In this document: positions 1 through 64,000 of the stretch, piece after piece | Position numbering within the stretch: the first letter of the stretch is position 1 | How the letters are laid out: every line of letters starts with the position of its first letter | Assembly: GCF_041200025.1 (NCBI RefSeq) | Contig: NZ_CP165628.1 | Span: 3,906,001-3,970,000 of the forward strand | Source: Rouxiella sp. WC2420 | Lineage (GTDB): Bacteria; Pseudomonadota; Gammaproteobacteria; Enterobacterales; Enterobacteriaceae | Direction: 5' to 3' | DNA: 64,000 nucleotides | Translations under genes and position numbers: made by a program | Notes under the pieces: model-generated | What the model was told of the DNA's origin: nothing | Seen by the model: the letters and a program-made list of their open reading frames with translations, nothing else | Databases searched by the model: none

Positions 1-847
1 TCCAGGAACCATTGCGCACTGCCCAGCGCAGTACTTTAGCCACCCGATGCATGGAAAACTCAATCCCCTTACGGGTCAATGGCGAGATTTTAATCCCCAA
101 CTGATCTTGCGCCCACTGCGGTAAGAGTTCGATGCCTGCCCAGACCATCAGTTTGCCGACCGGCACCGCAATTTTACTGGGTGCCGGGGCATTTTTCAGC
201 AGTCTCACCACTTCTAGAGTTCTTTCGTCGCAGCGTAATAAAGGGCGAATATTTTCTAAATAGGCGTTGATCTGCTGTACGTTGGTGGGCACGTTTTCGC
301 CGCCCAAACCTTCAACAACGCGAGCAACTTCAAGGTAGTATTGATCCTGTTCGGCCAGACTTAAACTGGGGTTGCGATAGCGAAGATAGGATTGGAGAAA
401 ACTATAGGATTCAGCGACGTGTACCCAGACCAGCAATTCTGGATCGCTGGCTGCGTAAGGTTGCCCGCGAGCATCCTGGCCAGTGACGTTTAAATGAATG
501 GATTTTACGCGCTCGATAAGCTTTTCAGCATCGGCCAACGAGGCAAAGGTGGTTCCTGAAACGAATTGGCTGGTACGTCGTAAACGTCCAAGCATGTCCT
601 GGCGAAAGTTCGAATGGTCCCACACGCCCGCCAGAGCAAGAGGATGAAGCATTTGTAGCAGCAAGGCACTGACGCCACCACACAGCATGCTCGAGAAATC
701 GCCATGAACACGCCACACTACGCTGTCAGGGCCAAAAAGCCCGACATCACCAAGAGGCTGTTCAAAGTCTATTCCTCCCAGCGCCAGGCCAGAAATGCTT
801 AATACCTGGCGCTCAATCTTATTTCTAACCACTTCGGCTAATGCCAT
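1..847 (-). CDS. MpaB/rubber-oxygenase-like (DUF2236) protein, 3' end outside window
   Basis: The frame is open from an ATG at 847 to the window edge, giving about 282 residues with no stop seen. The translation begins MALAEVVRNKIERQ and contains the blocks GPDSVVWRVHGD, LLLQMLHPLALAGVWDHS, LGRLRRTSQFVSGTTF and DPELLVWVHVAES. These are hallmark stretches of the DUF2236 / ER-bound oxygenase MpaB / latex-clearing-protein family, whose studied members bind heme b or act as oxygenases. The conserved His and Arg residues (LHP, HD, RLRRT) are present. The substrate in bacteria of this group is unknown to me. It lies 23 nt downstream of the TetR gene on the same strand, so the two are probably one transcript and the regulator may control it. 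AGGTG lies just before the ATG. Confidence 0.85.
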   Translation of the reverse strand, partial: MALAEVVRNKIERQVLSISGLALGGIDFEQPLGDVGLFGPDSVVWRVHGDFSSMLCGGVSALLLQMLHPLALAGVWDHSNFRQDMLGRLRRTSQFVSGTTFASLADAEKLIERVKSIHLNVTGQDARGQPYAASDPELLVWVHVAESYSFLQSYLRYRNPSLSLAEQDQYYLEVARVVEGLGGENVPTNVQQINAYLENIRPLLRCDERTLEVVRLLKNAPAPSKIAVPVGKLMVWAGIELLPQWAQDQLGIKISPLTRKGIEFSMHRVAKVLRWAVRNGSW

Positions 848-870
848 GGCACCTGATTCTCAAAGAGTTT

Positions 871-1530
871 TTAGTGTGCAACGGTCTTAGCCATTGGAAC
901 AGTACGTAGCTGTGGCCATACATACATCAACATATCAATAACGGCATCCAGCTGTTCATTGCTGGCCCCATCACGAGCCTGCACAGACATTCCCTGAACG
1001 GTGGTGGCGACATATTTTGCCAACAGCGAACTGTCAGTATCGCCAGGGAATTCACCCGTGAGTTTTTTCTTCTCGAAAAATTCAAACAGCGTGCGTTCCT
1101 GAGACAAGTGGCGCGAGCGCAACATCTCGGATATTTCCTGCGATGCGGCAGACATTCCTGAGGCAGCGCTAATAATAAAGCAGCCGTTCGGGGTGTCGCA
1201 GTCAGTGAACATCTCTGCCGTGGTTCGCAGATACTGCTCGATAGTCTGTTCAACAGACAGGTCTGACCGACTCAGCAAACACAAACTTTTTTCATAAAAG
1301 GTTGCCAGATAATGCTCTACAGCCGCGCGAAACAAACCCTCTTTGTTGCCAAATTCAGCATACAAGGTAGGGGCTTTGGCGCCAGTTGCTTCAACCAAGT
1401 CTGCTAACGATGTTGCTTCATAGCCGTGACGCCAGAACAGATTTAGCGCTTTACTCAGAGCAGTTCCACGATCGAACTGTTTTGGGCGACCACGACTTTT
1501 ACGGACTAGTGCCGTCTGTTCAGTGCTCAT
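871..1530 (-). CDS. TetR/AcrR family regulator, ComR-like candidate
   Basis: 219 aa starting at ATG 1530, chosen because GGAGGGTGT directly precedes it; an upstream in-frame extension to 1569 has no such site. An N-terminal basic tail SRGRPKQFDR leads into a TetR helix-turn-helix at about residues 17-65, with ALNLFWRHGYEATSLADL and LYAEFGNKEGLF as the typical blocks. The C-terminal half is a ligand/dimer domain. It is divergent from the small secreted gene and the DUF1471 array. In E. coli the TetR-type repressor ComR (YcfQ) sits divergent from the DUF1471 gene bhsA (comC) and represses it, so this protein is the obvious candidate reader of the repeated palindrome downstream. That link is inference. 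It probably also autoregulates, since the shared 1531-1705 gap holds the first palindrome. Confidence 0.9.
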   Translation of the reverse strand: MSTEQTALVRKSRGRPKQFDRGTALSKALNLFWRHGYEATSLADLVEATGAKAPTLYAEFGNKEGLFRAAVEHYLATFYEKSLCLLSRSDLSVEQTIEQYLRTTAEMFTDCDTPNGCFIISAASGMSAASQEISEMLRSRHLSQERTLFEFFEKKKLTGEFPGDTDSSLLAKYVATTVQGMSVQARDGASNEQLDAVIDMLMYVWPQLRTVPMAKTVAH

Positions 1531-1575
1531 ACACCCTCCTTTCATCACCATTGTGATTATGGTTGTCAAAATATC

Positions 1576-1645
1576 TTAACGATCATTATTAAAAATAGTT
1601 GCGAAGAAGTCCAGTAGAGATTAATATTTAATTATCGAGCGATAA
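1576..1645 (+). promoter_or_regulatory. Promoter/operator cassette 1 (sigma70 plus palindrome)
   Basis: -35 TTGCGA (1599-1604), 17-bp spacer, -10 TAATAT (1622-1627), then TTATCG-AG-CGATAA (1632-1645), a perfect 6+6 inverted repeat starting four bases after the -10. An upstream element TTAACGATCATTATT (1576-1590) also recurs before the DUF1471 genes. The palindrome covers the expected transcription start, so repression is the likely mode. It lies in the divergent gap with the TetR gene. Confidence 0.75.
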
Positions 1646-1705
1646 GTAAATCACTCCCTACGGATATCGACCCAGCTATAAAATAGTCACCCAGGACATA
1701 ACATC

Positions 1706-1966
1706 ATGAGAAACATCAAATTAGTTCTTGCAGTACTGGCATTGACCGCTGTGCCGGTTGCTAATGTTGCCGCACAGCAGACTTACATGATGCCTGCACA
1801 GACTCAGGAAATCGCAATGGTCAATGTGACTGGCGACAGCAATGTTGTCCAACCGCCACATGGCACCTTGAATCGTAAACCGCTACAGCCTGGTATTACG
1901 AGTTCACCGACCATTCCACCAGCCCCCAATGCGGCTCGTAACGCGCCATCAGCCATTTACTATTAA
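1706..1966 (+). CDS. Small secreted protein of unknown function
   Basis: 86 aa. The first 23 or so residues (MRNIKLVLAVLALTAVP... ending VAA/QQ) form a Sec signal peptide, so a mature protein of about 62 residues should reach the periplasm or outside. The mature part is rich in Pro, Thr and Asn with the segments QPPHGTLNRKPLQPG and PTIPPAPNAARNAP, and ends IYY. It has no cysteines and no recognisable domain, and is not a DUF1471 protein. It nevertheless has the same promoter/palindrome cassette as the DUF1471 genes and is followed by a strong terminator, so it is a monocistronic member of the same presumptive regulon. I do not recognise the family. Confidence 0.75.
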   Translation: MRNIKLVLAVLALTAVPVANVAAQQTYMMPAQTQEIAMVNVTGDSNVVQPPHGTLNRKPLQPGITSSPTIPPAPNAARNAPSAIYY

Positions 1967-2046
1967 TCCTTGGTAAATGCATCCCGTTAAAGCCACCGCT
2001 AGCTGGCGGTAAGCCTTTCTGAAGATGAACAGGCTTTAAAAAAGCA

Positions 2047-2077
2047 AAGGCAGTGCATTTGGGCTGCCTTCTTTTTT
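2047..2077 (+). terminator. Rho-independent terminator
   Basis: AAGGCAG (2047-2053) pairs with CTGCCTT (2064-2070), followed by C and six T. It ends the 1706-1966 transcript. Confidence 0.85.
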
Positions 2078-2283
2078 AACACCCTCCCCCCCATAGCTCA
2101 AGAATTTATTAGTAGGTATTAAAATAAACTTTTATAGAAACATTTTCGAATGACTATATTGAATAACCATTGCAGATTAATGAAAAAAGCAATGTGATTT
2201 AATATCTTACAAACATGCCTGTCAGATTTTACTCTTCTTCACTCATTCAGAGTGCAATCTTTAGAATCACTTGAAATAACAGA

Positions 2284-2351
2284 TCACCCAGCATTACTGG
2301 TGAACATCTTCAGGTGGCTAACCTGCGGAAATCTCCCACTACTTCTGGGAG
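2284..2351. other. Three consecutive hairpins in the 2078-2499 gap
   Basis: TCACCCAG/CTGGTGA (2284-2303, one bulge), CAGGT-ggcta-ACCTG (2311-2325) and CTCCCA/TGGGAG (2333-2351) follow one another within 68 bases. There is no ORF. They lie just upstream of promoter cassette 2. The rest of this 420-bp gap is AT-rich and featureless. Confidence 0.4.
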
Positions 2352-2370
2352 TTAGCGTGCTACAGCACAT

Positions 2371-2444
2371 TTAGTTAACAATCGATATAAAAATAAATTG
2401 CTATAGCGACCGGATATGAATAACATTTAATTATCGAGTGTTAA
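2371..2444 (+). promoter_or_regulatory. Promoter/operator cassette 2
   Basis: Upstream element TTAGTTAACAATCGATAT (2371-2388), -35 TTGCTA (2398-2403), 17-bp spacer, -10 TAACAT (2421-2426), and palindrome TTATCG-AG-TGTTAA (2431-2444) with one mismatched base. It has the same geometry as cassette 1 and serves the gene at 2500. Confidence 0.7.
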
Positions 2445-2499
2445 TTTATTTGTGAATCACCATTTAATTCGCATTTATCCATTATCAGGAATACCGAAC

Positions 2500-2757
2500 A
2501 TGAAAATCTTAAGCATGATTTTTACCGCGTTAGCGCTGGCTACCTCATCATTTTCGAGCCTGGCTGCAACTGAAGTTATTCAAGCACCGACTAACGCGCA
2601 GAAAATCGGCGAAGTGTCCGCAACCGCGAGCAATGACCTTTCAAACCTTGAACGTAATCTCAATGCCAAAGCAGAGGAAGCCGGAGCCACGTCTTTTCGT
2701 ATTATTTCTGCCACAGGAGCCAACCAGCTTCATGGTACCGCCGAGCTGTATAAATAA
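2500..2757 (+). CDS. DUF1471 (YdgH/BhsA/McbA-like) periplasmic protein 1, divergent copy
   Basis: 85 aa from ATG 2500, with TCAGGA nine bases upstream; the longer frame from 2452 lacks a site. A signal peptide of about 22 residues ends SLAA/TEV. The mature domain has the family pattern: IGEVSATASNDLSNLERNL, then KAEEAGATSFRIISATG, then a C-terminal GTAELYK. Family members in E. coli (BhsA, McbA, YdgH, YhcN) are small periplasmic or outer-membrane stress and biofilm proteins. It is the most diverged of the seven paralogues here (NLNAKAEEAGATSF where the others have KLAAKA.QEGASSY) and stands outside the duplicated blocks, so it may be the oldest copy. Confidence 0.85.
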   Translation: MKILSMIFTALALATSSFSSLAATEVIQAPTNAQKIGEVSATASNDLSNLERNLNAKAEEAGATSFRIISATGANQLHGTAELYK

Positions 2758-2796
2758 GTTTTGATCTACTCACTTTCCCTGCTCAATCAGCGATCC

Positions 2797-2876
2797 GCAC
2801 AATTAGTTAACGATTAATATAAAAACATATTGCACAGATTGCGAACAGCTCCTATCATTTACTTATCGAACGTTAA
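2797..2876 (+). promoter_or_regulatory. Promoter/operator cassette 3 (type A)
   Basis: A conserved 20-mer starting GCACAATTAGTTAACG (2797-2816), -35 TTGCAC (2830-2835), 17-bp spacer, -10 TATCAT (2853-2858), and palindrome TTATCG-AA-CGTTAA (2863-2876). It drives the gene at 2969, with a leader of about 100 nt. Confidence 0.75.
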
Positions 2877-2968
2877 CTAATAAACATTTCAGGTTAACGA
2901 CGAACAAGAAAATTTATCCGGGTTTGATAAGCATCAAATTCGGCAAACAAGATAATGAGGAAGCAATC

Positions 2969-3229
2969 ATGAAAAACCTGACTAAAGCTATTGCTGTTAT
3001 CGCCTTGACCACCGCGTCATTTGCTACTTTCGCAGCTACTGAAGTGAACTCTGCTCCGGCAGGCGCACAAAGCGTCGGTGTGGTAAGCGCATCCACAAAC
3101 GGCGATGACCTGACTACGCTGCAAGGCAAACTGGCTGCAAAAGCGGCTAAAGAAGGTGCAAGTTCTTATCGCATCATTTCTGCCGGTGGTGAAAATCATC
3201 TTTATGGCACCGCAGAAATTTATAAATAA
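2969..3229 (+). CDS. DUF1471 periplasmic protein 2 (unit 1, type A)
   Basis: 86 aa from ATG 2969, preceded by GAGGAAGC; an upstream in-frame ATG at 2924 would put 15 residues in front of the signal peptide and is rejected. The signal peptide MKNLTKAIAVIALTTAS ends TFA/ATEV. The mature domain has the DUF1471 pattern GVVSASTNG, LAAKAAKEGASSYRIISAGG and GTAEIYK. It is nearly identical to the next five paralogues over the signal peptide and C-terminal half and varies around residues 24-50. Its equivalent in the second unit is the gene at 4402. Confidence 0.9.
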   Translation: MKNLTKAIAVIALTTASFATFAATEVNSAPAGAQSVGVVSASTNGDDLTTLQGKLAAKAAKEGASSYRIISAGGENHLYGTAEIYK

Positions 3230-3240
3230 CAACTCAGCCA

Positions 3241-3320
3241 GCACAATTAGTTAACGATTATTAAATAAACAACTTGCAGCATACGGAATCAGGGACTACT
3301 ATTTAGTTAACGAACGATAA
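3241..3320 (+). promoter_or_regulatory. Promoter/operator cassette 4 (type B)
   Basis: The conserved 20-mer (3241-3260), -35 TTGCAG (3274-3279), 17-bp spacer, -10 TACTAT (3297-3302), and palindrome TTAACG-AA-CGATAA (3307-3320). It serves the gene at 3376. Confidence 0.75.
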
Positions 3321-3375
3321 CAAATATCGTCCCCTTGAAAATTACAGTGAACTTAAAAGAGTAGGAGTAAAAATC

Positions 3376-3636
3376 ATGAAAAACCTGACTAAAGCTTTTG
3401 CCGTTATCGCACTGACTACTGCTTCATTCGCTACCTTTGCTGCCACGGAAGTTAATTCTGCACCAGTAGGTCAACAAAGCGCAGGTATGGTGAGTGCTTC
3501 AACCAACAATAGTGACTTGGGTACTTTGCAAGACAAACTGGCTGCTAAAGCTGCTCAGGAAGGTGCAAGTTCTTATCGTATTATTTCTGCCGGCGGTGAA
3601 AACCACATGTACGGTACTGCAGAAATCTATAAATAA
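3376..3636 (+). CDS. DUF1471 periplasmic protein 3 (unit 1, type B)
   Basis: 86 aa with TAGGAG upstream of the ATG. Signal peptide cleaves near TFA/ATEV. The mature part carries SAGMVSASTNNSDLG, then KAAQEGASSYRIISAGG and GTAEIYK. It has its own type B promoter cassette. No terminator follows it, so its transcript may run into the type C gene at 3847, which lacks a cassette. Its partner in the second unit is the gene at 4821. Confidence 0.9.
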   Translation: MKNLTKAFAVIALTTASFATFAATEVNSAPVGQQSAGMVSASTNNSDLGTLQDKLAAKAAQEGASSYRIISAGGENHMYGTAEIYK

Positions 3637-3683
3637 GCTTGGCGCTACAGTTTAAGACTCATCTGGCGTAGCAATTAATAACG

Positions 3684-3701
3684 TATGTCATTAATGACAT
3701 A
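3684..3701. promoter_or_regulatory. Perfect 18-bp palindrome upstream of DUF1471 gene 4
   Basis: TATGTCATTAATGACATA is fully self-complementary with no spacer. It lies about 145 bp before the gene at 3847, and I see no counterpart before the paired gene at 5281. It is unlike the TTAWCG-NN-CGWTAA operator, so a different regulator or a short hairpin is possible. Confidence 0.45.
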
Positions 3702-3846
3702 AGTTAAGTAGTAAGGGTTAAGACCTTTCGAAGAGGCAAAAGCCCCGACGATAGGCATCGGACAGTAAATCCGCTTAATTTCATAATGCGAACGGCACTC
3801 ATGTCGTCACTGAAAATTAAGCAACAACGACTAATAGGACTAAATC

Positions 3847-4107
3847 ATGAAAAACCTGACTAAAGCTTTTGCAGTGATCGCACTGACTACCGCTTCATTT
3901 GCCACTTTTGCAGCTACAGAAGTTGATGCAGCTCCCGCAGGCCAACACAGCGTGGGTATGGTAAGCGCATCGGCAAATAACGGTGACTTAGGTACCATGC
4001 AGGATAAATTGGCGGCTAAAGCCGATCAGGAAGGTGCAAGTTCATATCGCATCATCTCTACCGGTGGTGAAGACCATGTTTACGGTACCGCAGAAATCTA
4101 TAAATAA
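3847..4107 (+). CDS. DUF1471 periplasmic protein 4 (unit 1, type C)
   Basis: 86 aa, AGGA upstream of the ATG, and the same signal peptide as its neighbours. The variable part reads VDAAPAGQHSVGMVSASANNGDLG. The conserved part has KADQEGASSYRIISTGGEDHVYGTAEIYK-type changes, including Asp for Ala or Ser in the KA.QEG block and GEDH for GENH. The 210-bp leader has no copy of the promoter cassette, so it is either transcribed from the gene at 3376 or regulated differently. A terminator follows. Its partner is the gene at 5281. Confidence 0.9.
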   Translation: MKNLTKAFAVIALTTASFATFAATEVDAAPAGQHSVGMVSASANNGDLGTMQDKLAAKADQEGASSYRIISTGGEDHVYGTAEIYK

Positions 4108-4177
4108 TTTTCTGAACAAATTTATGTTGTTATATAGATAATATCTGTTGTGTCATCGATATAAGTAGTGTGAAGAA

Positions 4178-4201
4178 GAGGCGACTTTGGTCGCCTTTTT
4201 C
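4178..4201 (+). terminator. Rho-independent terminator closing unit 1
   Basis: GGCGA-ctttgg-TCGCC followed by five T (4180-4200). The same position in unit 2 has GGCGGC-gttt-GCCGCC plus T-run. Confidence 0.85.
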
Positions 4202-4243
4202 ATTTCTAAAATGCCCCCTTTCAGATCCTCGTTTTAACGATCA

Positions 4244-4323
4244 GCACAATTAGTTAACGATTAATATAAAAACAGATTGCACAGAAACCGATCTGCCTCT
4301 ATCATTAACTTATCGAACGTTAA
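4244..4323 (+). promoter_or_regulatory. Promoter/operator cassette 5 (type A copy)
   Basis: The conserved 20-mer (4244-4263), -35 TTGCAC (4277-4282), 17-bp spacer, -10 TATCAT (4300-4305), and palindrome TTATCG-AA-CGTTAA (4310-4323). It is near-identical to cassette 3 except in the spacer. Confidence 0.75.
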
Positions 4324-4401
4324 TTAATAACGACGAACAAGAATTAATCACCGAAGTCGATAAGTGATGATTTCGGAAAACAAATTAATGAGGAAGCAAT
4401 C

Positions 4402-4662
4402 ATGAAAAACCTGACTAAAGCATTTGCCGTTATCGCCCTGACTACCGCTTCATTCGCTACTTTCGCTGCTACCGAAGTCAACATGGCGCCAGCGGGTTCA
4501 CAGAGTGCCGGTGTTGTTAGCGCCTCTGTAAACGGCGGTGACCTCAGCTCGCTGCAAGGCAAACTGGCTGCCAAAGCCTCGCAGGAAGGTGCAAGTTCAT
4601 ACCGCATCATCTCTGCCGGTGGTGAAAACCATCTGTACGGTACTGCAGAAATTTACAAATAA
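4402..4662 (+). CDS. DUF1471 periplasmic protein 5 (unit 2, type A)
   Basis: 86 aa with the same GAGGAAGC ribosome site as the gene at 2969. The signal peptide ends TFA/ATEV. The variable region reads NMAPAGSQSAGVVSASVNGGDLSS and the C-terminal half is the array consensus, ending LYGTAEIYK. Upstream DNA, leader length and promoter match the gene at 2969 far better than its direct neighbours, which is the evidence for block duplication. Confidence 0.9.
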   Translation: MKNLTKAFAVIALTTASFATFAATEVNMAPAGSQSAGVVSASVNGGDLSSLQGKLAAKASQEGASSYRIISAGGENHLYGTAEIYK

Positions 4663-4683
4663 GCGTTAGCAATAAATCGATCA

Positions 4684-4763
4684 GCACAATTAGTTAACGA
4701 TTATTAAATAAACATCTTGCATCAAACAGTCTCAAGGCTTAGTATTTAGTTAACGAACGATAA
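4684..4763 (+). promoter_or_regulatory. Promoter/operator cassette 6 (type B copy)
   Basis: The conserved 20-mer (4684-4703), -35 TTGCAT (4717-4722), 17-bp spacer, -10 TAGTAT (4740-4745), and palindrome TTAACG-AA-CGATAA (4750-4763), identical to the palindrome of cassette 4. Confidence 0.75.
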
Positions 4764-4820
4764 CAAATATCGTCCTCCTGAATATCAAGACTGAACTAAA
4801 CAAGAATAGGAAATAAGACC

Positions 4821-5081
4821 ATGAAAAACCTGACTAAAGCATTTGCTGTTATCGCACTTACTACCGCTTCATTCGCGACTTTCGCCGCTACAGAAGTGAA
4901 TATGGCGCCAAATGATTCGCAAACTCTGGGTACTGTTAGTGCTTCAACTAACGACAGCAACCTGAGTGCATTGCAGGGTAAATTGGCTGCCAAAGCAGCT
5001 CAGGAAGGTGCAAGTTCTTACCGCATCATCTCTGCCGGTGGTGAAAACCACATGTATGGTACCGCTGAGATCTACAAATAA
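4821..5081 (+). CDS. DUF1471 periplasmic protein 6 (unit 2, type B)
   Basis: 86 aa with AATAGGAAATAAG before the ATG. Same signal peptide. The variable part reads NMAPNDSQTLGTVSASTNDSNLSALQ, and the C-terminal half is the array consensus ending MYGTAEIYK, as in the gene at 3376. It has a type B promoter cassette and no terminator after it, so read-through into the gene at 5281 is expected, as in unit 1. Confidence 0.9.
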   Translation: MKNLTKAFAVIALTTASFATFAATEVNMAPNDSQTLGTVSASTNDSNLSALQGKLAAKAAQEGASSYRIISAGGENHMYGTAEIYK

Positions 5082-5280
5082 GGTTGACGTTATCGCCAAT
5101 ACATTTGAATGATTTGAAGTGACTGAAGTGAATTGTAGGAAGTAAGGGTAACTATCAAGGTCATTACACGTTAGTGCGAGACCTGATAAATCGGACAGTA
5201 TTAAGGTTCTAATTTCTCAAGCGAGCGGTAAAAAATACCGTCACTGAAATTAGACAACAACGACATATAGGACAAATATT

Positions 5281-5541
5281 ATGAAAAACCTGACAAAAGC
5301 TTTTGCAGTGATCGCACTGACTACTGCTTCATTCGCAACTTTTGCTGCTACTGAAGTAACCTCTGCTCCCGTTAACGCACAAAGTATCGGTACAGTGAGT
5401 GCTACAACTAACGGTAATGATTTAAGCTCTCTGCAGGGTAAATTGGCTGCCAAAGCCGCTCAGGAAGGTGCCAGTTCTTACCGCATCGTAGCTGCCGGTG
5501 GTGACAATCACCTGTTTGGTACCGCAGAAATTTATAAATAA
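5281..5541 (+). CDS. DUF1471 periplasmic protein 7 (unit 2, type C)
   Basis: 86 aa, ATAGGAC before the ATG, same signal peptide. The variable region reads TSAPVNAQSIGTVSATTNGNDLSS; the C-terminal half has the changes RIVAAGGDNHLFGTAEIYK. The leader again has no promoter cassette but shares with the 3847 leader the blocks AGTAAGGGT, TCGGACAGTA and CAACAACGAC. A terminator follows. It closes the array. Confidence 0.9.
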   Translation: MKNLTKAFAVIALTTASFATFAATEVTSAPVNAQSIGTVSATTNGNDLSSLQGKLAAKAAQEGASSYRIVAAGGDNHLFGTAEIYK

Positions 5542-5578
5542 GTTATACAGTTTTAGTACCATAAGTAATAAAGCTGAA

Positions 5579-5601
5579 GAGGCGGCGTTTGCCGCCTTTT
5601 T
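5579..5601 (+). terminator. Rho-independent terminator closing unit 2
   Basis: GGCGGC (5581-5586), loop gttt, GCCGCC (5591-5596), then TTTTT. The 120 bp between here and ddlA holds nothing else. Confidence 0.85.
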
Positions 5602-5659
5602 CGTGTCTGCAATTTACAATCCCAGCTTTTATTCATGCCGGTCAAGAGGTTTAAATACC

Positions 5660-6757
5660 TTAGCTAGACGAGCTTTTTAAGCCACTGTCTAACTGATGCT
5701 GTTCAATCGCCAACTCAATTAATTCAGTAATCAGCGCGGTATAATCCAGACCGCTGGCTGCCCATAGCTTGGGATACATACTGATATTGGTAAAGCCAGG
5801 CAGTGTGTTGATTTCATTTATTACCACCTCCCCCTCTTCGGTGAGGAATACGTCTACCCGCGCCATACCGCGACATTCCAGTGCCTGATAAGCCTGAATG
5901 GCGATAGCGCGAATTTTGTCGTTAATTTCAGTAGCAATATTGGCAGGAATAGCAACTGACGCGCCTTGCTCATTTATATACTTAGTGTCGTAGGAATAAA
6001 ATTCATCGTGCAGGATCACCTCACCGCAGGTACTGGCCTTAGGAAAATCATTACCTAATACCGCACATTCGATCTCTCGACCTTTAATCGCCGATTCGAC
6101 CAATACTTTGTGATCATAACTAAACGCGCTGTCTAAGGCCTGTTCGTAAGAATCACGGCTCTTGACCTTACTAACGCCTACTGACGACCCCTGATTAGCC
6201 GGTTTTATAAACAGCGGCAACCCGAGTTGTTCCACCACATGGTCAAAACTGGTTTGCGCCCGCGTGCGGCGAGTGAGGGTAACAAAAGGCGCAACGTTAA
6301 GTCCGGCATCACGCAGCAGCCGTTTCGTCACGTCCTTATCCATACACACCGCCGAGCCAAGTACCCCGGAACCGACATAAGGGATATTGGCCATCCTCAG
6401 CAGTCCCTGCAATGAACCGTCTTCACCCAGCGTGCCGTGAACAATCGGGAAAATGACATCAAGCTGCGACATGGCATGCGCATCCTGAGTATCAATCAGC
6501 TGATTTTTTTCCAGACCGGGCACCAGCGCTACCTGCTGGTTTGAGCGATTCAGGGCAATCAGCGCAGGATCTTCAGCGTTGAGCAGATAATTACTGGCAT
6601 CGTTAATATGCCATTCACCCTGTTTATCGATTCCCAGCAGAGTGACGTCGAAACGTTGCTGATCTAAGGCATCAACGATATTGCGGGCGGATTGCAATGA
6701 CACCTCATGTTCTGATGATTTGCCGCCAAAAATGATACCCACGCGTAATTTACTCAA
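5660..6757 (-). CDS. ddlA: D-alanine--D-alanine ligase A
   Basis: 365 aa cytoplasmic ATP-grasp ligase that joins two D-alanines for the peptidoglycan stem peptide. N-terminal [16 protein letters not shown] is the Ddl signature; [11 protein letters not shown]-like [21 protein letters not shown] and [12 protein letters not shown] are the ATP-grasp and Mg-binding blocks. Length and sequence follow E. coli DdlA rather than DdlB. The start is TTG (6755-6757) with GAGGAG six bases upstream, and no ATG fits. It is convergent with the DUF1471 array and stands alone. The cupin gene at 6781 precedes it on the same strand with a 23-nt gap, so the two may be co-transcribed. Confidence 0.95.
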
Positions 6758-6780
6758 TTTCTACTCCTCACAGACTGCTT

Positions 6781-7122
6781 TTAATCAACGATGAACAATT
6801 TTGCGCCGATTGGGGTTGATGATTGATGCGCTTCGGCGTGATCCGCGACCTGATAGCTCATGCCCGGCGTTAAAACAAATTTGCGGCCATCGTCGAGCAC
6901 GGTATGCAACTCACCTTCGAGACAGAACAGGACATGCCCTTTCTCACACCAGTGATCGGCCAGATAGCCTGCCGAATATTCGACAATGCGCACCCGAATA
7001 GGTTGGGTTTCGTCGCCAAAATGCTGAGTACGCCACAGGGCTTCGCCATTTTCACCCGCGTGTCGAGTCGGCTCAATCGTGCTCCAATCGGTAGTACAAA
7101 ACGGAATAGCTGATAATTTCAT
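6781..7122 (-). CDS. DHCW-motif cupin-fold protein
   Basis: 113 aa single-domain cupin from ATG 7122; the frame can be extended five codons to a TTG, which is less likely. The motif YLADHWCEKGHVLFCLEGEL contains the DHCW and His/Glu metal-ligand residues, and GMSYQVADHAEAH supplies the second cupin block with its His. This small family is recognised by name (DHCW motif) but has no established reaction. It lies directly upstream of ddlA on the same strand. No cell-wall role follows from that alone. Confidence 0.8.
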   Translation of the reverse strand: MKLSAIPFCTTDWSTIEPTRHAGENGEALWRTQHFGDETQPIRVRIVEYSAGYLADHWCEKGHVLFCLEGELHTVLDDGRKFVLTPGMSYQVADHAEAHQSSTPIGAKLFIVD

Positions 7123-7399
7123 CTTAGTCTCGTGCAAAACGGGGATTCCAGAATAGAAGTGAATGGCTTGGCGATCAATTGCCTAATGCGTTCCATAGAT
7201 TAAGAAAGCGGGCAAACGGTTAGAAATAGGAATTTTAATAACGAAAAGTTATGTAAACCGCAGCTAAAGCTCAAAAATACGCAGTAGTTTGACTATGCTT
7301 AATATTCAGCCGCAGCAAATGCTGAATAACGCACCTCAATTCATGTTCGGAGAGTTAACCTTTTTCTGTGTCTCCGAGCAGCAAAACAAGGAGCAATTC

Positions 7400-8779
7400 A
7401 TGCCTTATCAAACTATCAATCCTTTCAACAACAAGCTCATCAAAGAATATCAAACTCATAATGATCATCAGGTTGAACAGGCTTTGGAAACGGCTCACCA
7501 GTTGTATAAATCCACATGGGCTCAGGGCGATATCCAACCTCGTCTGCAAGTCTTGCATAAACTGTCGCAGATTATTTCCTCGCGAGTTGAAGAACTTGCT
7601 CAAGGTATCAGTACCGAAATGGGTAAACTGATCGAGCAAAGCCGTGCCGAGGTTCAACTGACTGCCGACATTGCCAAATACTATGCGGAAAACGCCGAAG
7701 AGTTTCTGAAACCCGTGCCGTACAAATCTAGCCTGGGTGAAGCGTGGGTCGAAAATTCACCAATAGGGGTGATTATGGCGGTTGAACCCTGGAACTTCCC
7801 GTTCTATCAGTTGATCCGCGTACTGGCACCTAATCTCGCAGCGGGTAACAGTGTATTGGTCAAGCACGCCAGCATCGTCCCTCATAGCGCAGAAACCTTT
7901 GAGAAACTGATTACTGAAGCAGGCGCGCCAAAAGGGGCTTATACCAACCTGTTTATCTCTTCCGATCAGGTATCAGAAATCATTGATGACGACCGCGTAC
8001 AGGGTGTGGCTTTGACCGGTTCTGAAAAAGCCGGTGCTGCTGTGGCATCAAGAGCAGCAGGCAAGCTTAAAAAATCCACGCTCGAGTTGGGCGGTAACGA
8101 TATTTTCGCCGTGTTGGAAGATGCCGATATCGACCTGGCAGCCAAAGTGGGTGCGCAAGCGCGCGTTGCCAACGCGGGCCAGGTTTGTACCGCGGCGAAA
8201 CGCTTTATCGTCAATGAAAAAGTGGCGGATGAATTCCTCAGAAAATTCACCCAGCATTTAAGTGAGCTGAAAATTGGCGACCCGTTGGATAGCAAAACTA
8301 CGCTGGGTCCGCTTTCTTCTGCTGACGCGCTGAAAATCCTGACCAAGCAGGTGAAAGAGGCGGTTAAACACGGTGCCAAGCTGCATCTTGGTGGCGAGCC
8401 TATCGGCAACAATCCGGGTAATTTCTATCCTGCGACCATTTTGACCGGCATCACTCGTGATAATCCGGCATATTTCGAAGAGTTTTTCGGACCGGTCGCG
8501 CAGTTCTACGTGGTTAAAAATGATGAGGAGTTGGTGAAACTGGCCAATGATTCACACTATGGCCTGGGGGGTGCCCTGTTTACTCGTGACCTAAAACGCG
8601 CGCGCAAACTGGCAACGCAGATTGAAACCGGGATGGTTTATGTTAACTCGCTGACTAACACCGCGCCCGAGCTTCCGTTTGGTGGAGTTAAACGTTCAGG
8701 TTTTGGCCGCGAGCTTTCCGATCTGGGTATTAAAGAATTTGTGAACCAAAAATTGGTCGTACTGGCCGAAAAATCTTAA
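7400..8779 (+). CDS. NAD(P)-dependent aldehyde dehydrogenase, succinate-semialdehyde type
   Basis: 459 aa from ATG 7400 with AAGGAG seven bases upstream; the frame opens earlier at 7289 but without a site. Landmarks of the ALDH superfamily: PWNFPFYQLIR (coenzyme/oxyanion Asn), LTGSEKAGAAVA, catalytic Glu in LELGGND, catalytic Cys in AGQVCTAAKRF, and EEFFGPVAQFYV. Length and these blocks resemble the Sad/YneI group of succinate-semialdehyde dehydrogenases. The substrate is not provable from sequence. It is flanked by the cupin and, convergently, by the phosphonate uptake genes. Confidence 0.85.
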   Translation: MPYQTINPFNNKLIKEYQTHNDHQVEQALETAHQLYKSTWAQGDIQPRLQVLHKLSQIISSRVEELAQGISTEMGKLIEQSRAEVQLTADIAKYYAENAEEFLKPVPYKSSLGEAWVENSPIGVIMAVEPWNFPFYQLIRVLAPNLAAGNSVLVKHASIVPHSAETFEKLITEAGAPKGAYTNLFISSDQVSEIIDDDRVQGVALTGSEKAGAAVASRAAGKLKKSTLELGGNDIFAVLEDADIDLAAKVGAQARVANAGQVCTAAKRFIVNEKVADEFLRKFTQHLSELKIGDPLDSKTTLGPLSSADALKILTKQVKEAVKHGAKLHLGGEPIGNNPGNFYPATILTGITRDNPAYFEEFFGPVAQFYVVKNDEELVKLANDSHYGLGGALFTRDLKRARKLATQIETGMVYVNSLTNTAPELPFGGVKRSGFGRELSDLGIKEFVNQKLVVLAEKS

Positions 8780-8792
8780 TATTTATCTGATT

Positions 8793-8815
8793 AACTCCCC
8801 CTCGGTCGGGGAGTT
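8793..8815. terminator. GC-rich hairpin between convergent genes
   Basis: AACTCCCC-ctcggtc-GGGGAGTT, a perfect 8-bp stem, starts 13 bp after the aldehyde dehydrogenase stop. There is no T-run, so intrinsic termination is uncertain. Confidence 0.5.
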
Positions 8816-8896
8816 CCGGGGGAGTGAAAGACTGCATTTTTTAGTAACTCCCCCATCCAAAATCCCTTTTATCAGCAGCATCTCTTTTATAAAATT

Positions 8897-9826
8897 CTAA
8901 TCCTGCTCACCGCGAAACAACTCCATTTTTGGACGCTTTGTTTCCTCGGATTTGTATAAATCAATCTCTTTGCCAACAATATATTTTGCCCGCAGCATCG
9001 ATGATATTTTATCCATGGCCATCACGATAACCACCAGAATCAGAGTGATGAACATCACTACGTCCCAGTTCCACAGGCGCATATTCTCGGCATACACCAG
9101 GCCTACCCCACCCGCGCCGACAAATCCCAGCACCGCCGCAGAACGGGTATTAGATTCAATCTGATACAACGACAACGCCAAAAAGGTGGGAAAAGATTGA
9201 GTAAAAATCCCAAAACGATGAGTTTGCAATGGATTGGCCCCCAGCGCGCGTAATCCTCGACTTGGAGATCGCTCAACCGCTTCATGCCCTTCGGCAAACA
9301 GCTTACCCAGTAAACCCAAGTCCTGCATGATAATAGCCAGCACACCCGCCAGCGGCCCCATGCCTACGGCACGAACAAAAATCAAGCCCCATATAGCCAT
9401 GTCCAGCCCGCGAAGAACATCCATAATACGGCGAATTATCAGTGAGATAGGTCGTAACACTGGAGTCGACATCACATTGCGAGCCGCCAGGAAAGACAGT
9501 GGCAGTGCCAAAAATGAGGCGGTGACAGTGCCGGCAAATACAATTGCCAAGGTGATAGCGATTTGCGTGAAGTAATACATCAGTGGCCACTGGGAGAAGT
9601 TCTGCCAGACAAACATCCGCAAGAAGTATTGGCCAATATCTGCACAGCCTCGAGCAAACTGTGGCAAGGCAATGCCGTAAAAGTGGAAGAAAAACAGGTA
9701 ATAAAGCACGATAGCGGATACTGCAATCGCCAGAGAACGCAGATAACGCCGCTGGGCAGCAAAAAGATGCGGATGTTGCTGTTTCATGCTTTCCACCGCT
9801 GCGGTATTCAACGAATCTGTCAGCAT
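8897..9826 (-). CDS. phnE: Phosphonate ABC transporter permease PhnE (second copy)
   Basis: 309 aa inner-membrane permease with about six hydrophobic segments. The EAA-type loop reads EGHEAVERSPSRGLRALGANPLQTHRFGI-like, followed by LYQIESNTRSAAVLGFVGAGGVG, the PhnE signature. It overlaps the preceding permease gene by one base (TGATG), so translation is coupled and the two probably form a heterodimeric channel for the PhnC ATPase. A 40-residue cytoplasmic N-terminal extension precedes the first membrane span. Confidence 0.9.
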   Translation of the reverse strand: MLTDSLNTAAVESMKQQHPHLFAAQRRYLRSLAIAVSAIVLYYLFFFHFYGIALPQFARGCADIGQYFLRMFVWQNFSQWPLMYYFTQIAITLAIVFAGTVTASFLALPLSFLAARNVMSTPVLRPISLIIRRIMDVLRGLDMAIWGLIFVRAVGMGPLAGVLAIIMQDLGLLGKLFAEGHEAVERSPSRGLRALGANPLQTHRFGIFTQSFPTFLALSLYQIESNTRSAAVLGFVGAGGVGLVYAENMRLWNWDVVMFITLILVVIVMAMDKISSMLRAKYIVGKEIDLYKSEETKRPKMELFRGEQD

Positions 9827-10689
9827 CAGAATGTTCCTTCTACGACGCGCTTGCGCAGTTTGCCGGAGGCGTAATCCATAATCGACACCACCAGAATAAT
9901 CAGCAATAAGGTCATGCTAACCTGATCGTACCGGTCCAGCTTGATTGAGGTCATCAGTTCCTGCCCTATTCCACCGGCCCCGACCAGACCAAGGATAGTT
10001 GACTGGCGGAAGTTGATTTCAAGACGCATAAAGCTGTAAGAGAGAAATATTGGCTGCACCTGTGGCCAAAGCGCATAGCGCATTCTTTGCAAACGGCCCG
10101 CACCGCAGGCTTTTAAACCACGCACCGGTTTGTCTGAAGCAGTTTCAATCGATTCATAAAACAGTTTGGTCAGACTGCCAACTGTGTGCAGAGTCAGGGC
10201 AATAAAACCGGGAATCGCACCAATCCCAAACGCCATTACACACATCACCGCCCAGGCAAGCTCTGGCATGGTACGCAAGAAAGCAACAAAGGTTCGCACG
10301 CTAAATTTAAGCCATTTTGGCGAATCCGTATTGTTAGCGGCGATAAATGCCAGCACCACGGATAATAAGGTCGACAGAATTGTCGAAGAAAAAGCCAGCT
10401 GGATGGTTTCCCAAATCAGCGGTAACTGAATATTAAGGCGATAGCCCCAGTAAGCAAAAGAGCCTTTAGTATGGCCATCGGCAAACAGAACGTCCCAATG
10501 TAATGTCGGCACAGTCTGACCGATGTAATCGAAGAAATGCGGCGCGTTGACAATAATAGTTTTTAGATTAAGCTCGGAAATACTCCCCGCCCATAAATAA
10601 AGGACCAACATCAAGCCAGACCATATCAGCGCCTCACGTTTTTGCTTGCTGCGTATTTGCTGGTAATAATGGTGAAATTCTGTATTCAA
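9826..10689 (-). CDS. phnE: Phosphonate ABC transporter permease PhnE (first copy)
   Basis: 287 aa inner-membrane permease. ESIETASDKPVRGLKACGAG is the EAA loop, and FMRLEINFRQSTILGLVGAGGIGQE is the family's conserved C-terminal block. It follows phnD after a 211-bp gap that contains an ERIC element, and overlaps the second permease by one base. Paired PhnE permeases are common in phosphonate/phosphite importers. Confidence 0.9.
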   Translation of the reverse strand: MNTEFHHYYQQIRSKQKREALIWSGLMLVLYLWAGSISELNLKTIIVNAPHFFDYIGQTVPTLHWDVLFADGHTKGSFAYWGYRLNIQLPLIWETIQLAFSSTILSTLLSVVLAFIAANNTDSPKWLKFSVRTFVAFLRTMPELAWAVMCVMAFGIGAIPGFIALTLHTVGSLTKLFYESIETASDKPVRGLKACGAGRLQRMRYALWPQVQPIFLSYSFMRLEINFRQSTILGLVGAGGIGQELMTSIKLDRYDQVSMTLLLIILVVSIMDYASGKLRKRVVEGTF

Positions 10690-10769
10690 AATAAGGCTTC
10701 CACAAGTTAATGGCGGAGAAAGTTATTATCACTACTTAAGTTAATCTTATTAAGATATGAGCAGATAAG

Positions 10770-10900
10770 TTATTGCCTATATCCCATGGATTACAGGTAG
10801 CCAGAAGGCGGCGACTAAACGAGTCCCCGGTAACTACATTAAATAAGTGACCGGGGCGAATAAAGAAGCCAACACCTTAGCGGCTTAAAGATAAAGGATA
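10770..10900. repeat. ERIC element inside the phn operon
   Basis: The core CCCCGGT (10825-10831) pairs with ACCGGGG (10850-10856) and contains AAATAAGTGACCGGGG, matching the ERIC core (...AAGTAAGTGACTGGGG). AAGAAGCCAAC then follows, as in ERIC right arms. It fills the phnD-phnE gap, where it would be transcribed and could fold or be cleaved, altering the ratio of binding protein to permease. Confidence 0.8.
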
Positions 10901-11833
10901 TTAGCGACTACCTTGAGTAAGCTCTCTTTTCATATCGATGATCTGTTGATAATCAGCGATACTCGCAGGGCCAATGTGCTGGTTGCCACCCACGGCTTTG
11001 ACAAAGCAGGCGTGATCTTCTTTATCCAGCTTATTGATAGCCGCCACGACTTTAGCTTTAAAATCGGCGGGTAAAGAGTTGCTGACCAGAATTGGACCGT
11101 TCGGGATCAATGGTGACTCCCAAATGATGCGGATTTGCTTCATCAGGTCTGGATGGTCCATGCGCATCATGCGGCCAAAAGCACCCGAGGTATACCCCGT
11201 TGACGGATCGCCAATCATTGATGACCAGGCTACTGCACCGGCAAACTGGCCATTCAGCACGCCAAGAATATCTTGCTCGTGGCCGCCAGAGAAAGTGGTA
11301 CTTGAGAAGAAATGGTTGTACTGATCGTCAGTCGTGCCGCCAAACATTTTCTTGAAGGCGGCATTCGGGATAAGGTAACCCGACGTTGAATCCGGATCGG
11401 CAAAGCCAAATGCGGTGCCTTTAAGGTCTTCAACTTTTTTATACTTACTGTCAGCTTTAACCAGCACTACCGAGTGGTAACCACGTGACTGGTCGGTATC
11501 ATCGACCAGAATACCTTCAATGCTCACCGCTTTTGGATTATTTAAATAAACCGAGGCATAAGAAGAAGGTGACATGCTTAATACCATATCGACTTTCCCA
11601 CCCAGCAGCCCTTGAATAACTCCAGAGTAGTCAGACGAATTACGTAATTTGGTATCGACATTCAGCTCTTTATCAAAGAACTGCTTTACACACATATTAT
11701 CGCCGATTTGCTGTGTGGCATTCTGGCCACCAAGAATCCCCAGATTTAATTCTTTTGGTGCATCTGCGGCCATACTATTCATTGCTGCCATTGACCCTGC
11801 AACAAATACCGCCAGACGTAATAGCTTCTTCAT
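10901..11833 (-). CDS. phnD: Phosphonate ABC transporter substrate-binding protein PhnD
   Basis: 310 aa periplasmic protein. A signal peptide of 22 residues ends SMA/ADAP. The body has LNLGILGGQNATQQIGDN, LRNSSDYSGVIQGLLGGKVDMV (typical PhnD region), the phosphonate-binding loop AFGFADPDSTSGYLIPN, and GAVAWSSMIG. It sits 29 nt after phnC. Binding could be to 2-aminoethylphosphonate, another phosphonate, or phosphite; sequence does not decide. Confidence 0.93.
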   Translation of the reverse strand: MKKLLRLAVFVAGSMAAMNSMAADAPKELNLGILGGQNATQQIGDNMCVKQFFDKELNVDTKLRNSSDYSGVIQGLLGGKVDMVLSMSPSSYASVYLNNPKAVSIEGILVDDTDQSRGYHSVVLVKADSKYKKVEDLKGTAFGFADPDSTSGYLIPNAAFKKMFGGTTDDQYNHFFSSTTFSGGHEQDILGVLNGQFAGAVAWSSMIGDPSTGYTSGAFGRMMRMDHPDLMKQIRIIWESPLIPNGPILVSNSLPADFKAKVVAAINKLDKEDHACFVKAVGGNQHIGPASIADYQQIIDMKRELTQGSR

Positions 11834-11862
11834 TTATTATTAACCTTTTATAGTTGGGTGAA

Positions 11863-12699
11863 TTATGCGTTTACCGCTTCACTTTCTTCGCCATAGAGTT
11901 TGTGTAAAATAGAATCGGTTAGATAATCTGGATGTCCGTCATAAATAATTTCGCCGTGGGCAATACCAATCACTCGGGTACAGAAATCTTTTACTAGCTC
12001 AACCGAGTGCAAATTCACCATCACGGCAATGTTATCTTCACTAACTTTTTTCAGAGCATTCATAATTCGCTGAGTATTTTTCGGATCCAGCGAGGCAACC
12101 GGCTCATCGGCCAGCAAAATTCTCGGGTTTTGCATCAGCGCACGGCAGATAGCCACGCGCTGCATCTGGCCGCCCGACAGATTCTCGGCGCGTTGCAGAG
12201 CGTGCGGCAGCATGTTGAGCCATTCGAGCAAAGAAATGGCGCGAGCACGGTCTTCGTCATCAAACTGGTTAAAAAAAGACTTCAGGGTTGATGTCTGGCT
12301 CAGACGACCCAGTAGCACGTTAGTTAAAACGTCTAGACGAGGTACCAGACAGAAATCCTGAAAAATCATGCCACAACCAGCCCGCCAACGACGCAGGGCC
12401 TTGCCGGTCAAACCTGCCAGCTCTTGTTTGTCTCCGCCGTCATAATGGCAAACAACGCTGCCCTCACTTAGAGGAATAGTTCCATTAAGTACGTGCAATA
12501 AAGTTGATTTACCCGCGCCCGAGCGACCAATTACCGCAACAAATTCGCCGGCATGCAGTTCGAAATTAATATCATTAAGTACGCGCGTCCCGGATTTGTA
12601 GGACTTAACCAGACCTTTCACGTCTAACACTTTATTCTGATGCTGTGGCTGGGCCTGAGGATATTCAGCCTGTGCCAGCTTAAGTTGAGCTTGCGCCAT
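11863..12699 (-). CDS. phnC: Phosphonate ABC transporter ATP-binding protein PhnC
   Basis: 278 aa. Walker [10 protein letters not shown] (58-66), Q-loop [19 protein letters not shown], signature LSGGQ (174-178), Walker B RILLADEP (193-200), and switch His in VNLHSVEL. The [11 protein letters not shown] block after the Q-loop is typical of PhnC. First gene of phnCDE1E2 on the minus strand; the 196-bp gap to divergent dld must hold its promoter. I see a lone CTGTCA in that gap but no convincing tandem Pho box. Confidence 0.93.
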
Positions 12700-12895
12700 T
12701 ATGCTGTCTCCGGTTGCTTACAGATTCTGTCGTCCATTAAGCGCGACTTCTGTGACAGATTAATGATGCTTTGATGGCTGAAAGATGACCTTAAAATATT
12801 GATATCGGGCATGCTTACTGCCTAATGTAGAAACAACGCCTATGATTAATGGCAGATAGCGGCCCGAGTGCCGACAATAATGACAGGGAGGCAGA

Positions 12896-14614
12896 ATGAA
12901 ATTTCAGCAACAGTCAACGCCAGCCGATAACAGCGCATTTCTGGAAAAACTCAAGTCGATTGTAGGTAATCGCCATGTCCTGACCTCGGAAAGTCAAACC
13001 GAACGCTACCGTAAAGGATTCCGTTCTGGTGGTGGAAAAGCACTGGCCGTGGTATTTCCGCAAACGTTGCTGCAACAATGGCAATTACTGCAGGCCTGCG
13101 TCGAGGCCGATAAAATCGTTATTATGCAGGCAGCCAATACTGGGCTGACTGAAGGCTCGACACCCAGCGGGGAGGGTTATGACCGTGACATCGTTATTTT
13201 CAGCACCCTTAAGCTAAATGGTATTCAGGTAATTAATGAGGGCAAGCAGATAATCGGTTTCCCGGGCAGTACTTTATATGAGCTGGAAAAACGTCTGAAA
13301 CCGTTGGGACGAGAACCGCATTCCGTGATTGGCTCCTCGTGCATTGGCGCATCGGTAGTTGGCGGAGTCTGTAATAACTCTGGCGGTTCGCTGATAAAAC
13401 GTGGTCCGGCCTACACTGAAATGGCGCTCTACGCGCAAATAAACCTGCAGGGCAATCTCGAGCTTATTAATCATCTAGGTATTCACCTTGGCAATTCTCC
13501 GCAGGAGATCCTGACTCGTCTTGAGAATGCAGAATATACAGAGGCTGATATCGAATACAGTGAGTTGAAAGCCTCTGACCATGAATATGCCGAGAGGGTG
13601 CGCGACGTTGATGCCGATACCCCCTCGCGCTTTAATGCTGACCATCGCCGCTTGTATGAGGCTTCGGGCTGCGCAGGAAAACGCGCCATCTTTGCCGTCA
13701 GGCTAGATACCTTCGAGGCGGAAGCACAGCAGCAGGTTTTCTATATCGGAACCGACAATACTGCAGTATTGACCGATTTGCGCCGCAGTATTCTTTCTGA
13801 ATTCAATAACCTGCCGGTTGCCGGTGAATATATGCATCGCGATATCTTTGATATCACCGAGGTTTACGGTAAAGACACTTTTATCATGATCGATAAACTC
13901 GGCACCGATAAAATGCCGGACATGTTCACGGCTAAAGGAAAGTTTGACGCTAAAGCCAATAAAGTGCCGTTTTTGCCGTCAAACTTTAGCGATCGCGTGA
14001 TGCAGTGCCTGAGCCGGGCCTTGCCCAATCATCTGCCGCCGCGAATGAAAAAATATCGTGATCGCTATGAACACCACCTGTTGTTGAAAATGTCTGGCGC
14101 GGGTATCGAAGAAGCACAAAACTTTTTGACCCACTTTTTTGCCGACCGCGACGGCGACTTTTTTGTCTGTAGTGCAGACGAGGGCAAGAAAGCATTTCTG
14201 CATCGCTTTGCGGCGGCAGGAGCAGCGGTTCGTTATCACGCGGTTCATGATAAAGAGGTAGAGGATATTCTGGCGCTGGATATTGCCCTGCGCCGCAACG
14301 ATCGCGACTGGTTTGAGGTTCTTCCGCCAGAGATTGACCAGCAACTGGTGGCAAAACTCTATTATGGGCATTTTATGTGTCACGTTTTCCATCAGGATTA
14401 TATTGTCAAGAAAGGCGCAGACAGCAAGGCTCTGAAGCACAAAATGCTGGAAATCCTTGATGCCAAAGGGGCCGAGTATCCGGCAGAACACAATGTCGGC
14501 CATCTCTATATGGCCAAATCGCATCTGCGAGAGTTTTATCAGCAGGCCGATCCCACCAACAGTTTTAATCCTGGAATTGGTAAAACCAGCAAGTTAAAAG
14601 ATTGGCAGGGCTAA
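12896..14614 (+). CDS. dld: Quinone-dependent D-lactate dehydrogenase
   Basis: 572 aa peripheral membrane flavoprotein oxidising D-lactate to pyruvate and feeding electrons to quinone. The FAD-binding region has MQAANTGLTEGSTPSG and IGSSCIGASVVGGVCNNSGG; the C-terminal Dld-specific cap contains EYMHRDIFDITEVYGKDTF. The C-terminal HNVGHLYMAKSHL and FNPGIGKTSK match E. coli Dld (571 aa). GGGAGG precedes the ATG. It is divergent from phnC and is followed by a terminator. In E. coli dld neighbours pbpG and yohC; here yohC is the next gene and pbpG lies 7 kb away. Confidence 0.96.
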   Translation: MKFQQQSTPADNSAFLEKLKSIVGNRHVLTSESQTERYRKGFRSGGGKALAVVFPQTLLQQWQLLQACVEADKIVIMQAANTGLTEGSTPSGEGYDRDIVIFSTLKLNGIQVINEGKQIIGFPGSTLYELEKRLKPLGREPHSVIGSSCIGASVVGGVCNNSGGSLIKRGPAYTEMALYAQINLQGNLELINHLGIHLGNSPQEILTRLENAEYTEADIEYSELKASDHEYAERVRDVDADTPSRFNADHRRLYEASGCAGKRAIFAVRLDTFEAEAQQQVFYIGTDNTAVLTDLRRSILSEFNNLPVAGEYMHRDIFDITEVYGKDTFIMIDKLGTDKMPDMFTAKGKFDAKANKVPFLPSNFSDRVMQCLSRALPNHLPPRMKKYRDRYEHHLLLKMSGAGIEEAQNFLTHFFADRDGDFFVCSADEGKKAFLHRFAAAGAAVRYHAVHDKEVEDILALDIALRRNDRDWFEVLPPEIDQQLVAKLYYGHFMCHVFHQDYIVKKGADSKALKHKMLEILDAKGAEYPAEHNVGHLYMAKSHLREFYQQADPTNSFNPGIGKTSKLKDWQG

Positions 14615-14628
14615 ATCGCAGGATAAAA

Positions 14629-14662
14629 AAATCCCCGACTGGCGAGTACCGGACGGGGATTT
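14629..14662. terminator. Bidirectional terminator between dld and yohC
   Basis: AAATCCCCG (14629-14637) pairs with CGGGGATTT (14654-14662), with A-rich and T-rich flanks serving both convergent genes. Confidence 0.8.
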
Positions 14663-14700
14663 ATAGAGCTTCAGTTAATGCGTTAATAATTTGTCCTCAT

Positions 14701-15291
14701 TTAGAAAAGCCGTGAACCATATCCCCACATGATAACCGTCAGCGCCAGTAGAAACTCTAGCACCAGAACCCCCATAGCCAGCGTTGAGCTGGAGAACAGG
14801 AAGCCTTCGCGATGGTCAATTTCCAGAAAGTTGGGGATCCCGAGATACAGCAGATAACCGCTGTAACACAGGCCTATCAGCCCGACAAACAGGCACAGCC
14901 AGACCAGTGGATACAACGCGACGAGTCCGCTGAGAAACATCGGTGTTGCCACATAGCCCGCGAACACGATACAGCTGTTCAGACTGGGCCGACTTTCGTA
15001 CCTACGCGCCATCCAATAGATGATTCGGCCCATTAGCGCTACGGCACAAAGGATTAATACATAAAAAGCTACGGCGATAGATGCTGATGTGAGCAAGGAG
15101 ATTTGCATATTTTGCCCATCACCTAAATTCCATCCGATCTGCGTTGTGCCTATAAATGAACACACCACGGGAATGGCTGCCATCAGCAGGACATGATGAG
15201 AATAGACGTGCGAAACCGTTTCATGTTCACGTTGAATGCGTTGCAGTTCGGGACCTGGATGAGACATTAGTCCCCAGACATGATTTACCAT
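14701..15291 (-). CDS. yohC: Yip1-family inner membrane protein YohC
   Basis: 196 aa from ATG 15291 (GGGGGTG upstream); a longer frame to 15363 is rejected because E. coli YohC starts at the same MSHVWGL-like position. Five hydrophobic segments. Conserved blocks HHVLLMAAIPVVCSFIGTTQ, CIVFAGYVATPMFLSGLVAL, YSGYLLYLGIPNFL and VLEFLLALTVIMWGYG are almost those of E. coli YohC. The function is unknown beyond membrane localisation. It is convergent with dld. Confidence 0.93.
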   Translation of the reverse strand: MVNHVWGLMSHPGPELQRIQREHETVSHVYSHHVLLMAAIPVVCSFIGTTQIGWNLGDGQNMQISLLTSASIAVAFYVLILCAVALMGRIIYWMARRYESRPSLNSCIVFAGYVATPMFLSGLVALYPLVWLCLFVGLIGLCYSGYLLYLGIPNFLEIDHREGFLFSSSTLAMGVLVLEFLLALTVIMWGYGSRLF

Positions 15292-15550
15292 GATACACCC
15301 CCTTGCCCGCTGCCAGTCGCCTACAGCGGCCCGTTTAAATCCTTTCGCTCTGTAAATTCTCACTTGCGACAGAGATAAAAAGGTGGCGACCTTATAAACA
15401 AGTATAGCCTGTCGTGGTATAGGTGCGAGCTGTGGGAAAAATGTTTTCTAAAAGTGGAAGCTGAGTGGGAAAATACTAATCATTTAGGCGGTTTACACCA
15501 AGTCAGACAAAAAAATCGCATGACTCAACATCAATTTATGGCTTGCCCGT

Positions 15551-15604
15551 CCAAACTCCAAACTCCAAACTCCAAACTCCAAACTCCAAACTCCAAACTC
15601 CAAC
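15551..15604. repeat. Heptanucleotide tandem repeat (CCAAACT)
   Basis: Seven perfect copies of CCAAACT (15551-15599) and a partial eighth. It lies in the AT-rich 15364-16081 gap. An open frame (15454-15741) reads through it as a KLQTPNS-type repeat, but nothing around it looks coding. Likely a variable-number locus. Confidence 0.85.
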
Positions 15605-15958
15605 TAAGTTTAATGAGTTATTTTACTAATTTTATACTTAATCTATTTATAAAGCAGATTAAAAATTTTGGAAGCTTGGCTTCAATCCATGAGGCTGACA
15701 CTTTTCTAATTATTAAAACATCAAGACAAAAATTTATCTAAGATAATTGACTTATGGAGCAAAAAAACTAGACGAGGCATTAAGGCAGATGAATTACTTA
15801 AATCGATAATTATATTTATGGAATTAAAAAACATCTTTTAACTTGAAAGAAGGATTTTTATTTTTTTAAATCCTATTTTTTAACCTCGAAATTAAAATAT
15901 ATAAAAAAATCACATTAATTAAAACTAAACTTATGATTTTATTGTTATTTTCCTGGGT
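15605..15958. other. AT-rich intergenic stretch without a supported gene
   Basis: Strongly AT-rich, with no ribosome site plus coding pattern. It ends at a possible sigma70 promoter for the hok transcript: TTGTTA, 17 bp, TTAAAA at about 15941-15970. An inverted repeat TGCTCAG/CTGAGCA follows at 15992-16017, in the place where hok mRNAs carry a 5' stem. Confidence 0.4.
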
Positions 15959-16081
15959 GCGCTTTTAAAAGGCTGATACACTTCGTGCGGGTGCTCAGAA
16001 TCGATCAGGTCTGAGCATGTTTTATTAACTATTCTAATAACGGATTATCTGTTGCAAGAATGGATGAGTTTGTAAAGACCA

Positions 16082-16140
16082 GAAAGAGAAGAGCCCCGAA
16101 TAATTATTAGTTAATTCGGGGCGCCATCTTTACACCCAAG
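16082..16140 (-). ncRNA. Sok-like antisense RNA of the hok locus (predicted)
   Basis: On the minus strand GCCCCGAAT/ATTCGGGGC (16093-16122) forms a stem followed by TCTTCTCTTTCTGG, closely resembling the end of R1 Sok (a stem ending ACGGGGC, then TATCTTCTTTCTG). A promoter fits upstream: -35 TTGTTT (complement 16170-16175), 17-bp spacer, -10 TACCTT (complement 16147-16152), giving an RNA of about 60 nt, the size of Sok. It would pair with the hok leader just upstream of the toxin ribosome site. Ends are estimates. Confidence 0.65.
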
Positions 16141-16191
16141 AACGTAAAGGTAGCGCCTTTTTTACTTAAAAACAAGTAGAAGGAGGCACTA

Positions 16192-16350
16192 ATGCCTTAT
16201 AAACCTATAGCAGCTGTTCTGATAGTTATCGCAATTTGTACTTCATGGATATTGCACGCGGCAATAACCGAGAAATCGCTTTGTGAAATAAGTATCAAGA
16301 ATGGATTGTGGGAGGTTGCGGCATTATTATCTTGCGATACTGTGAGATAA
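16192..16350 (+). CDS. hok: Hok/Gef family type I toxin
   Basis: 52 aa. An excellent ribosome site, AGAAGGAGG, lies five bases before the ATG. A single membrane span of about 18 residues (PIAAVLIVIAICTSWIL) is followed by EKSLCEISIKNGLWEVAA and a second cysteine in LLSCD. The KSLCEI...G..EVAA pattern is the Hok/Gef signature. Such peptides insert in the inner membrane and collapse its potential when the unstable antisense RNA is lost. The upstream leader resembles the plasmid R1 sok target (CAGAAAGA...AGCCCCG...TTAATT). I cannot find a coupled mok frame reaching hok, so the locus may be regulated differently or be partly decayed. Confidence 0.88.
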   Translation: MPYKPIAAVLIVIAICTSWILHAAITEKSLCEISIKNGLWEVAALLSCDTVR

Positions 16351-16429
16351 TGCGACTCAACGGCGGGGGTTCGCTCCCGTCTGTTGAACGTTGTTGGCGT
16401 AGATTCTTAAGCACCCGTTTTTTTTCAAT

Positions 16430-16454
16430 AAAAAAGGCTCCCTCGGGAGCCTTT
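16430..16454 (-). terminator. Terminator of the gluconate dehydrogenase operon
   Basis: GGCTCC-CTCG-GGAGCC (16436-16451); read on the minus strand it is followed by TTTTTTAT. It separates this operon from the opposing hok transcript. Confidence 0.85.
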
Positions 16455-16471
16455 CCATTATGTTCCAGCGT

Positions 16472-17782
16472 TTACTTAGTTGCTGGATTTTGCAGTGCTG
16501 CATCACCTTTAAGCAGTTTGCGCGCGTCCGCCGCCTGCTCTGCAGTAACCATTGGAGCCGCGTTGCCCCAGCTGTTACGCACGTAGGTGCTGACATCCGC
16601 CGCCTGCTGGTCGGTCAGCTTCCAGCCAAACTCAGGCATTGCTGCGCTGGTTGGGTTGCTGTCCGTTGCTGCGCCCTGCGCGCCAACCATAATAACGTGC
16701 AACACGTTGGTTGGAGCTTCGGCCTGCAATGCGTTATTTCCCTTCAGTGCTGGCACCATGTTGCGCACGCCTTCACCGTTAGACTGGTGGCAGGCCGCGC
16801 AGTTGCTCAGGTAGATGTCTTTACCTCGCGCCATTACGTCCTGAGTGTTAACCAGCGTCTGGGTCTCGTCTTTGCTGCCCGGCAAGCTCTTCAGATAAAC
16901 AGCAATTGCCGTCAGATCCTGCTTGTTCAGGTGTTGTAGAGAGTTGTGTACCGCTTCAGCCATTGGGCCTGCTGCCACGGTTTTGTCGTTAGCACCGGTT
17001 TTCAGGTAATCTACCAACTCATCGTTACTCCACGCGCCAACGCCCTGACGGGTATTACCGGTGATTTCCGGAGCCAGCCAGCCTTCGAGCTGCGACCCTT
17101 GCAGGTGAACGCCAAAGTTATCAGCGCCCAGCAGGTTTTTAGCAGTGTGACACGAAGTACAGTGACCCAGTCCTTCAACCAGATATGCGCCGCGATTCCA
17201 CTGATCCGACTGTTTAGGATCGGCTTTGAACGGTGCGTTATCCAGGAACAGCAGGTTCCAGCCAAACATCATCAGGCGGATGTTATACGGGAATGGCAGG
17301 TCGGTTTTAGGACCGTCGTAATGCACCGCAGGCACGCTATCCAGATAGGCTTTCAGATCTTTCAGATCGGCATCGCTTACCTGGGTATAAACGTTGTAAG
17401 GCATCGCCGGATACAGATTCTCTCCGTGAACGCCCTTACCTTTTCGCACTGCATCCATAAACTGCTGATCGGTCCAGCCACCAATCCCGGTATCTTTATC
17501 CGGAGTAATGTTGGTTGCATAAATCACACCAAACGGCGTGCTCAGCCCCAATCCACCAGCGAACGGTTTGCCGCCCGGTGCCGTATGACAGGCCACACAG
17601 TCACCGGCCTGCGCCAGATACTTACCGCGTTCGATAGCCGTTTGACCCGTCATGCCGGTAGAAACCGGTGCCTGGAAAGAGTAAGTTTGATGGGCGTTGT
17701 GCCAGGTTTTATAACCGACAAATCCCAGTCCAACCACAGCAACAACGCCAACTACCGAAGCTATCGTCTTCTTAACGCCCAT
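16472..17782 (-). CDS. Triheme cytochrome c subunit of gluconate 2-dehydrogenase-type complex
   Basis: 436 aa. The N-terminal hydrophobic segment (about residues 5-25) is a signal or anchor. Three CXXCH heme sites: CVACH (62-66), CTSCH (208-212) and CAACH (328-332), each with downstream Met ligand candidates. This is the layout of the membrane-bound cytochrome c subunit of FAD-dependent gluconate, 2-ketogluconate and sorbitol dehydrogenases, which passes electrons to ubiquinone. It starts 2 nt after the flavoprotein gene ends, the last of three genes in order small subunit, flavoprotein, cytochrome. Confidence 0.9.
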   Translation of the reverse strand: MGVKKTIASVVGVVAVVGLGFVGYKTWHNAHQTYSFQAPVSTGMTGQTAIERGKYLAQAGDCVACHTAPGGKPFAGGLGLSTPFGVIYATNITPDKDTGIGGWTDQQFMDAVRKGKGVHGENLYPAMPYNVYTQVSDADLKDLKAYLDSVPAVHYDGPKTDLPFPYNIRLMMFGWNLLFLDNAPFKADPKQSDQWNRGAYLVEGLGHCTSCHTAKNLLGADNFGVHLQGSQLEGWLAPEITGNTRQGVGAWSNDELVDYLKTGANDKTVAAGPMAEAVHNSLQHLNKQDLTAIAVYLKSLPGSKDETQTLVNTQDVMARGKDIYLSNCAACHQSNGEGVRNMVPALKGNNALQAEAPTNVLHVIMVGAQGAATDSNPTSAAMPEFGWKLTDQQAADVSTYVRNSWGNAAPMVTAEQAADARKLLKGDAALQNPATK

Positions 17783-17784
17783 GC

Positions 17785-19557
17785 TTACACCCTCACCAAT
17801 GGACCAGGAGATTTCAGATACTGAGTCTTGATAGCCTCAGCCGCCCACAGGGTCAGTGCGCCAACGGTACCGGTCGGATTGTAACCGCCGTTGTTGGCAA
17901 ATGCCGATGCGCCACATACGAAGACATTGTGCACATCCCAGCTTTGCAGATAACGGTTAACCGCGCTGGTTTTCGGATCATCGCCCATACATGCACCGCC
18001 GGTTGTGTGCGATGACAGGTTATCCATCGGAGAGAATGGTGCAGCGGTAGGTTCTTGACGAACCACGGTTTTAGCGCCCATTGCGTGACCGATTTCAACT
18101 GAACGGTCGGCCATGAATTTACCGGAACGCTTGTCGTTTTCAATCCAGTCAAAGGTCACACGCAGCAGAGGCTGGCCGTGACGGTCTTTATATTCTGGAT
18201 CCAGATCGAGGAACACGTCGCGATGTGGATAGCTGTTGCCCATCACATAAACAGAGTTGTAGTTCTGGTAGCTGTCTTTGGCTGCCTGCTTCCACTTGGA
18301 ACCCCACTTTGGTGTGCCCGGAGGGACCGCGCCTGACAAGGTGATTGGACGACCGTTGGTGGAGTGAACCAGTGCCACGCCGCCGCCGATGAAATCGTGG
18401 TTGGTGTGGTCAAAGTTATCACTGTTGTAATCATCAACCGCCTGCGCCAAAGCGCCCGCGCCGATGAATGGGTTAAGATTTTCGTTTTCGAAGAATACGC
18501 CAGCACCCGAAATCGTTTGATAGGCGTAGTTACGGCCTACCACACCTTCACCGGTTGCATGGTTGTAAGGTTGGCCAATGCCGGAAAGCAACATCAGGCG
18601 GACGTTATCGAATTGATAAGCCGAGATAACCACGATATCTGCTGGTTGTTCCCATTCTACGCCGTCGCTGCCGATAAAGGTTACGCCGGTCGCGGTTTTA
18701 CCGTCTGCCGCTTTGTTAACGCGCAGTACTTCAGAATCAGTGATCACCGAGAAGTTTGGACGCTGCATTACCGCAGGCAAGATACAGGCATTTGGGCTGC
18801 TCTTGGACCAGTTACCACAGCCGAAGAATTCGCAATAACCGCAGTAGGTGCACGGCGCCATGTTGATGCCCAGCGTGTTGGTATACGCGCCAGAAGTGTT
18901 ACCGGCAGGCACTGCAAATGGGTGCAGGCCCATCTCGCGGGTCGCCTTGTCGAAAATCATCGACAGCTGAGTACGCTTCAGTGCAGGCAGGGGATAATCA
19001 CGGCTGCGCGGACCTTCGAAGACGTTACCACCGTCGATTTTCTCGCCTTTGATATTACCGGCTTTGCCTGAAGTACCGGCAAAACGTTCGAATTTGTCAT
19101 AGAACGGTTCGAGATCGTTATAGGTGACGCCCCAGTCCTGCACCTGCATGCCTTCCAGGAACTTGTGCTTACCATAACGTTCTACAGTATTGGAATAGGT
19201 CTGGAAGTCGTTCGGCAGGAAGCGCCAGGTCATGGCATTCCAGTGCGTACCAGCACCGCCAACGTTCATACCGAACTGATAAGTATTGAACTCACGCAGC
19301 GGCAATGCTTGTTGAATCGGGTTATTACGGAAGGTCATGGTTTCGACAGCGGTCGGCTGCAAAATTGCACGACGGCTGATGAAACGGAGTTCGTCGGTAT
19401 CGATAGTGGTTGGGAAATCGGTGCTGGTATCGCGCCAGGAGCCACGCTCAATTGCGACAACGTTTAAACCAGCCTGTGTCAGTTCGTTAGCCATCAACGA
19501 ACCTGCCCAACCGAGACCGACGATAACCGCGTCGACCTTCTCTCTTACTTTGCTCAT
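17785..19557 (-). CDS. GMC-type FAD flavoprotein subunit of gluconate 2-dehydrogenase-type complex
   Basis: 590 aa. The N-terminal dinucleotide fold is VDAVIVGLGWAGSLMANEL with the acidic end of beta 2 in VVAIERG. The GMC body contains GGAGTHWNAMTWR, a Cys-rich segment with CTYCGYCEFFGCG (possible Fe-S or structural cysteines, usual in this subfamily), and the C-terminal block HTTGGACMG...AFANNGGYNPTGTVGALTLWAA with active-site His/Asn. It oxidises gluconate, 2-ketogluconate or a related sugar acid or polyol on the periplasmic side. Export is probably by pairing with the small subunit, which has a twin-arginine leader. Confidence 0.9.
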   Translation of the reverse strand: MSKVREKVDAVIVGLGWAGSLMANELTQAGLNVVAIERGSWRDTSTDFPTTIDTDELRFISRRAILQPTAVETMTFRNNPIQQALPLREFNTYQFGMNVGGAGTHWNAMTWRFLPNDFQTYSNTVERYGKHKFLEGMQVQDWGVTYNDLEPFYDKFERFAGTSGKAGNIKGEKIDGGNVFEGPRSRDYPLPALKRTQLSMIFDKATREMGLHPFAVPAGNTSGAYTNTLGINMAPCTYCGYCEFFGCGNWSKSSPNACILPAVMQRPNFSVITDSEVLRVNKAADGKTATGVTFIGSDGVEWEQPADIVVISAYQFDNVRLMLLSGIGQPYNHATGEGVVGRNYAYQTISGAGVFFENENLNPFIGAGALAQAVDDYNSDNFDHTNHDFIGGGVALVHSTNGRPITLSGAVPPGTPKWGSKWKQAAKDSYQNYNSVYVMGNSYPHRDVFLDLDPEYKDRHGQPLLRVTFDWIENDKRSGKFMADRSVEIGHAMGAKTVVRQEPTAAPFSPMDNLSSHTTGGACMGDDPKTSAVNRYLQSWDVHNVFVCGASAFANNGGYNPTGTVGALTLWAAEAIKTQYLKSPGPLVRV

Positions 19558-19602
19558 AAATTCTCTCCAGGTGAATCTAATGCCCGCTCGATGACCGGCT
19601 TT

Positions 19603-20322
19603 TTATGATTTTTTGTAGTTACTGACCATGCTCACAGGGATGATGTGCAGGTCTTCACCACGACGGTCGATCACGTCTCGGAAGTCATATTGCGCACCCG
19701 GGAAGCCAAGCATTTTCCAGCTCGCCATATCCTTGTTGCCGCCATAAATCGGGTCGGCAAAGAAGCCTTCACGCATGTTCTGGATCAGCTGGGCAAAGAA
19801 GAATTTGCCGTTGACACCAGCCAGAGGAACGTCACCGGTTTCTATTTTGCTCAGAAAATCATCCTGCTGCTCTGCGGTCAGCTCACTGAATGTTTTGCCG
19901 CTGTAACGTGCTTTTGAAGCTTCATTGATTGAGGCCAGACCCAGGCGATAACGTTCTGAAGGGACGTCTTTATACTGTGGGCCCGCCTGCGGTAAACCAT
20001 CCTCAACAAAACGGCCAAGGCGATAAACGCTAACCGCGCTGCCGTAATCACCGGCTAACTGGCGGTCAAGAAACACCGCACATCCAGCCTCTTTACCGCC
20101 AATGCTCAGCTCATCTGCAGGAATTATGCGATCGGCGATAGCTTCTATCGTCGCGACCTCCAGCGGATTGAAGAACAACCAGCCACCGGCAACAACCGGC
20201 TTAGGTGGCCTGACGGCATGGACAACCCATGGCATTCCGCCTGAGATGATTTTTGCTTTGACTTTCAGGGCTGTGCTGACTAACAACACACCGAGGGAAG
20301 TCAGAAAATGTCTGCGTTTCAC
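19603..20322 (-). CDS. Small (gamma) subunit of gluconate 2-dehydrogenase-type complex
   Basis: 239 aa from GTG 20322, chosen because AGGAG lies seven bases upstream; an ATG eight codons earlier (20346) lacks a site. The N-terminus KRRHFLTSLG is a twin-arginine-type leader followed by a hydrophobic stretch. The domain has FFNPLEVATIEAIADRIIPAD, GCAVFLDRQLAGDYG and FFADPIYGGNKDMASWKMLGFPG, the recognised pattern of gluconate 2-dehydrogenase subunit 3. The folded flavoprotein probably crosses by Tat with this subunit as chaperone or carrier. First gene of the operon, 45 nt before the flavoprotein gene. Confidence 0.9.
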   Translation of the reverse strand: MKRRHFLTSLGVLLVSTALKVKAKIISGGMPWVVHAVRPPKPVVAGGWLFFNPLEVATIEAIADRIIPADELSIGGKEAGCAVFLDRQLAGDYGSAVSVYRLGRFVEDGLPQAGPQYKDVPSERYRLGLASINEASKARYSGKTFSELTAEQQDDFLSKIETGDVPLAGVNGKFFFAQLIQNMREGFFADPIYGGNKDMASWKMLGFPGAQYDFRDVIDRRGEDLHIIPVSMVSNYKKS

Positions 20323-20756
20323 GATATTTCTCCTGGTTACGCACATTACATGACGAGTAAATGCCGGGACCTAAAAAAGGGCCCGAAAAATGTGAAAAAG
20401 ATTATACGGAGATGTTAGCTGAAAGTAATTAATTTCGTACCAAGCGGTACATTAAAAAATACTTTAAATTCAATTAATTAATAACCACGAAAAATGCGCT
20501 CATAGTAAATAACATTTGTTTACAGCTCGGAAGTGCACAAAACAGGCAATATCGGGGTATTTAAACGGCACTTAAACAAAAGACCTTTATTTTACTGCGC
20601 CATTAAACGAACCAAATAATACATCTGACTTGAGCGGTCTTAAACCCCTATAAAAAGGGATAGCATTAACTGACAAAAAAACCACTTCCACGGGGAAAAA
20701 TCGATTACCTTTGTGAGGCACATTACATTTAATAAAACGACTTTCAGGGAGCGCTC
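20323..20756. other. Divergent intergenic region
   Basis: 434 bp, AT-rich. It must contain promoters for the gluconate dehydrogenase operon and the racemase-like gene. I see no operator I can name and no RNA gene. Confidence 0.4.
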
Positions 20757-21398
20757 ATGAGGATCCATTTACTGCACACCGCCGAAAGCAATATTGCCGT
20801 ATTTAAAGCTGCGGCGGTCGAGCTGAATATTCCTGCGGAGTATCTTCGCCATCATGTCAGAGAGGATTTATTGCAGGCTTGCGAGATGGCGGGAGGTTTG
20901 ACACAAAGTATCCGTCAGCAAACGGTTGAGACTCTCCTGCAGCTTGCCGAAGACGCCGAGGTGGTTTTGTTGACCTGCTCGACGTTAGGCCCGGCGGCGG
21001 AAGATGCGGCAAAACAGACGTCGGTGCGTATGCTGCGCGTCGACCTGGCATTGGCTGAAACCGCGCTGGCCGCAGAGGGGCACATTTCCGTGCTGTATGC
21101 CGTTGAGACGACAAAAGGCCCCACCTTAAAGCTGTTTGCTGACGTTCAGGGCGAGAGAGAGGCTGATATCAGTTTTTCATGGGTCGCCGAGGCCTGGGAG
21201 CGTTTCAAACAGGGGAACAGCGCCGGATATTTGCAACTGATTGCCGCTGCCGCAGACAAGGCTTATCAAAATGGTGCCGAAGTGGTAGTGCTAGCCCAGG
21301 CTTCGATGGCAGGAGCGGCGAATCTCACGCAATTTGGGATCCCGTTGACCAGCCCGCAGTGTGGGCTGCGCGCGGCAATGTCACCTGAAACGGCCTGA
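20757..21398 (+). CDS. Asp/Glu/hydantoin racemase-superfamily protein
   Basis: 213 aa cytoplasmic protein; CAGGGAGCGCTC precedes the ATG. The first active-site motif is present as VVLLTCSTLGPAAE (Cys about residue 67). The second motif, where two-cysteine racemases have a second Cys, reads VVVLAQASMAGAA with no cysteine. The enzyme may therefore be a lyase, isomerase or one-cysteine variant rather than a two-base racemase. It stands alone; the substrate is unknown. Confidence 0.75.
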   Translation: MRIHLLHTAESNIAVFKAAAVELNIPAEYLRHHVREDLLQACEMAGGLTQSIRQQTVETLLQLAEDAEVVLLTCSTLGPAAEDAAKQTSVRMLRVDLALAETALAAEGHISVLYAVETTKGPTLKLFADVQGEREADISFSWVAEAWERFKQGNSAGYLQLIAAAADKAYQNGAEVVVLAQASMAGAANLTQFGIPLTSPQCGLRAAMSPETA

Positions 21399-21519
21399 AG
21401 TGATGTCGCGTAAATTTGTGGCTTGAAAGGAATTTTTACAGACAGGAACTATACTTGAGTAATGAATATCATTGAATTAGCGATGCTTATTCTGCGGCGT
21501 ACCTACTCAAGGAGAAAAT

Positions 21520-21603
21520 ATGAAAATCTTTCTATGGATTATTGCCATTATCTTTATCGTTGGTCTGCTGACCATAACGGGCGTATTTAAACTTATCTTC
21601 TAA
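21520..21603 (+). CDS. yohP: Small membrane protein YohP
   Basis: 27 aa, CAAGGAGAAAAT before the ATG. The sequence starts MKIFLWIIAII and ends GVFKLIF, differing at only some positions from E. coli YohP (27 aa, one membrane span), which is known for post-translational delivery to the inner membrane by SRP and for possible RNA-level targeting. It is monocistronic with a strong hairpin after it. In E. coli it lies in the yoh region with dusC and yohC, both found elsewhere in this window. Confidence 0.9.
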   Translation: MKIFLWIIAIIFIVGLLTITGVFKLIF

Positions 21604-21641
21604 CGTTTCCTCTCTGATTACCTCTACCTGTTTTTCTCAGA

Positions 21642-21681
21642 AAATATCCACCCGGCGTTGGGCTCTGCCGGGTGGATATTT
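21642..21681. terminator. Long hairpin, bidirectional terminator (yohP/pbpG)
   Basis: AAATATCCACCCGGC (21642-21656) pairs perfectly with GCCGGGTGGATATTT (21667-21681), a 15-bp stem with T-rich ends both ways. Confidence 0.85.
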
Positions 21682-21695
21682 CGACCTGTCTTCTA

Positions 21696-22634
21696 TTAGT
21701 CGGTGGCCTGCTCTACTGTGGGCTCAGTGCGTCGCTGGTCTTTCTCTTTGCGATAAACTTTAGCTATTTGCGGCACCGGCACGCTCTTGCCCGTTTCCAT
21801 CCAGGTACGCAGCCTTGAAGCATCGGCAAAAGCGGTAAACTTGCCGAACGCGTCCAATACCACCAGCGTTACCGGCTTACCGTTAATTACGGTACGCATC
21901 GCGAGACAATGCCCCGCCTCATCGGTATAACCGGTCTTGGTCACCTGAATATCCCACTTATTATTCATGATCAGATGATTGGTATTGCGAAACGGTAGCG
22001 CGTAGGCCGGATGGCTAAACACTGCCGTTTTTTCCTGAGTGGTGCTCAGCTCACCGATCAGCGGATACATTCGGGTTGCCATCAGCAGGCGAGTCAAATC
22101 ACGCGCCGTAGATACGTTATTAATGGAAAGACCGGTCGGCTCAACGTAATGAGTGTGCGTCATCCCCAACGCTTTCGCCTTGGCATTCATCGCACGAATA
22201 AACGCGTCGTAACCACCCGGATAGTGTGCAGCCAGACTGGCCGCGGCACGGTTTTCAGAAGACATTAAAGCCAGCTGGATCATCTGGCGGCGAGTAATTT
22301 CACTGTTTACTTTGACGCGGGAAAACACGCCGCGCATCTCGGGAGTATTATGGATATCAACCGAGATCACTTCATCGAGCGGCTGCTTGGCATCAAGAGT
22401 CACCATCGCCGTCATCAGTTTTGTCAGGGAGGCAATCGGCCTGACCTGATCGGGATCGCGCGAATAAATCACTTCATGGGTTTTGAGATCAACCACCATG
22501 GCACTGCCAGAAGCGATTTGAACTAAAGGAGCGACAACCGGCGTCTTGCTGCCAGCCATGGCATCGACAGGCATCATCATGCTTGCATTGAGGGCTAAAA
22601 AGCTCAGTACCAAAAGACGGATTTTCACATGCAT
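21696..22634 (-). CDS. pbpG: D-alanyl-D-alanine endopeptidase (PBP7)
   Basis: 312 aa. A signal peptide of about 27 residues ends AMA/GSK. The penicillin-binding motifs are SLTK (69-72, nucleophile Ser69), SEN (126-128) and KTG (233-235). [13 protein letters not shown] and [12 protein letters not shown] match E. coli PbpG, the periplasmic endopeptidase that cuts DD-crosslinks. The KTG motif is followed by a normal C-terminus without an amphipathic anchor. It is convergent with yohP. Confidence 0.95.
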
Positions 22635-22735
22635 TGCTCTGTATTTAAAAAAGTTGTCATTAATATAACGGCGAATACTGCTGGCGAATTATAAGGGAGT
22701 AAAATGCTCCGCGCACTCGGATTTACTGGGCGCAT

Positions 22736-22756
22736 TTGTGACAAAGTCTGTCACAA
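22736..22756. promoter_or_regulatory. Inverted repeat between pbpG and the LysR gene
   Basis: TTGTGACA-aagtc-TGTCACAA, a perfect 8+8 palindrome in the 318-bp divergent gap. It has operator geometry; the binding protein is unknown. TGTCACAA resembles half of a CRP site but the spacing (5) is off. Confidence 0.45.
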
Positions 22757-22952
22757 GATAGTTATTGCATCAGATGTGCCCTGCGTTTGCGGGTAAGTGA
22801 ACACTTTCATAGCGACTGCACCAACCTCAACAACGTAGACTCCACACGCAAGTATAAGAAAATCTACTGGCAGGAACAGCCAGAGAGATTGACCGGTTAA
22901 ATCATCTTGCTCATATTACCAATCATGTTTGCACAATAAAAAGAACAGTAAT

Positions 22953-23891
22953 ATGGCGTTATCCCCCCTTCCTCCTTTACATACTCTGGTCGCCTTCGAA
23001 GCCACCGTTCGACTGGGAAGTTTTACCCGTGCCGGCGAAGAACTCAACCTGACTCAAAGCGCAGTCAGCAGGCAGATAGCCACACTCGAACAGTCTTTGG
23101 GGCGAACCCTGATGCTGCGGCAACACAACGGACTGGTTTTGACCACCGCCGGTGAGCGTTATCTGCATCGGGTGCGCTACCTGCTGGAAGAGTGCGCAGA
23201 CGCAACTGCCAGAGTGATGAAGCACGCAGGAGAGAATGAGATTAATCTCGCCTGCTCATCCGGCATTGCGCAATTTTGGATCCCCGAGCGGCTTAGCGCT
23301 TTTCGTCAGGCTTATCCCGATATTCGTTTTAACCTGATTATGCGCGACGGTATTAGCACCCTCTCCAGCTTTGAATTTGACGTTGGAATGTATTACCTCA
23401 AGCAAAGCAATATTATTCATTTTGATACTATTCGTTTGTTTGACGAGGAGATATTCCCGGTGTGTTCACCAGAATATCTTGCAGGTAAAGAAGCCTTTTC
23501 ACCGCAGGAGTTAGCGCAGGAAACCTTACTGGTTCTTGAAGATGCACAGCGCCAGTGGATTGGCTGGCAGGAATGGCTGGACCTCAACGGATTGCCGCCC
23601 ATTAACTTAAGCAACACCTTACGCGTTAATCATTACCCTCCGCTGATTGAGCTGGCAATTCAAGGGGTTGGCATTGCGTTGGCCTGGAAGCGCATTATCG
23701 ATCGCCCCTTGAAACAGGGCAGTCTGGTTCGCGCCTGTGCGGCATCGGCACAACAGGGCGGCGGCTTTTATCTGGTTACGCCGCAGCAACGCCACGAAAA
23801 CCGCGCCACAAAACTGTTTAAACGTTGGTTGCTTGAGTACGAGGGCCTTTCACCTTTTCAGCCCCTTAATTCATCACCTGATATGGCGTAA
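22953..23891 (+). CDS. LysR-family regulator (GcvA-like)
   Basis: 312 aa from ATG 22953; the frame can be extended eight codons to a TTG. N-terminal helix-turn-helix: LVAFEATVRLGSFTRAGEELNLTQSAVSRQIATLE. The C-terminal effector domain has LACSSGIAQFWIPERLSAFRQAYPDI and a GIALAWKRIID block, as in the GcvA/AmpR-like group. Its last 26 bp overlap the end of the convergent tannase gene. Given the neighbours it may respond to a phenolic ester or its hydrolysis product. Confidence 0.88.
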   Translation: MALSPLPPLHTLVAFEATVRLGSFTRAGEELNLTQSAVSRQIATLEQSLGRTLMLRQHNGLVLTTAGERYLHRVRYLLEECADATARVMKHAGENEINLACSSGIAQFWIPERLSAFRQAYPDIRFNLIMRDGISTLSSFEFDVGMYYLKQSNIIHFDTIRLFDEEIFPVCSPEYLAGKEAFSPQELAQETLLVLEDAQRQWIGWQEWLDLNGLPPINLSNTLRVNHYPPLIELAIQGVGIALAWKRIIDRPLKQGSLVRACAASAQQGGGFYLVTPQQRHENRATKLFKRWLLEYEGLSPFQPLNSSPDMA

Positions 23892-25617
23892 ACATTTTAT
23901 CACCCAACCACGGATAGCGGGTCGGCACGGTCGCCAGTCGTTTTCGCAAATAGCTCGCCGCCTGCCCCTCATCTCCTCTACCACTGTAAACCGCGTAGTC
24001 TGGATAGGGGAAAACCGGTCTTGAAGGCGCACCTTCGGCAACGTATTCGAGACGCATATCCCCTTGCAAAGCCTTGGTGACAATTTTGCTTTTCTGCCCC
24101 GGCACCGTTTGATAGGAAACCAGCGCATCGGGTGCCTTGCCCTGTTCAACCCATTCAAGCATCGGCGTCAGGAAATCAATCTGGCTAGGCCCAGGCCCGG
24201 TGGAGCAATGATATACACCGGGCAGCATATAAAGGCGTTCGAATTTATCACGCTCGACTGTGCCCATGGTTTGCCCGATTGCGAGGTGATAGGCCAACGT
24301 GTTAAGTGGAGTGATACTTGGGTCGGCCCAGCCGTGCCATAGAATCAGTTTGCCGCCCGCAGCATAAAACGCCTGCAGGCTGGAGTTGCTGGAATCGTAC
24401 AACGGATGCAGCTTAATCAGCTCGGCCAGCGTCTGTTGATTGAACTTCAAATCTTTCAGCGTGAAACTAGCCGGTGGATTTTTCTCATAATTAAGATATT
24501 TCAACGTCGACAGCGCCACCCCCTGACTGTAATTCAGATCGCCAGTTTTCCTCGGCACAAAGAGTCCTGCCCATCCAAGCTCTGAGCCCGGCAATGGGCC
24601 GCCCGCCGTCAAGCGCTGACCAGTAACACTATCTCGCGGGCCGCCATAAATTTTGCGCAGCACACTAATTTGCAGTTCCGACAGGCAGTCTTCACCGGCA
24701 ATATTATCCGCGCTGAGATCGGCACAGCTCAATACCGACGGATCAAAATGACAGCTTTGCGGGTCAGCAATCAGGCCGTCTTTTTGACCATCCTGTGCAT
24801 CACACTGCTGCAAGACTGCCTGGTGAATCAGCGGCAAAAGTTGCGCGGTAATGATGGCATTACCGCTGGCATCGGTATTGGAAACCGCTTCCCAGCCGTG
24901 ATCCAACGCTTTGTGCACCTGAAAGTTGTTAACCGGCGCACCCGCGATAATCCCGTTGAAATCGTGGGGATAACGTTGCGCCTCGACTAATGCTTCACGC
25001 CCCCCGTCAGAACACCCGCTGAAATAAGAGTAAGCCGCTGCTCGTCCATAGTAAGTCGTAATAAGCTGTTTGGTCGCAACGCTGGTGAGATGTACGCTGC
25101 GATAGGCAAAGTCGCGTCTTTTTTGCGGATTATTGCCGAAGTTTGCCTCGCCAGTGACGTGGCCCATATCGGTTGCGGCAATGACAAAGCCGCTAGTTTC
25201 AAGCGGCCTGCATCCTGCCGCGCCGTCTAGCTGCAGCAATACTCGCCCACACAGCCCGCCGCAGCCCACCTGTAAGTATCTTTGACTCCAGCTGTTAATC
25301 GGCAATAAAACGGTGAAATTGATGGTTGGCTTGAGCAGACCTTTAACTTCGCAAAAAATATCGCCTTTAACCACTTCCCTGACTGACATGATTTTGCTGC
25401 CTGCTCCGCCAATAGCCGAGAGGTCAACATTGGCCAGATCGGCACAGTCGATTACCGGCTTTACGATGGTCATTGCCGGGGCTGCAATCGGTTGAATCGC
25501 AGCCAATGCCGCAGGTAATGGATTCCATAAACCGCTTACGGCAATCAGCAACAGCGAAGCAAATGTTGTCAGGTAACGACGGGAGATATAGTTAACGATA
25601 GTCACTGCTCGTCTCAT
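23866..25617 (-). CDS. Secreted tannase/feruloyl esterase family hydrolase
   Basis: 583 aa from ATG 25617 (a GTG seven codons earlier, at 25638, is possible). A hydrophobic leader of about 40 residues indicates export. The alpha/beta-hydrolase nucleophile sits in SGCSDGGREAL (Ser about 203), the acid in GWADPSITPLNT, and the His in YHCSTGPGP, with the disulfide-forming CS..HC pair typical of tannases. The family releases gallic or hydroxycinnamic acids from plant esters. It is convergent with and overlaps the LysR gene. The amidohydrolase and MFS genes on the other side read away from it. Confidence 0.88.
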   Translation of the reverse strand: MRRAVTIVNYISRRYLTTFASLLLIAVSGLWNPLPAALAAIQPIAAPAMTIVKPVIDCADLANVDLSAIGGAGSKIMSVREVVKGDIFCEVKGLLKPTINFTVLLPINSWSQRYLQVGCGGLCGRVLLQLDGAAGCRPLETSGFVIAATDMGHVTGEANFGNNPQKRRDFAYRSVHLTSVATKQLITTYYGRAAAYSYFSGCSDGGREALVEAQRYPHDFNGIIAGAPVNNFQVHKALDHGWEAVSNTDASGNAIITAQLLPLIHQAVLQQCDAQDGQKDGLIADPQSCHFDPSVLSCADLSADNIAGEDCLSELQISVLRKIYGGPRDSVTGQRLTAGGPLPGSELGWAGLFVPRKTGDLNYSQGVALSTLKYLNYEKNPPASFTLKDLKFNQQTLAELIKLHPLYDSSNSSLQAFYAAGGKLILWHGWADPSITPLNTLAYHLAIGQTMGTVERDKFERLYMLPGVYHCSTGPGPSQIDFLTPMLEWVEQGKAPDALVSYQTVPGQKSKIVTKALQGDMRLEYVAEGAPSRPVFPYPDYAVYSGRGDEGQAASYLRKRLATVPTRYPWLGDKMFTPYQVMN

Positions 25618-25717
25618 GGTTAAATTGCGTCCAGACACCTTTATATCAGCAAAAAATGCTCAAGCGATAATATCAATAACGCATGTTTAATTTTGCCGTG
25701 TCTCCTCATTCCTCTGA

Positions 25718-25740
25718 CGCATGGCGGCATGCGCCTTTTT
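25718..25740 (+). terminator. Orphan terminator-like hairpin
   Basis: CGCATG-gcgg-CATGCG (25718-25733) then CC and five T. No plus-strand gene ends here, so it may attenuate a leader transcript of the amidohydrolase gene 135 bp downstream. Confidence 0.5.
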
Positions 25741-25874
25741 CATTTCATTATTTCAAACAGATAACCGATGCTGCAAAAGCCTGTTCATAGAATAAGCAGG
25801 CAATTAAAAAAATAATATTAGATATTTTTCAGTTATTTAATCACAACCCCAAGATAGGCGAGAGCGCTAAGACT

Positions 25875-27131
25875 ATGACATCCTCAACTAACGCAATCCT
25901 TTTTATCAATGCCAATCTGGTCGACGGCAATGCCGATCAGCCTTTAAAAAATCATCAATTGTTGATCCGCGACGGGCGCATTGCTGCGGTCTCGGCAGAC
26001 ACTATCGACGCCACTGACGCAATCGTTATCGATCTGGCGGGCAAGACGCTGATGCCAGGATTAATCGACTGCCACGTGCACGTCGTCGCCAGCAGCGCCA
26101 ACCTCGGCGTCAATGCCCTTTTGCCTGATTCACTGGTCACTGCTCGTGCCTCAAAACTGATGAACGAAATGCTGATGCGCGGTTTTACCACTGTCCGTGA
26201 CGTCGGCGGCGCGGACTATGGCCTGAAACAGGCACAGGAAGAGGGACTGATCAATGGCCCGCGTTTGGTGGTCTGCGGCAAAGCACTGTCACAAACCGGC
26301 GGGCACACCGACTATCGCGGCCGTTTTGATCGTCGCAATGTTGATTTCTATGCCGACAAACTGGGTGCCCTGGGACGTGTCTGTAACGGCGTCGATGAAG
26401 TTCGCAGCGCCGCGCGTGAAGAGATTAAAGGCGGTGCCCAGTTCATCAAGATAATGGCAAACGGTGGCGTCTCGTCACCTAGCGATCCTATTGAATTTTT
26501 GAGCTTCTCGGTGTCTGAGCTAGAGGCCGTCGTTGAAGAAGCCAGCAACGCAAAGACCTATGTCAGCGCCCACCTTTACACCGATGAAGCCATTCGTCGC
26601 GCGGTAGATGCCGGGGTACTTTCTCTCGAACACTGCAACTTGATCACACCGGCTACCGCCGCCCACGCAGCGGCGAAAGGCGCGATGGCCTGCCCGACGC
26701 TGGTCACTTATGAAATGTTAAAACTTGAAGGCGCGCAGTACGGTTTACAGCCTGACTCGATAGCTAAAATCGACGACGTCCGTCTCGCAGGCCTTGATAG
26801 CCTGAAAATCATGTATGAAGCTCGACTGCCAATGGCCTATGGCAGTGATCTGCTGGGTGATATGCACGTGCATCAGTCAGAAGAGTTCGAGATCCGATCT
26901 CGGGTACTGCCAACTCAGGAAGTGATCCGCAGCGCAACCAGTCTGGCGGCAAAACTGCTGCGGATGGAGGGTGAAATTGGCTGTCTGGAAGTGGGTGCCA
27001 GTGCAGACCTGATTGTGATCGACGGCTGTCCGCTCAGCGATATCCGTTTACTCAGCGGCCAGGGAAAACATATACCGCTGATTATTCGTCAGGGTGAAGT
27101 GGTTAAAGATAGCGGTTTATTGTCGCACTAA
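25875..27131 (+). CDS. Amidohydrolase-superfamily metal-dependent hydrolase
   Basis: 418 aa cytoplasmic enzyme. Metal-binding pattern complete: DCHVHV (His67, His69), carbamylated-Lys candidate in FIKIMANGG (Lys192), SAHLYT (His233), EHCN (His253) and YGSDLLG (Asp325). This set and KIMANGGVSSPSDP fit the Xaa-Pro dipeptidase/imidazolonepropionase-like branch that includes prolidases and ochratoxin-type amidases. Together with the esterase and transporter it suggests stepwise breakdown of an acylated compound, perhaps an amide-linked aromatic. The exact substrate is not readable. Confidence 0.85.
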   Translation: MTSSTNAILFINANLVDGNADQPLKNHQLLIRDGRIAAVSADTIDATDAIVIDLAGKTLMPGLIDCHVHVVASSANLGVNALLPDSLVTARASKLMNEMLMRGFTTVRDVGGADYGLKQAQEEGLINGPRLVVCGKALSQTGGHTDYRGRFDRRNVDFYADKLGALGRVCNGVDEVRSAAREEIKGGAQFIKIMANGGVSSPSDPIEFLSFSVSELEAVVEEASNAKTYVSAHLYTDEAIRRAVDAGVLSLEHCNLITPATAAHAAAKGAMACPTLVTYEMLKLEGAQYGLQPDSIAKIDDVRLAGLDSLKIMYEARLPMAYGSDLLGDMHVHQSEEFEIRSRVLPTQEVIRSATSLAAKLLRMEGEIGCLEVGASADLIVIDGCPLSDIRLLSGQGKHIPLIIRQGEVVKDSGLLSH

Positions 27132-27151
27132 TCTTTTGCAATTAAGGCATC

Positions 27152-27170
27152 AGGGCAGCTTCGGCTGCCT
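27152..27170 (+). other. Stable tetraloop hairpin between amidohydrolase and MFS genes
   Basis: GGCAGC-ttcg-GCTGCC with an extra-stable UUCG loop, in the 77-bp gap. It lacks a T-run. Probably an mRNA stabiliser or partial terminator within an operon. Confidence 0.5.
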
Positions 27171-27208
27171 TGTACAGGCAGTCCCCTCCTACCCGTGAGA
27201 TCGCCACT

Positions 27209-28606
27209 ATGTCATTGTTACAACGTTTAGACCGCTTACCCTTGAGCGCGCCCCATTATTTCCTGCTGTTCATCGGCGGCCTTGGCTACACCTTTGACGG
27301 CATGGATATCGCCATTATCGCCTTTTTAATGCCCGCCGTTCACGCCGTCTGGGGCCTTAGCAGCGCCGAGCTTGGCCTGGTAGGATCCGCCACGCCAATT
27401 GGAGTATTGTTTGGCGCGCTAATGGCCGGATATCTCGGTGACCGCATTGGCCGCAAATCCGTGATGTGCTGGGCTTTGGCCATTTACTGTGTGATGACGA
27501 TATTTGCCGCCATAGCCCCTAACTACCCGAGCTTCCTGATTGCCCGCGTATTGGCAGGGGTCGGCGTCGGCGCAGAAAGCGTTATTATCGCCCCTTATCT
27601 GAGCGAATTTATCCCACCTAAAAAACGCGGCTGGTTTATCGGCGCTTTGGCGGGCTTTTTCTCGTTTGGATTTGTAGGTGCAGCGCTGATCGGTCGCTTT
27701 ATTGTGCCTTCATTTGATGAAGGTTGGCGCTGGGCGCAGGTCATGACCGCACTGCCGATCCTGATGCTACTGTGGTGGCGTCGTAGTCTACCGGAATCGC
27801 CGCGCTTTCTGCTTAATCGCGGTCGAGTCAAAGAAGCCGAGCAAGTCATTGCCACGCTGGAGAAAAAAGTTGAACGTTCGACTGGGCGACCTCTGCCTGC
27901 CATCCCCTTCTCGACGGCAGCCGCCGAGGTTGAAACGCGTAGTGCGCCACTAGGATTCTTACAGTCTGTCGGCATGATGTTTACTGCCTCGATGCGCAAG
28001 CAAACTATTGTAATCTGGCTGATCTGGTTTGTGGTGACTTTCTGCTATTACGGATTCTTTGCCTGGATCCCATCGCTACTGATTGCCAAAGGCTTCACGA
28101 TAACCAAGAGTTTTGAATTTTCGATTATCATTTATATCGCGCAAATTCCGGGGTATTTCTCGGCGGCGTTGCTTTCCGATCGATTGGATCGCAAGCACAC
28201 CATCGCGCTGTATTTGATAGGCGGTGCGATCAGCGCCTGGTTTCTTAGCCAATCGGGCAGCCATGTGTCGATCATTACATCCGCTGCGGTGTTGTCATTC
28301 TTTCTGAATGGCGCCTATGCCGGCTTGTATGCTTACACGCCAGAGAGCTTCCCTACTGCTATTCGCGCAACAGGCTGCGGTTTTGCCAGCGCCTTTGGCC
28401 GTATTGGCAGCATCATGGCACCGACTATCATCGGGGTATTTTCGGCCTCGTTGGGTTTTGCAGGCGTATTTACCATGACGACCACGATTTTGCTGACCGG
28501 CGTGTTGATCGTGGTTATCTTTGGCGCAACAACCAAAGGTAAATCACTGGAAAAAATTAACGCAGTTTCAGAAAGCCCAATCGAACCGCAAACTTCCACT
28601 CATTAA
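27209..28606 (+). CDS. MFS transporter, metabolite:H+ symporter type
   Basis: 465 aa from ATG 27209 (the frame opens at a TTG at 27170). Twelve hydrophobic segments. GYLGDRIGRKSVM is the loop 2-3 motif, LPESPRFLLNRGR follows helix 6, and GYTFDGMDIAI in helix 1 contains the acidic residue conserved in aromatic-acid and niacin-type symporters. Co-oriented with and 77 bp behind the amidohydrolase, it probably imports that enzyme's substrate or a phenolic acid released by the tannase. Confidence 0.88.
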   Translation: MSLLQRLDRLPLSAPHYFLLFIGGLGYTFDGMDIAIIAFLMPAVHAVWGLSSAELGLVGSATPIGVLFGALMAGYLGDRIGRKSVMCWALAIYCVMTIFAAIAPNYPSFLIARVLAGVGVGAESVIIAPYLSEFIPPKKRGWFIGALAGFFSFGFVGAALIGRFIVPSFDEGWRWAQVMTALPILMLLWWRRSLPESPRFLLNRGRVKEAEQVIATLEKKVERSTGRPLPAIPFSTAAAEVETRSAPLGFLQSVGMMFTASMRKQTIVIWLIWFVVTFCYYGFFAWIPSLLIAKGFTITKSFEFSIIIYIAQIPGYFSAALLSDRLDRKHTIALYLIGGAISAWFLSQSGSHVSIITSAAVLSFFLNGAYAGLYAYTPESFPTAIRATGCGFASAFGRIGSIMAPTIIGVFSASLGFAGVFTMTTTILLTGVLIVVIFGATTKGKSLEKINAVSESPIEPQTSTH

Positions 28607-28630
28607 TCTCACCCCTCTTCTTGCAAAATT

Positions 28631-28654
28631 GGGGCAGTGTAATTTTCACTGCCC
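28631..28654 (+). terminator. Probable terminator after the MFS gene
   Basis: GGGCAGTG/CACTGCCC stem (28632-28654) 24 bp after the stop; the T-run is weak. Confidence 0.55.
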
Positions 28655-28779
28655 TAGCTGTAAATTTCTATTAAAAAAGAAACCAACGCCCTCAGAAAAA
28701 CACAACTAGTTACACAAATTTTCATTTAGATTTCTCATTTCGTATCTAAAACACTCAAAACTCTACATAACATTTCATT

Positions 28780-28798
28780 GATAACGATAATCATTATT
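28780..28798. promoter_or_regulatory. Fur box upstream of fepA
   Basis: GATAACGATAATCATTATT matches the 19-bp Fur consensus at 17 positions. It sits about 100 bp before the fepA ATG, so iron repression is expected. Confidence 0.85.
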
Positions 28799-28894
28799 GA
28801 TAGCATTCTCATGCGCAAAAAAAATTCATCCCTATAAATTTAATTTTTAACACAGCCGCACTAATTATAAGCAACGGAATGGTCTGCTATTATT

Positions 28895-31180
28895 ATGAAA
28901 AATATCCTGTTTTATACCAAGGTGACGCTATTTTCAGTGACCTCTTTTAGCGTGCTCTTACCATCAATATCTCAAGCCGAACAAATCAGTAGCATCAAAG
29001 ACAGTGAATCAAACCCTGCAGCTGCCAAGAAAAATAAACAAGATCAAGAGCCTGGCGATACCATTACCGTAACCGCGAAGCAGCAGACCTTGCAGGCGCC
29101 AGGTGTTTCAGTAATCACTGAAGATGAAATCAAAAAGCACCCACCCGCACGCGATCTTTCTGAGATTATCCGTACCATGCCGGGAGTGAATCTGACCGGT
29201 AACTCAACCAGCGGCCAGCGCGGCAACAATCGCCAGATTGATATTCGCGGCATGGGCCCAGAAAATACCATGGTGTTGATCGACGGTATGCCGGTAAGCA
29301 GTAAAAATGCGGTGCGCTACGGCTGGCGCGGCGAGCGTGACAGCCGAGGTGACACCGATTGGGTTCCACCTGAAATGGTGCAAAGCATTCAGGTGATCCG
29401 CGGGCCCGCAGCGGCGCGTTATGGCAGTGGTGCTGCGGGCGGTGTAATCAACATCATCACCAAGCCGACTACCCAGGATCTGCACGGCTCGTTCAATACC
29501 TATTTCAATGCTCCAGAACATAAAAGCGAAGGCGCAACCAAGCGTTCTAACGCCAGTCTCTCTGGCGGTATCACCGACAACCTGACCTTTAAGCTTTACG
29601 GCGGCTGGTCTAAAACTCAGGCCGATGCGCAAAACATCAATGCCAGCCACGAAGCCCCGCGCACCGGCACTTATGCCTCCAGTGTCCCCGCGGGTCGTGA
29701 AGGCGTAATTAATAAAGACATTAACGGCGTCCTGCGTTGGGAATTTATGCCCATGCAGTCTTTAGAGCTTTCTGCCGGATTTAGCCGTCAGGGAAATCTC
29801 TACGCGGGAGATACACAGAACACCAACACCAATGCGCTGGTCAGCGCAAACTATGGCAAAGAAACCAACGTGTTATATCGTCAAACCCTGAACCTGAAGC
29901 ACACCGGTGCATGGGACAATGGCGTAACCACCTCCAACTATATCCAGTACGAACGCACCCGCAACAAACGCCTAAATGAAGGTCTTGCCGGTGGCACCGA
30001 GGGGATTTTTAGCACGACTAATCAAGGGTATTCGACCATTGATCTCAGTGACGTAAACGCGCACACCGAGGTTAATATCCCGCTTGAGCTTTATTTCCAC
30101 CAGACTGCCACCTTCGGGGCCGAGTGGAATCATCAAACGATGAAAGACCCGATCTCCGATACACAAACCGCGCAAGGCGGAACGGTAGAAGGCCTGAGCA
30201 GCACCGGCCGCAGCCCTTACTCATCTGCAAATATCTATTCACTGTTCACCGAAGACAATATTGAAGTCACCGACTCAACCACCGTGACGCCGGGACTGCG
30301 TTTTGATTATCAAAGCATTACCGGCAAAAACTTCAGTCCATCACTGAACCTGTCTCAAGGTCTGGGCAGTGATTTCACCTTAAAAATGGGTATTGCCCGA
30401 GCTTATAAAGCGCCTAACCTTTATCAGACTAACCCTAACTATTTACTCTACAGCAACGGGCAAGGCTGTTACGCCAGCGCCGGTTCTTGTTACCTACAGG
30501 GTAATAAAAATCTTAAAGCCGAGACCAGCGTCAACAAGGAGATCGGTATTGAATATCATCACCAAGATGTTCAGGCCGGTCTGACTTACTATCGCAATGA
30601 TTATCACAACAAGATTGAGGCGGGTTATTCGGCGGAATATTCAAACGGGACCTCAGATGTTTATAAATGGGAAAACGTGCCGAAATCGGTGGTCCAAGGT
30701 ATTGAGGGAACATTTAATTTCCCGATTAGCCAGAACATAACCATGCAAAATAACTTCACCTATAATATTGAGAACAAGAATAAGACCACCAATGACTATT
30801 TGTCGGTAATCCCCAAATTCACGATTAATTCGACGGTAGATTGGCAGGTTCGAGAAAATTGGTCAGTGAGCGGGACCATGACCTGGTACGGTAAACAAAA
30901 ACCTAAAAAATATAATTATAAAGGCGACGACGCTACGGGTTCCGAAACCTGGGCAGTCAGTCCTTACGCGCTATTTGGTTTAAGCACGACTTATACCGTG
31001 AATAAGTACGTCGATATCACGGCGGGAATCGATAACTTGCTGGATAAACGCCACTTCCGCGAAGGCAATGCGCAGACAACAGGGAACACTACTACTGGTG
31101 CATATCTTTACGGTGCTGGAGCATATACTTACAACGAGTCGGGTCGCACAGCCTATATGTCGATCAATACGCACTTCTAA
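28895..31180 (+). CDS. fepA: TonB-dependent ferric-enterobactin-type receptor
   Basis: 761 aa outer-membrane receptor. A signal peptide of 28 residues ends SQA/EQ. TonB box DTITVTA (55-61). Plug domain with IRTMPGVNLTGN, QIDIRGMGPENTMVLIDG and VIRGPAAARYGSGAAGGVINI, very close to FepA. The barrel ends YMSINTHF with the terminal Phe required for outer-membrane insertion. An extracellular-loop cysteine pair lies in GCYASAGSC. It is slightly longer than E. coli FepA (746 aa). No enterobactin synthesis or fepBCDG genes are nearby, so it may act on siderophores made by others. Monocistronic and Fur-boxed. Confidence 0.9.
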   Translation: MKNILFYTKVTLFSVTSFSVLLPSISQAEQISSIKDSESNPAAAKKNKQDQEPGDTITVTAKQQTLQAPGVSVITEDEIKKHPPARDLSEIIRTMPGVNLTGNSTSGQRGNNRQIDIRGMGPENTMVLIDGMPVSSKNAVRYGWRGERDSRGDTDWVPPEMVQSIQVIRGPAAARYGSGAAGGVINIITKPTTQDLHGSFNTYFNAPEHKSEGATKRSNASLSGGITDNLTFKLYGGWSKTQADAQNINASHEAPRTGTYASSVPAGREGVINKDINGVLRWEFMPMQSLELSAGFSRQGNLYAGDTQNTNTNALVSANYGKETNVLYRQTLNLKHTGAWDNGVTTSNYIQYERTRNKRLNEGLAGGTEGIFSTTNQGYSTIDLSDVNAHTEVNIPLELYFHQTATFGAEWNHQTMKDPISDTQTAQGGTVEGLSSTGRSPYSSANIYSLFTEDNIEVTDSTTVTPGLRFDYQSITGKNFSPSLNLSQGLGSDFTLKMGIARAYKAPNLYQTNPNYLLYSNGQGCYASAGSCYLQGNKNLKAETSVNKEIGIEYHHQDVQAGLTYYRNDYHNKIEAGYSAEYSNGTSDVYKWENVPKSVVQGIEGTFNFPISQNITMQNNFTYNIENKNKTTNDYLSVIPKFTINSTVDWQVRENWSVSGTMTWYGKQKPKKYNYKGDDATGSETWAVSPYALFGLSTTYTVNKYVDITAGIDNLLDKRHFREGNAQTTGNTTTGAYLYGAGAYTYNESGRTAYMSINTHF

Positions 31181-31284
31181 ACCGTGTAGAATGACTGGCC
31201 TAATATGGGGCCGGTCAGATTTATACTTTAAACGCCTGGTGCTGAGCATTGGGCATTTTTGTCTTAAGCGGTATTGAAAATGCT

Positions 31285-31677
31285 TCAATGGTAATAGACT
31301 CTTGAAGCAGATGCTCTATGAACCATGAAAAGAGGATCCTTTTCAATACAGTTGGCAGCTACTTTCATATCTTCAAAACAAAGTAGATTGGAGTCCTGAT
31401 CGGTATTTCTATCAACTCTATACCCTTCTCCATAATTCAAGATAAATACCATATAAGATCCATCATTGTATAATGAAGGTATTTTGTATTTCTCGTAAAT
31501 ATTTTTTTTATTATTTTCCCACCATGAAATTTGTTGGTATTTAAACAATGGGAAATTTTTAACCAATAAAGTATCTCCGTCATGCACAGCGATAATTTCC
31601 ACCGGCCGACTTATTCTCCATACTATAAGAGAAACAGCAATTAAACTGATTGCTGCAGCAACTTTAATTTTTTTCAT
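31285..31677 (-). CDS. DUF943 membrane-anchored protein, putative orphan immunity (D4)
   Basis: 130 aa. One N-terminal membrane span (about residues 5-20), then a domain of about 105 residues with RPVEIIAVHDGDTLLVKNFPLF, ISWWENNK, NYGEGYRVDR, LLCFEDMK and NCIEKDPLF, the pattern of the enterobacterial DUF943 family. From residue 42 on it is almost identical to the protein at 34739, while the membrane span differs, so one of the two is a recombinant. It is preceded on the same strand by a 62-codon remnant of a DUF3289 effector whose end overlaps its ATG, just as in the intact pairs. Probably an immunity gene kept after its toxin was lost (inference). Confidence 0.8.
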   Translation of the reverse strand: MKKIKVAAAISLIAVSLIVWRISRPVEIIAVHDGDTLLVKNFPLFKYQQISWWENNKKNIYEKYKIPSLYNDGSYMVFILNYGEGYRVDRNTDQDSNLLCFEDMKVAANCIEKDPLFMVHRASASRVYYH

Positions 31678-31852
31678 GTCTTACCCCTTGTATTTTTACA
31701 ACGACGTTAATTTCAGTAATGAAAGGTTTGACTGCATATTTATCCCAGCGTTGAAGTACAAACCTTAGATTAAATATATTTACTTTGCTATAAAGCCAGT
31801 GCCTTATATCATCGTTATCGAGACCAAAATGGTCTTGGATACGATAATGGAT
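31664..31852 (-). pseudogene. Remnant of a DUF3289 effector C-terminus
   Basis: Reading the minus strand gives 62 codons containing YRIQDHFGLDNDDIRHW, NIFNLRFVLQRWDKY and KPFITEINVVVKIQG, homologous to the last 60 or so residues of both PAAR-DUF3289 proteins at 32752 and 35124. An in-frame TAA stands immediately before (31853-31855), and there is no start codon or PAAR part. Its stop lies 14 nt inside the downstream DUF943 gene, preserving the toxin/immunity overlap. Confidence 0.85.
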
Positions 31853-31863
31853 TTAGTTAAAAA

Positions 31864-32160
31864 TCACCTATAATACAGCTTTGCATTTGGAGCACCAAAA
31901 AAATTATGAAGAGAATCTTGATCGATACAATTATGTTTTTCTTTCAACCCCTCAAAGCTGAGCAGATTAAAATCTTGATCCTAACCACTATCAATCCTAA
32001 ACCCATCACTAATACCAAAATAAAAAAAACTACAGTTTCCGTTTTTATTTACAACCGGTATTCCATAATTTCTTTACCATCAAGATCTTTCCTATTTTTA
32101 AAAATGAGAACCATTTTAAAAATAAGGTAATCACTAATGAATAGCAAAAATATCTCTAGG
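31864..32160 (-). pseudogene. Decayed DUF943 gene
   Basis: The minus strand encodes GIPVVNKNGNCSFFYFGISDGFRIDSG, a TAG where the family has Trp, then DQDFNLLSFEGLKEKHNCIDQDS and a terminal KLYYR stop. These align with the last 65 or so residues of the intact DUF943 proteins. Further upstream, pieces resembling FLK-KI-L appear in another frame, so there is also a frameshift. It belongs to a third, mostly lost cassette. The 5' limit is approximate; 32161-32366 holds only AT-rich sequence. Confidence 0.7.
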
Positions 32161-32366
32161 CCGAACTAACTGTCAAGTAATGTAATAAATTTATATAGTT
32201 CGATAGTGAAATAAACGCAAATCTCAATCTTATTTTCACTATTTACCTCCAATTTAACATTTATAAAAAGGTGATTTTTTTCAAAGATGTTTTTACATGT
32301 ATTATTTTACACTCTTAAATCTGATGAATTTGGTGTATTTACTGGGGTTAATTAAAATATAAAAAT

Positions 32367-32759
32367 TTACCTGTAATATATTTTACTTTCTTTATACTTA
32401 TTTATGGTCATAAGAATTTTTTTCTTAATGCAATTTTTTTTCATTTGCATATCATCAAAACAAAGTAGGTCAGAATCCTGATCAATCCACCGATCTTCAC
32501 GGTAGCCATTACCGAAATCATGAATTACAACACCAAAACTTCCATCTCTGTAGGTTTCTGGAATTCCATATTTTTTATGTATTTTTTCTTTATTAATTTC
32601 CCACCAATTAATCTGCCAACTTTTAAAGAAAGGGAAGTTATTAACTAAAATCACACTCTTATTATGGGTAGCAACAATTTCTACAGGTTGTCCAACCTTC
32701 CATATAAAAGAATAAAACAGTATAACTATAAGAATTACAACAGTCTTGAATTTAAACAT
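32367..32759 (-). CDS. DUF943 protein, putative immunity partner of effector B (D3)
   Basis: 130 aa from ATG 32759. This start (rather than upstream ATGs at 32771 and 32777) gives an 8-nt overlap with the effector stop, as in the other pair, and the same length as the three other DUF943 proteins. N-terminal membrane span about residues 6-20; then RPVEIVA-type GQPVEIVATHNKSVILVNN, INWWEINKEK, DFGNGYREDRW and LLCFDDMQ. It is the most diverged intact copy, in line with being matched to the diverged tip of effector B. Predicted N-in/C-out, which would place the domain in the periplasm. Confidence 0.82.
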   Translation of the reverse strand: MFKFKTVVILIVILFYSFIWKVGQPVEIVATHNKSVILVNNFPFFKSWQINWWEINKEKIHKKYGIPETYRDGSFGVVIHDFGNGYREDRWIDQDSDLLCFDDMQMKKNCIKKKILMTINKYKESKIYYR

Positions 32760-33963
32760 CCTTTTCACCATAAACATCCACTTTAATATTTATTTCAGTA
32801 ATGAAAGGCTTGAAACCAAATTTGCTACTGCGTTGTAAAACAAACCAAATATTAAAAATATTTACTTTATTATAAATCCAATGATTTATGTCAGTGTTAT
32901 CTAGACCAAAATGATCTTGGATACGATAATCAATTACTGCATGAAATTTTTTTCCAGTTACTGTCAATGATTCTAACGTAATATGAGCTGACCAAATATC
33001 ATGAACACTGATCACTAATCCATTTATGTAATTTAAATAATTGTTAAATTTTGGCAGGTTTGTTTGTTCATTTATTTTCTTTATAAATATCCATTTGGCT
33101 TCGGCTGGATAAAAACCTTTTTCATAATCAATGCCGTTGGTTAAAACTTCCCTAATCTTTAATAATGTACTCCCTTCCGATTTATCATTTAAAATCTGTT
33201 CCTTCATAGCCTTATTCAATAACGGGTCTGAAAAAGGTTTTCCATCGCCATACTGCATATGGGTAATCATTTTCCGTACCAATCCTTTATATTCACCGGT
33301 CCACGAGAACATATCAGATAAACTTCTAAACTCGTCAAAAAGCATTTCGGCGCTGGTTTCCAGACTGATACTTTGCTTGGCCGATGCAATAGGATACGGA
33401 GAAGGATGCGAACCATAGGGAATAAACTTCACCCCTTCAAACGGATCAACATGCGGCGAGATGTTAATTAACCCAAAATCTTTTTTTAGTTGCTCCTCGG
33501 TCAAATCACCATAGCGCATATCGTCGGCATCGTAGTCGTCCATCTGGCGCTGAGTTTCATAGATCCTCGCGGGGAGCGGCAGCGGCTGTGGTGGCGATGA
33601 AACTGGCTCAACAGCTTGCGGGGATTTTTTCGCTGCTTGCGCATGTTGCAGCGGCGCGGCTTCTTTTTGTGGAACAGGCACAGCACGAGCCGCAGCCTGA
33701 CTGTCTCCCCTATAGCCGGACGTCGCCCAAACTTGATTGCTTTTGCATCGACAGGCAACGCGATCCCCATTTCCTACCAGCATGTATTCATCTATCCAGC
33801 CGGAATATGTCCCGACAATTTGAAAGCTGCCTTTGCATTCTTGGCACCAGGCTTTATCTCCAGTGCGGACCAGCGCCTTCATTTCATCGTAAACGCTTGA
33901 GGAGGCGCTAATTATATGTCCATGGGTGGTTTTATCGCCCATTTTTGCCAGACGTCGTGTCAT
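32752..33963 (-). CDS. PAAR-DUF3289 protein, putative type VI secretion effector B
   Basis: 403 aa from ATG 33963 (AAAGGA upstream). Residues 1-85: PAAR-type tip domain with MGDKTTHGHIISASS, GDKAWCQECKG, and GNGDRVACRCKSNQVWA, having four Cys and His for metal. Residues 86-140: Ala/Pro/Gln-rich linker. Residues 195-403: DUF3289, with LFDEFRSLSDMFSWTGEYKGL, ISVHDIW.AHITL and QDHFGLDNTDINHW. PAAR proteins cap the VgrG spike of type VI systems and carry effectors on their C-terminus. Residues 1-270 are near-identical to effector A and the rest diverges by about half. It overlaps the DUF943 gene by 8 nt. No VgrG, Hcp or other T6SS gene is in the window. Confidence 0.8.
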   Translation of the reverse strand: MTRRLAKMGDKTTHGHIISASSSVYDEMKALVRTGDKAWCQECKGSFQIVGTYSGWIDEYMLVGNGDRVACRCKSNQVWATSGYRGDSQAAARAVPVPQKEAAPLQHAQAAKKSPQAVEPVSSPPQPLPLPARIYETQRQMDDYDADDMRYGDLTEEQLKKDFGLINISPHVDPFEGVKFIPYGSHPSPYPIASAKQSISLETSAEMLFDEFRSLSDMFSWTGEYKGLVRKMITHMQYGDGKPFSDPLLNKAMKEQILNDKSEGSTLLKIREVLTNGIDYEKGFYPAEAKWIFIKKINEQTNLPKFNNYLNYINGLVISVHDIWSAHITLESLTVTGKKFHAVIDYRIQDHFGLDNTDINHWIYNKVNIFNIWFVLQRSSKFGFKPFITEINIKVDVYGEKDV

Positions 33964-34247
33964 CATCCTTTCCTTTTGATTAAGCTGTAATAAACTCCAT
34001 TTAGAAGCAGCCCTCTTGCTGGTTATTAACTTTATCAATCAACTTGTAGAAATTACCGGTAATAAATTTTTCCTTCATAAACTATCGGATAATGGGACAA
34101 GTCACTACGATTCTAAGAGTGATAATTAAAGTAAGCTAGGCTGCACATCCTGTATGCCACTCAAGACGCACTTCAAAATTTTATAGAATTACTTTTATGA
34201 TACTTTGCGGAGCATTAACATTTATTTCTTAAACGGTTAGAGAAAAA
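33964..34247. other. AT-rich gap between two effector/immunity cassettes
   Basis: 284 bp with no supported gene. The open extension of effector B upstream of 33963 lies here, as must any promoter of its own. Confidence 0.4.
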
Positions 34248-34640
34248 TTAGTAGTAATAGATTTTTGACATATATGTTCTATCAACCCTAAAAAGAGGAT
34301 CCTTTTCAATACAGTTGGCCGCTACTTTCATATCTTCAAAACAAAGTAAATTCGAATCTTGATCAACCCATCTGTCAATTCTATACCCTTTCCCAAAATT
34401 CAAAACAAACACCATGTATTGGCCATAGGCATCAGGTGAAGGGATTTTATATTTTTCATAAATTTTTTTCTCATTATTTTCCCACCATGAAATTTGTTGA
34501 TATTTAAACAATGGAAAATTTTTAACCAGCAAAGTATTTCTATCGTGCACAGCAATAATTTCCACCGGCCGTGTAAATTTCCATATTAGACACAAAAATG
34601 AAATCATAATAATTGCTGCTAAAACTTTCATTTTCTTCAT
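34248..34640 (-). CDS. DUF943 protein, putative orphan immunity (D2)
   Basis: 130 aa, ATG start with AGAGGC upstream. Membrane span about residues 5-20 (VLAAIIMISFLCLIW), then RPVEIIAVHDRNTLLVKNFPLF, ISWWENNEKK, NFGKGYRIDRWVDQDSN and LLCFEDMKVAANCIEKDPLF. It is similar to but distinct from the copy at 34739 (YGQYMVFVLNF against YNDGSYMVFILNY-type). It follows a decayed effector 3' end rather than an intact toxin, so its cognate effector is missing here. Confidence 0.8.
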   Translation of the reverse strand: MKKMKVLAAIIMISFLCLIWKFTRPVEIIAVHDRNTLLVKNFPLFKYQQISWWENNEKKIYEKYKIPSPDAYGQYMVFVLNFGKGYRIDRWVDQDSNLLCFEDMKVAANCIEKDPLFRVDRTYMSKIYYY

Positions 34641-34697
34641 TTTTTGCCTCTTGTGCGTTTATCACTGAATTAATTTATCTAATGAAAGGGTTGTTGT
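34641..34697 (-). pseudogene. Decayed 3' end of a DUF3289 effector gene
   Basis: Reading the minus strand just before the DUF943 ATG, CCCTTTCATTAGATAAATTA and the next 25 bases align base by base with the equivalent 3' end of the remnant at 31664 (CCTTTCATTACTGAAATTA..., encoding PFITEIN). Two in-frame stops have accumulated. It marks where an older effector used to abut this immunity gene. Confidence 0.6.
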
Positions 34698-34738
34698 AGA
34701 AAGCTGGTCTTTTTATCTGTGAACCCGTTTTAGAAATC

Positions 34739-35131
34739 TTAATGATAATAGACTCTTGAAGCAGATGCTCTATGAACCATGAAAAGAGGATCTTTTTCAA
34801 TACAGTTGGCAGCGACTTTCATATCTTCAAAACAAAGTAGATCTGAATCCTGATCGGTATTTCTATCAACTCTATACCCTTCTCCATAATTCAAGATAAA
34901 TACCATATAAGATCCATCATTGTATAATGAAGGTATTTTGTATTTCTCGTGAATATTTTTTTTATTATTTTCCCACCATGAAATTTGTTGATATTTAAAC
35001 AATGGGAAATTTTTAACCAATAAAGTATTTCCATCGTGCACAGCAATAATTTCTACCGGCCGTGTTATCCTCCAAATTAGGCAAAGAAAAGCAATTACAA
35101 AAATTAATAATAGTTTTTTTAATTTACTCAC
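34739..35131 (-). CDS. DUF943 protein, putative immunity partner of effector A (D1)
   Basis: 130 aa from GTG 35131; AAAGGAATTAGAG precedes it and the effector stop lies inside it (8-nt overlap GTGAGTAA), which implies translational coupling. Membrane span about residues 6-22 (LLLIFVIAFLCLIW), then RPVEIIAVHDGNTLLVKN and the DUF943 blocks WWENNKKN, NYGEGYRVDR, DLLCFEDMK and NCIEKDPLF. Residues 42-130 are nearly identical to the orphan copy at 31285. The known DUF943 family has no assigned function; immunity is inferred from the overlap and multiplicity. Confidence 0.82.
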   Translation of the reverse strand: MSKLKKLLLIFVIAFLCLIWRITRPVEIIAVHDGNTLLVKNFPLFKYQQISWWENNKKNIHEKYKIPSLYNDGSYMVFILNYGEGYRVDRNTDQDSDLLCFEDMKVAANCIEKDPLFMVHRASASRVYYH

Positions 35132-36335
35132 CTCTAATTCCTTTTATTTTTACCATCACATTTATTTCTGTAACAAAAGGCCTGAATGCAAATCTATCCC
35201 AACGCTGGAGAATAAACCATATGGAGAATATGCTCACGTTTTGATAAAGCCAGTGCCTAATATCTTCGTTGTCCAGCCCAAAATGGTCTTGAATATGATA
35301 GTGAACCTCTGCCTCAAAGTTATCGCCATTAATCTGCAAAGACTGTAAAGTAATATGCGTTGCCCACGTGTCATGCACGCTTATTCCTAAACCATTTATA
35401 CGGTCGATTGCATCGTCAAACATAGGAAGCTTAGCATCTCTATTAATTGCTTCTTTAAATTTAAACCTGGCTGTTAATGGGTAGTAATTATTGGTAGCGG
35501 TTATATTTTCTGACAGCACTTCCTTAATCTTTAATAATGTACTCCCTTCCGATTTATCATTTAAAATCTGTTCCTTCATAGCCTTATCCAATAACGGATC
35601 CGAAAAAGGTTTACCATCGCCATACTGCATATGGGTAATCATTTTTCGTATCAATCCTTTATACTCACCGGTCCACGAGAACATGTCAGACAAACTTCTA
35701 AACTCGTCAAAAAGCATTTCGGCGCTGGTTTCCAGACTGATACTTTGCCTGGCCGATGCAATAGGATAGGGAGAAGGATGCGAACCATAGGGAATAAACT
35801 TCACCCCTTCAAACGGATCAACATGCGGCGAGATGTGAATTAATCCAAAATCTTTTTTTAGTTGCTCCTCGGTTAAATCACCATAGCGCATATCGTCCGC
35901 ATCGTAGTCGTCCATCTGGCGCTGAGTTTCATAGATCCTCGCGGGCAGCGGCAGTGGCTGCGGTGGCGATGAAACTTGCTCAACAACTTGCGGGGATTTT
36001 TTTGCCGCTTGCGCATGTTGCAGCGGCGCGGCTTCTTTTTGTGGAACAGGCACAGCACGAGCCGCAGCCTGACTGTCTCCCCTATAGCCGGACGTCGCCC
36101 AAACTTGATTGCTTTTGCATCGACAGGCAACGCGATCCCCATTTCCTACCAGCATGTATTCATCTATCCAGCCGGAATATGTCCCGACAATTTGAAAGCT
36201 GCCTTTGCATTCTTGGCACCAGGCTTTATCTCCAGTGCGGACCAGCGCCTTCATTTCATCGTAAACGCTTGAGGAGGCGCTAATTATATGTCCATGGGTG
36301 GTTTTATCGCCCATTTTTGCCAGACGTCGCGTCAT
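35124..36335 (-). CDS. PAAR-DUF3289 protein, putative type VI secretion effector A
   Basis: 403 aa from ATG 36335 with AAGGA seven bases upstream (a GTG directly before it is the alternative). Same layout as effector B: PAAR tip (1-85) with AWCQECKG and ACRCKS, Ala/Pro-rich linker, then DUF3289 (195-403). It differs from B by only a few residues up to residue 270, then becomes KIKEVLSENITATNNYYP and diverges. Retained in both are ISVHDTWATHITL, QDHFGLD.DI.HW, IWF.LQR and F.TEIN, so these are candidate functional residues. First gene of the island's minus-strand array. Confidence 0.82.
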   Translation of the reverse strand: MTRRLAKMGDKTTHGHIISASSSVYDEMKALVRTGDKAWCQECKGSFQIVGTYSGWIDEYMLVGNGDRVACRCKSNQVWATSGYRGDSQAAARAVPVPQKEAAPLQHAQAAKKSPQVVEQVSSPPQPLPLPARIYETQRQMDDYDADDMRYGDLTEEQLKKDFGLIHISPHVDPFEGVKFIPYGSHPSPYPIASARQSISLETSAEMLFDEFRSLSDMFSWTGEYKGLIRKMITHMQYGDGKPFSDPLLDKAMKEQILNDKSEGSTLLKIKEVLSENITATNNYYPLTARFKFKEAINRDAKLPMFDDAIDRINGLGISVHDTWATHITLQSLQINGDNFEAEVHYHIQDHFGLDNEDIRHWLYQNVSIFSIWFILQRWDRFAFRPFVTEINVMVKIKGIRGE

Positions 36336-36479
36336 CACCTCATCCTTGGGTTATTAATCCGAAGATGAAACGTTAACAGAGTAAAATAAAAATCTCATGA
36401 TGAGATTAAAATATTAAGGAATTTAAAATATTGATATTTACTGTAATTGATTAGTATTTTATATATTCACAACACCAAT

Positions 36480-36502
36480 AAAAAGACCACCCGAGGGTGG
36501 CC
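36480..36502 (-). terminator. Terminator of dusC
   Basis: GACCACCC/GGGTGGCC stem (36485-36502); on the minus strand it is followed by TTTTTATT. Confidence 0.8.
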
Positions 36503-36507
36503 TAAAT

Positions 36508-37440
36508 TTATAATGCCTGAATGGCTAACGAAATATCTTTGGAAGTATTGAGTGCGCGAACTTGAGTAAATACCTCAGTCGCCTCGGAATATTCTTTACG
36601 TAAATATCCTAGCCACTGTTTGATACGGGCTACGTGATATAAACCTGTGTCACCCTGCTTTTCCAGATAGGTATATTTCTTGAGTAAGGTAATGACGTCG
36701 GGCCAAGGCATTTTCGGCTCGTTGTATTTCACTACTCGACTCAGATTCGGCACGTTAAGTGCTCCGCGCCCGATCATCACTGAATCACAGCCGGTAACCT
36801 GCATGCAGTTTTGTGCGCTCGCATAATCCCAAATCTCACCATTGGCGATCACCGGAATGCTAAGCCGTTGACGGATCTCTCCAATCGCCTGCCAGTTAAT
36901 TCGCTCGGCTTTATAACCGTCTTCCTTGGTACGCCCATGGACGGTAAGCTCGGTAGCGCCCGCCTGTTGCACCGCGTCGGTAATTTCCAGCGTTTGTGCC
37001 AGAGAGTCCCAGCCCAGACGTATTTTAACTGTCACGGGTAAGTCCGCAGGAACCGCCTCGCGCATGGCCTTCGCACCTTGGTAAATAAGCTCGGGATCTT
37101 TCAACAAAGTTGCCCCTCCTCCGCTGCCGTTAACCGTCTTCGACGGGCAACCACAGTTGAGGTCAACGCCCCAGGAACCCAGCTCGACAGCGCGGGCAGC
37201 GTTTTCCGCCAGCCACTGCGGATATTGCCCCAGCAGTTGGACGCGAACCCGTGTGCCCGAAGGCGTGCGGCTATTATTTAACAGTTCGGGGCAGAGGCGA
37301 TAAAACGACTTTACCGGCAGCAGCATATCGACCACCCTTAAAAACTCGGTGATACAAAGGTCGTAATCGTTAACTTCGCTCAAAAGCTCGCGCACCAACG
37401 GATCTAATACGCCTTCCATCGGAGCCAATAATACTCGCAT
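36508..37440 (-). CDS. dusC: tRNA-dihydrouridine(16) synthase
   Basis: 310 aa from ATG 37440; the frame extends ten codons to a TTG, less likely. FMN-dependent enzyme reducing U16 in tRNA D-loops. [17 protein letters not shown] is the N-terminal FMN block; [19 protein letters not shown] contains the catalytic Cys; [18 protein letters not shown] and VIANGEIWD complete the TIM barrel. The N-terminal MEGVLD..VR and length are those of DusC rather than DusA or DusB. It stands between the effector island and an MFS gene. Confidence 0.93.
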
Positions 37441-37507
37441 AGCCGTTCTACCCTTAAAAATGACGCGCAATCATACGGGCGAACGGCTCGCCAAGGCAAT
37501 GGCCAGC

Positions 37508-38944
37508 TTACTTATAGTTGAGGCTTTCTTGCTGGGTTCGCACCGGTTGTTCTCGCGTGGCCCGTCGCGCGGTGATTATTGCGGCCAGAGGGGCGAGTAA
37601 AAACATCAGCGATAGCCACAATGCAGCCTGGCTTGCTCCCTGCACTCCCCCCACCGAGTTGATTCCGGCAAGGTTGGCGACGGTTCCCGCCAGCGCGGTG
37701 CCCATTGCCGCAGAAAAGGATTGCACCACGCTAATCGATGCTCCGGCCTTTTCTTTATCCTGTGCCTCGGCTTGCTGCAAAACGCGAGTCAGCAGGTGCG
37801 GCCAGCCAAGTCCGGTCGCAAAGCCCAGCAAGCTCAGCCCTATCACGATACCGCTCATGTGCAGCCAGGCTGCGCCAACCGTTAGCGGCAGCGAAACCAG
37901 CAGACAAAGCAAGCTCAGCAACATGATCAACGGTCCGGCCTTGATCGCTGCCGAAGCTCGTTTACCGCTCCAGGCGGCGCTCCACATTTCGCCGACAGTC
38001 CATCCAGCGGCGGCAGCGGCTGTGATGTAACCCGCCAATAGAGGCGTTTGCCCATGCAGATGTTGCAGCAAATACGGCACATAAATGTCGTAGCCCATGC
38101 CAATCATCAACAATGACATGGTGGCAAACAGCGCGCACAGCGGAGATGTGAATGACAGGGCGTTGCGCGGCAACAGGCGTACAGAGCGACTGAATTCTCT
38201 TTTTCGTAGCCACAGCACCAGCACAATGGCCGCGGCAATCCCTGAAAAATTGACCCACCCGTGCGGCGACAGGCTGCCCGCCGAGATAGCCAGTACTGCA
38301 CTTGCGAGCAGCACCAGCTGTAATCGCGGCAGAGGTTCGGCTGGGGCCGGTTTATGCTGGCGAGCAGGCAGGCTTTTCCATACCAACACCGCAAACAACA
38401 GGGTAACCGGTAACAATAGGCCAAAGGCATAGCGCCAGGCGTGCAGCTCGGCAAATATCCCACCGACCGCAGGCCCTACCAGCGTAGCAACCCCCCACAT
38501 TGCCGATATCAGCGCCATCGCTCGCGGCCAAAGCTCTTCCCGAAACACCAGATTGACCATTGCATACGAAAGTGCAAACAAAAATCCTCCGCCTAGACCC
38601 TGTATCGCCCTGCCCAACAGCAGTATTGGCATCGAAGGCGCCACGGTGCAGATAGCTGCGCCAAGCATAAAAATTGCCGTCGCGTTGAGATAGGCCCAGC
38701 GTGGCCCAGATTTATTCAGCAATCGCGCAGACAACGCCGAGCCCATAATGGCACTTATCACAAACAGCGTGGTATTCCAGGCGTACCAGGCCATTCCGCC
38801 GATATCCAGCACCACCGACGGCAAGATTGTGATCACGATATAACTGTTGGTGGCATAAAGCGCGACGCCGGTGCTCAAGGTAATTGCGCTGCCTCGATTC
38901 TCGGCAGTAAATAAACTGCCCCATCCACTGTGACTTTCTGACAT
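37508..38944 (-). CDS. MFS drug/metabolite exporter (DHA2-like)
   Basis: 478 aa from ATG 38944, with AAGGA eight bases upstream; two in-frame ATGs upstream (to 38962) are possible. About 12-14 hydrophobic segments. Motif C-like LVGPAVGGIFAELHAWRYAF in helix 5 marks it as an exporter, and LGRAIQGLGGGFLFAL matches helix 4 of drug:H+ antiporters. It is divergent from a Cys-rich regulator gene with a 123-bp gap, which probably controls it. Confidence 0.87.
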   Translation of the reverse strand: MSESHSGWGSLFTAENRGSAITLSTGVALYATNSYIVITILPSVVLDIGGMAWYAWNTTLFVISAIMGSALSARLLNKSGPRWAYLNATAIFMLGAAICTVAPSMPILLLGRAIQGLGGGFLFALSYAMVNLVFREELWPRAMALISAMWGVATLVGPAVGGIFAELHAWRYAFGLLLPVTLLFAVLVWKSLPARQHKPAPAEPLPRLQLVLLASAVLAISAGSLSPHGWVNFSGIAAAIVLVLWLRKREFSRSVRLLPRNALSFTSPLCALFATMSLLMIGMGYDIYVPYLLQHLHGQTPLLAGYITAAAAAGWTVGEMWSAAWSGKRASAAIKAGPLIMLLSLLCLLVSLPLTVGAAWLHMSGIVIGLSLLGFATGLGWPHLLTRVLQQAEAQDKEKAGASISVVQSFSAAMGTALAGTVANLAGINSVGGVQGASQAALWLSLMFLLAPLAAIITARRATREQPVRTQQESLNYK

Positions 38945-39012
38945 TGCTGGCATCCTTTTCATCGATCATCACAGCGGGATTGCACTCCCGGGGTGATTAG
39001 CCTACATTAAAA

Positions 39013-39026
39013 CAAGTTTTCACTTG
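39013..39026. promoter_or_regulatory. Small inverted repeat in the MFS/regulator gap
   Basis: CAAGT-TTTC-ACTTG in the divergent promoter region; possible operator for the regulator at 39068. Confidence 0.4.
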
Positions 39027-39067
39027 GAATAATAATTCCTGCTTAATCTAGGACCCGAACAACCAAT

Positions 39068-39718
39068 ATGTCAAGCAAAGACTTGGAAAATTCAGAGAGT
39101 GTAAAACAGAGTGTATCCGAGCGGCTATTGATGCTGCTTAAAACCCGTGGCGAACTGCAGGCCAGTGACGCGGGCAAGATCCTCGGCACCACTGGCGAAG
39201 CCATGCGGCAGCAATTTGTGAAGCTGGCAAAAGAAGGACTGGTCGAAAATAAGGCTATAACGCAAGGCGTGGGACGGCCCGCGCAGTACTGGGTACTCAC
39301 CGACGCGGGACATGCCCGTTTTCCTGATACGCATGCCGATTTAACCGTTCAACTGCTCAGAATGATCCGCTCCTCGCTGGGCGAAGATGCACTGAATCAG
39401 CTGATTTCAATCCGAGAGGCTGAAACATTGAAAATTTATCAGCAGGCGATGCAGGGTGCGGATTCGCTTGAGGAAAAACTCGGCCGACTGGCAGCGATCC
39501 GCACGCGCGAAGGCTATATGGCAGGATGGGAAAAACAGCAGGACGACAGCTATCTGCTGATAGAAAATCACTGCCCGATTTGCGCGGCTGCAACTACCTG
39601 TCAGGGATTTTGTCGGGCGGAACGTGAAGTATTTAGCCAAACTCTGGACGCCAACGTGGAGCGCACCGAGCATATCCTGCAAGGCGCCAGGCGCTGCGCC
39701 TATCGGATTTGGCTCTAA
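39068..39718 (+). CDS. COG2345-type winged-helix regulator with C-terminal cysteine cluster
   Basis: 216 aa. N-terminal winged helix (about 15-85): RLLMLLKTRGELQASDAGKILG, EAMRQQFVKLAKEGLVE, and the wing VGRPAQYW.LTDAG. The C-terminal half has ENHCPICAAATTCQGFC (Cys169, 172, 178, 182) and GARRCAYRI (Cys210), a pattern shared with SufR-like regulators that bind an Fe-S cluster. It may therefore sense iron, redox or metal state. It is divergent from the MFS exporter, which is the natural target. The binding of a cluster is inferred. Confidence 0.85.
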   Translation: MSSKDLENSESVKQSVSERLLMLLKTRGELQASDAGKILGTTGEAMRQQFVKLAKEGLVENKAITQGVGRPAQYWVLTDAGHARFPDTHADLTVQLLRMIRSSLGEDALNQLISIREAETLKIYQQAMQGADSLEEKLGRLAAIRTREGYMAGWEKQQDDSYLLIENHCPICAAATTCQGFCRAEREVFSQTLDANVERTEHILQGARRCAYRIWL

Positions 39719-39740
39719 TTATTTTGCAAATCCACAGGCA

Positions 39741-39765
39741 CAAAAAAGCCCTCTCGAGAGAGGGC
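39741..39765 (-). terminator. Terminator between regulator gene and rhlE
   Basis: GCCCTCTC-ga-GAGAGGGC (39748-39765), followed on the minus strand by TTTTTTG; serves rhlE chiefly. Confidence 0.85.
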
Positions 39766-39823
39766 TTCAATCTTCAGATCACCAGATAGGGCATCAAGTT
39801 AACCCAATCATCGGTAGGCTGAA

Positions 39824-41215
39824 TTATTCGCCTGAAGGCTTACGGCTGCGCCCTGCTGAAGAAGCATTCGCGCCTGAACGACGCTGGCCCGCATTGGCCG
39901 CGCTGCCACGACTTGGACGTGCTGGACGGCTTTCGCCTGAACCGTTGCCGCTGCGCTGACCGTTGCCACCCTGACGCGGAGCGCCAGAACGTTGACCGCC
40001 GCCGCCCTGACGTGGAGCACCACGACCGCCACCGCTGCCCTGACGACCGTTAACGATCGGCTCAGCTTTGATAGAAGGGTCCGGCTCATAGCCTGGCAGT
40101 GCAATACGTGGAATTTCGCGCTTCAGCAAACGTTCGATATCACGCAGCAGTTTGTGTTCGTCTACGCAAACCAGTGAAATCGCTTCACCGGTAGATTCTG
40201 CGCGACCGGTACGACCGATGCGATGCACATAATCTTCCGGCACGTTTGGCAGCTCATAGTTAACAACGTGCGGCAGTTGGTCGATGTCCAGACCACGAGC
40301 AGCGATATCAGTCGCCACCAATACGCGAATGCCGCCGGCTTTGAAATCGGCCAATGCGCGAGTACGAGCGCCCTGGCTTTTATTACCGTGAATCGCAGCG
40401 GCAGTGATGCCATCTTTGTTCAGCAGTTCAGCCAAATGGTTGGCGCCGTGCTTGGTGCGGGTGAAGACCAACACTTGTTGCCAGTTGCCGGTGCCAATCA
40501 TTTGTGACAGCAGCTCTCTTTTACGACGCTTGTCAACGAAATGCACGCTTTGTTCAATCTGTGCAGAAGCGGTGTTGCGACGCGCAACTTCAACAGAAGC
40601 CGGGTTAGTCAGCAATTTACTGGCCAGCCCTTTGATTTCGTCGGAGAAGGTTGCGGAGAACAGCAGGTTCTGGCGCTTGGCCGGAAGTTTAGCCAGTACG
40701 CGACGGATATCGTGAATAAAGCCCATGTCGAGCATGCGGTCGGCTTCGTCCAGAACCAGAATTTCAACCTGAGATAAATCAACGGCTCTCTGGTGTTCCA
40801 GATCCAGCAGGCGACCTGGTGTCGCGATAAGAATATCGACACCACCACGCAGTTTCATCATTTGTGGATTGATGCTCACACCACCAAACACCACCAGCGA
40901 ACGCAGCTTCAGGTGTTTACTGTAAGCCGTCACGTTTTCGCCGATCTGTGCCGCCAATTCGCGGGTTGGAGTCAGGATCAGCGCACGAACCGGGCGACGT
41001 CCCTGAATCGGAACGCTCGTGTTAAGAAGCAATTGCAAAACAGGCAGAGTAAAACCAGCGGTCTTACCAGTACCGGTTTGTGCGCTTGCCATCAAATCAC
41101 GGCCCTGCAGCACAACAGGAATTGCCTGCTGTTGAATAGGCGTAGGTGAGGTATAGCCCTGCTCTTCAACAGCACGCAGAATGTCGGCACTCAGGCCGAG
41201 AGAATCAAATGACAT
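39824..41215 (-). CDS. rhlE: DEAD-box ATP-dependent RNA helicase RhlE
   Basis: 463 aa. Q motif in [26 protein letters not shown], Walker A AQTGTGKT (45-52), [12 protein letters not shown] (156-159), SAT (in [11 protein letters not shown]), and C-terminal core [13 protein letters not shown]. The last 80 or so residues are Arg/Gly/Ser-rich repeats ([15 protein letters not shown]-like) typical of RhlE RNA-binding tails. It participates in ribosome assembly and RNA decay in E. coli. A structured leader lies directly upstream. Confidence 0.95.
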
Positions 41216-41233
41216 ATAGGGAAAAACTCCAAT

Positions 41234-41274
41234 CCACTCTAACCCGAACAGGTTCGGTGCAGTTTCAAGAGTGG
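41234..41274 (-). promoter_or_regulatory. Structured 5' leader of rhlE
   Basis: An outer stem CCACTCT (41234-41240) with AGAGTGG (41268-41274) encloses CCGAAC/GTTCGG (41244-41257). It ends 19 nt before the rhlE start codon and beside its GGAG ribosome site, so folding may gate translation. The rest of the 41275-41574 gap shows nothing definite. Confidence 0.5.
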
Positions 41275-41574
41275 ATGATCAGACGAGGCAAATGAGGCAT
41301 TACCACGAGGATTCGGCACAAACTGCAGTGCGCCAGTTGCGAGGATTCTAACAGATAACCTGTCAACGCGCGCATTTATATGATTCAAGCTGTAAATGAG
41401 TCGGAGTAAATCGATAAGCACGATATTTTGTTCGGCATAATCGCCTCTGCCTGATACAGCATCGTAAAATTGGCTTTTCAATGAAAACACGCCACTTTTA
41501 ATACGTCGTCGAAAGGATTAGCTTGCTATGATTCCCATGGTTAACTATTTCATCCCTAAGGCATCGCCGTCAAA

Positions 41575-42780
41575 ATGGAAACCTGGAAACTTAATTTAAT
41601 CTCTGTATGGCTTGGCTGCTTCTTTACTGGTCTGGCGATGAGTGAAATCCTCCCTTTTCTTCCGCTGTATGTTGAACAACTGGGCGTCCACGACCACGAA
41701 GCGCTGAGCATCTGGTCTGGCGTAGTGTTTAGCGGCACTTTCCTGGTTTCTGCCTGCGTTGCACCACTGTGGGGAAGCCTGGCCGATCGTAAAGGCCGCA
41801 AGCTGATGCTGCTGCGCGCCGCGTTGGGCATGGCAATTGTCATGGTTTTACAGGGCTTTGCGCAAAACGTCTGGCAGTTGTTTATCTTTCGCACCCTGAT
41901 GGGTCTAACCTCCGGCTATATCCCCAATGCCATGGCGCTGGTCGCCTCACAGGTACCGCGCGATAAAAGCGGGTGGGCGCTGGGAACACTGTCTACCGGA
42001 CAAGTTGCCGGGGTGATTATCGGCCCTTTACTGGGCGGTTTTATGGCCGACCATCTTGGACTGCGGATGGTATTTTTCGTCACCGCCGGGCTGCTGTTTA
42101 TCAGCTTCCTGATCACCCTGTTTCTGATTAAAGAACGCGTGGTCCCGATATCTAAAGCCAATCGCCTCAGCGGAAAAGCAGTATTCAGCTCGCTGCCTTA
42201 TCCGATGCTAATGATAAGTCTGTTTGTCACCACCATGATGATTCAGCTGGCGAATGGTTCCATCAGCCCGATTCTGACCCTGTTTATTCGCAATCTTTCC
42301 GGCAACAGCGACAACATCGCGTTTATCAGCGGCGTGATCGCGGCGGTGCCGGGGATTTCTGCTCTGCTTGCCGCCCCCAAGCTCGGCAAGCTTGGCGATC
42401 GCATCGGCGCACATCGGGTGCTGATCGCCGCGCTGGTGTTCTGTTTTATTCTGTTCTGCTTTATGGCAACCATCACCACCCCTGTGCAGCTAGGCATTCT
42501 GCGTTTCCTGCTAGGATTCGGCGATGGAGCATTAATGCCCGCGGTTCAGGCGCTTTTGGTAAAATACAGCAGCGATCAGGTGACAGGCCGCATCTTTGGA
42601 TATAACCAGTCATTTATGTACCTGGGTAACGTTGCGGGTCCGTTAATTGGTTCCGGCGTCTCGGCAATGCTCGGTTTCCGCTGGGTGTTTCTGGTCACCG
42701 CCATTCTCGTACTGTTAAATGCGGCGCAGGTTTGGTGGAGTTTTAGAAAAGTGCCAACCACCGGCGTGCGAATAAAGTAA
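41575..42780 (+). CDS. mdtG: MdtG-like MFS multidrug transporter
   Basis: 401 aa, twelve hydrophobic segments. [46 protein letters not shown] (loop 2-3 motif), [32 protein letters not shown] and IFGYNQSF are the MdtG (YceE) blocks. E. coli MdtG confers deoxycholate and fosfomycin resistance when overexpressed. It is slightly shorter than E. coli's (408 aa), lacking the N-terminal tail. Divergent from rhlE; terminator follows. Confidence 0.85.
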
Positions 42781-42801
42781 CAGCAATAATAGTGAATTCT
42801 A

Positions 42802-42825
42802 AAGGGCCTGACGGGCCCTTTTTTT
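42802..42825 (+). terminator. Terminator of mdtG-like gene
   Basis: AAGGGCC-tgac-GGGCCCTT and seven T. Confidence 0.9.
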
Positions 42826-42998
42826 ATACTTAATAAATGTCATCTTTATCGCCTTTCTTAATGCCAGGAGTTAATCAAAAACAACTTTTCTCCCTTTTAT
42901 CAAAAACAGGTCTCGAGCATAAAAACAGTCGTTGTTCTCAGGCAAAGTTCCGGGCAACCGAATAACGACTATTACCTTGTTTTTAAAAGGAGTTTAAG

Positions 42999-45188
42999 AT
43001 GAAAAATAACTGGATGATGAAGGCAATTCCCACAGCGATTGTATTGGCGCTGACCTCGGGTCAGGCGATCGCACACCCGCCCTCTTTAGCGAGCCCGGCC
43101 AGCAAGCAGACAACGGCTTATGCCGTGGAAGATAAACCGCTCGCACCCCGCGATCTGGTGAAAGAACTGGCGGCCGATAACGCGGCGCAGGCGTCAGTCA
43201 GGCACATGGAAGGCACCACGATAACTCTGACCTTTAGTAAAATTTCATTGAGTCAGGGCGCCGTGTTGGAAGTTTCTTCCCCGTCGCGCAGCGAGGCCCA
43301 TCGCTATACCTCACAGGAACTGGCTGCGATATTCAAACGTTACGGCTTCTTTAATGCCGTGGCGATTAATGGCGACACCGCGATAGTCCGGGTTGTCTAC
43401 CCACAGGGAGCAACGCCCGGCAAAGGCGACAGCGCCATTCTTGCCGGTTATGCAGTGAGCCTTCCCCCAAAAATTCACAGCGAGATGGATTTCTCTCACC
43501 GCCGCTCGGTTTCCTGCCTCAAAAACAGTCATCCAGAACTCTACCAACTCAGTGATGCTATAGGCATGCTGGTCACCAAAAAGTTTAATGGCGGAACCGG
43601 CTGGTTACTGGGTACCGGTAATGCAGTGATCACCAATCACCACGTTGTAGGCGGGAAGCCTGAAGAAAAAGTCGGGCTCATTCCAGGTCAATCAATGTGG
43701 TTTAATTATCAAACTAAAGAGTGTGAGCCTAAATCTGACCCCACAGCCACATTGACCGAGATTATCAAAATAAAACTCGACCGCCTGCTGGCAACCAGTG
43801 CTACCGGCATGGAACACGATTGGTCTTTATTGAGGCTTGATCCTCTGGAATATCGCGAAGCCGCCATTAAACCGATTTTTGGCGGACTGGCGCTATCGGC
43901 TCGTCACCCGATTAATGAACGCGTTAGCCTGATTGGCCACGGCTTGTATAAAGAAGATGTTTTTCACACAGATCCAGATGGCAATCTCCTTCCAGACCCG
44001 GTACAGCGAGAAAAAAGGGCCATGCTTGTCGATTATAAAGGGAAAGATTGTACTATTAATCGCTCATCTGATTTTGGACCTGACAACTATGCATCAAACT
44101 GCGAATCAGCTGGGGGTAACTCTGGATCCCCATTATTCTCAATGCTGGATGACAAAGTTGTAGGAATGAACGCTCGGCTTGGAGAAGATCGAGGATCTGA
44201 AGGCATACGCGGCGACTATATTCTGTCCCATGTCCAAAACATGGTAATCGAGCCTGAAACTGCTGTAATAGGTACCGGGCATGTCAAAAAAGATTACCGC
44301 GATTTTGCAGCATTTGCCTCGCCACAAACCTTGAGTTTCAAAGCCAGCAAACTCAGCTTTTCCCCTCTGGTCGAAGGGCGCAAGTTCACCCATAAGTCTG
44401 GATATTCGCTACTGAAATCAGTAGCGCAGGATAATCTGGGCAAAGAGGTGCCTGTCATCTTCCGGCTGGCTCAGCAAAACGCCTGCGATGTCAGTAATCT
44501 TGAAAAAACCTGCAGCAAGTCTGGTGCCACCACGCTGAGAGTCTGGATCGACCCACAGGAAAATGCCGCCAGTGTTCCTCAAGACAACAGCGTGGTCAGC
44601 TGGTTGCCTATCGCGGTCAAGAGCAATGGCAAGCTGATTGCCAATCAGATGCTGCATTATCAATATAGCCATTACCAACCGCAGAAATCTCCCTTCAATC
44701 AAAAGCATACCGTGGTGAAAAAAACGCTGAGATCAACCGGCGAGAACGCGCTGGTTAAGCTCATCGAGACGGACAATTTCCGCAGCGGAATCACCGCGGT
44801 ACGTCCTGGTGAAGGCCCGCTGGCAGAGACTCCGATTGATAACATTTTTCAGGACGGGGATTACGCGGGAATGACCCCGCTGGTGGCAGAGGTGGTCAAT
44901 CAAAAAACCGGTAAAAAATTCGTACTTAATTTACGCGCAGGGTTGATCAACAGCTGCACCGTTGTGGTCTCGGCGCGAGGAAATTGGACGCCGATGAACA
45001 GCTCGGCATGTAAAAAAGCACGACCAGGAGTGAATAACTTCACCAGCGGCAGCGTTTATGCTTTACGACAAGACAACACCCACTTACCTTCCGGCCGCTA
45101 TACCGGGCTGCTGCCATTGATGGTTCGCCAATGGGACACCCGAGCAACACAGCCGGTAGAGCTGGCGCTTGACTATCTGGTGAAATAA
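42999..45188 (+). CDS. Secreted trypsin-like serine protease, large unusual family
   Basis: 729 aa. AAAGGAG precedes the ATG. A signal peptide of about 25 residues ends AIA/HPP. Catalytic triad visible: His215 in TNHHVVGG, Asp274 in EHDWSLLRLD, Ser375 in AGGNSGSPLF, so a chymotrypsin-fold domain occupies about 185-425. An N-terminal region of about 135 residues (50-160) and a C-terminal part of 300 residues (425-729) match nothing I recognise; cysteine pairs (C489/C497-type NACDVSNLEKTCSK and SCTVVV...SSACKKA) suggest folded extracellular domains. Exported protease of unknown target. Monocistronic. Confidence 0.8.
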   Translation: MKNNWMMKAIPTAIVLALTSGQAIAHPPSLASPASKQTTAYAVEDKPLAPRDLVKELAADNAAQASVRHMEGTTITLTFSKISLSQGAVLEVSSPSRSEAHRYTSQELAAIFKRYGFFNAVAINGDTAIVRVVYPQGATPGKGDSAILAGYAVSLPPKIHSEMDFSHRRSVSCLKNSHPELYQLSDAIGMLVTKKFNGGTGWLLGTGNAVITNHHVVGGKPEEKVGLIPGQSMWFNYQTKECEPKSDPTATLTEIIKIKLDRLLATSATGMEHDWSLLRLDPLEYREAAIKPIFGGLALSARHPINERVSLIGHGLYKEDVFHTDPDGNLLPDPVQREKRAMLVDYKGKDCTINRSSDFGPDNYASNCESAGGNSGSPLFSMLDDKVVGMNARLGEDRGSEGIRGDYILSHVQNMVIEPETAVIGTGHVKKDYRDFAAFASPQTLSFKASKLSFSPLVEGRKFTHKSGYSLLKSVAQDNLGKEVPVIFRLAQQNACDVSNLEKTCSKSGATTLRVWIDPQENAASVPQDNSVVSWLPIAVKSNGKLIANQMLHYQYSHYQPQKSPFNQKHTVVKKTLRSTGENALVKLIETDNFRSGITAVRPGEGPLAETPIDNIFQDGDYAGMTPLVAEVVNQKTGKKFVLNLRAGLINSCTVVVSARGNWTPMNSSACKKARPGVNNFTSGSVYALRQDNTHLPSGRYTGLLPLMVRQWDTRATQPVELALDYLVK

Positions 45189-45222
45189 ATAGCTTTAAAA
45201 ATTAGCGTATAAAATACGGGTC

Positions 45223-45259
45223 AAAAAAAAGGAGCGGCAGGCATCGTGCTTGCAGCTCC
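45223..45259 (-). terminator. Terminator of ybhL
   Basis: GGAGC...GCTCC stem with inner pairing (45231-45259); minus strand then reads TTTTTTTT. Confidence 0.8.
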
Positions 45260-45309
45260 CTCTTCTGGACCCTTACCCATGAAAACTAGGGTTAGGGCTT
45301 AAAATCAAC

Positions 45310-46020
45310 TTATCTTCTGTTGCCGAAAATACGCAGCAGCATCAGGAACAGGTTGATAAAATCGAGATACAGGGTCAGCGCTCCGACAATGGAATATTTG
45401 CGGAAGTTGTCTTTATCATTCACCGACAACTGCTCACCCATATTTTTCAGCTTCTGCGTGTCATACGCGGTCAGACCAACGAATACCACGACACCGATAT
45501 AAGTTACTGCCCACATCAACGCCGAGCTTTTCAGCCAGATGTTCACCACCGACGCCAGCACAATACCGATCAGCGCCATAAACAGCAGGCTGCCCATGCG
45601 GCTTAAATCGCGTTTGGTGGTGTAACCATAAAGGCTCATCGCCCCGAACATACCGCCAGCAACCACAAAGGTCGCCGCAATCGAAGAGCCGGTATAAACG
45701 ATAAAAATACTTGAGATTGTCAACCCGGTCAGCGCGGAATAGAGCATAAACAGCCCTGTCGCGACGGTGCCGTTCAGGCGATTGACCATACCGGAAATAA
45801 CGAAAACCAAACCTAGCTGTAAAATAATCAGGCCGAAGAAGGTAATTTGGCTTGAGAAGATAAAACCGAGGATTGCAGGTGAGCGTGACGCGTACCAGGC
45901 CACGAAAGCCGTCAGCAGCAAGCCACAGGTCATCCAGCCGTATACCTGAGCCATATAGGCCTGGATACCGCTGTTTGCGCGTTCAACGATTGAACCATTA
46001 GAGCGTGGATATCGATCCAT
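45310..46020 (-). CDS. ybhL: BAX inhibitor-1 family membrane protein YbhL
   Basis: 236 aa, seven hydrophobic segments. YMAQVYGWMTCGLLLTAFVAW, GGMFGAMSLYGYTTKRDLSRMG, YDTQKLKNMGE and LYLDFINLFLMLLRIFG are UPF0005/BI-1 hallmarks, with the acidic di-aspartyl sensor region (YDTQ, YLDF). Position beside the moa genes is as in E. coli ybhL. Homologues form pH-sensitive calcium leak channels; the role in enterobacteria is not settled. Confidence 0.93.
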   Translation of the reverse strand: MDRYPRSNGSIVERANSGIQAYMAQVYGWMTCGLLLTAFVAWYASRSPAILGFIFSSQITFFGLIILQLGLVFVISGMVNRLNGTVATGLFMLYSALTGLTISSIFIVYTGSSIAATFVVAGGMFGAMSLYGYTTKRDLSRMGSLLFMALIGIVLASVVNIWLKSSALMWAVTYIGVVVFVGLTAYDTQKLKNMGEQLSVNDKDNFRKYSIVGALTLYLDFINLFLMLLRIFGNRR

Positions 46021-46149
46021 GATGCTTACCTCTTACATGGAGGGCAAAAACAAGGCTGAACATGCAGCCTACCGGTAACCTAAGACTATCATAAATTCCA
46101 GCCGCTGGGTGTTACAGCTGTTACCAGTAAACAGTTGGTTTACAAAGCA

Positions 46150-46480
46150 GCGAAAGTCCCGATGAGCTTACTAAAGTCAATGATTCGGGCGAACGAGTGA
46201 AACCAACGCCGCTACAGTGCCTGGCGGCAAACCCGTGCTCCTCAAAGTCATAGGTGCTATAGCAAGGCGGCAAAAGGAGCGAAAGTCCCGATGAGCTTAA
46301 TCAAGTCAATGATTCGGGCGAACGAGTGAAGCCAACACCGCTAAGGTGCCTGGCGGCAAACCCGTGCTCCTCAAAGTCATAGGTGCTGTAGCAAGGCGGC
46401 AAAAGGAGCGAGTCCCGATGAGCTTACTCAAGTCAATGATTCGGGCGAACGAGTGAAGCCAACGCCGCTACAGTGCCTAG
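46150..46480. repeat. Three tandem ERIC-related repeats downstream of moaE
   Basis: Copies begin at 46150, 46279 and 46408 (period 129). Each has TCCCGATGAGCTTAC and CAATGATTCGGGCGAACGAG followed by AAGCCAACGCCGCTACAGTGCC, clearly related to ERIC (CCCC..GAGCTTAC, AAGTAAGTGA, GAAGCCAACGC) though diverged. The third is truncated at the moaE stop. The 46021-46149 part holds nothing else. Confidence 0.75.
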
Positions 46481-46950
46481 GACGAAGAGGAAGGAGAGGA
46501 CCAGCGACTGGCGGCGGTTTTATCAGACTCTCTAGATTCAACCCATCGATCGCCCTGCTCAGTGGCTTCACGTTTCCAGAACGGCGCGCGAGTTTTGAGA
46601 TAATCCATGATAAATTCTGTGGCATCGAACGCCATACCGCGATGAGCACTCGTCACGCCGACAAATACTATCTCATCACCGGGAAATAACGCGCCGACAC
46701 GGTGGTAAATGCTCACTCGCTGTAATGGCCAACGCTGACGCGCCTCTTCGACAATCTCAGCCAACGCATTTTCCGTCATTCCAGGATAATGCTCTAACGT
46801 CAGCGCGCTAACGCTGTCGCCAAGATTGTGATTCCGCACTTTGCCGGTAAAGGTCACCACCGCGCCGTCAGAGTCTAACTGAGCCAACCACTGGTATTCT
46901 TCCCCGACGCTAAACGGCGCCGCATCAACCACGATTCGTGTCGCCTGCAT
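46477..46950 (-). CDS. moaE: Molybdopterin synthase catalytic subunit
   Basis: 157 aa from ATG 46950 (GGAGG seven bases upstream, inside moaD). It transfers sulfur from MoaD thiocarboxylate to precursor Z. FSVGEEYQWLAQLDSDGAVVTFTGKVRNHN, LEHYPGMTE, FVGVTSAHR and DYLKTRAPFWKRE are MoaE blocks with the active-site Lys pair. The C-terminus is extended by a Ser/Pro tail (RWSSPSSSS) encoded where an ERIC-like repeat abuts. Last gene of moaABCDE. Confidence 0.95.
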   Translation of the reverse strand: MQATRIVVDAAPFSVGEEYQWLAQLDSDGAVVTFTGKVRNHNLGDSVSALTLEHYPGMTENALAEIVEEARQRWPLQRVSIYHRVGALFPGDEIVFVGVTSAHRGMAFDATEFIMDYLKTRAPFWKREATEQGDRWVESRESDKTAASRWSSPSSSS

Positions 46951-46953
46951 CAA

Positions 46954-47199
46954 TTAGCCTCCGGTTACCGGTGGGAAAAAGGCAATTTCATCACCAGCCT
47001 TAATCGGGTGATTAGGTTCAACCAAAGTCTGATTCACTGCCACCAGCAGTTTGCCTGACTCCAGCGCCAGCGCCCAGCGATCGCCGCGCTGCGACAGTGC
47101 CTGACGCAAGGTTTCCACGTTGGAAAATTCGGCGGGAATCTGCAGGCTGCCAGTGCCAATTAGCTCACGAACCTGTGCAAAGAACAAAATATCGATCAT
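46954..47199 (-). CDS. moaD: Molybdopterin synthase sulfur carrier subunit
   Basis: 81 aa ubiquitin-like protein ending in the required Gly-Gly (FFPPVTGG), which is adenylated and thiocarboxylated. It overlaps moaC by four bases (ATGA) and its end carries the moaE ribosome site. Confidence 0.95.
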
Positions 47200-47675
47200 T
47201 GTTCCGCCTTGAAGTCGCCGGATTTACCGCCGCTTTTTTCCAGCAGACGGATAGGGCCGAGAACCATATCTTTCTGCACCGCTTTGCACATGTCATAGAT
47301 AGTCAACGCGGCAACAGAGGCGGCGGTTAAGGCTTCCATTTCCACGCCGGTCTTGCCTGACAGACGACACAGGCTTTCGATGCGCACGCGATGAAATTCC
47401 GGCTGCGCTTCCAGCTTGACTTCAACCTTGGTCAACAGCAGAGGATGGCACAACGGAATCAGATCCCAGGTCTTTTTAGCAGCCTGAATACCGGCAATAC
47501 GCGCGGTGGCAAACACGTCACCCTTGTGGTGATCGCCTTTGATAATCATCTCCAGCGTGCTGGCTGCCATCGAGACAAACGCTTCGGCGCGCGCTTCGCG
47601 AACAGTTTCGGCTTTGCCGGACACGTCAACCATGTGAGCGTCGCCGGAGGCATTAATATGCGTCAGTGTAGACAT
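47196..47675 (-). CDS. moaC: Cyclic pyranopterin monophosphate synthase
   Basis: 159 aa. It converts the MoaA product to cyclic pyranopterin monophosphate. [55 protein letters not shown] and GDFKAE are the family blocks, including the Asp/Lys active site in YDMCKA. It lies 9 nt after moaB and overlaps moaD. Confidence 0.96.
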
Positions 47676-47684
47676 AATTTGGTT

Positions 47685-48197
47685 TTACTTTTTTACGTGA
47701 GAAATAAAGTTGCAAGGACGATTACGCGCATCAAGCTGGGACGAAATAATATGTTCCCAAGCCAGCTTGCAGGCATTGGTCGAGCCAGGCACGGCAAAAA
47801 TCACTGTCTGATTGGCCATGCCGGCCAGCGCGCGTGACTGAATCGTTGCGGTGCCGATATCTTCATAGGAAACCATGCGGAACAGCTCGCCAAAACCTTC
47901 AACTTCGCGATCGAACAAGGGTTTCAGCGCCTCCGGAGTATGGTCACCGGTAGTGAATCCTGTGCCTCCGTTCACCAGCACCGCGCCAATCTGCTCGTCG
48001 GCGATCCACTGGGATACAATTGCGCGGATCTGATACAGATTATCTTTGGTTACCTGACGGTCGACAACATGATGCCCGGCTTCAATGGCCGCCTCACGCA
48101 AGTATTCCCCAGAACTGTCTTCCGCTTCGGTACGGCTGTCGGACACGGTCAAAATGGCGACTGAAATGGCGATAAATTCGCTGCTACCTTTGCTCAT
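47685..48197 (-). CDS. moaB: Molybdenum cofactor biosynthesis protein B
   Basis: 170 aa MogA/MoaB-fold protein. ILTVSDSRTEAEDSSGEYL, VNGGTGFTTGDHTPEALKPLFD and AVPGSTNACKLAWEHII are the molybdopterin-binding blocks. A probable accessory adenylyltransferase; in E. coli its role overlaps with Mog. It follows moaA by 20 nt. Confidence 0.95.
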   Translation of the reverse strand: MSKGSSEFIAISVAILTVSDSRTEAEDSSGEYLREAAIEAGHHVVDRQVTKDNLYQIRAIVSQWIADEQIGAVLVNGGTGFTTGDHTPEALKPLFDREVEGFGELFRMVSYEDIGTATIQSRALAGMANQTVIFAVPGSTNACKLAWEHIISSQLDARNRPCNFISHVKK

Positions 48198-48217
48198 AAC
48201 GGGGTTTTCCTGGGCGT

Positions 48218-49204
48218 TTAGCCGCCAATAAATGAAAGATTCTGGGTGATACCGGTATTGCCGTCATGCAGGAAGTGAGTCTGCTTTTTAAGGCTCAACC
48301 CTCCCTGAATCCGCGTCATCAACTCATCCTGCTGCAAATCATCAGCCAACAGATCTCGCAATGGAATCCCCTGCTCACCGAACAGGCACAGGTGCAGATT
48401 GCCCAGAGCAGACACCCGCAGGCGATTGCAACTTGCGCAGAAATCTTTTTCGTAAGGCATAATCAGGCCGATTTCACCGAGATAATCAGGATGGGTAAAG
48501 ACCTGCGCCGGGCCGTCGCTGCGGCTGCGGCCCATTAATGTCCAGCCCTGTTGAACCAGCTGTTGGCGGATTACTTCACCGGAAATGTGATGTTTGCGGA
48601 ATAGACTGCCGCCCTCGCCGGTCTCCATCAGCTCGATAAAGCGTAGCTGAATCGGACGATCTTTGATCCAGTGAAGGAAGGTGTGCAGGCTGGCATGATT
48701 GATGTCGCGCATCAGTACGGCGTTGACTTTCACCTTGGCGAAACCCGCCTCAAAGGCAGCATCAATACCGTTCATCACTTCGCGAAATTTGTCTTGCCCG
48801 GTGATGGCGTGGAACTGACGCGCATCCAGACTGTCAACACTGACATTGATTGCCGTCAACCCCGCGTCAAGCCAGGTTTTGACGTCACGCGCCATGCGAT
48901 ACCCGTTTGTGGTCACGGCAAGTTGGCGAATCTGGGGATTTTCGCGAACGGCAGCGATGATTTCGGCAAAATCGCGACGCAGCGAAGGTTCGCCGCCGGT
49001 TAAACGAACTTTTTCAGTGCCAAGATGGGCAAAAGCGCGGCTGACTCGGCGAATTTCGTCGAGTGACAGGAAGCTTTTATTGTTGTGACCATGAGGTTTA
49101 TAGCCGTCGGGCAGGCAATACGTGCAACGGAAATTGCACACGTCAGTGATCGATAGGCGCAAGTAATAGAACTTGCGCGCAAATGCGTCAGTTAGTTGTT
49201 GCAC
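48218..49204 (-). CDS. moaA: GTP 3',8-cyclase (radical SAM)
   Basis: 328 aa from GTG 49204, chosen because it makes the N-terminus [15 protein letters not shown] line up with E. coli MoaA; an ATG at 49243 lies within the predicted riboswitch. N-terminal radical SAM cysteines C23, C27, C30 ([10 protein letters not shown]). C-terminal second Fe-S motif [21 protein letters not shown] and the terminal GG needed for activity. It begins molybdenum cofactor synthesis from GTP. First gene of the operon. Confidence 0.95.
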
Positions 49205-49224
49205 CTTGTTAACACCTTTCCAAA

Positions 49225-49390
49225 TACGGGAAGATGCGGGCATTTCTACCCTGCACCCTGGTGACGTAAAGCCACGGCCAGGGCACCGTATTTATTGCCA
49301 GCAACAGAAAGCGCGGCGGCAAAAAACTTAGGTACCAAGGCTAGGAGTTCAATTCTTGTCAGCCAAAGCCTACAAGAACGCGGTTGAATA
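49225..49390 (-). promoter_or_regulatory. Probable Moco riboswitch in the moaA leader
   Basis: The minus-strand leader contains CTCCTAGCC, TTGCCGCCGCGC, CGGTGCCCTGGCCGTGGC and CACCAGGGTGCAGGGTAG, with several GC stems such as GTGCCCTGG/CCAGGGTGC. These resemble the molybdenum-cofactor RNA motif of E. coli moaA, which represses the operon when cofactor is plentiful. Boundaries are approximate. The remaining 49391-49837 is AT-rich promoter DNA for moaA and ybhK without another feature. Confidence 0.65.
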
Positions 49391-49837
49391 CTATTGTAGC
49401 GCCGTAAAAACCTTAACGCCAAGGAGCTTCTTCGCTATGTATATGGATATACAACGAATTTTTCGTTAAATAGCTTCAAAATAACCCATAAAATCAAGCG
49501 CCTTTTACTTAACGATCTCAGCGATATGATTGATAACAACTTAACGAAAAATTAGGTAAAATTGTTTCAGAAACTATTTTTTACATTGATACATATAACG
49601 CATCTTATTGCCTTAGGTTCCAGTATTTAAAGGTTGGAACAAATCAAAGGCCTTAACGGTCGAATCAGTTATCACGTTGTTGTCGTTAGTGTCTAAAACG
49701 CCAGACCATGACAATTACCGAAATATTGACGTCACATAAAGCGGCAAGATTTAGCATTCCCGTGAATTACATCAGTATGTAAGCGGGGAAGATAAAGCAA
49801 AGTAACCCAGCTTTGGCGTCAAGGATGAAGAGGAATT

Positions 49838-50746
49838 ATGCGCAATAGGGCGTTGGCTGATTTAGATAGGGTAGTCGCGTTAGGCGGCGGCCACGGACTG
49901 GGGCGGGTAATGTCCTCGCTGTCGACATTGGGATCACGGCTTACCGGGATTGTTACCACCACTGATAATGGTGGATCGACGGGAAGAATTCGCCGCTCGG
50001 TCGGCGGTATCGCCTGGGGAGATATGCGTAACTGCCTTAACCAGCTTATCACCGAACCCAGCGTGGCGTCGGCGATGTTTGAATACCGCTTTAGCGGCAG
50101 CGGCGAGCTGGATGGCCATAATCTGGGGAATCTTATCCTCCGCGCACTCGATAGCCTCAGCGTGCGCCCACTTGAAGCGATGAATCTGGTTCGTCGTTTA
50201 CTTAAAGTCGACGCCGAACTGATCCCGATGTCGGAAGATCCGGTGGATCTGGCGGCCATTGATGTTGAAGGTAATTTGATTCATGGCGAAGTGGCGGTCG
50301 ACAAGCTTTGCACAATACCGCGTCAGTTAATGCTTGAGCCACATGTCAGCGCAACAAAAGAGGCATTGGATGCAATTGCCGAGGCGGATTTAATTGTCAT
50401 CGGACCGGGCAGCTTCTTTACCAGCCTGATGCCGTTGCTGCTACTGAAAGATTTGACCACCGAACTGCGCCGCAGCCGAGCGCACATAGTTTATGTCAGC
50501 AATCTCGGCAAAGAGTTAAGCCCGGCTGCCGCGTCGCTGAATCTGCAAGACAAGCTGAATATGATAGAAAAGCAGATTGGCCGACCGGCAATCACTGCCG
50601 CTATCGTCGGGCCTGGTACTCATCTTGGTGAGGCCAGCAGCAGATTGATTATCCAACGACCGCTTGAAGCACTGGACGTGCCCTATCGTCACGACAGAGA
50701 GCTGCTGAGAATGGCGCTGGAAGAAGCGCTTCAGCGCATGGGGTAA
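49838..50746 (+). CDS. ybhK: YvcK/YbhK family protein
   Basis: 302 aa, GAAGAGGAATT before the [57 protein letters not shown] and [16 protein letters not shown] are the CofD-like fold's phosphate- and nucleotide-binding blocks. B. subtilis YvcK affects gluconeogenic growth and cell-wall homeostasis and binds UDP-sugars; the enterobacterial role is unclear. Same location as in E. coli, between moaA and uvrB. Confidence 0.93.
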
Positions 50747-50839
50747 GGTCAAACACACAAAATAATAGTGATGCGGCTGGTATTTTTTCAGGCGCTTTGG
50801 TGATTTCACCACCGCGCCCAGGCTCCATTTAATGAGAAC

Positions 50840-51220
50840 CTACGCTTTATCAGCATCGTCTTTTTTAAGCAGCGGATGATTGTTCCACGGACTGTCGGCA
50901 GCAGGTTTGGCGCTGCTGACTTTTTTACCCGCAGCAGGCTTACCCGCAGATGCAGGCGCGGTGCGTCTTTTACTCATCGGGCTCATATCCGGCTTTAGCA
51001 ATCCCTCGACAAAATCCAGATACAGCGTTTCAACTTCTTTGCGTGCCCACGGCGTCCGGCGTAAAAACTTGAGGCTGGACTTAATGCTGGGATCACTCTT
51101 GAAACAGTTGATATTCACCTGCCCCGCCAGCGCGAGCCAGCCAAAATTTTCCACCAACTCGGTGAGTAGTTTTTCCAGCGTAACGCCGTGAAGGGGATCT
51201 TTTGGTTTGATGTCGGTCAT
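50840..51220 (-). CDS. VF530-like DNA-binding protein
   Basis: 126 aa from ATG 51220 (GTG at 51232 possible; neither has a clear ribosome site). [25 protein letters not shown] and [22 protein letters not shown] are the VF530 family's conserved helices, known from a small DNA-binding protein structure. The C-terminal 45 residues are a Lys/Ala/Pro-rich, probably disordered tail. Cellular role unknown. It is convergent with ybhK. Confidence 0.87.
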
Positions 51221-51274
51221 AGAAGCAGTCACTGATTAAGTCGGGGCGCGAAGTCTACCACTTCTTGGCCCTTC

Positions 51275-51641
51275 TACCCATACCTTTCACGGCACACCAC
51301 GCTAATCCCCGGGAGCTTACACAAGTAAGTGACCGGGGTTAGCGAAGGCGGCGTACGAAGTTAGAGCATGAAAGATATAGGTATTCAATACCTTGTAGAT
51401 TTCGCGGTGCAGGAAGGCAGCAACTGAGCTAATCCCCGGGAGCTTACACAAGTAAGTGACCGGGGTTAGCGAAGGCGGCGTACGAAGTTAGAGCGTGAAA
51501 GATATAGGTATTCAATACCTTGTAGATTTCGCGGTGTAACAAGGCAGCAACTGAGCTAATCCCCGGGAGCTTACACAAGTAAGTGACCGGGGTTAGCGAA
51601 GGCGGCGTACGAAGTTAGAGCGTGAAAGATATAGGTATTTA
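51275..51641. repeat. Three tandem ERIC elements abutting uvrB
   Basis: The core CTAATCCCCGGGAGCTTAC, then CAAGTAAGTGACCGGGG, occurs at 51302, 51429 and 51556, an exact 127-bp period, which equals the canonical ERIC length. The units are almost identical, implying recent expansion. The last unit's end supplies the uvrB stop codon (51639-51641). Confidence 0.9.
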
Positions 51642-53645
51642 GGACATAGCGATGAACTGGTCGCGCAGGGCATGCAACTCATCTCGCGTGTTGGCCGCAG
51701 CCTCGAACTCAAGATTCTGCGCATGCTGATACATCTGCGCCTCCAGTTCCTTGATACGCTGTTCCAACGCTTTCGGCGTAAGCGCCTTGACAGTAGAAGC
51801 TGCCTGAGCGTCGCGCAGCTCCTTGTTCTTTTTGAATTTCGGCTGTCCAAGCTGCAGGATATCGCCGACCTTTTTGTTCAGACCCTGCGGCGTGATACCA
51901 CGCTCAAGGTTATACGCTTCCTGCTTGGCGCGACGGCGCTCGGTTTCCTCAATCGCCTTGGCCATTGATTTGGTTATCTTGTCGCCGTAAAGAATGACTT
52001 TGCCGTTAAGGTTACGCGCCGCACGGCCAATGGTCTGGATCAGGGAACGTTCCGAACGCAGGAAGCCCTCTTTATCGGCATCGAGAATCGCCACCAGCGA
52101 CACTTCTGGCATGTCCAGCCCCTCGCGGAGTAAGTTGATGCCGACCAACACATCAAACTCGCCCAAACGCAAATCGCGAATGATTTCGACACGTTCAACG
52201 GTATCGATATCCGAGTGCAGATAACGCACCTTTTCACCGTGCTCGGTGAGATATTCAGTAAGGTCTTCGGCCATACGCTTGGTCAGCGTCGTTACCAGCA
52301 CGCGCTCGTTGACAGCCACCCGTTTGCGGATTTCAGACAACAGGTCATCAACCTGAGTCGTTACCGGACGGACTTCAATCAGCGGATCCAGCAGTCCGGT
52401 CGGTCGAACAACCTGTTCAACGATATCGCCGCCGGATTTTTCCAGCTCGTAGGTGCCCGGCGTTGCCGACACATAAATACTCTGCGGCGCCGCGGCAGCA
52501 AACTCTTCAAAACGCATGGGACGGTTATCCAGCGCCGAAGGCAGGCGGAATCCGTACTCGACCAGCGTTTCTTTACGTGAGCGGTCACCTTTGTACATGC
52601 CGCCAATTTGCGGAATAGTCACGTGAGATTCGTCGACAATCAGCAGGCCGTCAGCCGGTAAATAGTCAAACAGCGTCGGAGGCGGCTCTCCTTCGCCACG
52701 GCCAGACAGATAGCGCGAGTAGTTTTCGATGCCAGAGCAATAGCCCAGCTCGTTCATCATCTCCAAATCAAACTGCGTTCGTTGACTGATGCGCTGCTCT
52801 TCGAGCAGTTTGTTGTTGGCCAGCAAATTTTTGCGACGATCGGCCAGTTCGACTTTGATCTCTTCCATCGCCTGCACAATGCGCTCACGCGGGGTAACGT
52901 AGTGCGTTTTGGGATAAATAGTAAAACGCGGCACCTCGGTGGAAATCTGGCCGGTCAACGGATCGAACAGTGACAGCCGCTCAACCTCCTGATCAAACAG
53001 TTCAATACGCAGCGCCAGATCGTCAGATTCAGCCGGGAAAACGTCGATCACTTCACCGCGCACGCGGAAAGTACTGCGCTGAAATGCCTGATCGTTACGC
53101 GCATACTGCAGCTCGGCCAGACGACGCAGGATCGCTCGCTGGTCAATGATCATACCCTTGGTGAGATGCAGCATCATTTTAAGATAGAGATCCGGATCGC
53201 CCAGGCCGTAGATAGCCGACACCGACGCTACCACGATCACGTCTTTGCGCTCCAGCAGCGCTTTTGTTGCGGAAAGACGCATCTGCTCGATATGTTCGTT
53301 TACCGACGCATCTTTTTCAATAAAGGTATCCGAGCTCGGCACATAGGCTTCAGGCTGGTAGTAATCGTAATAAGAGACAAAATATTCCACCGCATTCTCG
53401 GGGAAAAACTCTTTCATTTCGCCATAAAGCTGGGCTGCCAGCGTTTTGTTAGGCGCAAGCACCATGGTAGGACGATTCAAATCGGCAATCACGTTGGCGA
53501 CGGTAAAGGTTTTGCCCGAGCCGGTCACACCCAGCAATGTCTGATGTGCCAGACCGTTCTCCAGCCCTTCTTCAAGACGGCGGATCGCCTCAGGCTGATC
53601 GCCCGAAGGTTTAAATTCGGAATGTAATTTGAAAACTTTGCTCAT
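51639..53645 (-). CDS. uvrB: Excinuclease ABC subunit B
   Basis: 668 aa DNA-damage verification helicase. Walker A GVTGSGKT (39-46), beta-hairpin [16 protein letters not shown] (about 92-107), motif II DESH, motifs [25 protein letters not shown] and QTIGRAARN, and the C-terminal UvrC-binding UVR domain ([19 protein letters not shown]). A LexA box lies about 135 bp upstream. Its 3' end runs into an ERIC array. Confidence 0.97.
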
Positions 53646-53779
53646 TGCGGGCTACCTGAGATGAGAACGTGCGAGACCGGTCAGGAAGTATGGAATACTC
53701 CCCCACTATGTCAAATGGATCACTTTCCTTCGAATTTACCGCTGCATCAGCCTGAGCAGCGTTTTGGTCAACCATTATA

Positions 53780-53795
53780 CTGGATAAAAAACCAG
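53780..53795. promoter_or_regulatory. LexA (SOS) box of uvrB
   Basis: CTGGATAAAAAACCAG, CTG-N10-CAG; its complement CTGGTTTTTTATCCAG is close to the E. coli uvrB SOS box. DNA damage should induce uvrB. Confidence 0.85.
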
Positions 53796-54069
53796 TCTCA
53801 AGTGGCTATTTTTTGTTAAACGGTTAAGTTGTTCATTTTAGGGCAACACGTCCTCCTCTTTTCCCCATCAAAGGACATTTATCCCCAGATTTTGTCGCGA
53901 CTAAACTTTTACAAGGTCTGCTGACGAAAATTTACACAACCTTGCAGGCAAATTATTAGCGCTATTGATTTTAATTAAGCTGTTGAAAAATATATATTTA
54001 CTTAAAAAGCTGCGAATGCGGACAAACTAAGCTCAACCCGCGCCCTGACTCGCCTGTAGCAAGTTTTAT

Positions 54070-54115
54070 GTCTCTCATGCACAAGGTTATCCACAGGAAT
54101 GGTGGATAACTCACA
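54070..54115. other. Clustered DnaA boxes, DARS1-like locus
   Basis: Three boxes within 35 bp: TCATGCACA (54075-54083, one mismatch), TTATCCACA (54087-54095, perfect) and, on the other strand, TTATCCACC (54101-54109, one mismatch). A further TTATCCCCA is at 53879-53887. In E. coli the DnaA-reactivating sequence DARS1 lies between uvrB and bioD, which is exactly this position. The surrounding 53646-54774 stretch (1.1 kb) is AT-rich and otherwise gene-free, as expected for such a site with IHF or Fis regions. Confidence 0.7.
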
Positions 54116-54774
54116 GCGCGCCGCACGGGACCTGCGTTGACAAAAATCGACATTTTCCTAATCCGGACTCATTTGGCATTTTTTTAGTTATTTTTTTACA
54201 CTTTTATTTCTTTATATATTCAGATTTGACCTAGAAAAGGTCGATCTTTTAGATTGCAAAATCAGTATGTGCATCCTATCGGGACTTTTCTGCTCTTAAG
54301 TCGGTTTAAGCTTGCACCAAAAATTGCGGTCTCGGCACTGGCAAAGTGCACCTCAGGATCGCGGATCTCACATAAACATTATCCCTGATAATGAATTGCC
54401 CCTTCCCCCTACTTGCGCAGCCTTACAAACCCTCAATCAATAGTGTTTAGGAGTTATCTTTTTAAACTTGGCCCAAGAGTTGCAACATTACTTCAGCAGG
54501 TAACCTTTACGAATTATCTGCTGTGTTATCTAAAACAACTTAACTCTCTACTTTTTTAGCAACAGTGAATGCTTTTAAGGCCAATAAACGTCAGTTTTAG
54601 CCGTTTAGCACTGCGGGATAGCCGTTTGTCACCTGTTAATGCTGTTGAAATACGAGACTTAAACGGAATTTAATCCTGTGTTAACAGATTAGCGGCATCG
54701 TAAAAATGTCAGAAATATGACAGGGGTCGTCAATGATGTGTTCAACGGAACGCCTAATAAGTGAGGAACAACTG

Positions 54775-55485
54775 ATGCTAAGCGTAAAAGCAGTTAACCA
54801 ATTTTATGGTCAAAACCATATCCTTTGGGACATCAATCTCGAATTGTATCGCGGACAATGTAATTGCCTGATCGGCCGCAACGGTGTTGGCAAAACGACG
54901 TTGATCAACTGCATCATGGGTCATTTACCCGTGAAAAGTGGATCGATGACTTGGCAGTCGGCCAATCATGAACCGCAGAATTTGCTGATGATGCCGGTGG
55001 AAACCCGCGCGCAGATGGGGATTGGCTATGTACCTCAGGGGCGACAGATTTTCTCGCAGATGAGCGTGGATGAAAACCTGCAGATTGCCATGATGGCCGG
55101 GCGTAACAAAACCCGCCGCGTTCCTTCGCAGGTTTACGATCTGTTTCCTTCGATGAAAGAGATGGGTTCTCGCAAGGCCGGAGAACTGGACGAAAGTCAG
55201 CAGCAGCAACTGGCTATCAGCCGGGCGCTGGTGCAGGAGCCAGAGCTGCTGATCCTCGATGAACCAACAGAGCATACCAGCGAGGCGATGGAAGCCAACA
55301 TGGGCAATATTATCCATCGTCTCAACCGCGACCTTGGCCTGACATTGCTGCTGGTCGGTCATAAACTGCCGTTTATTCGCAGCGTCGCAGACCGTTTCTG
55401 CCTGCTGGACGGCGGGCGCAACGTCGCTCAGGGCACGCTGGAACAGCTGGACGATAATCTGGTGAAAACTTATCTTACTGTCTAA
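54775..55485 (+). CDS. Orphan UrtE/LivF-like ABC ATPase with altered signature motif
   Basis: 236 aa from ATG 54775 (GAGGA upstream), which aligns with UrtE-type starts; an ATG at 54733 with AGGGG upstream is an alternative. Walker A GRNGVGKT (34-41), Q-loop VPQGRQIF (Gln88), Walker B LLILDEP (158-164) and switch His196 are intact. The signature that should read LSGGQ is LDESQ (138-142), and the D-loop region is TEHTSEAM rather than TEGIQPS. It is closest in layout to the urea transporter ATPase UrtE, but no permease, binding protein or urease genes are near. Possibly a non-transport or regulatory ATPase. Confidence 0.8.
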   Translation: MLSVKAVNQFYGQNHILWDINLELYRGQCNCLIGRNGVGKTTLINCIMGHLPVKSGSMTWQSANHEPQNLLMMPVETRAQMGIGYVPQGRQIFSQMSVDENLQIAMMAGRNKTRRVPSQVYDLFPSMKEMGSRKAGELDESQQQQLAISRALVQEPELLILDEPTEHTSEAMEANMGNIIHRLNRDLGLTLLLVGHKLPFIRSVADRFCLLDGGRNVAQGTLEQLDDNLVKTYLTV

Positions 55486-55488
55486 CGC

Positions 55489-56187
55489 TTAGGCCAAAAT
55501 CAAAGCTTTCAACGAAAGATAGCGGCCATGATCGTTAAATTGATGATGTTGAAGATACGGGATCTCGCCCAATAGTGGCGCAGGCAGCAGCCGGGTCAGG
55601 GTTGCAAGATAAGCCTGATGATGCTGCCCCGTTTCCTCTACATCATTGGCGATCCAACCCGCCAGCTTTAGCCCGCTTCGCAAGATAGCCTGCGCGGTCA
55701 GCAGCGCATGGTTGATGCAGCCCAAACGCATACCAACCACTAATATCACCGGCAACTGCTCGTCGATCACCCAGTCGGCGAAGGTGTGTTCCTTGTTAAG
55801 CGGCGTAAACCAGCCTCCCGCACCCTCTACCACGACCCAATCTGCCAAAGGTTCCAGCTCGCGCAATCCCCGGGACAGCTCGGCCAACACGATAGCTTTG
55901 CCCTCAAGCTCGCTGACAATATGCGGCGAGGTCGGCTCACGAAAGGTATAAGGATTGACCTGTTGGTAGCTCAGCGCTACTGAACTGTTAGCCTGTAGCG
56001 CCAGCGCATCACTGTTGCGCAGGCCTTGTGGCGTGATTTCACTGCCCGAGGCGACAGGCTTGTAGCCCGCCGTAGTGAAACCTGCCGTGGCCGCAGCCTG
56101 TAAAAAGGCGCAAGTAGCCACTGTTTTGCCGACTTCAGTATCCGTGCCAGTAATAAACCAGCGCTGCTTGTCGATCGCCCTATCCAT
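55489..56187 (-). CDS. bioD: Dethiobiotin synthetase
   Basis: 232 aa. ATP-dependent carboxylation of DAPA to dethiobiotin. P-loop GTDTEVGKT (14-22), VVVEGAGGWFTPL, and GMRLGCINHALLTAQAI. It overlaps bioC by one base (TAATG). Last gene of bioBFCD; convergent with the ABC ATPase gene 4 nt away. Confidence 0.95.
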   Translation of the reverse strand: MDRAIDKQRWFITGTDTEVGKTVATCAFLQAAATAGFTTAGYKPVASGSEITPQGLRNSDALALQANSSVALSYQQVNPYTFREPTSPHIVSELEGKAIVLAELSRGLRELEPLADWVVVEGAGGWFTPLNKEHTFADWVIDEQLPVILVVGMRLGCINHALLTAQAILRSGLKLAGWIANDVEETGQHHQAYLATLTRLLPAPLLGEIPYLQHHQFNDHGRYLSLKALILA

Positions 56188-56969
56188 TATTCTTCTTCAA
56201 CATAAATAATCCCGTAAACCAAACGATAGGTCAGCGGCAGTTGCCCATCCTGACGGGCAAAATGCTGTTCGACACTTGCCAGACGGGACCGTCCGCCCAA
56301 GCCGCCCAGTCGCCCGCCTTTGATATGGGTAGCCCCAATGCCCTTGAGCGAACGCATCAGGCTCATCACATCAGGAAACAGCGCAGTATGCTGGCTGAAC
56401 TCGACGTGATGAGTAAAGGGCGCGCAGGCTTCGGCGATTTTATCCGGCGTAAGAAACTTATTAACGTGAGGACGGCCATCGACCTTCATCCACGCCTGCG
56501 ACAGCTCGAGCAGAGAATGTTCTGCCAGAGTCGAGAACAGCACCACTCCACCCGGACGCGTTACCCGCACCAGCTCTTGCAGCGCGCGCGGCAACGCATT
56601 GCACCACTGCACGGCAAGATTGCTGAAACTGACGTCCACCGAGTTGCTTTCCAGCGGCAGGCGCTCAATGTCACCGGGTAAATAATGTGCGGCAGAATTT
56701 AACTCCCGCGCCCGCGCCAGCATGCCCTCGGAGAGATCTAAAGCGGTGACTGTTTTACCCAACGCCTGCCAGCAACGGCTGAAATAGCCCGTGCCGCAAC
56801 CGGCATCCAGCACTTGTGGCCCTAATTCAACGCCCTGTTGCTCAGCCATGGCTATCAGGGTTTCGCCACTCAGACGCTGCAACTCTGCGGCACCTTCGTA
56901 ACTGTGGGCCGCACGACTAAACGCATTGGCGACCGCTTTTTTATTCACTAATTCGGTAACTGCACCCAT
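56187..56969 (-). CDS. bioC: Malonyl-ACP O-methyltransferase
   Basis: 260 aa SAM-dependent enzyme that methylates malonyl-ACP to start pimelate synthesis. SAM-binding [15 protein letters not shown], acidic loop [27 protein letters not shown] and [15 protein letters not shown] are BioC blocks. Start ATG 56969 with CTGGAG upstream; it overlaps the end of bioF by 29 nt. Confidence 0.94.
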
Positions 56970-58104
56970 TCAGGGACTCCAGCAAAATATCAATATCTTC
57001 AGGCTTATGGGCAGCCGTCAGGGTCAGACGCAACCGTGCACTGCCTGGTGGCACCGTCGGCGGGCGAATCGCGCTGACCCACAGACCCTGCTTGCGCAAC
57101 CGCTGCGCCCATTGCAGTGCTGGCTGATTCTCACCGATGATCAATGGCTGAATCGCGCTCGATGAATCGGCAAGCTCTAGACCCAACTGCCCGGCACCCG
57201 TTCTAAAACGGGCAATGTTATTGGCCAGTTTATCACGCAGGTCATCGCCTTGCTGAATACATGTCAACGCGGCCTGTAACGCACAAACCTGGGCCGCGGG
57301 CATTGCGGTGCTGTAAATCAGATGGCGAGCAAACTGCAACAAGTAATCGGCAGTAGCTTGATCGCATAGCACCGCCGCACCGCTGCAGCCCATCGCTTTT
57401 CCAAAGGTCAGCACCAGCAGCTCGGGTTTAATCCCTTGCTGCCAGCAGCTACCGCGACCTTGCTCGCCCAGTACGCCGACGCCGTGTGCATCATCGACCA
57501 TCAGCCAGCCGCCGTATTGTTTTGTCAGCCTATGCAGGGCGGCCAAAGGTGCCGCATCGCCGTCCATGCTAAAGATACCTTCGGTGACTACCAGTGTTTC
57601 TCCCGCCAGAGGCTTTTCCAGCAATCGTTGTAATGCCGCAGGCTGATTGTGGGCAAAACGCCGCAACTGGGCCGGGGAATGCACCGCCGCCTCAAGCAGC
57701 GAGGCGTGACTGAGTTTATCGGCGAGGACCCGGTCTTCTCCCTGCATCATCGCCGCCAACACCGCCTGATTAGCGGCAAAACCAGAGATAAAAAGCAAGG
57801 CGCGGGGATAACCCTGCCACTCCGCCAGCTGCTGTTCAAACTGCTGATGTACCTGAGAAAAGCCGGTAACGTGGCCTGAACCGCCGCTGCCGACACCATA
57901 TTTTTCCGCACCGCGCTGCCAGGCGGCGATCAGCTCAGGATGCTGCGATAACCCGAGATAATCGTTACCGGAAAAGTTCAGATAGCGGCGATCGCCCTGT
58001 TGCAGCCAGCGGCCATTGCCGCCGTGATTAGGCTGCCGCTGGCGAAAAGCGTCGGCCTGTCGCCGCTCGGCAATCGCTGCATCAAAACGCGCATGCCACG
58101 ACAT
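56941..58104 (-). CDS. bioF: 8-amino-7-oxononanoate synthase
   Basis: 387 aa from ATG 58104 (GGGGG eight bases upstream). PLP enzyme condensing pimeloyl-ACP and alanine. PLP lysine Lys236 in LTFGKAMG, at the same number as in E. coli, which supports this start over the ATG at 58119. [23 protein letters not shown] and [11 protein letters not shown] are conserved. It lies 60 nt after bioB. Confidence 0.95.
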
Positions 58105-58164
58105 AATCAATGCCCCCATTGCTGGTGACGAAAACGAAACCTTGGCATAAACCGCATCCGCACG

Positions 58165-59202
58165 TTAGCGCGCAGCATTGTAAAATTGCTCGCTGTCGGC
58201 ATGCAGCAACTGTGAACTCAACGCCTGCTGCTGTTCTTCATCGCCCATTTCTGTGGCGAAATTTTGTGGATTCAGGCCAAGCTTGCCGAACAGGATCAGG
58301 TCTTTATCTTCTGCCGGATTCGGCGTAGTCAGGAGTTTGCAGCCGTAGAAAATCGAGTTTGCACCTGCCATAAAGCACATCGCCTGCGTCTGCTCGCTCA
58401 TTTGCTCGCGACCGGCGGAAAGGCGCACGTAAGATGTCGGCATCATGATGCGCGCAATCGCAATAGTACGAATAAAATCAAACGGATCGACGTCGGCGTT
58501 ATCGGCCATCGGGGTGCCTTTAACCTTGACCAGCATGTTGATCGGCACACTCTCGGGCGGCACCGGCAGATTCGCCAGCTGCATCAGCAGGCCCGCACGG
58601 TCTTTAACCGTTTCTCCCAATCCGACAATCCCCCCCGAGCAAACTTTGATCCCCGCACCACGCACTTCCTGCAACGTATCCAGCCTTTCCTGATAGCTGC
58701 GAGTCGTGATTACGCTGCCATAAAATTCCGGCGAGGTGTCGAGATTATGATTGTAAAAATCCAGCCCGGCATTCGCCAGACGCTGCGCCTGCAAGGTGTT
58801 CAGCGTGCCCAACGTCATGCAGGTTTCCATGCCCAGCGCTTTGACGCCCTGCACCATCTGCTCGAGATACGGCATATCACGGTCGTGCGGATTCTTCCAC
58901 GCCGCGCCCATGCAGAAGCGAGTCGAACCCGCAGCCCTGGCCTGGCGCGCCGACTCCAATACTTGCTGAACTTCCATCAGCTTCTCGGATTCAAGCCCGG
59001 TTTTATAACGCGAACTTTGCGGACAGTATTTGCAGTCTTCTGGACAGGCACCCGTCTTGATCGACAGCAGCGTGCTGACTTGCACCTGTCGCGAGTCGAA
59101 ATGTTGACGGTGAATCTGCTGCGCTTCAAACATCAGTTCCAGAAAGGGTTTTTCGAATAGCGCTTTTGTTTGCTCATAAGTCCAACGAGGGCGGGTTGTC
59201 AT
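58165..59202 (-). CDS. bioB: Biotin synthase
   Basis: 345 aa from ATG 59202 (GGAGATGTCTT upstream). Radical SAM enzyme inserting sulfur into dethiobiotin. 4Fe-4S cysteines C53, C57, C60 (CPEDCKYC), [21 protein letters not shown] and [10 protein letters not shown] with the Arg ligand of the 2Fe-2S cluster. First gene of bioBFCD, divergent from bioA across the BirA operator. Confidence 0.97.
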
Positions 59203-59227
59203 AAGACATCTCCAAAAGTAATGATAT

Positions 59228-59263
59228 ACCGTCAACCATTTTTGATTTATTTTAGTTTACGGT
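59228..59263. promoter_or_regulatory. BirA operator (bioO)
   Basis: ACCGTCAACC-N16-AGTTTACGGT: half-sites match at 8 of 10 positions with the 16-bp spacing of the E. coli bio operator (TTGTAAACC-N16-GGTTTACAA type). It overlaps the face-to-face bioA and bioB promoters, so biotin-loaded BirA should shut both. Confidence 0.85.
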
Positions 59264-59326
59264 CAACGTAATATTTTATTTTTGGTTTACGACTAATTTT
59301 CGACCTGACTTTTGCAAGGAATTTTC

Positions 59327-60604
59327 ATGACGCCCGCCGACCTCGAATTTGATCAACGACATATCTGGCATCCCTACACTTCTATGATCCAGCCACTGCC
59401 GACCTATGCGGTGGAATCTGCGCAAGGGGTGCTGCTCAATCTGGCCGATGGCCGCCAACTGATTGACGGCATGTCATCCTGGTGGGCCGCAATCCACGGC
59501 TATAACCACCCGCAGTTAAATCAGGCGGCAATTGAACAGATTGGCAAGATGTCGCACGTAATGTTTGGCGGTATCACTCATCCGGCGGCGATCGCGCTGT
59601 CAAAACAGTTGGTAGCCATCACTCCAGAAGGCCTGGAATGCGTATTTTTGGCTGATTCAGGATCGGTGGCAGTTGAGGTGTCACTAAAGATGGCAATGCA
59701 ATACTGGCAGGCGCGCGGCGAAAAACGTCAAAAGCTGTTAACCCTGCGCCACGGTTATCACGGCGATACTTTTGGCGCGATGGCGGTGTGTGACCCGCAG
59801 AACTCGATGCACAGTCTGTATCAGGGATATTTGCCAGAACATTTGTTTGCCCCTGCGCCTCAGTGCCGTTTTGATGGCGAATGGCACGCAGAGGACATTG
59901 CACCTTTTGTGGCACTGTTGAAAGAGCATGAAAAAGACATTGCCGCAGTCATTCTTGAGCCGGTAGTTCAGGGCGCAGGCGGGATGCGAATTTATCACCC
60001 CGAGTATCTGCGTCAGGTGCGAAAACTTTGCGATGAAACAGGCATTCTGATGATTGCCGACGAGATAGCGACCGGCTTTGGCCGCACCGGCAAGCTGTTC
60101 GCCTGCGAACATGCCGGGATCGCACCGGACATTCTTTGTCTCGGCAAGGCGCTGACGGGCGGCTACATGACACTGTCCGCCACGCTGACGACCCGCGAGG
60201 TCGCTAACGTCATCAGCAATGGCGAAGCGGGATGCTTTATGCACGGCCCGACTTTTATGGGCAATCCGCTGGCCTGCGCCGTCGCCAGCGCCAGCCTGTC
60301 ATTACTGGCAGAAAACCGCTGGCCGCAGCAGGTCGCAGCAATTGAAGAGCAGCTTAACGCCGAGCTTGCGCCACTCAAACTTCATCCGGCAGTGGCTGAT
60401 GTGCGAGTGTTGGGAGCGATCGGCGTGGTGGAAATGCGCCAACCCGTGGAGATGGCACACCTGCAGCAGCATTTTGTTGCGCAAGGAGTGTGGATCAGGC
60501 CGTTTGGCAAACTGATTTATCTAATGCCGCCGTACGTGATTACCCCTGAGCAGTTGCGTCAGCTCACGCAGGCAGTGGCCAGCGCTCTGCAACAGCTTTA
60601 TTAA
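59327..60604 (+). CDS. bioA: Adenosylmethionine-8-amino-7-oxononanoate aminotransferase
   Basis: 425 aa from ATG 59327 (AAGGA upstream). PLP class III aminotransferase using SAM as amino donor to make DAPA. PLP lysine Lys274 in [11 protein letters not shown], same number as E. coli. [25 protein letters not shown] and [14 protein letters not shown] are conserved BioA blocks. Divergent from bioB. Confidence 0.96.
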
Positions 60605-60646
60605 AGCTTGCTGCCCGTGCGAACTGAACTTTGCCGCAGGTGTGAG

Positions 60647-61651
60647 CTAAACTTTGCCGCCAGTACGGACTAGCTGTCGTGAGGCAGCCAGCAGGGTATC
60701 AAGCCTGTTGCGGCTTTCACCAGCCTGCTGATTGAGAAAATCGATGGCAACCTGCAGCGCCGGGTTTGGATTATCGGGGTAAAGCAGTTGATAACTTGCC
60801 CCGCTGGCGACACAAAGAGTAAACGGCGCGATCACTCTGTGGGCCTGCAAATCATCCTCAATCAGCGTGAGATCGCCGATCGCCACGCCGTAACCTTGCA
60901 ACGCCGAGTTAATCGCCAGATCCAGGGTGTCAAAATGCTGGGACTTGCTTGAGGGCAATACCTGTACGCCAGCGGTTTTAAGCCAAAGCAGCCAGTCACG
61001 ACGATCGCGGGTCGGATGCAGCAGCGTTTGATCCGCCAGACTGCCAAGCCCGATATTTTCTGTCTTTGTCGTTAAAAGATCAGGCTTTGTCGCTAAAAGA
61101 TCCGGCACGCAAACTGGCGTCAGTACTTCATCGAACAGATGCAGCACGTTGGCCGCATTCTCAACCGGTCTTCCAAACACCACCGCCGCATCAAAATGTT
61201 CGCTGCTAAAATCCACCCCATGCGCCACCGAAGCAGTGAGCTCGATCTGCATATCCGGACGATCGTTTTGCAGCTGGATCACCCGCGGTAACAGCCAGCG
61301 CATCGAACAGGTTGGACACTTGATGCGCACGGTATCAGGATGACTCGCTACCCGTTGCAGCGCCTCGCCCATTTGTGTCATGGCCATCTGTATCGGCGGC
61401 AACAGCTGCGCGCCTCGCGGTGTCAGCGTCAATCCCCTTGCCTGCCTGACAAACAGCGGATACCCAAGATGCGCTTCTAGCCCGGTGACCTGCCTGCTTA
61501 CCGCACCTTGCGTGATGTGCAACAGCTCGGCGGCGCGCGTCAGATTCAAGGCTTGAGCAACGATGACAAATGTCTTGAGCAAGTTTAGCGGCGGTAAATT
61601 GAGTGCCGAATTTGGCAAAGAATGAGGCGAAAAACCCGAGTGTGAACGCAT
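60647..61651 (-). CDS. LysR-family regulator (GcvA-like)
   Basis: 334 aa. The helix-turn-helix is preceded by an unusual 20-residue Ser/Pro/Asn-rich tail: NLLKTFVIVAQALNLTRAAELLHITQGAVSRQVTGLE. The effector domain has CPTCSMRWLLPRVIQLQNDRPD. An internal imperfect duplication (LLATKPDLLTTKTENI) lies near residue 190. It is divergent from the aminotransferase gene, which with the binding-protein gene behind it is the likely target. Confidence 0.87.
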   Translation of the reverse strand: MRSHSGFSPHSLPNSALNLPPLNLLKTFVIVAQALNLTRAAELLHITQGAVSRQVTGLEAHLGYPLFVRQARGLTLTPRGAQLLPPIQMAMTQMGEALQRVASHPDTVRIKCPTCSMRWLLPRVIQLQNDRPDMQIELTASVAHGVDFSSEHFDAAVVFGRPVENAANVLHLFDEVLTPVCVPDLLATKPDLLTTKTENIGLGSLADQTLLHPTRDRRDWLLWLKTAGVQVLPSSKSQHFDTLDLAINSALQGYGVAIGDLTLIEDDLQAHRVIAPFTLCVASGASYQLLYPDNPNPALQVAIDFLNQQAGESRNRLDTLLAASRQLVRTGGKV

Positions 61652-61781
61652 TGTGGTTTGGCTCCAGCCATGACGTCAGATCATGGTAAGTATGACAAAC
61701 TTTCTATTGTGGACCTAACGAATCTATTGCTTAATCAAACATCACTATTCTGCCCATCCGTTACTGCCCACAGGAGTTAGC

Positions 61782-62936
61782 ATGAAAAGCGCCATGTCCC
61801 CGCAGTCGAAATTACCCGACGTCGGCACCACGATTTTTACCGTTATTGGCCAGCTAAGCGCCGAGCATAACGCACTTAACCTGTCTCAGGGCGCGCCAAA
61901 CTTTTCATGCCAACCTGCGCTGATTGACGCCGTAGCCCAGTCGATGCGTGCAGGCCAAAACCAGTATGCGCCAATGAGCGGCGTTGCGGCGCTGCGTCAG
62001 GCACTGTCTGCCAAGGTCGAAGCGCTGTATGGCAGCCATTATGATGCCGACGAGGAAGTCACCATTACTGCCAGCGCCAGTGAAGGGATTTATTCTGCCA
62101 TCAGCGCGCTGGTTCATCCGGGCGACGAGGTAATCTATTTCGAACCGGCCTTCGACAGCTACTCGCCGATTGTCAGACTGCAAGGTGCAACGCCAGTGCC
62201 GATCACTCTGTCGATGGAAGATTTCAGCATCAACTGGGATGAAGTGTCGAGCGCTATCAACAGCCGGACGCGGATGATCATTATCAACAGCCCGCACAAC
62301 CCGACGGGCGCGATTTTCACCCAGCACGACGTCGACAGACTTACCGCGTTGACCCGCAATACCAACATCGTGATCCTGTCCGATGAAGTCTACGAGCACG
62401 TGGTTTTTGACGGCGAACGTCATGAGAGCATGGCGCGTCATGCGGAACTTGCCGAGCGCAGCGTAATTGTTTCCTCGTTTGGCAAAACCTATCACGTTAC
62501 CGGCTGGCGCGTGGGCTACACGCTGGCCCCAGCGGCGCTGATGGACGAGATCCGCAAGATCCACCAGTTTATGGTCTTTACCGCCGATACCCCAATGCAA
62601 TACGCGTTTGCCGAGGCGCTGGCCAGTCCGCAAAGTTATTTGGGACTGGCTGATTTTTATCAGCAAAAACGTGATTTACTGATTAATGCGTTGCAGGGTT
62701 CACGTTTCGAACTGCTGCCAACGCGCGGCAGCTTCTTTATGCTCGCCAGATTCAGTCATTTCAGCCCGCTGAGTGACGATGAGTTTGTGCTGAGTCTGAT
62801 TCGCGATCATCAGGTTTCCAGTATTCCGCTGTCGGCATTTTACAGCGGTAATAAACCTACTGGACTGATTCGCCTAAGCTTTGCCAAAGACGATGCGACA
62901 TTAATTGAAGGCGCGCGCCGTTTGAGCGGCGTTTAA
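61782..62936 (+). CDS. PLP-dependent aminotransferase, methionine aminotransferase (YbdL) type
   Basis: 384 aa, CAGGAGTTAGC before the ATG. Class I fold. QSKLPDVGTTIFT and NQYAPMSGVAALR are the YbdL/KAT N-terminal blocks; NSPHNPTGAI, SDEVYEHVVFDG and PLP lysine Lys235 in SSFGKTYHVTGWRVGY follow. E. coli YbdL prefers methionine, histidine and phenylalanine with keto acids. 24 nt before an amino-acid-binding protein gene, so uptake and transamination of one amino acid may be linked. Confidence 0.9.
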   Translation: MKSAMSPQSKLPDVGTTIFTVIGQLSAEHNALNLSQGAPNFSCQPALIDAVAQSMRAGQNQYAPMSGVAALRQALSAKVEALYGSHYDADEEVTITASASEGIYSAISALVHPGDEVIYFEPAFDSYSPIVRLQGATPVPITLSMEDFSINWDEVSSAINSRTRMIIINSPHNPTGAIFTQHDVDRLTALTRNTNIVILSDEVYEHVVFDGERHESMARHAELAERSVIVSSFGKTYHVTGWRVGYTLAPAALMDEIRKIHQFMVFTADTPMQYAFAEALASPQSYLGLADFYQQKRDLLINALQGSRFELLPTRGSFFMLARFSHFSPLSDDEFVLSLIRDHQVSSIPLSAFYSGNKPTGLIRLSFAKDDATLIEGARRLSGV

Positions 62937-62960
62937 AACATCACTTCTGGAGCGATAAAA

Positions 62961-63740
62961 ATGCATAAATTGAAAAGCCTGATGCTGCTGAGCTGTGCCT
63001 TGGCATCTTTTTCTTCCATGGCTACAAGCTCGACCATCAAGTTTGGCCTTGAGGCGCTGTATCCGCCGTTTGAATCCAAATCGGCCACTGGCGAGCTGCA
63101 AGGGTTTGATATCGACGTCGGCAATGCGGTCTGTGCGGCGGCAAAGGCCAAATGTGAGTGGAGCGAAACCTCGTTCGACGGCCTAATCCCTGCCCTTCAG
63201 GCGCGTAAGTTCGACGCCATCAACTCGGCCATGAACGCCACCGATAAACGTCGTCAGGCGATTGATTTCACAACCGTTATTTATCGTATCCCGACCAAAC
63301 TGATTGCGAAAACCGACTCTGGCCTGCTGCCGGATGCCGCGTCGTTGAAAGGCAAGCACATTGGCGTGTTACAGGGTTCGATTCAGGAAACTTATGCGCA
63401 GGCTCACTGGGCGCCGCAGGGTGTCGATATTGTGTCATATCAGGACCAGGATCAGGTCTATCTCGATTTGACCTCAGGCCGTCTTGACGGAACGCTGGTC
63501 ATGGCACCGGCGGGCCAGAAAGGCTTCCTCGATCGCCCGGACGGCAAGGGTTATGGCTTCGTCGGCGATTCCGTGCGTGATGACAAAATCCTCGGCAGCG
63601 GCATTGCTTTTGGCGTGCGTAAAGGCGATACCGCCAACAAAGAGCGCCTCGACAAAGCCATTGCGCAAATCAAGCAAGACGGCGTCGTTACCCGGCTGGC
63701 GAAAAAATATTTTGGCGATCTCGACGTAACTGCCAAATAA
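62961..63740 (+). CDS. Periplasmic amino-acid-binding protein (HisJ/ArgT/ArtJ-type)
   Basis: 259 aa. A signal peptide of about 21 residues ends SMA/TSS. IKFGLEALYPPFESKSATGELQGFDIDVGNAVC is the classic family-3 binding-protein start; WSETSFDGLIPALQARKFDAI, Cys pair, and DKRRQAIDFTTVIYR follow. The pattern resembles Lys/Arg/ornithine- or His-binding proteins. No permease or ATPase genes follow, so it must use a transporter encoded elsewhere. Confidence 0.9.
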   Translation: MHKLKSLMLLSCALASFSSMATSSTIKFGLEALYPPFESKSATGELQGFDIDVGNAVCAAAKAKCEWSETSFDGLIPALQARKFDAINSAMNATDKRRQAIDFTTVIYRIPTKLIAKTDSGLLPDAASLKGKHIGVLQGSIQETYAQAHWAPQGVDIVSYQDQDQVYLDLTSGRLDGTLVMAPAGQKGFLDRPDGKGYGFVGDSVRDDKILGSGIAFGVRKGDTANKERLDKAIAQIKQDGVVTRLAKKYFGDLDVTAK

Positions 63741-63754
63741 GCTTGAGGTTTCTC

Positions 63755-63780
63755 CCGCCACTATCATCAGATGGTGGCGG
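63755..63780 (+). terminator. Hairpin after the binding-protein gene
   Basis: CCGCCA/TGGCGG with further pairing of the flanks; weak T-content after it. Confidence 0.5.
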
Positions 63781-63945
63781 ATAACTTGACCATTCCCCGC
63801 AATAATCCTTTTATTATTATTCATTAACAAAATACTCCTGCCAATTCCTGTACCTTGCCGCGGGTCCCCTGTAGTGTCGCTTACACGTTTCGCCTTGCGT
63901 TCTATACTTATACTTGGTGGAAGTTTTTAAATATAAGGAATCAGT

Positions 63946-64000
63946 ATGTCTCAGAAATCATCCGTTAATCGTCGCTTCGTTCTCGCCTCTCGTCCAACCG
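63946..64000 (+). CDS. NADPH-dependent curcumin/2-alkenal reductase-like, 5' end only
   Basis: AAGGAATCAGT precedes the ATG. Only 18 codons are in the window, reading MSQKSSVNRRFVLASRPT. This matches the start of the CurA/YncB-type zinc-free alcohol dehydrogenase family (NRRWVLASRPHG). The product name rests on this short segment. Confidence 0.6.
   Translation, partial: MSQKSSVNRRFVLASRPT

Follow-up and report, generated by a model that had tools for sequence, protein, structure and literature searches.

Organization of the locus

The window is a 64,000-nucleotide stretch of the Rouxiella sp. WC2420 genome (NZ_CP165628.1, positions 3,906,001 to 3,970,000), and all feature coordinates are window positions. 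A small chromosomal array at 31285..36335, with every listed part on the minus strand, contains the two 403-aa PAAR-DUF3289 proteins described in an earlier note (E1 and E2) and four intact DUF943 genes (Table 1). A GTG one codon upstream of the E1 ATG is likewise open. The array also includes a decayed fifth DUF943 gene and an orphan DUF3289 tail, both overlooked earlier; the stop codon of the orphan tail (31666-31664) gives a 14-nt overlap with the start of I5. Across the whole genome, searches at E up to 0.001 returned three DUF3289 and five DUF943 matches, all within the array.

Table 1. Features of the PAAR-DUF3289/DUF943 array (window positions)
Feature	Position	Strand	Basis
E1, PAAR-DUF3289 effector, 403 aa, ATG at 36335	35124..36335	-	ORF and Pfam
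PAAR spike-tip domain of E1	36114..36311	-	Pfam PF05488
DUF3289 (TIGR03034, YPO3983 family) domain of E1	35139..35951	-	Profile match
E1 aa 253-309, hypervariable segment at head/tail junction, putative immunity-specificity segment	35409..35579	-	
E1 aa 349-358 QDHFGLDNED, near-invariant family motif, putative active-site region	35262..35291	-	
I1, DUF943 immunity gene, GTG start, 8-nt overlap with E1 stop	34739..35131	-	
I2, additional intact DUF943 gene lacking an effector partner	34248..34640	-	
E2, second PAAR-DUF3289 effector, 403 aa, tail unlike E1	32752..33963	-	
PAAR domain of E2	33742..33939	-	
DUF3289 domain of E2	32770..33579	-	Profile match
I3, DUF943 immunity gene of E2, 8-nt overlap with E2 stop	32367..32759	-	
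Decayed DUF943 gene, internal stops	31906..32094	-	Profile match, translations
Orphan tail (C-terminal part of a third DUF3289 toxin), motif retained	31685..31855	-	
I5, intact DUF943 gene 3' of orphan tail	31285..31677	-	

The DUF3289 domains were matched by Pfam at E values of 3.5e-102 (E1) and 2.2e-97 (E2), with 342 and 326 bits against a curated cut-off of 25, and by TIGR03034 with 327 and 316 bits against a cut-off of 156. The PAAR motif was found in both proteins (Pfam E about 4e-7; 30.5 bits, cut-off 27), and its fusion to a C-terminal toxin domain makes E1 and E2 specialised PAAR effectors. The four intact DUF943 genes scored 119 to 124.5 bits against a curated cut-off of 25 (E 3.6e-36 to 1.7e-34), and the encoded proteins contain one N-terminal hydrophobic stretch and a Cys pair. 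The stop/start overlap was exactly 8 nt at both toxin-DUF943 junctions (GTGAGTAA, ATGTTTAA), although at E2-I3 this holds only if I3 starts at the ATG at 32759, 18 nt inside the longest ORF.

Judged from its genes, the host genome appears to encode type VI secretion (T6SS). VipA was found at two places, and a scan of ten ORFs at each of them identified genes for VipB, TssF, TssG, IcmF, a ClpB-type ATPase, a gp25-type baseplate protein and VasE at both.

Co-occurrence and adjacency of DUF3289 and DUF943

Among 295 genomes of the family, DUF3289 was present in 57, DUF943 in 55 and both in 54, leaving three with DUF3289 alone and a single genome with DUF943 alone. DUF943 found mostly without DUF3289, which the earlier note had named as counting against its proposal, was not the pattern seen. 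An initial count with the weaker Pfam profile placed DUF943 behind 62 of 102 full-length DUF3289 matches, among the matches listed. We then rescanned fetched loci with profiles trained in this analysis. These loci comprised 100 of 133 candidate regions: 80 fetched first, mostly selected for at least two matches or a fused N-terminus, and 20 added that had DUF3289 without a listed DUF943 behind it, such that all 40 full-length matches lacking a neighbour in the first count were covered. Four extra regions at the dus site were used in one separate comparison only. In the fetched loci, the neighbourhood survey that the note had called for gave a DUF943 gene directly 3' of 105 of 110 full toxins, and two of the five misses were contig ends. 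A 10,979-aa open frame with DUF3289 (G274, locus L120) was rejected as an artefact of a masked N run covering 12,001 of 18,001 bases. A search of plasmids with E1 gave 18 records, all below 60% identity, and a scan of viral contigs with the tail alignment gave no relative.

An overlap of exactly 8 nt is not general in the family. Across 117 toxin-immunity neighbours the commonest overlaps were 4 nt (38), 11 nt (20), 17 nt (19), 8 nt (16) and 14 nt (12), even though start codons were chosen to bring each overlap as close to 8 nt as possible, a procedure that favours 8.

Identity of the pair

The earlier note knew of no assigned function for either family, a statement that is outdated. According to the text available from Geller et al. 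2024 (PMC11148199), a DUF3289 protein is toxic in the periplasm and is relieved by its DUF943 partner, and a relationship of DUF3289 to colicin M was proposed; periplasmic toxicity and cell rounding are the extent of the evidence given there for this relative. That system, T6EC1-T6IC1, likewise pairs a specialised PAAR effector of the DUF3289 family with a membrane-anchored DUF943 immunity protein facing the periplasm. As described there, however, it lies within a T6SS operon, whereas the Rouxiella array is located away from T6SS genes, is arranged in tandem and carries an orphan tail and surplus immunity genes. A second effector of the same family, from Aeromonas jandaei, is reported to be T6SS-delivered and to kill in competition (PMC12135965, in the portion available). 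The name YPO3983 was not mentioned in the literature searched.

The reading as toxin and immunity is supported by co-occurrence, adjacency, DUF943 topology and these published experiments, and the proposed periplasmic DUF943 domain, with a toxin acting on the envelope, by the single N-terminal hydrophobic stretch, the Cys pair and the relatives. Alternatively, DUF3289 could be delivered in a non-toxic or host-directed role, with DUF943 as an unrelated neighbour. This is extremely improbable: no finding spoke in its favour, and, beyond the association of the two genes, DUF943 has been reported to relieve DUF3289 toxicity to E. coli, the A. jandaei effector reportedly kills in a T6SS-dependent manner, and the DUF943 model matches the partner chain of a complex whose effector is matched by the toxin (see below). 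For both families such a role is largely ruled out already. We consider the identity of the pair as effector and immunity near certain; the toxin-immunity interpretation is correct, yet already published.

Like heads, unlike tails

E1 and E2 share 264 of residues 1-270, in agreement with the near-identity reported earlier, and 66 of the 133 residues 271-403; at the nucleotide level, one 101-nt bin has 97/101 identities and the adjoining one only 51/101. The pattern of constant head and variable tail is clear in toxin pairs of seven genomes. As a family-wide rule it was rejected: among 212 toxin pairs from the same genome, only 82 showed the smaller divergence in the N half. Eight within-genome pairs had heads less than 15% different and tails more than 30% different, and all eight were neighbours in the same locus, suggesting recombination between neighbours. 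In seven genomes the switch falls at about E1 aa 235-280, read on pairs that had been chosen to be similar before and dissimilar after a cut at aa 272, a choice that favours nearby junctions. No pair with the opposite pattern, an unlike N half and a like C half, was found in the same comparison. In 92 of 103 toxin ORFs, at most 100 residues precede the DUF3289 domain.

The most variable segment of the toxin is E1 aa 253-309. The more this segment differs between toxins, the more their immunity proteins differ, over and above what the remainder of the toxin predicts (0 of 500 permutations), with segment boundaries set post hoc and some exceptions to the rule. Within genomes, the immunity goes with the C half of the toxin (partial 0.59) rather than with the N half (0.17). 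Whether immunity specificity resides mainly in this segment is, in our estimate, about evenly balanced.

It is also conceivable, though unlikely, that the tails carry no immunity specificity: E1 and E2 would be old duplicates with drifting tails, one DUF943 would cover both, and gene conversion would have homogenised the heads. The first 300 nt, compared between M24T3 and the window, contain five concerted sites and no ortholog-supporting site, and in the tails of E1 orthologs dN (0.07) is well below dS (0.41); both fit this account, as do the exceptions to the segment rule. Against it, I1 and I3 are only 50% identical, diverging about as much as the tails, and it does not account for the segment's prediction of immunity divergence or for the preference for the C half. 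Positive selection on the E1 tail was rejected, given the low dN and an excess of synonymous change (dS 0.62 at aa 311-403 in the ortholog comparison), and this excess points to import by recombination.

Surplus immunity genes

I5 is a mosaic, with a 5' end matching its M24T3 counterpart and a body matching I1. One genome of the same genus has an empty site. Surplus immunity genes in Vibrio cholerae T6SS arrays are similarly gathered 3' and are described as arising by displacement and recombination (Kirchberger et al. 2017, PMC5361080, as far as available); by comparison with that description, the Rouxiella array also contains C-terminal toxin pieces and has its switch from like to unlike sequence within the toxin domain itself. 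The orphan tail and the decayed DUF943 gene, together with I2 and I5, might be duplication leftovers without a protective role, as the clear decay of one DUF943 gene and of the third toxin, and a frameshift in the M24T3 counterpart of I2, would suggest. We hold this to be possible but somewhat short of an even chance, since neither I2 nor I5 is disrupted in the window, the I5 body is of the I1 type, surplus immunity domains are common (32 of 87 arrays), and retained V. cholerae immunity genes are proposed in the same paper to guard against kin.

Fold relatives and chemistry

The best fold match of the toxin model was Bacteroides fragilis BtpeA (PDB 9jdi, a T6SS effector-immunity complex), also recovered by profile (E 8e-19; 23% identity over the aligned part); DHFGLD is common to the toxins. 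Among the matches listed, the ColM-type chains pectocin M1, pectocin M2, ColM, PaeM and syringacin M rank directly under 9jdi. For DUF943 the best, weak match was chain C of 9jdi, presumably BtpiA, and the likeness is by fold only; the DUF943 profile gave five matches among PDB sequences, all to unrelated proteins at E 0.23 or worse. PDB 9jg8 and 9jg9 contain a 608-aa DUF3289 chain. In the literature searched, a BtpeA-BtpiA paper was not found and BtpeA was named only in unrelated papers; no paper on a B. fragilis lipid II effector was recognisable by title or abstract start.

Colicin M and its immunity protein Cmi (PMC8469651, in the text available) resemble these pairs in what may be a distantly shared fold, in periplasmic action and, for Cmi and DUF943, in an inner-membrane-anchored periplasmic immunity protein with a Cys pair. 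Colicin M differs in entering via a receptor and the Ton system rather than a T6SS, and its motif DxYD(x5)HR, as given there, is missing from all 103 DUF3289 toxins. With HMMER filters on and E values up to 10 admitted, Pfam Colicin_M matched none of 49 members; its silence in 394 genomes of the order is uninformative, as every control was equally silent. Cmi was not among the DUF943 fold matches listed, but this absence does not argue for a different fold.

Lipid II chemistry seems moderately probable. The proteins may instead be envelope toxins with only a distant colicin M fold, and would then attack some other part of the envelope with an active site of their own (H321-D322 and QDHFGLD..D). 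We regard this as a real but lesser possibility, because the ColM-type chains stand above all other matches listed below 9jdi, the reported rounding of the relative's target cells is consistent with cell wall loss, and DUF943 topology resembles that of Cmi.

A model for the array

It is very probable that the region consists of T6SS effector-immunity pairs in tandem, working as follows. The PAAR domain would tip the T6SS spike and bring DUF3289 into a rival's periplasm, where the C-terminal half of the toxin would harm the cell envelope, most likely by colicin-M-like hydrolysis of lipid II. DUF943 would be a one-helix inner-membrane protein whose periplasmic Cys-pair domain neutralises the cognate toxin by binding it, as its topology and relatives suggest. 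Recombination within the array would keep the heads alike, while the tail from about E1 aa 235-280 would differ jointly with the downstream immunity gene; displaced pairs would leave orphan tails and surplus immunity genes, mostly 3' of the active pair.

A wider proposal, tentative as a whole, is that DUF3289 proteins are M-type-like envelope enzymes with a distinct signature and with specificity mainly in a swappable segment (about aa 253-309) at the shared recombination junction, that DUF943 shares descent with the BtpiA fold, and that one pair family spans Pseudomonadota and Bacteroidota, diversifying by recombination in tandem arrays.

The present analysis adds the head/tail junction, the relation of segment 253-309 to immunity, the absence of the colicin M motif, the BtpeA/BtpiA matches and the empty site. 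As the pair itself is already known, the main value of the locus is as a good natural test case: a single genome carries two toxins that are almost the same outside the tail, each with a distinct immunity of its own, plus two surplus immunities. The array suggests how the rear half of a toxin and its partner may change together, and it could show where immunity specificity resides in a widespread T6SS toxin family.

A tandem array of probable toxin-immunity pairs

The array (see table) encodes two 403-aa toxins, E1 and E2, and four intact 130-aa DUF943 proteins, of which I1 would be cognate to E1 and I3 to E2. The earlier note had described PAAR-DUF3289 fusions beside four DUF943 genes, near-identical toxin heads that then diverge, and an exact 8-nt overlap between toxin and DUF943 gene. 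All of this was borne out: the domains were matched in E1, E2 and the four small genes, E1 and E2 are identical at 264/270 positions over residues 1-270 but at 66/133 over residues 271-403, and the stop of each intact toxin overlaps the next gene's start by 8 nt. The orphan DUF3289 tail and I5 overlap by 14 nt. A profile search (E <= 0.001) of the whole genome revealed no further DUF3289 or DUF943 outside the array.

Features of the array, in minus-strand reading order
Feature	Position in window	Strand	Content
E1, PAAR-DUF3289 toxin	36335-35124	minus	PAAR + DUF3289 domains
I1, DUF943	35131-34739	minus	intact
I2, DUF943	34640-34248	minus	intact
E2, PAAR-DUF3289 toxin	33963-32752	minus	PAAR + DUF3289 domains
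I3, DUF943	32759-32367	minus	intact
Decayed DUF943	32094-31906	minus	
Orphan DUF3289 tail	31855-31685	minus	
I5, DUF943	31677-31285	minus	intact

The inference of toxin plus immunity was right, but the accompanying statement that neither family has an assigned function was not, as the DUF3289-DUF943 pair is already known. In Geller et al. 2024 (PMC11148199), a periplasmic DUF3289 specialised-PAAR effector was toxic to E. coli BL21, whose cells became rounded, and the adjoining DUF943 relieved this toxicity. A Klebsiella survey gives a DUF3289/DUF943 linking frequency of 780 (PMC12469244). T6SS-dependent killing is described for a DUF3289 effector of Aeromonas jandaei, and its immunity protein is of a different type (the WHIX paper, PMC12135965). 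In the Pfam copy used here, the labels are still "protein of unknown function" for DUF3289 and "putative membrane protein" for DUF943.

The genome contains two T6SS clusters, at ~1.68 and ~4.70 Mb, far from the window (3.91-3.97 Mb), and five PAAR matches including E1 and E2; we infer that E1 and E2 are delivered by either cluster.

Association of DUF3289 and DUF943 across genomes

A sample of 295 genomes from the same family as the window showed DUF3289 in 57, DUF943 in 55 and both in 54. For the T6SS, whose co-occurrence with the two families was a check proposed earlier, the sheath gene VipA was present in 54/57 DUF3289 genomes versus 113/238 others, the three without it being G134, G186 and G210. 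The proposed neighbourhood survey, made on fetched loci (window and Serratia sp. M24T3 included) with profiles trained here, placed a DUF943 domain within 250 nt behind 105/110 full toxins and 29/31 C-terminal toxin pieces. For two of the five full toxins lacking such a domain the contig ends there (L041, L135); the other three are true exceptions (L125, L133, L134). The 187 DUF943 domains of the first locus set lay behind a full toxin (95), a toxin piece (32), another DUF943 (55) or elsewhere (5).

Arrays with a full toxin (n = 87) carried extra immunity domains in 32 cases and toxin pieces in 14. Relative to the first full toxin, 61 of the extra domains were on the 3' side and 10 on the 5' side, with frameshifted genes able to count twice. 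This mostly-3' placement is in line with displacement as modelled for immunity arrays of Vibrio cholerae (PMC5361080).

Several loci stood out individually. In L093 (G086:C1:4189277-4197070), six DUF943 domains come after a single DUF3289 toxin at intervals of 499-505 nt, a regular immunity amplification; in L050 (G103:C47:10162-19123), one PAAR-DUF3289 toxin precedes eight near-complete and one partial DUF943 on a single strand. L125, L139 and L140 encode 667-751-aa proteins with like N-terminal parts and divergent C-terminal DUF3289, behind which DUF943 was not detected in L125 and matched only weakly and partially in L139 and L140. L133 and L134, from two genomes of one genus (G093, G280), hold full DUF3289 toxins, with no DUF943 match in either genome at E <= 0.001. 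Twelve viral-collection contigs (L141-L152), candidate phage cargo or misassigned bacterial DNA, encode DUF3289 toxins, with a DUF943 domain behind 9/12; in one (L147:16-888), a run of ~20 aspartates directly follows DHFGL. An apparent giant open frame with DUF3289 in L120 (G274:C1:3940000-3958000) was rejected because it arose from a masked stretch of N.

Conserved motifs and the relation to colicin M

A relationship of the DUF3289 effector to colicin M was proposed by Geller et al. 2024 (PMC11148199). That the toxin is itself a colicin M was borne out neither by motif nor by profile; the colicin M signature DxYD(x5)HR (PMC8469651) occurred in 0/103 DUF3289 toxins. The motif QDHFGLD..D was found in 94/103 toxins and DHFGL in 101/103, and DHFGLD is kept in an alignment with BtpeA, a T6SS effector of Bacteroides fragilis. 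DUF3289 toxins likely work like colicin M.

The four intact DUF943 proteins have a single N-terminal hydrophobic stretch preceded by lysines. Cys100 and Cys110 occur in 102/103 family members, a pair that would be as expected for a periplasmic domain; the colicin M immunity protein Cmi likewise needs a Cys pair, but with a different spacing (PMC8469651).

Chromosomal site, toxin heads and toxin tails

The array is flanked by a dus gene, present in 6/6 genomes of the genus, and a TonB-receptor gene. It occupies the dus site in the window and in Serratia sp. M24T3 (L011), the closest relative among those found. In G219 a PAAR-DUF3289 toxin cut by the contig end lies at the same place (head 63% identical over aa 1-90), and in G291 the dus and receptor matches are 42 nt apart, an empty site. 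Within the ~11 kb read beyond dus, G296 and G115 showed neither toxin nor receptor.

The first 7.1 kb of L011 (flank, E1 and I1) is 96.8% identical to the window, and M24T3 has both effectors with the same two tails. Across the four toxins, nt 1-300 contain five sites uniting copies of one genome and none uniting orthologs; at nt 301-807 orthologs are united at four sites and copies at one, with one crossed; in the tail 129 sites unite orthologs, with one crossed. The two tails are therefore older than the window/M24T3 split, while the head front has been kept alike within each genome. The simplest reading of these few sites is that recombination or gene conversion would underlie the like head fronts. 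I5 is a mosaic: its first 65 nt are 98% identical to the M24T3 counterpart, and from nt 131 it is 94-100% identical to I1 versus 69-89% to that counterpart.

Toxin pairs with like heads and unlike tails were also seen in G154, G209, G130, G086 and G119. Identity drops at about E1 aa 235-280 in 12/12 pairs from seven genomes. These pairs were picked with reference to a cut at aa 272; the reverse pattern was seen in no pair. The constant-head/variable-tail description fits pairs of these seven genomes but does not extend to every paralog, the N half being less divergent in only 82/212 within-genome pairs.

Where immunity specificity may lie

In a set of 103 toxin-immunity pairs, immunity distance compared over all pairs correlated with the N half of the toxin (partial rho 0.40) and with its C half (0.35); within genomes it tracked the C half (0.59) over the N half (0.17). 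Sliding windows peaked at aa 290-314 within genomes (0.52) and at aa 200-224 over all 5,253 pairs (0.34). Among 100 close toxin pairs (<22% different), immunities were >30% different in 75, <=15% in 10 and in between in 15. Toxin differences in the 75 concentrate at aa 250-309 (15-residue bin means 0.34, 0.50, 0.54, 0.24); the same bins gave 0.15, 0.14, 0.20 and 0.08 in the ten like-immunity pairs. Exceptions are two of those ten, strongly different there, and, among the 75, L062 toxins 2955 and 5128, which hardly differ there. Two neighbouring G086 toxins differ mainly at aa 265-309 and the C-terminus, and their immunities are 61% different.

Once the remainder of the toxin was controlled for, immunity distance still correlated with segment 253-309: for three thresholds the partial rho was 0.34, 0.26 and 0.20, and 0/500 label permutations attained it at each. 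Segment boundaries were chosen post hoc and pairs are non-independent. Values for the three segments of aa 130-252 were attained by 52 to 459 of the 500 permutations. There was signal in segments of aa 310-403 as well, and 384-403 (0.32, 0/500) and 310-350 (0.22, 5/500) ranked above 253-309 when the threshold was loosest. From these sequence comparisons, immunity specificity in this family may be located in the region of aa 253-309.
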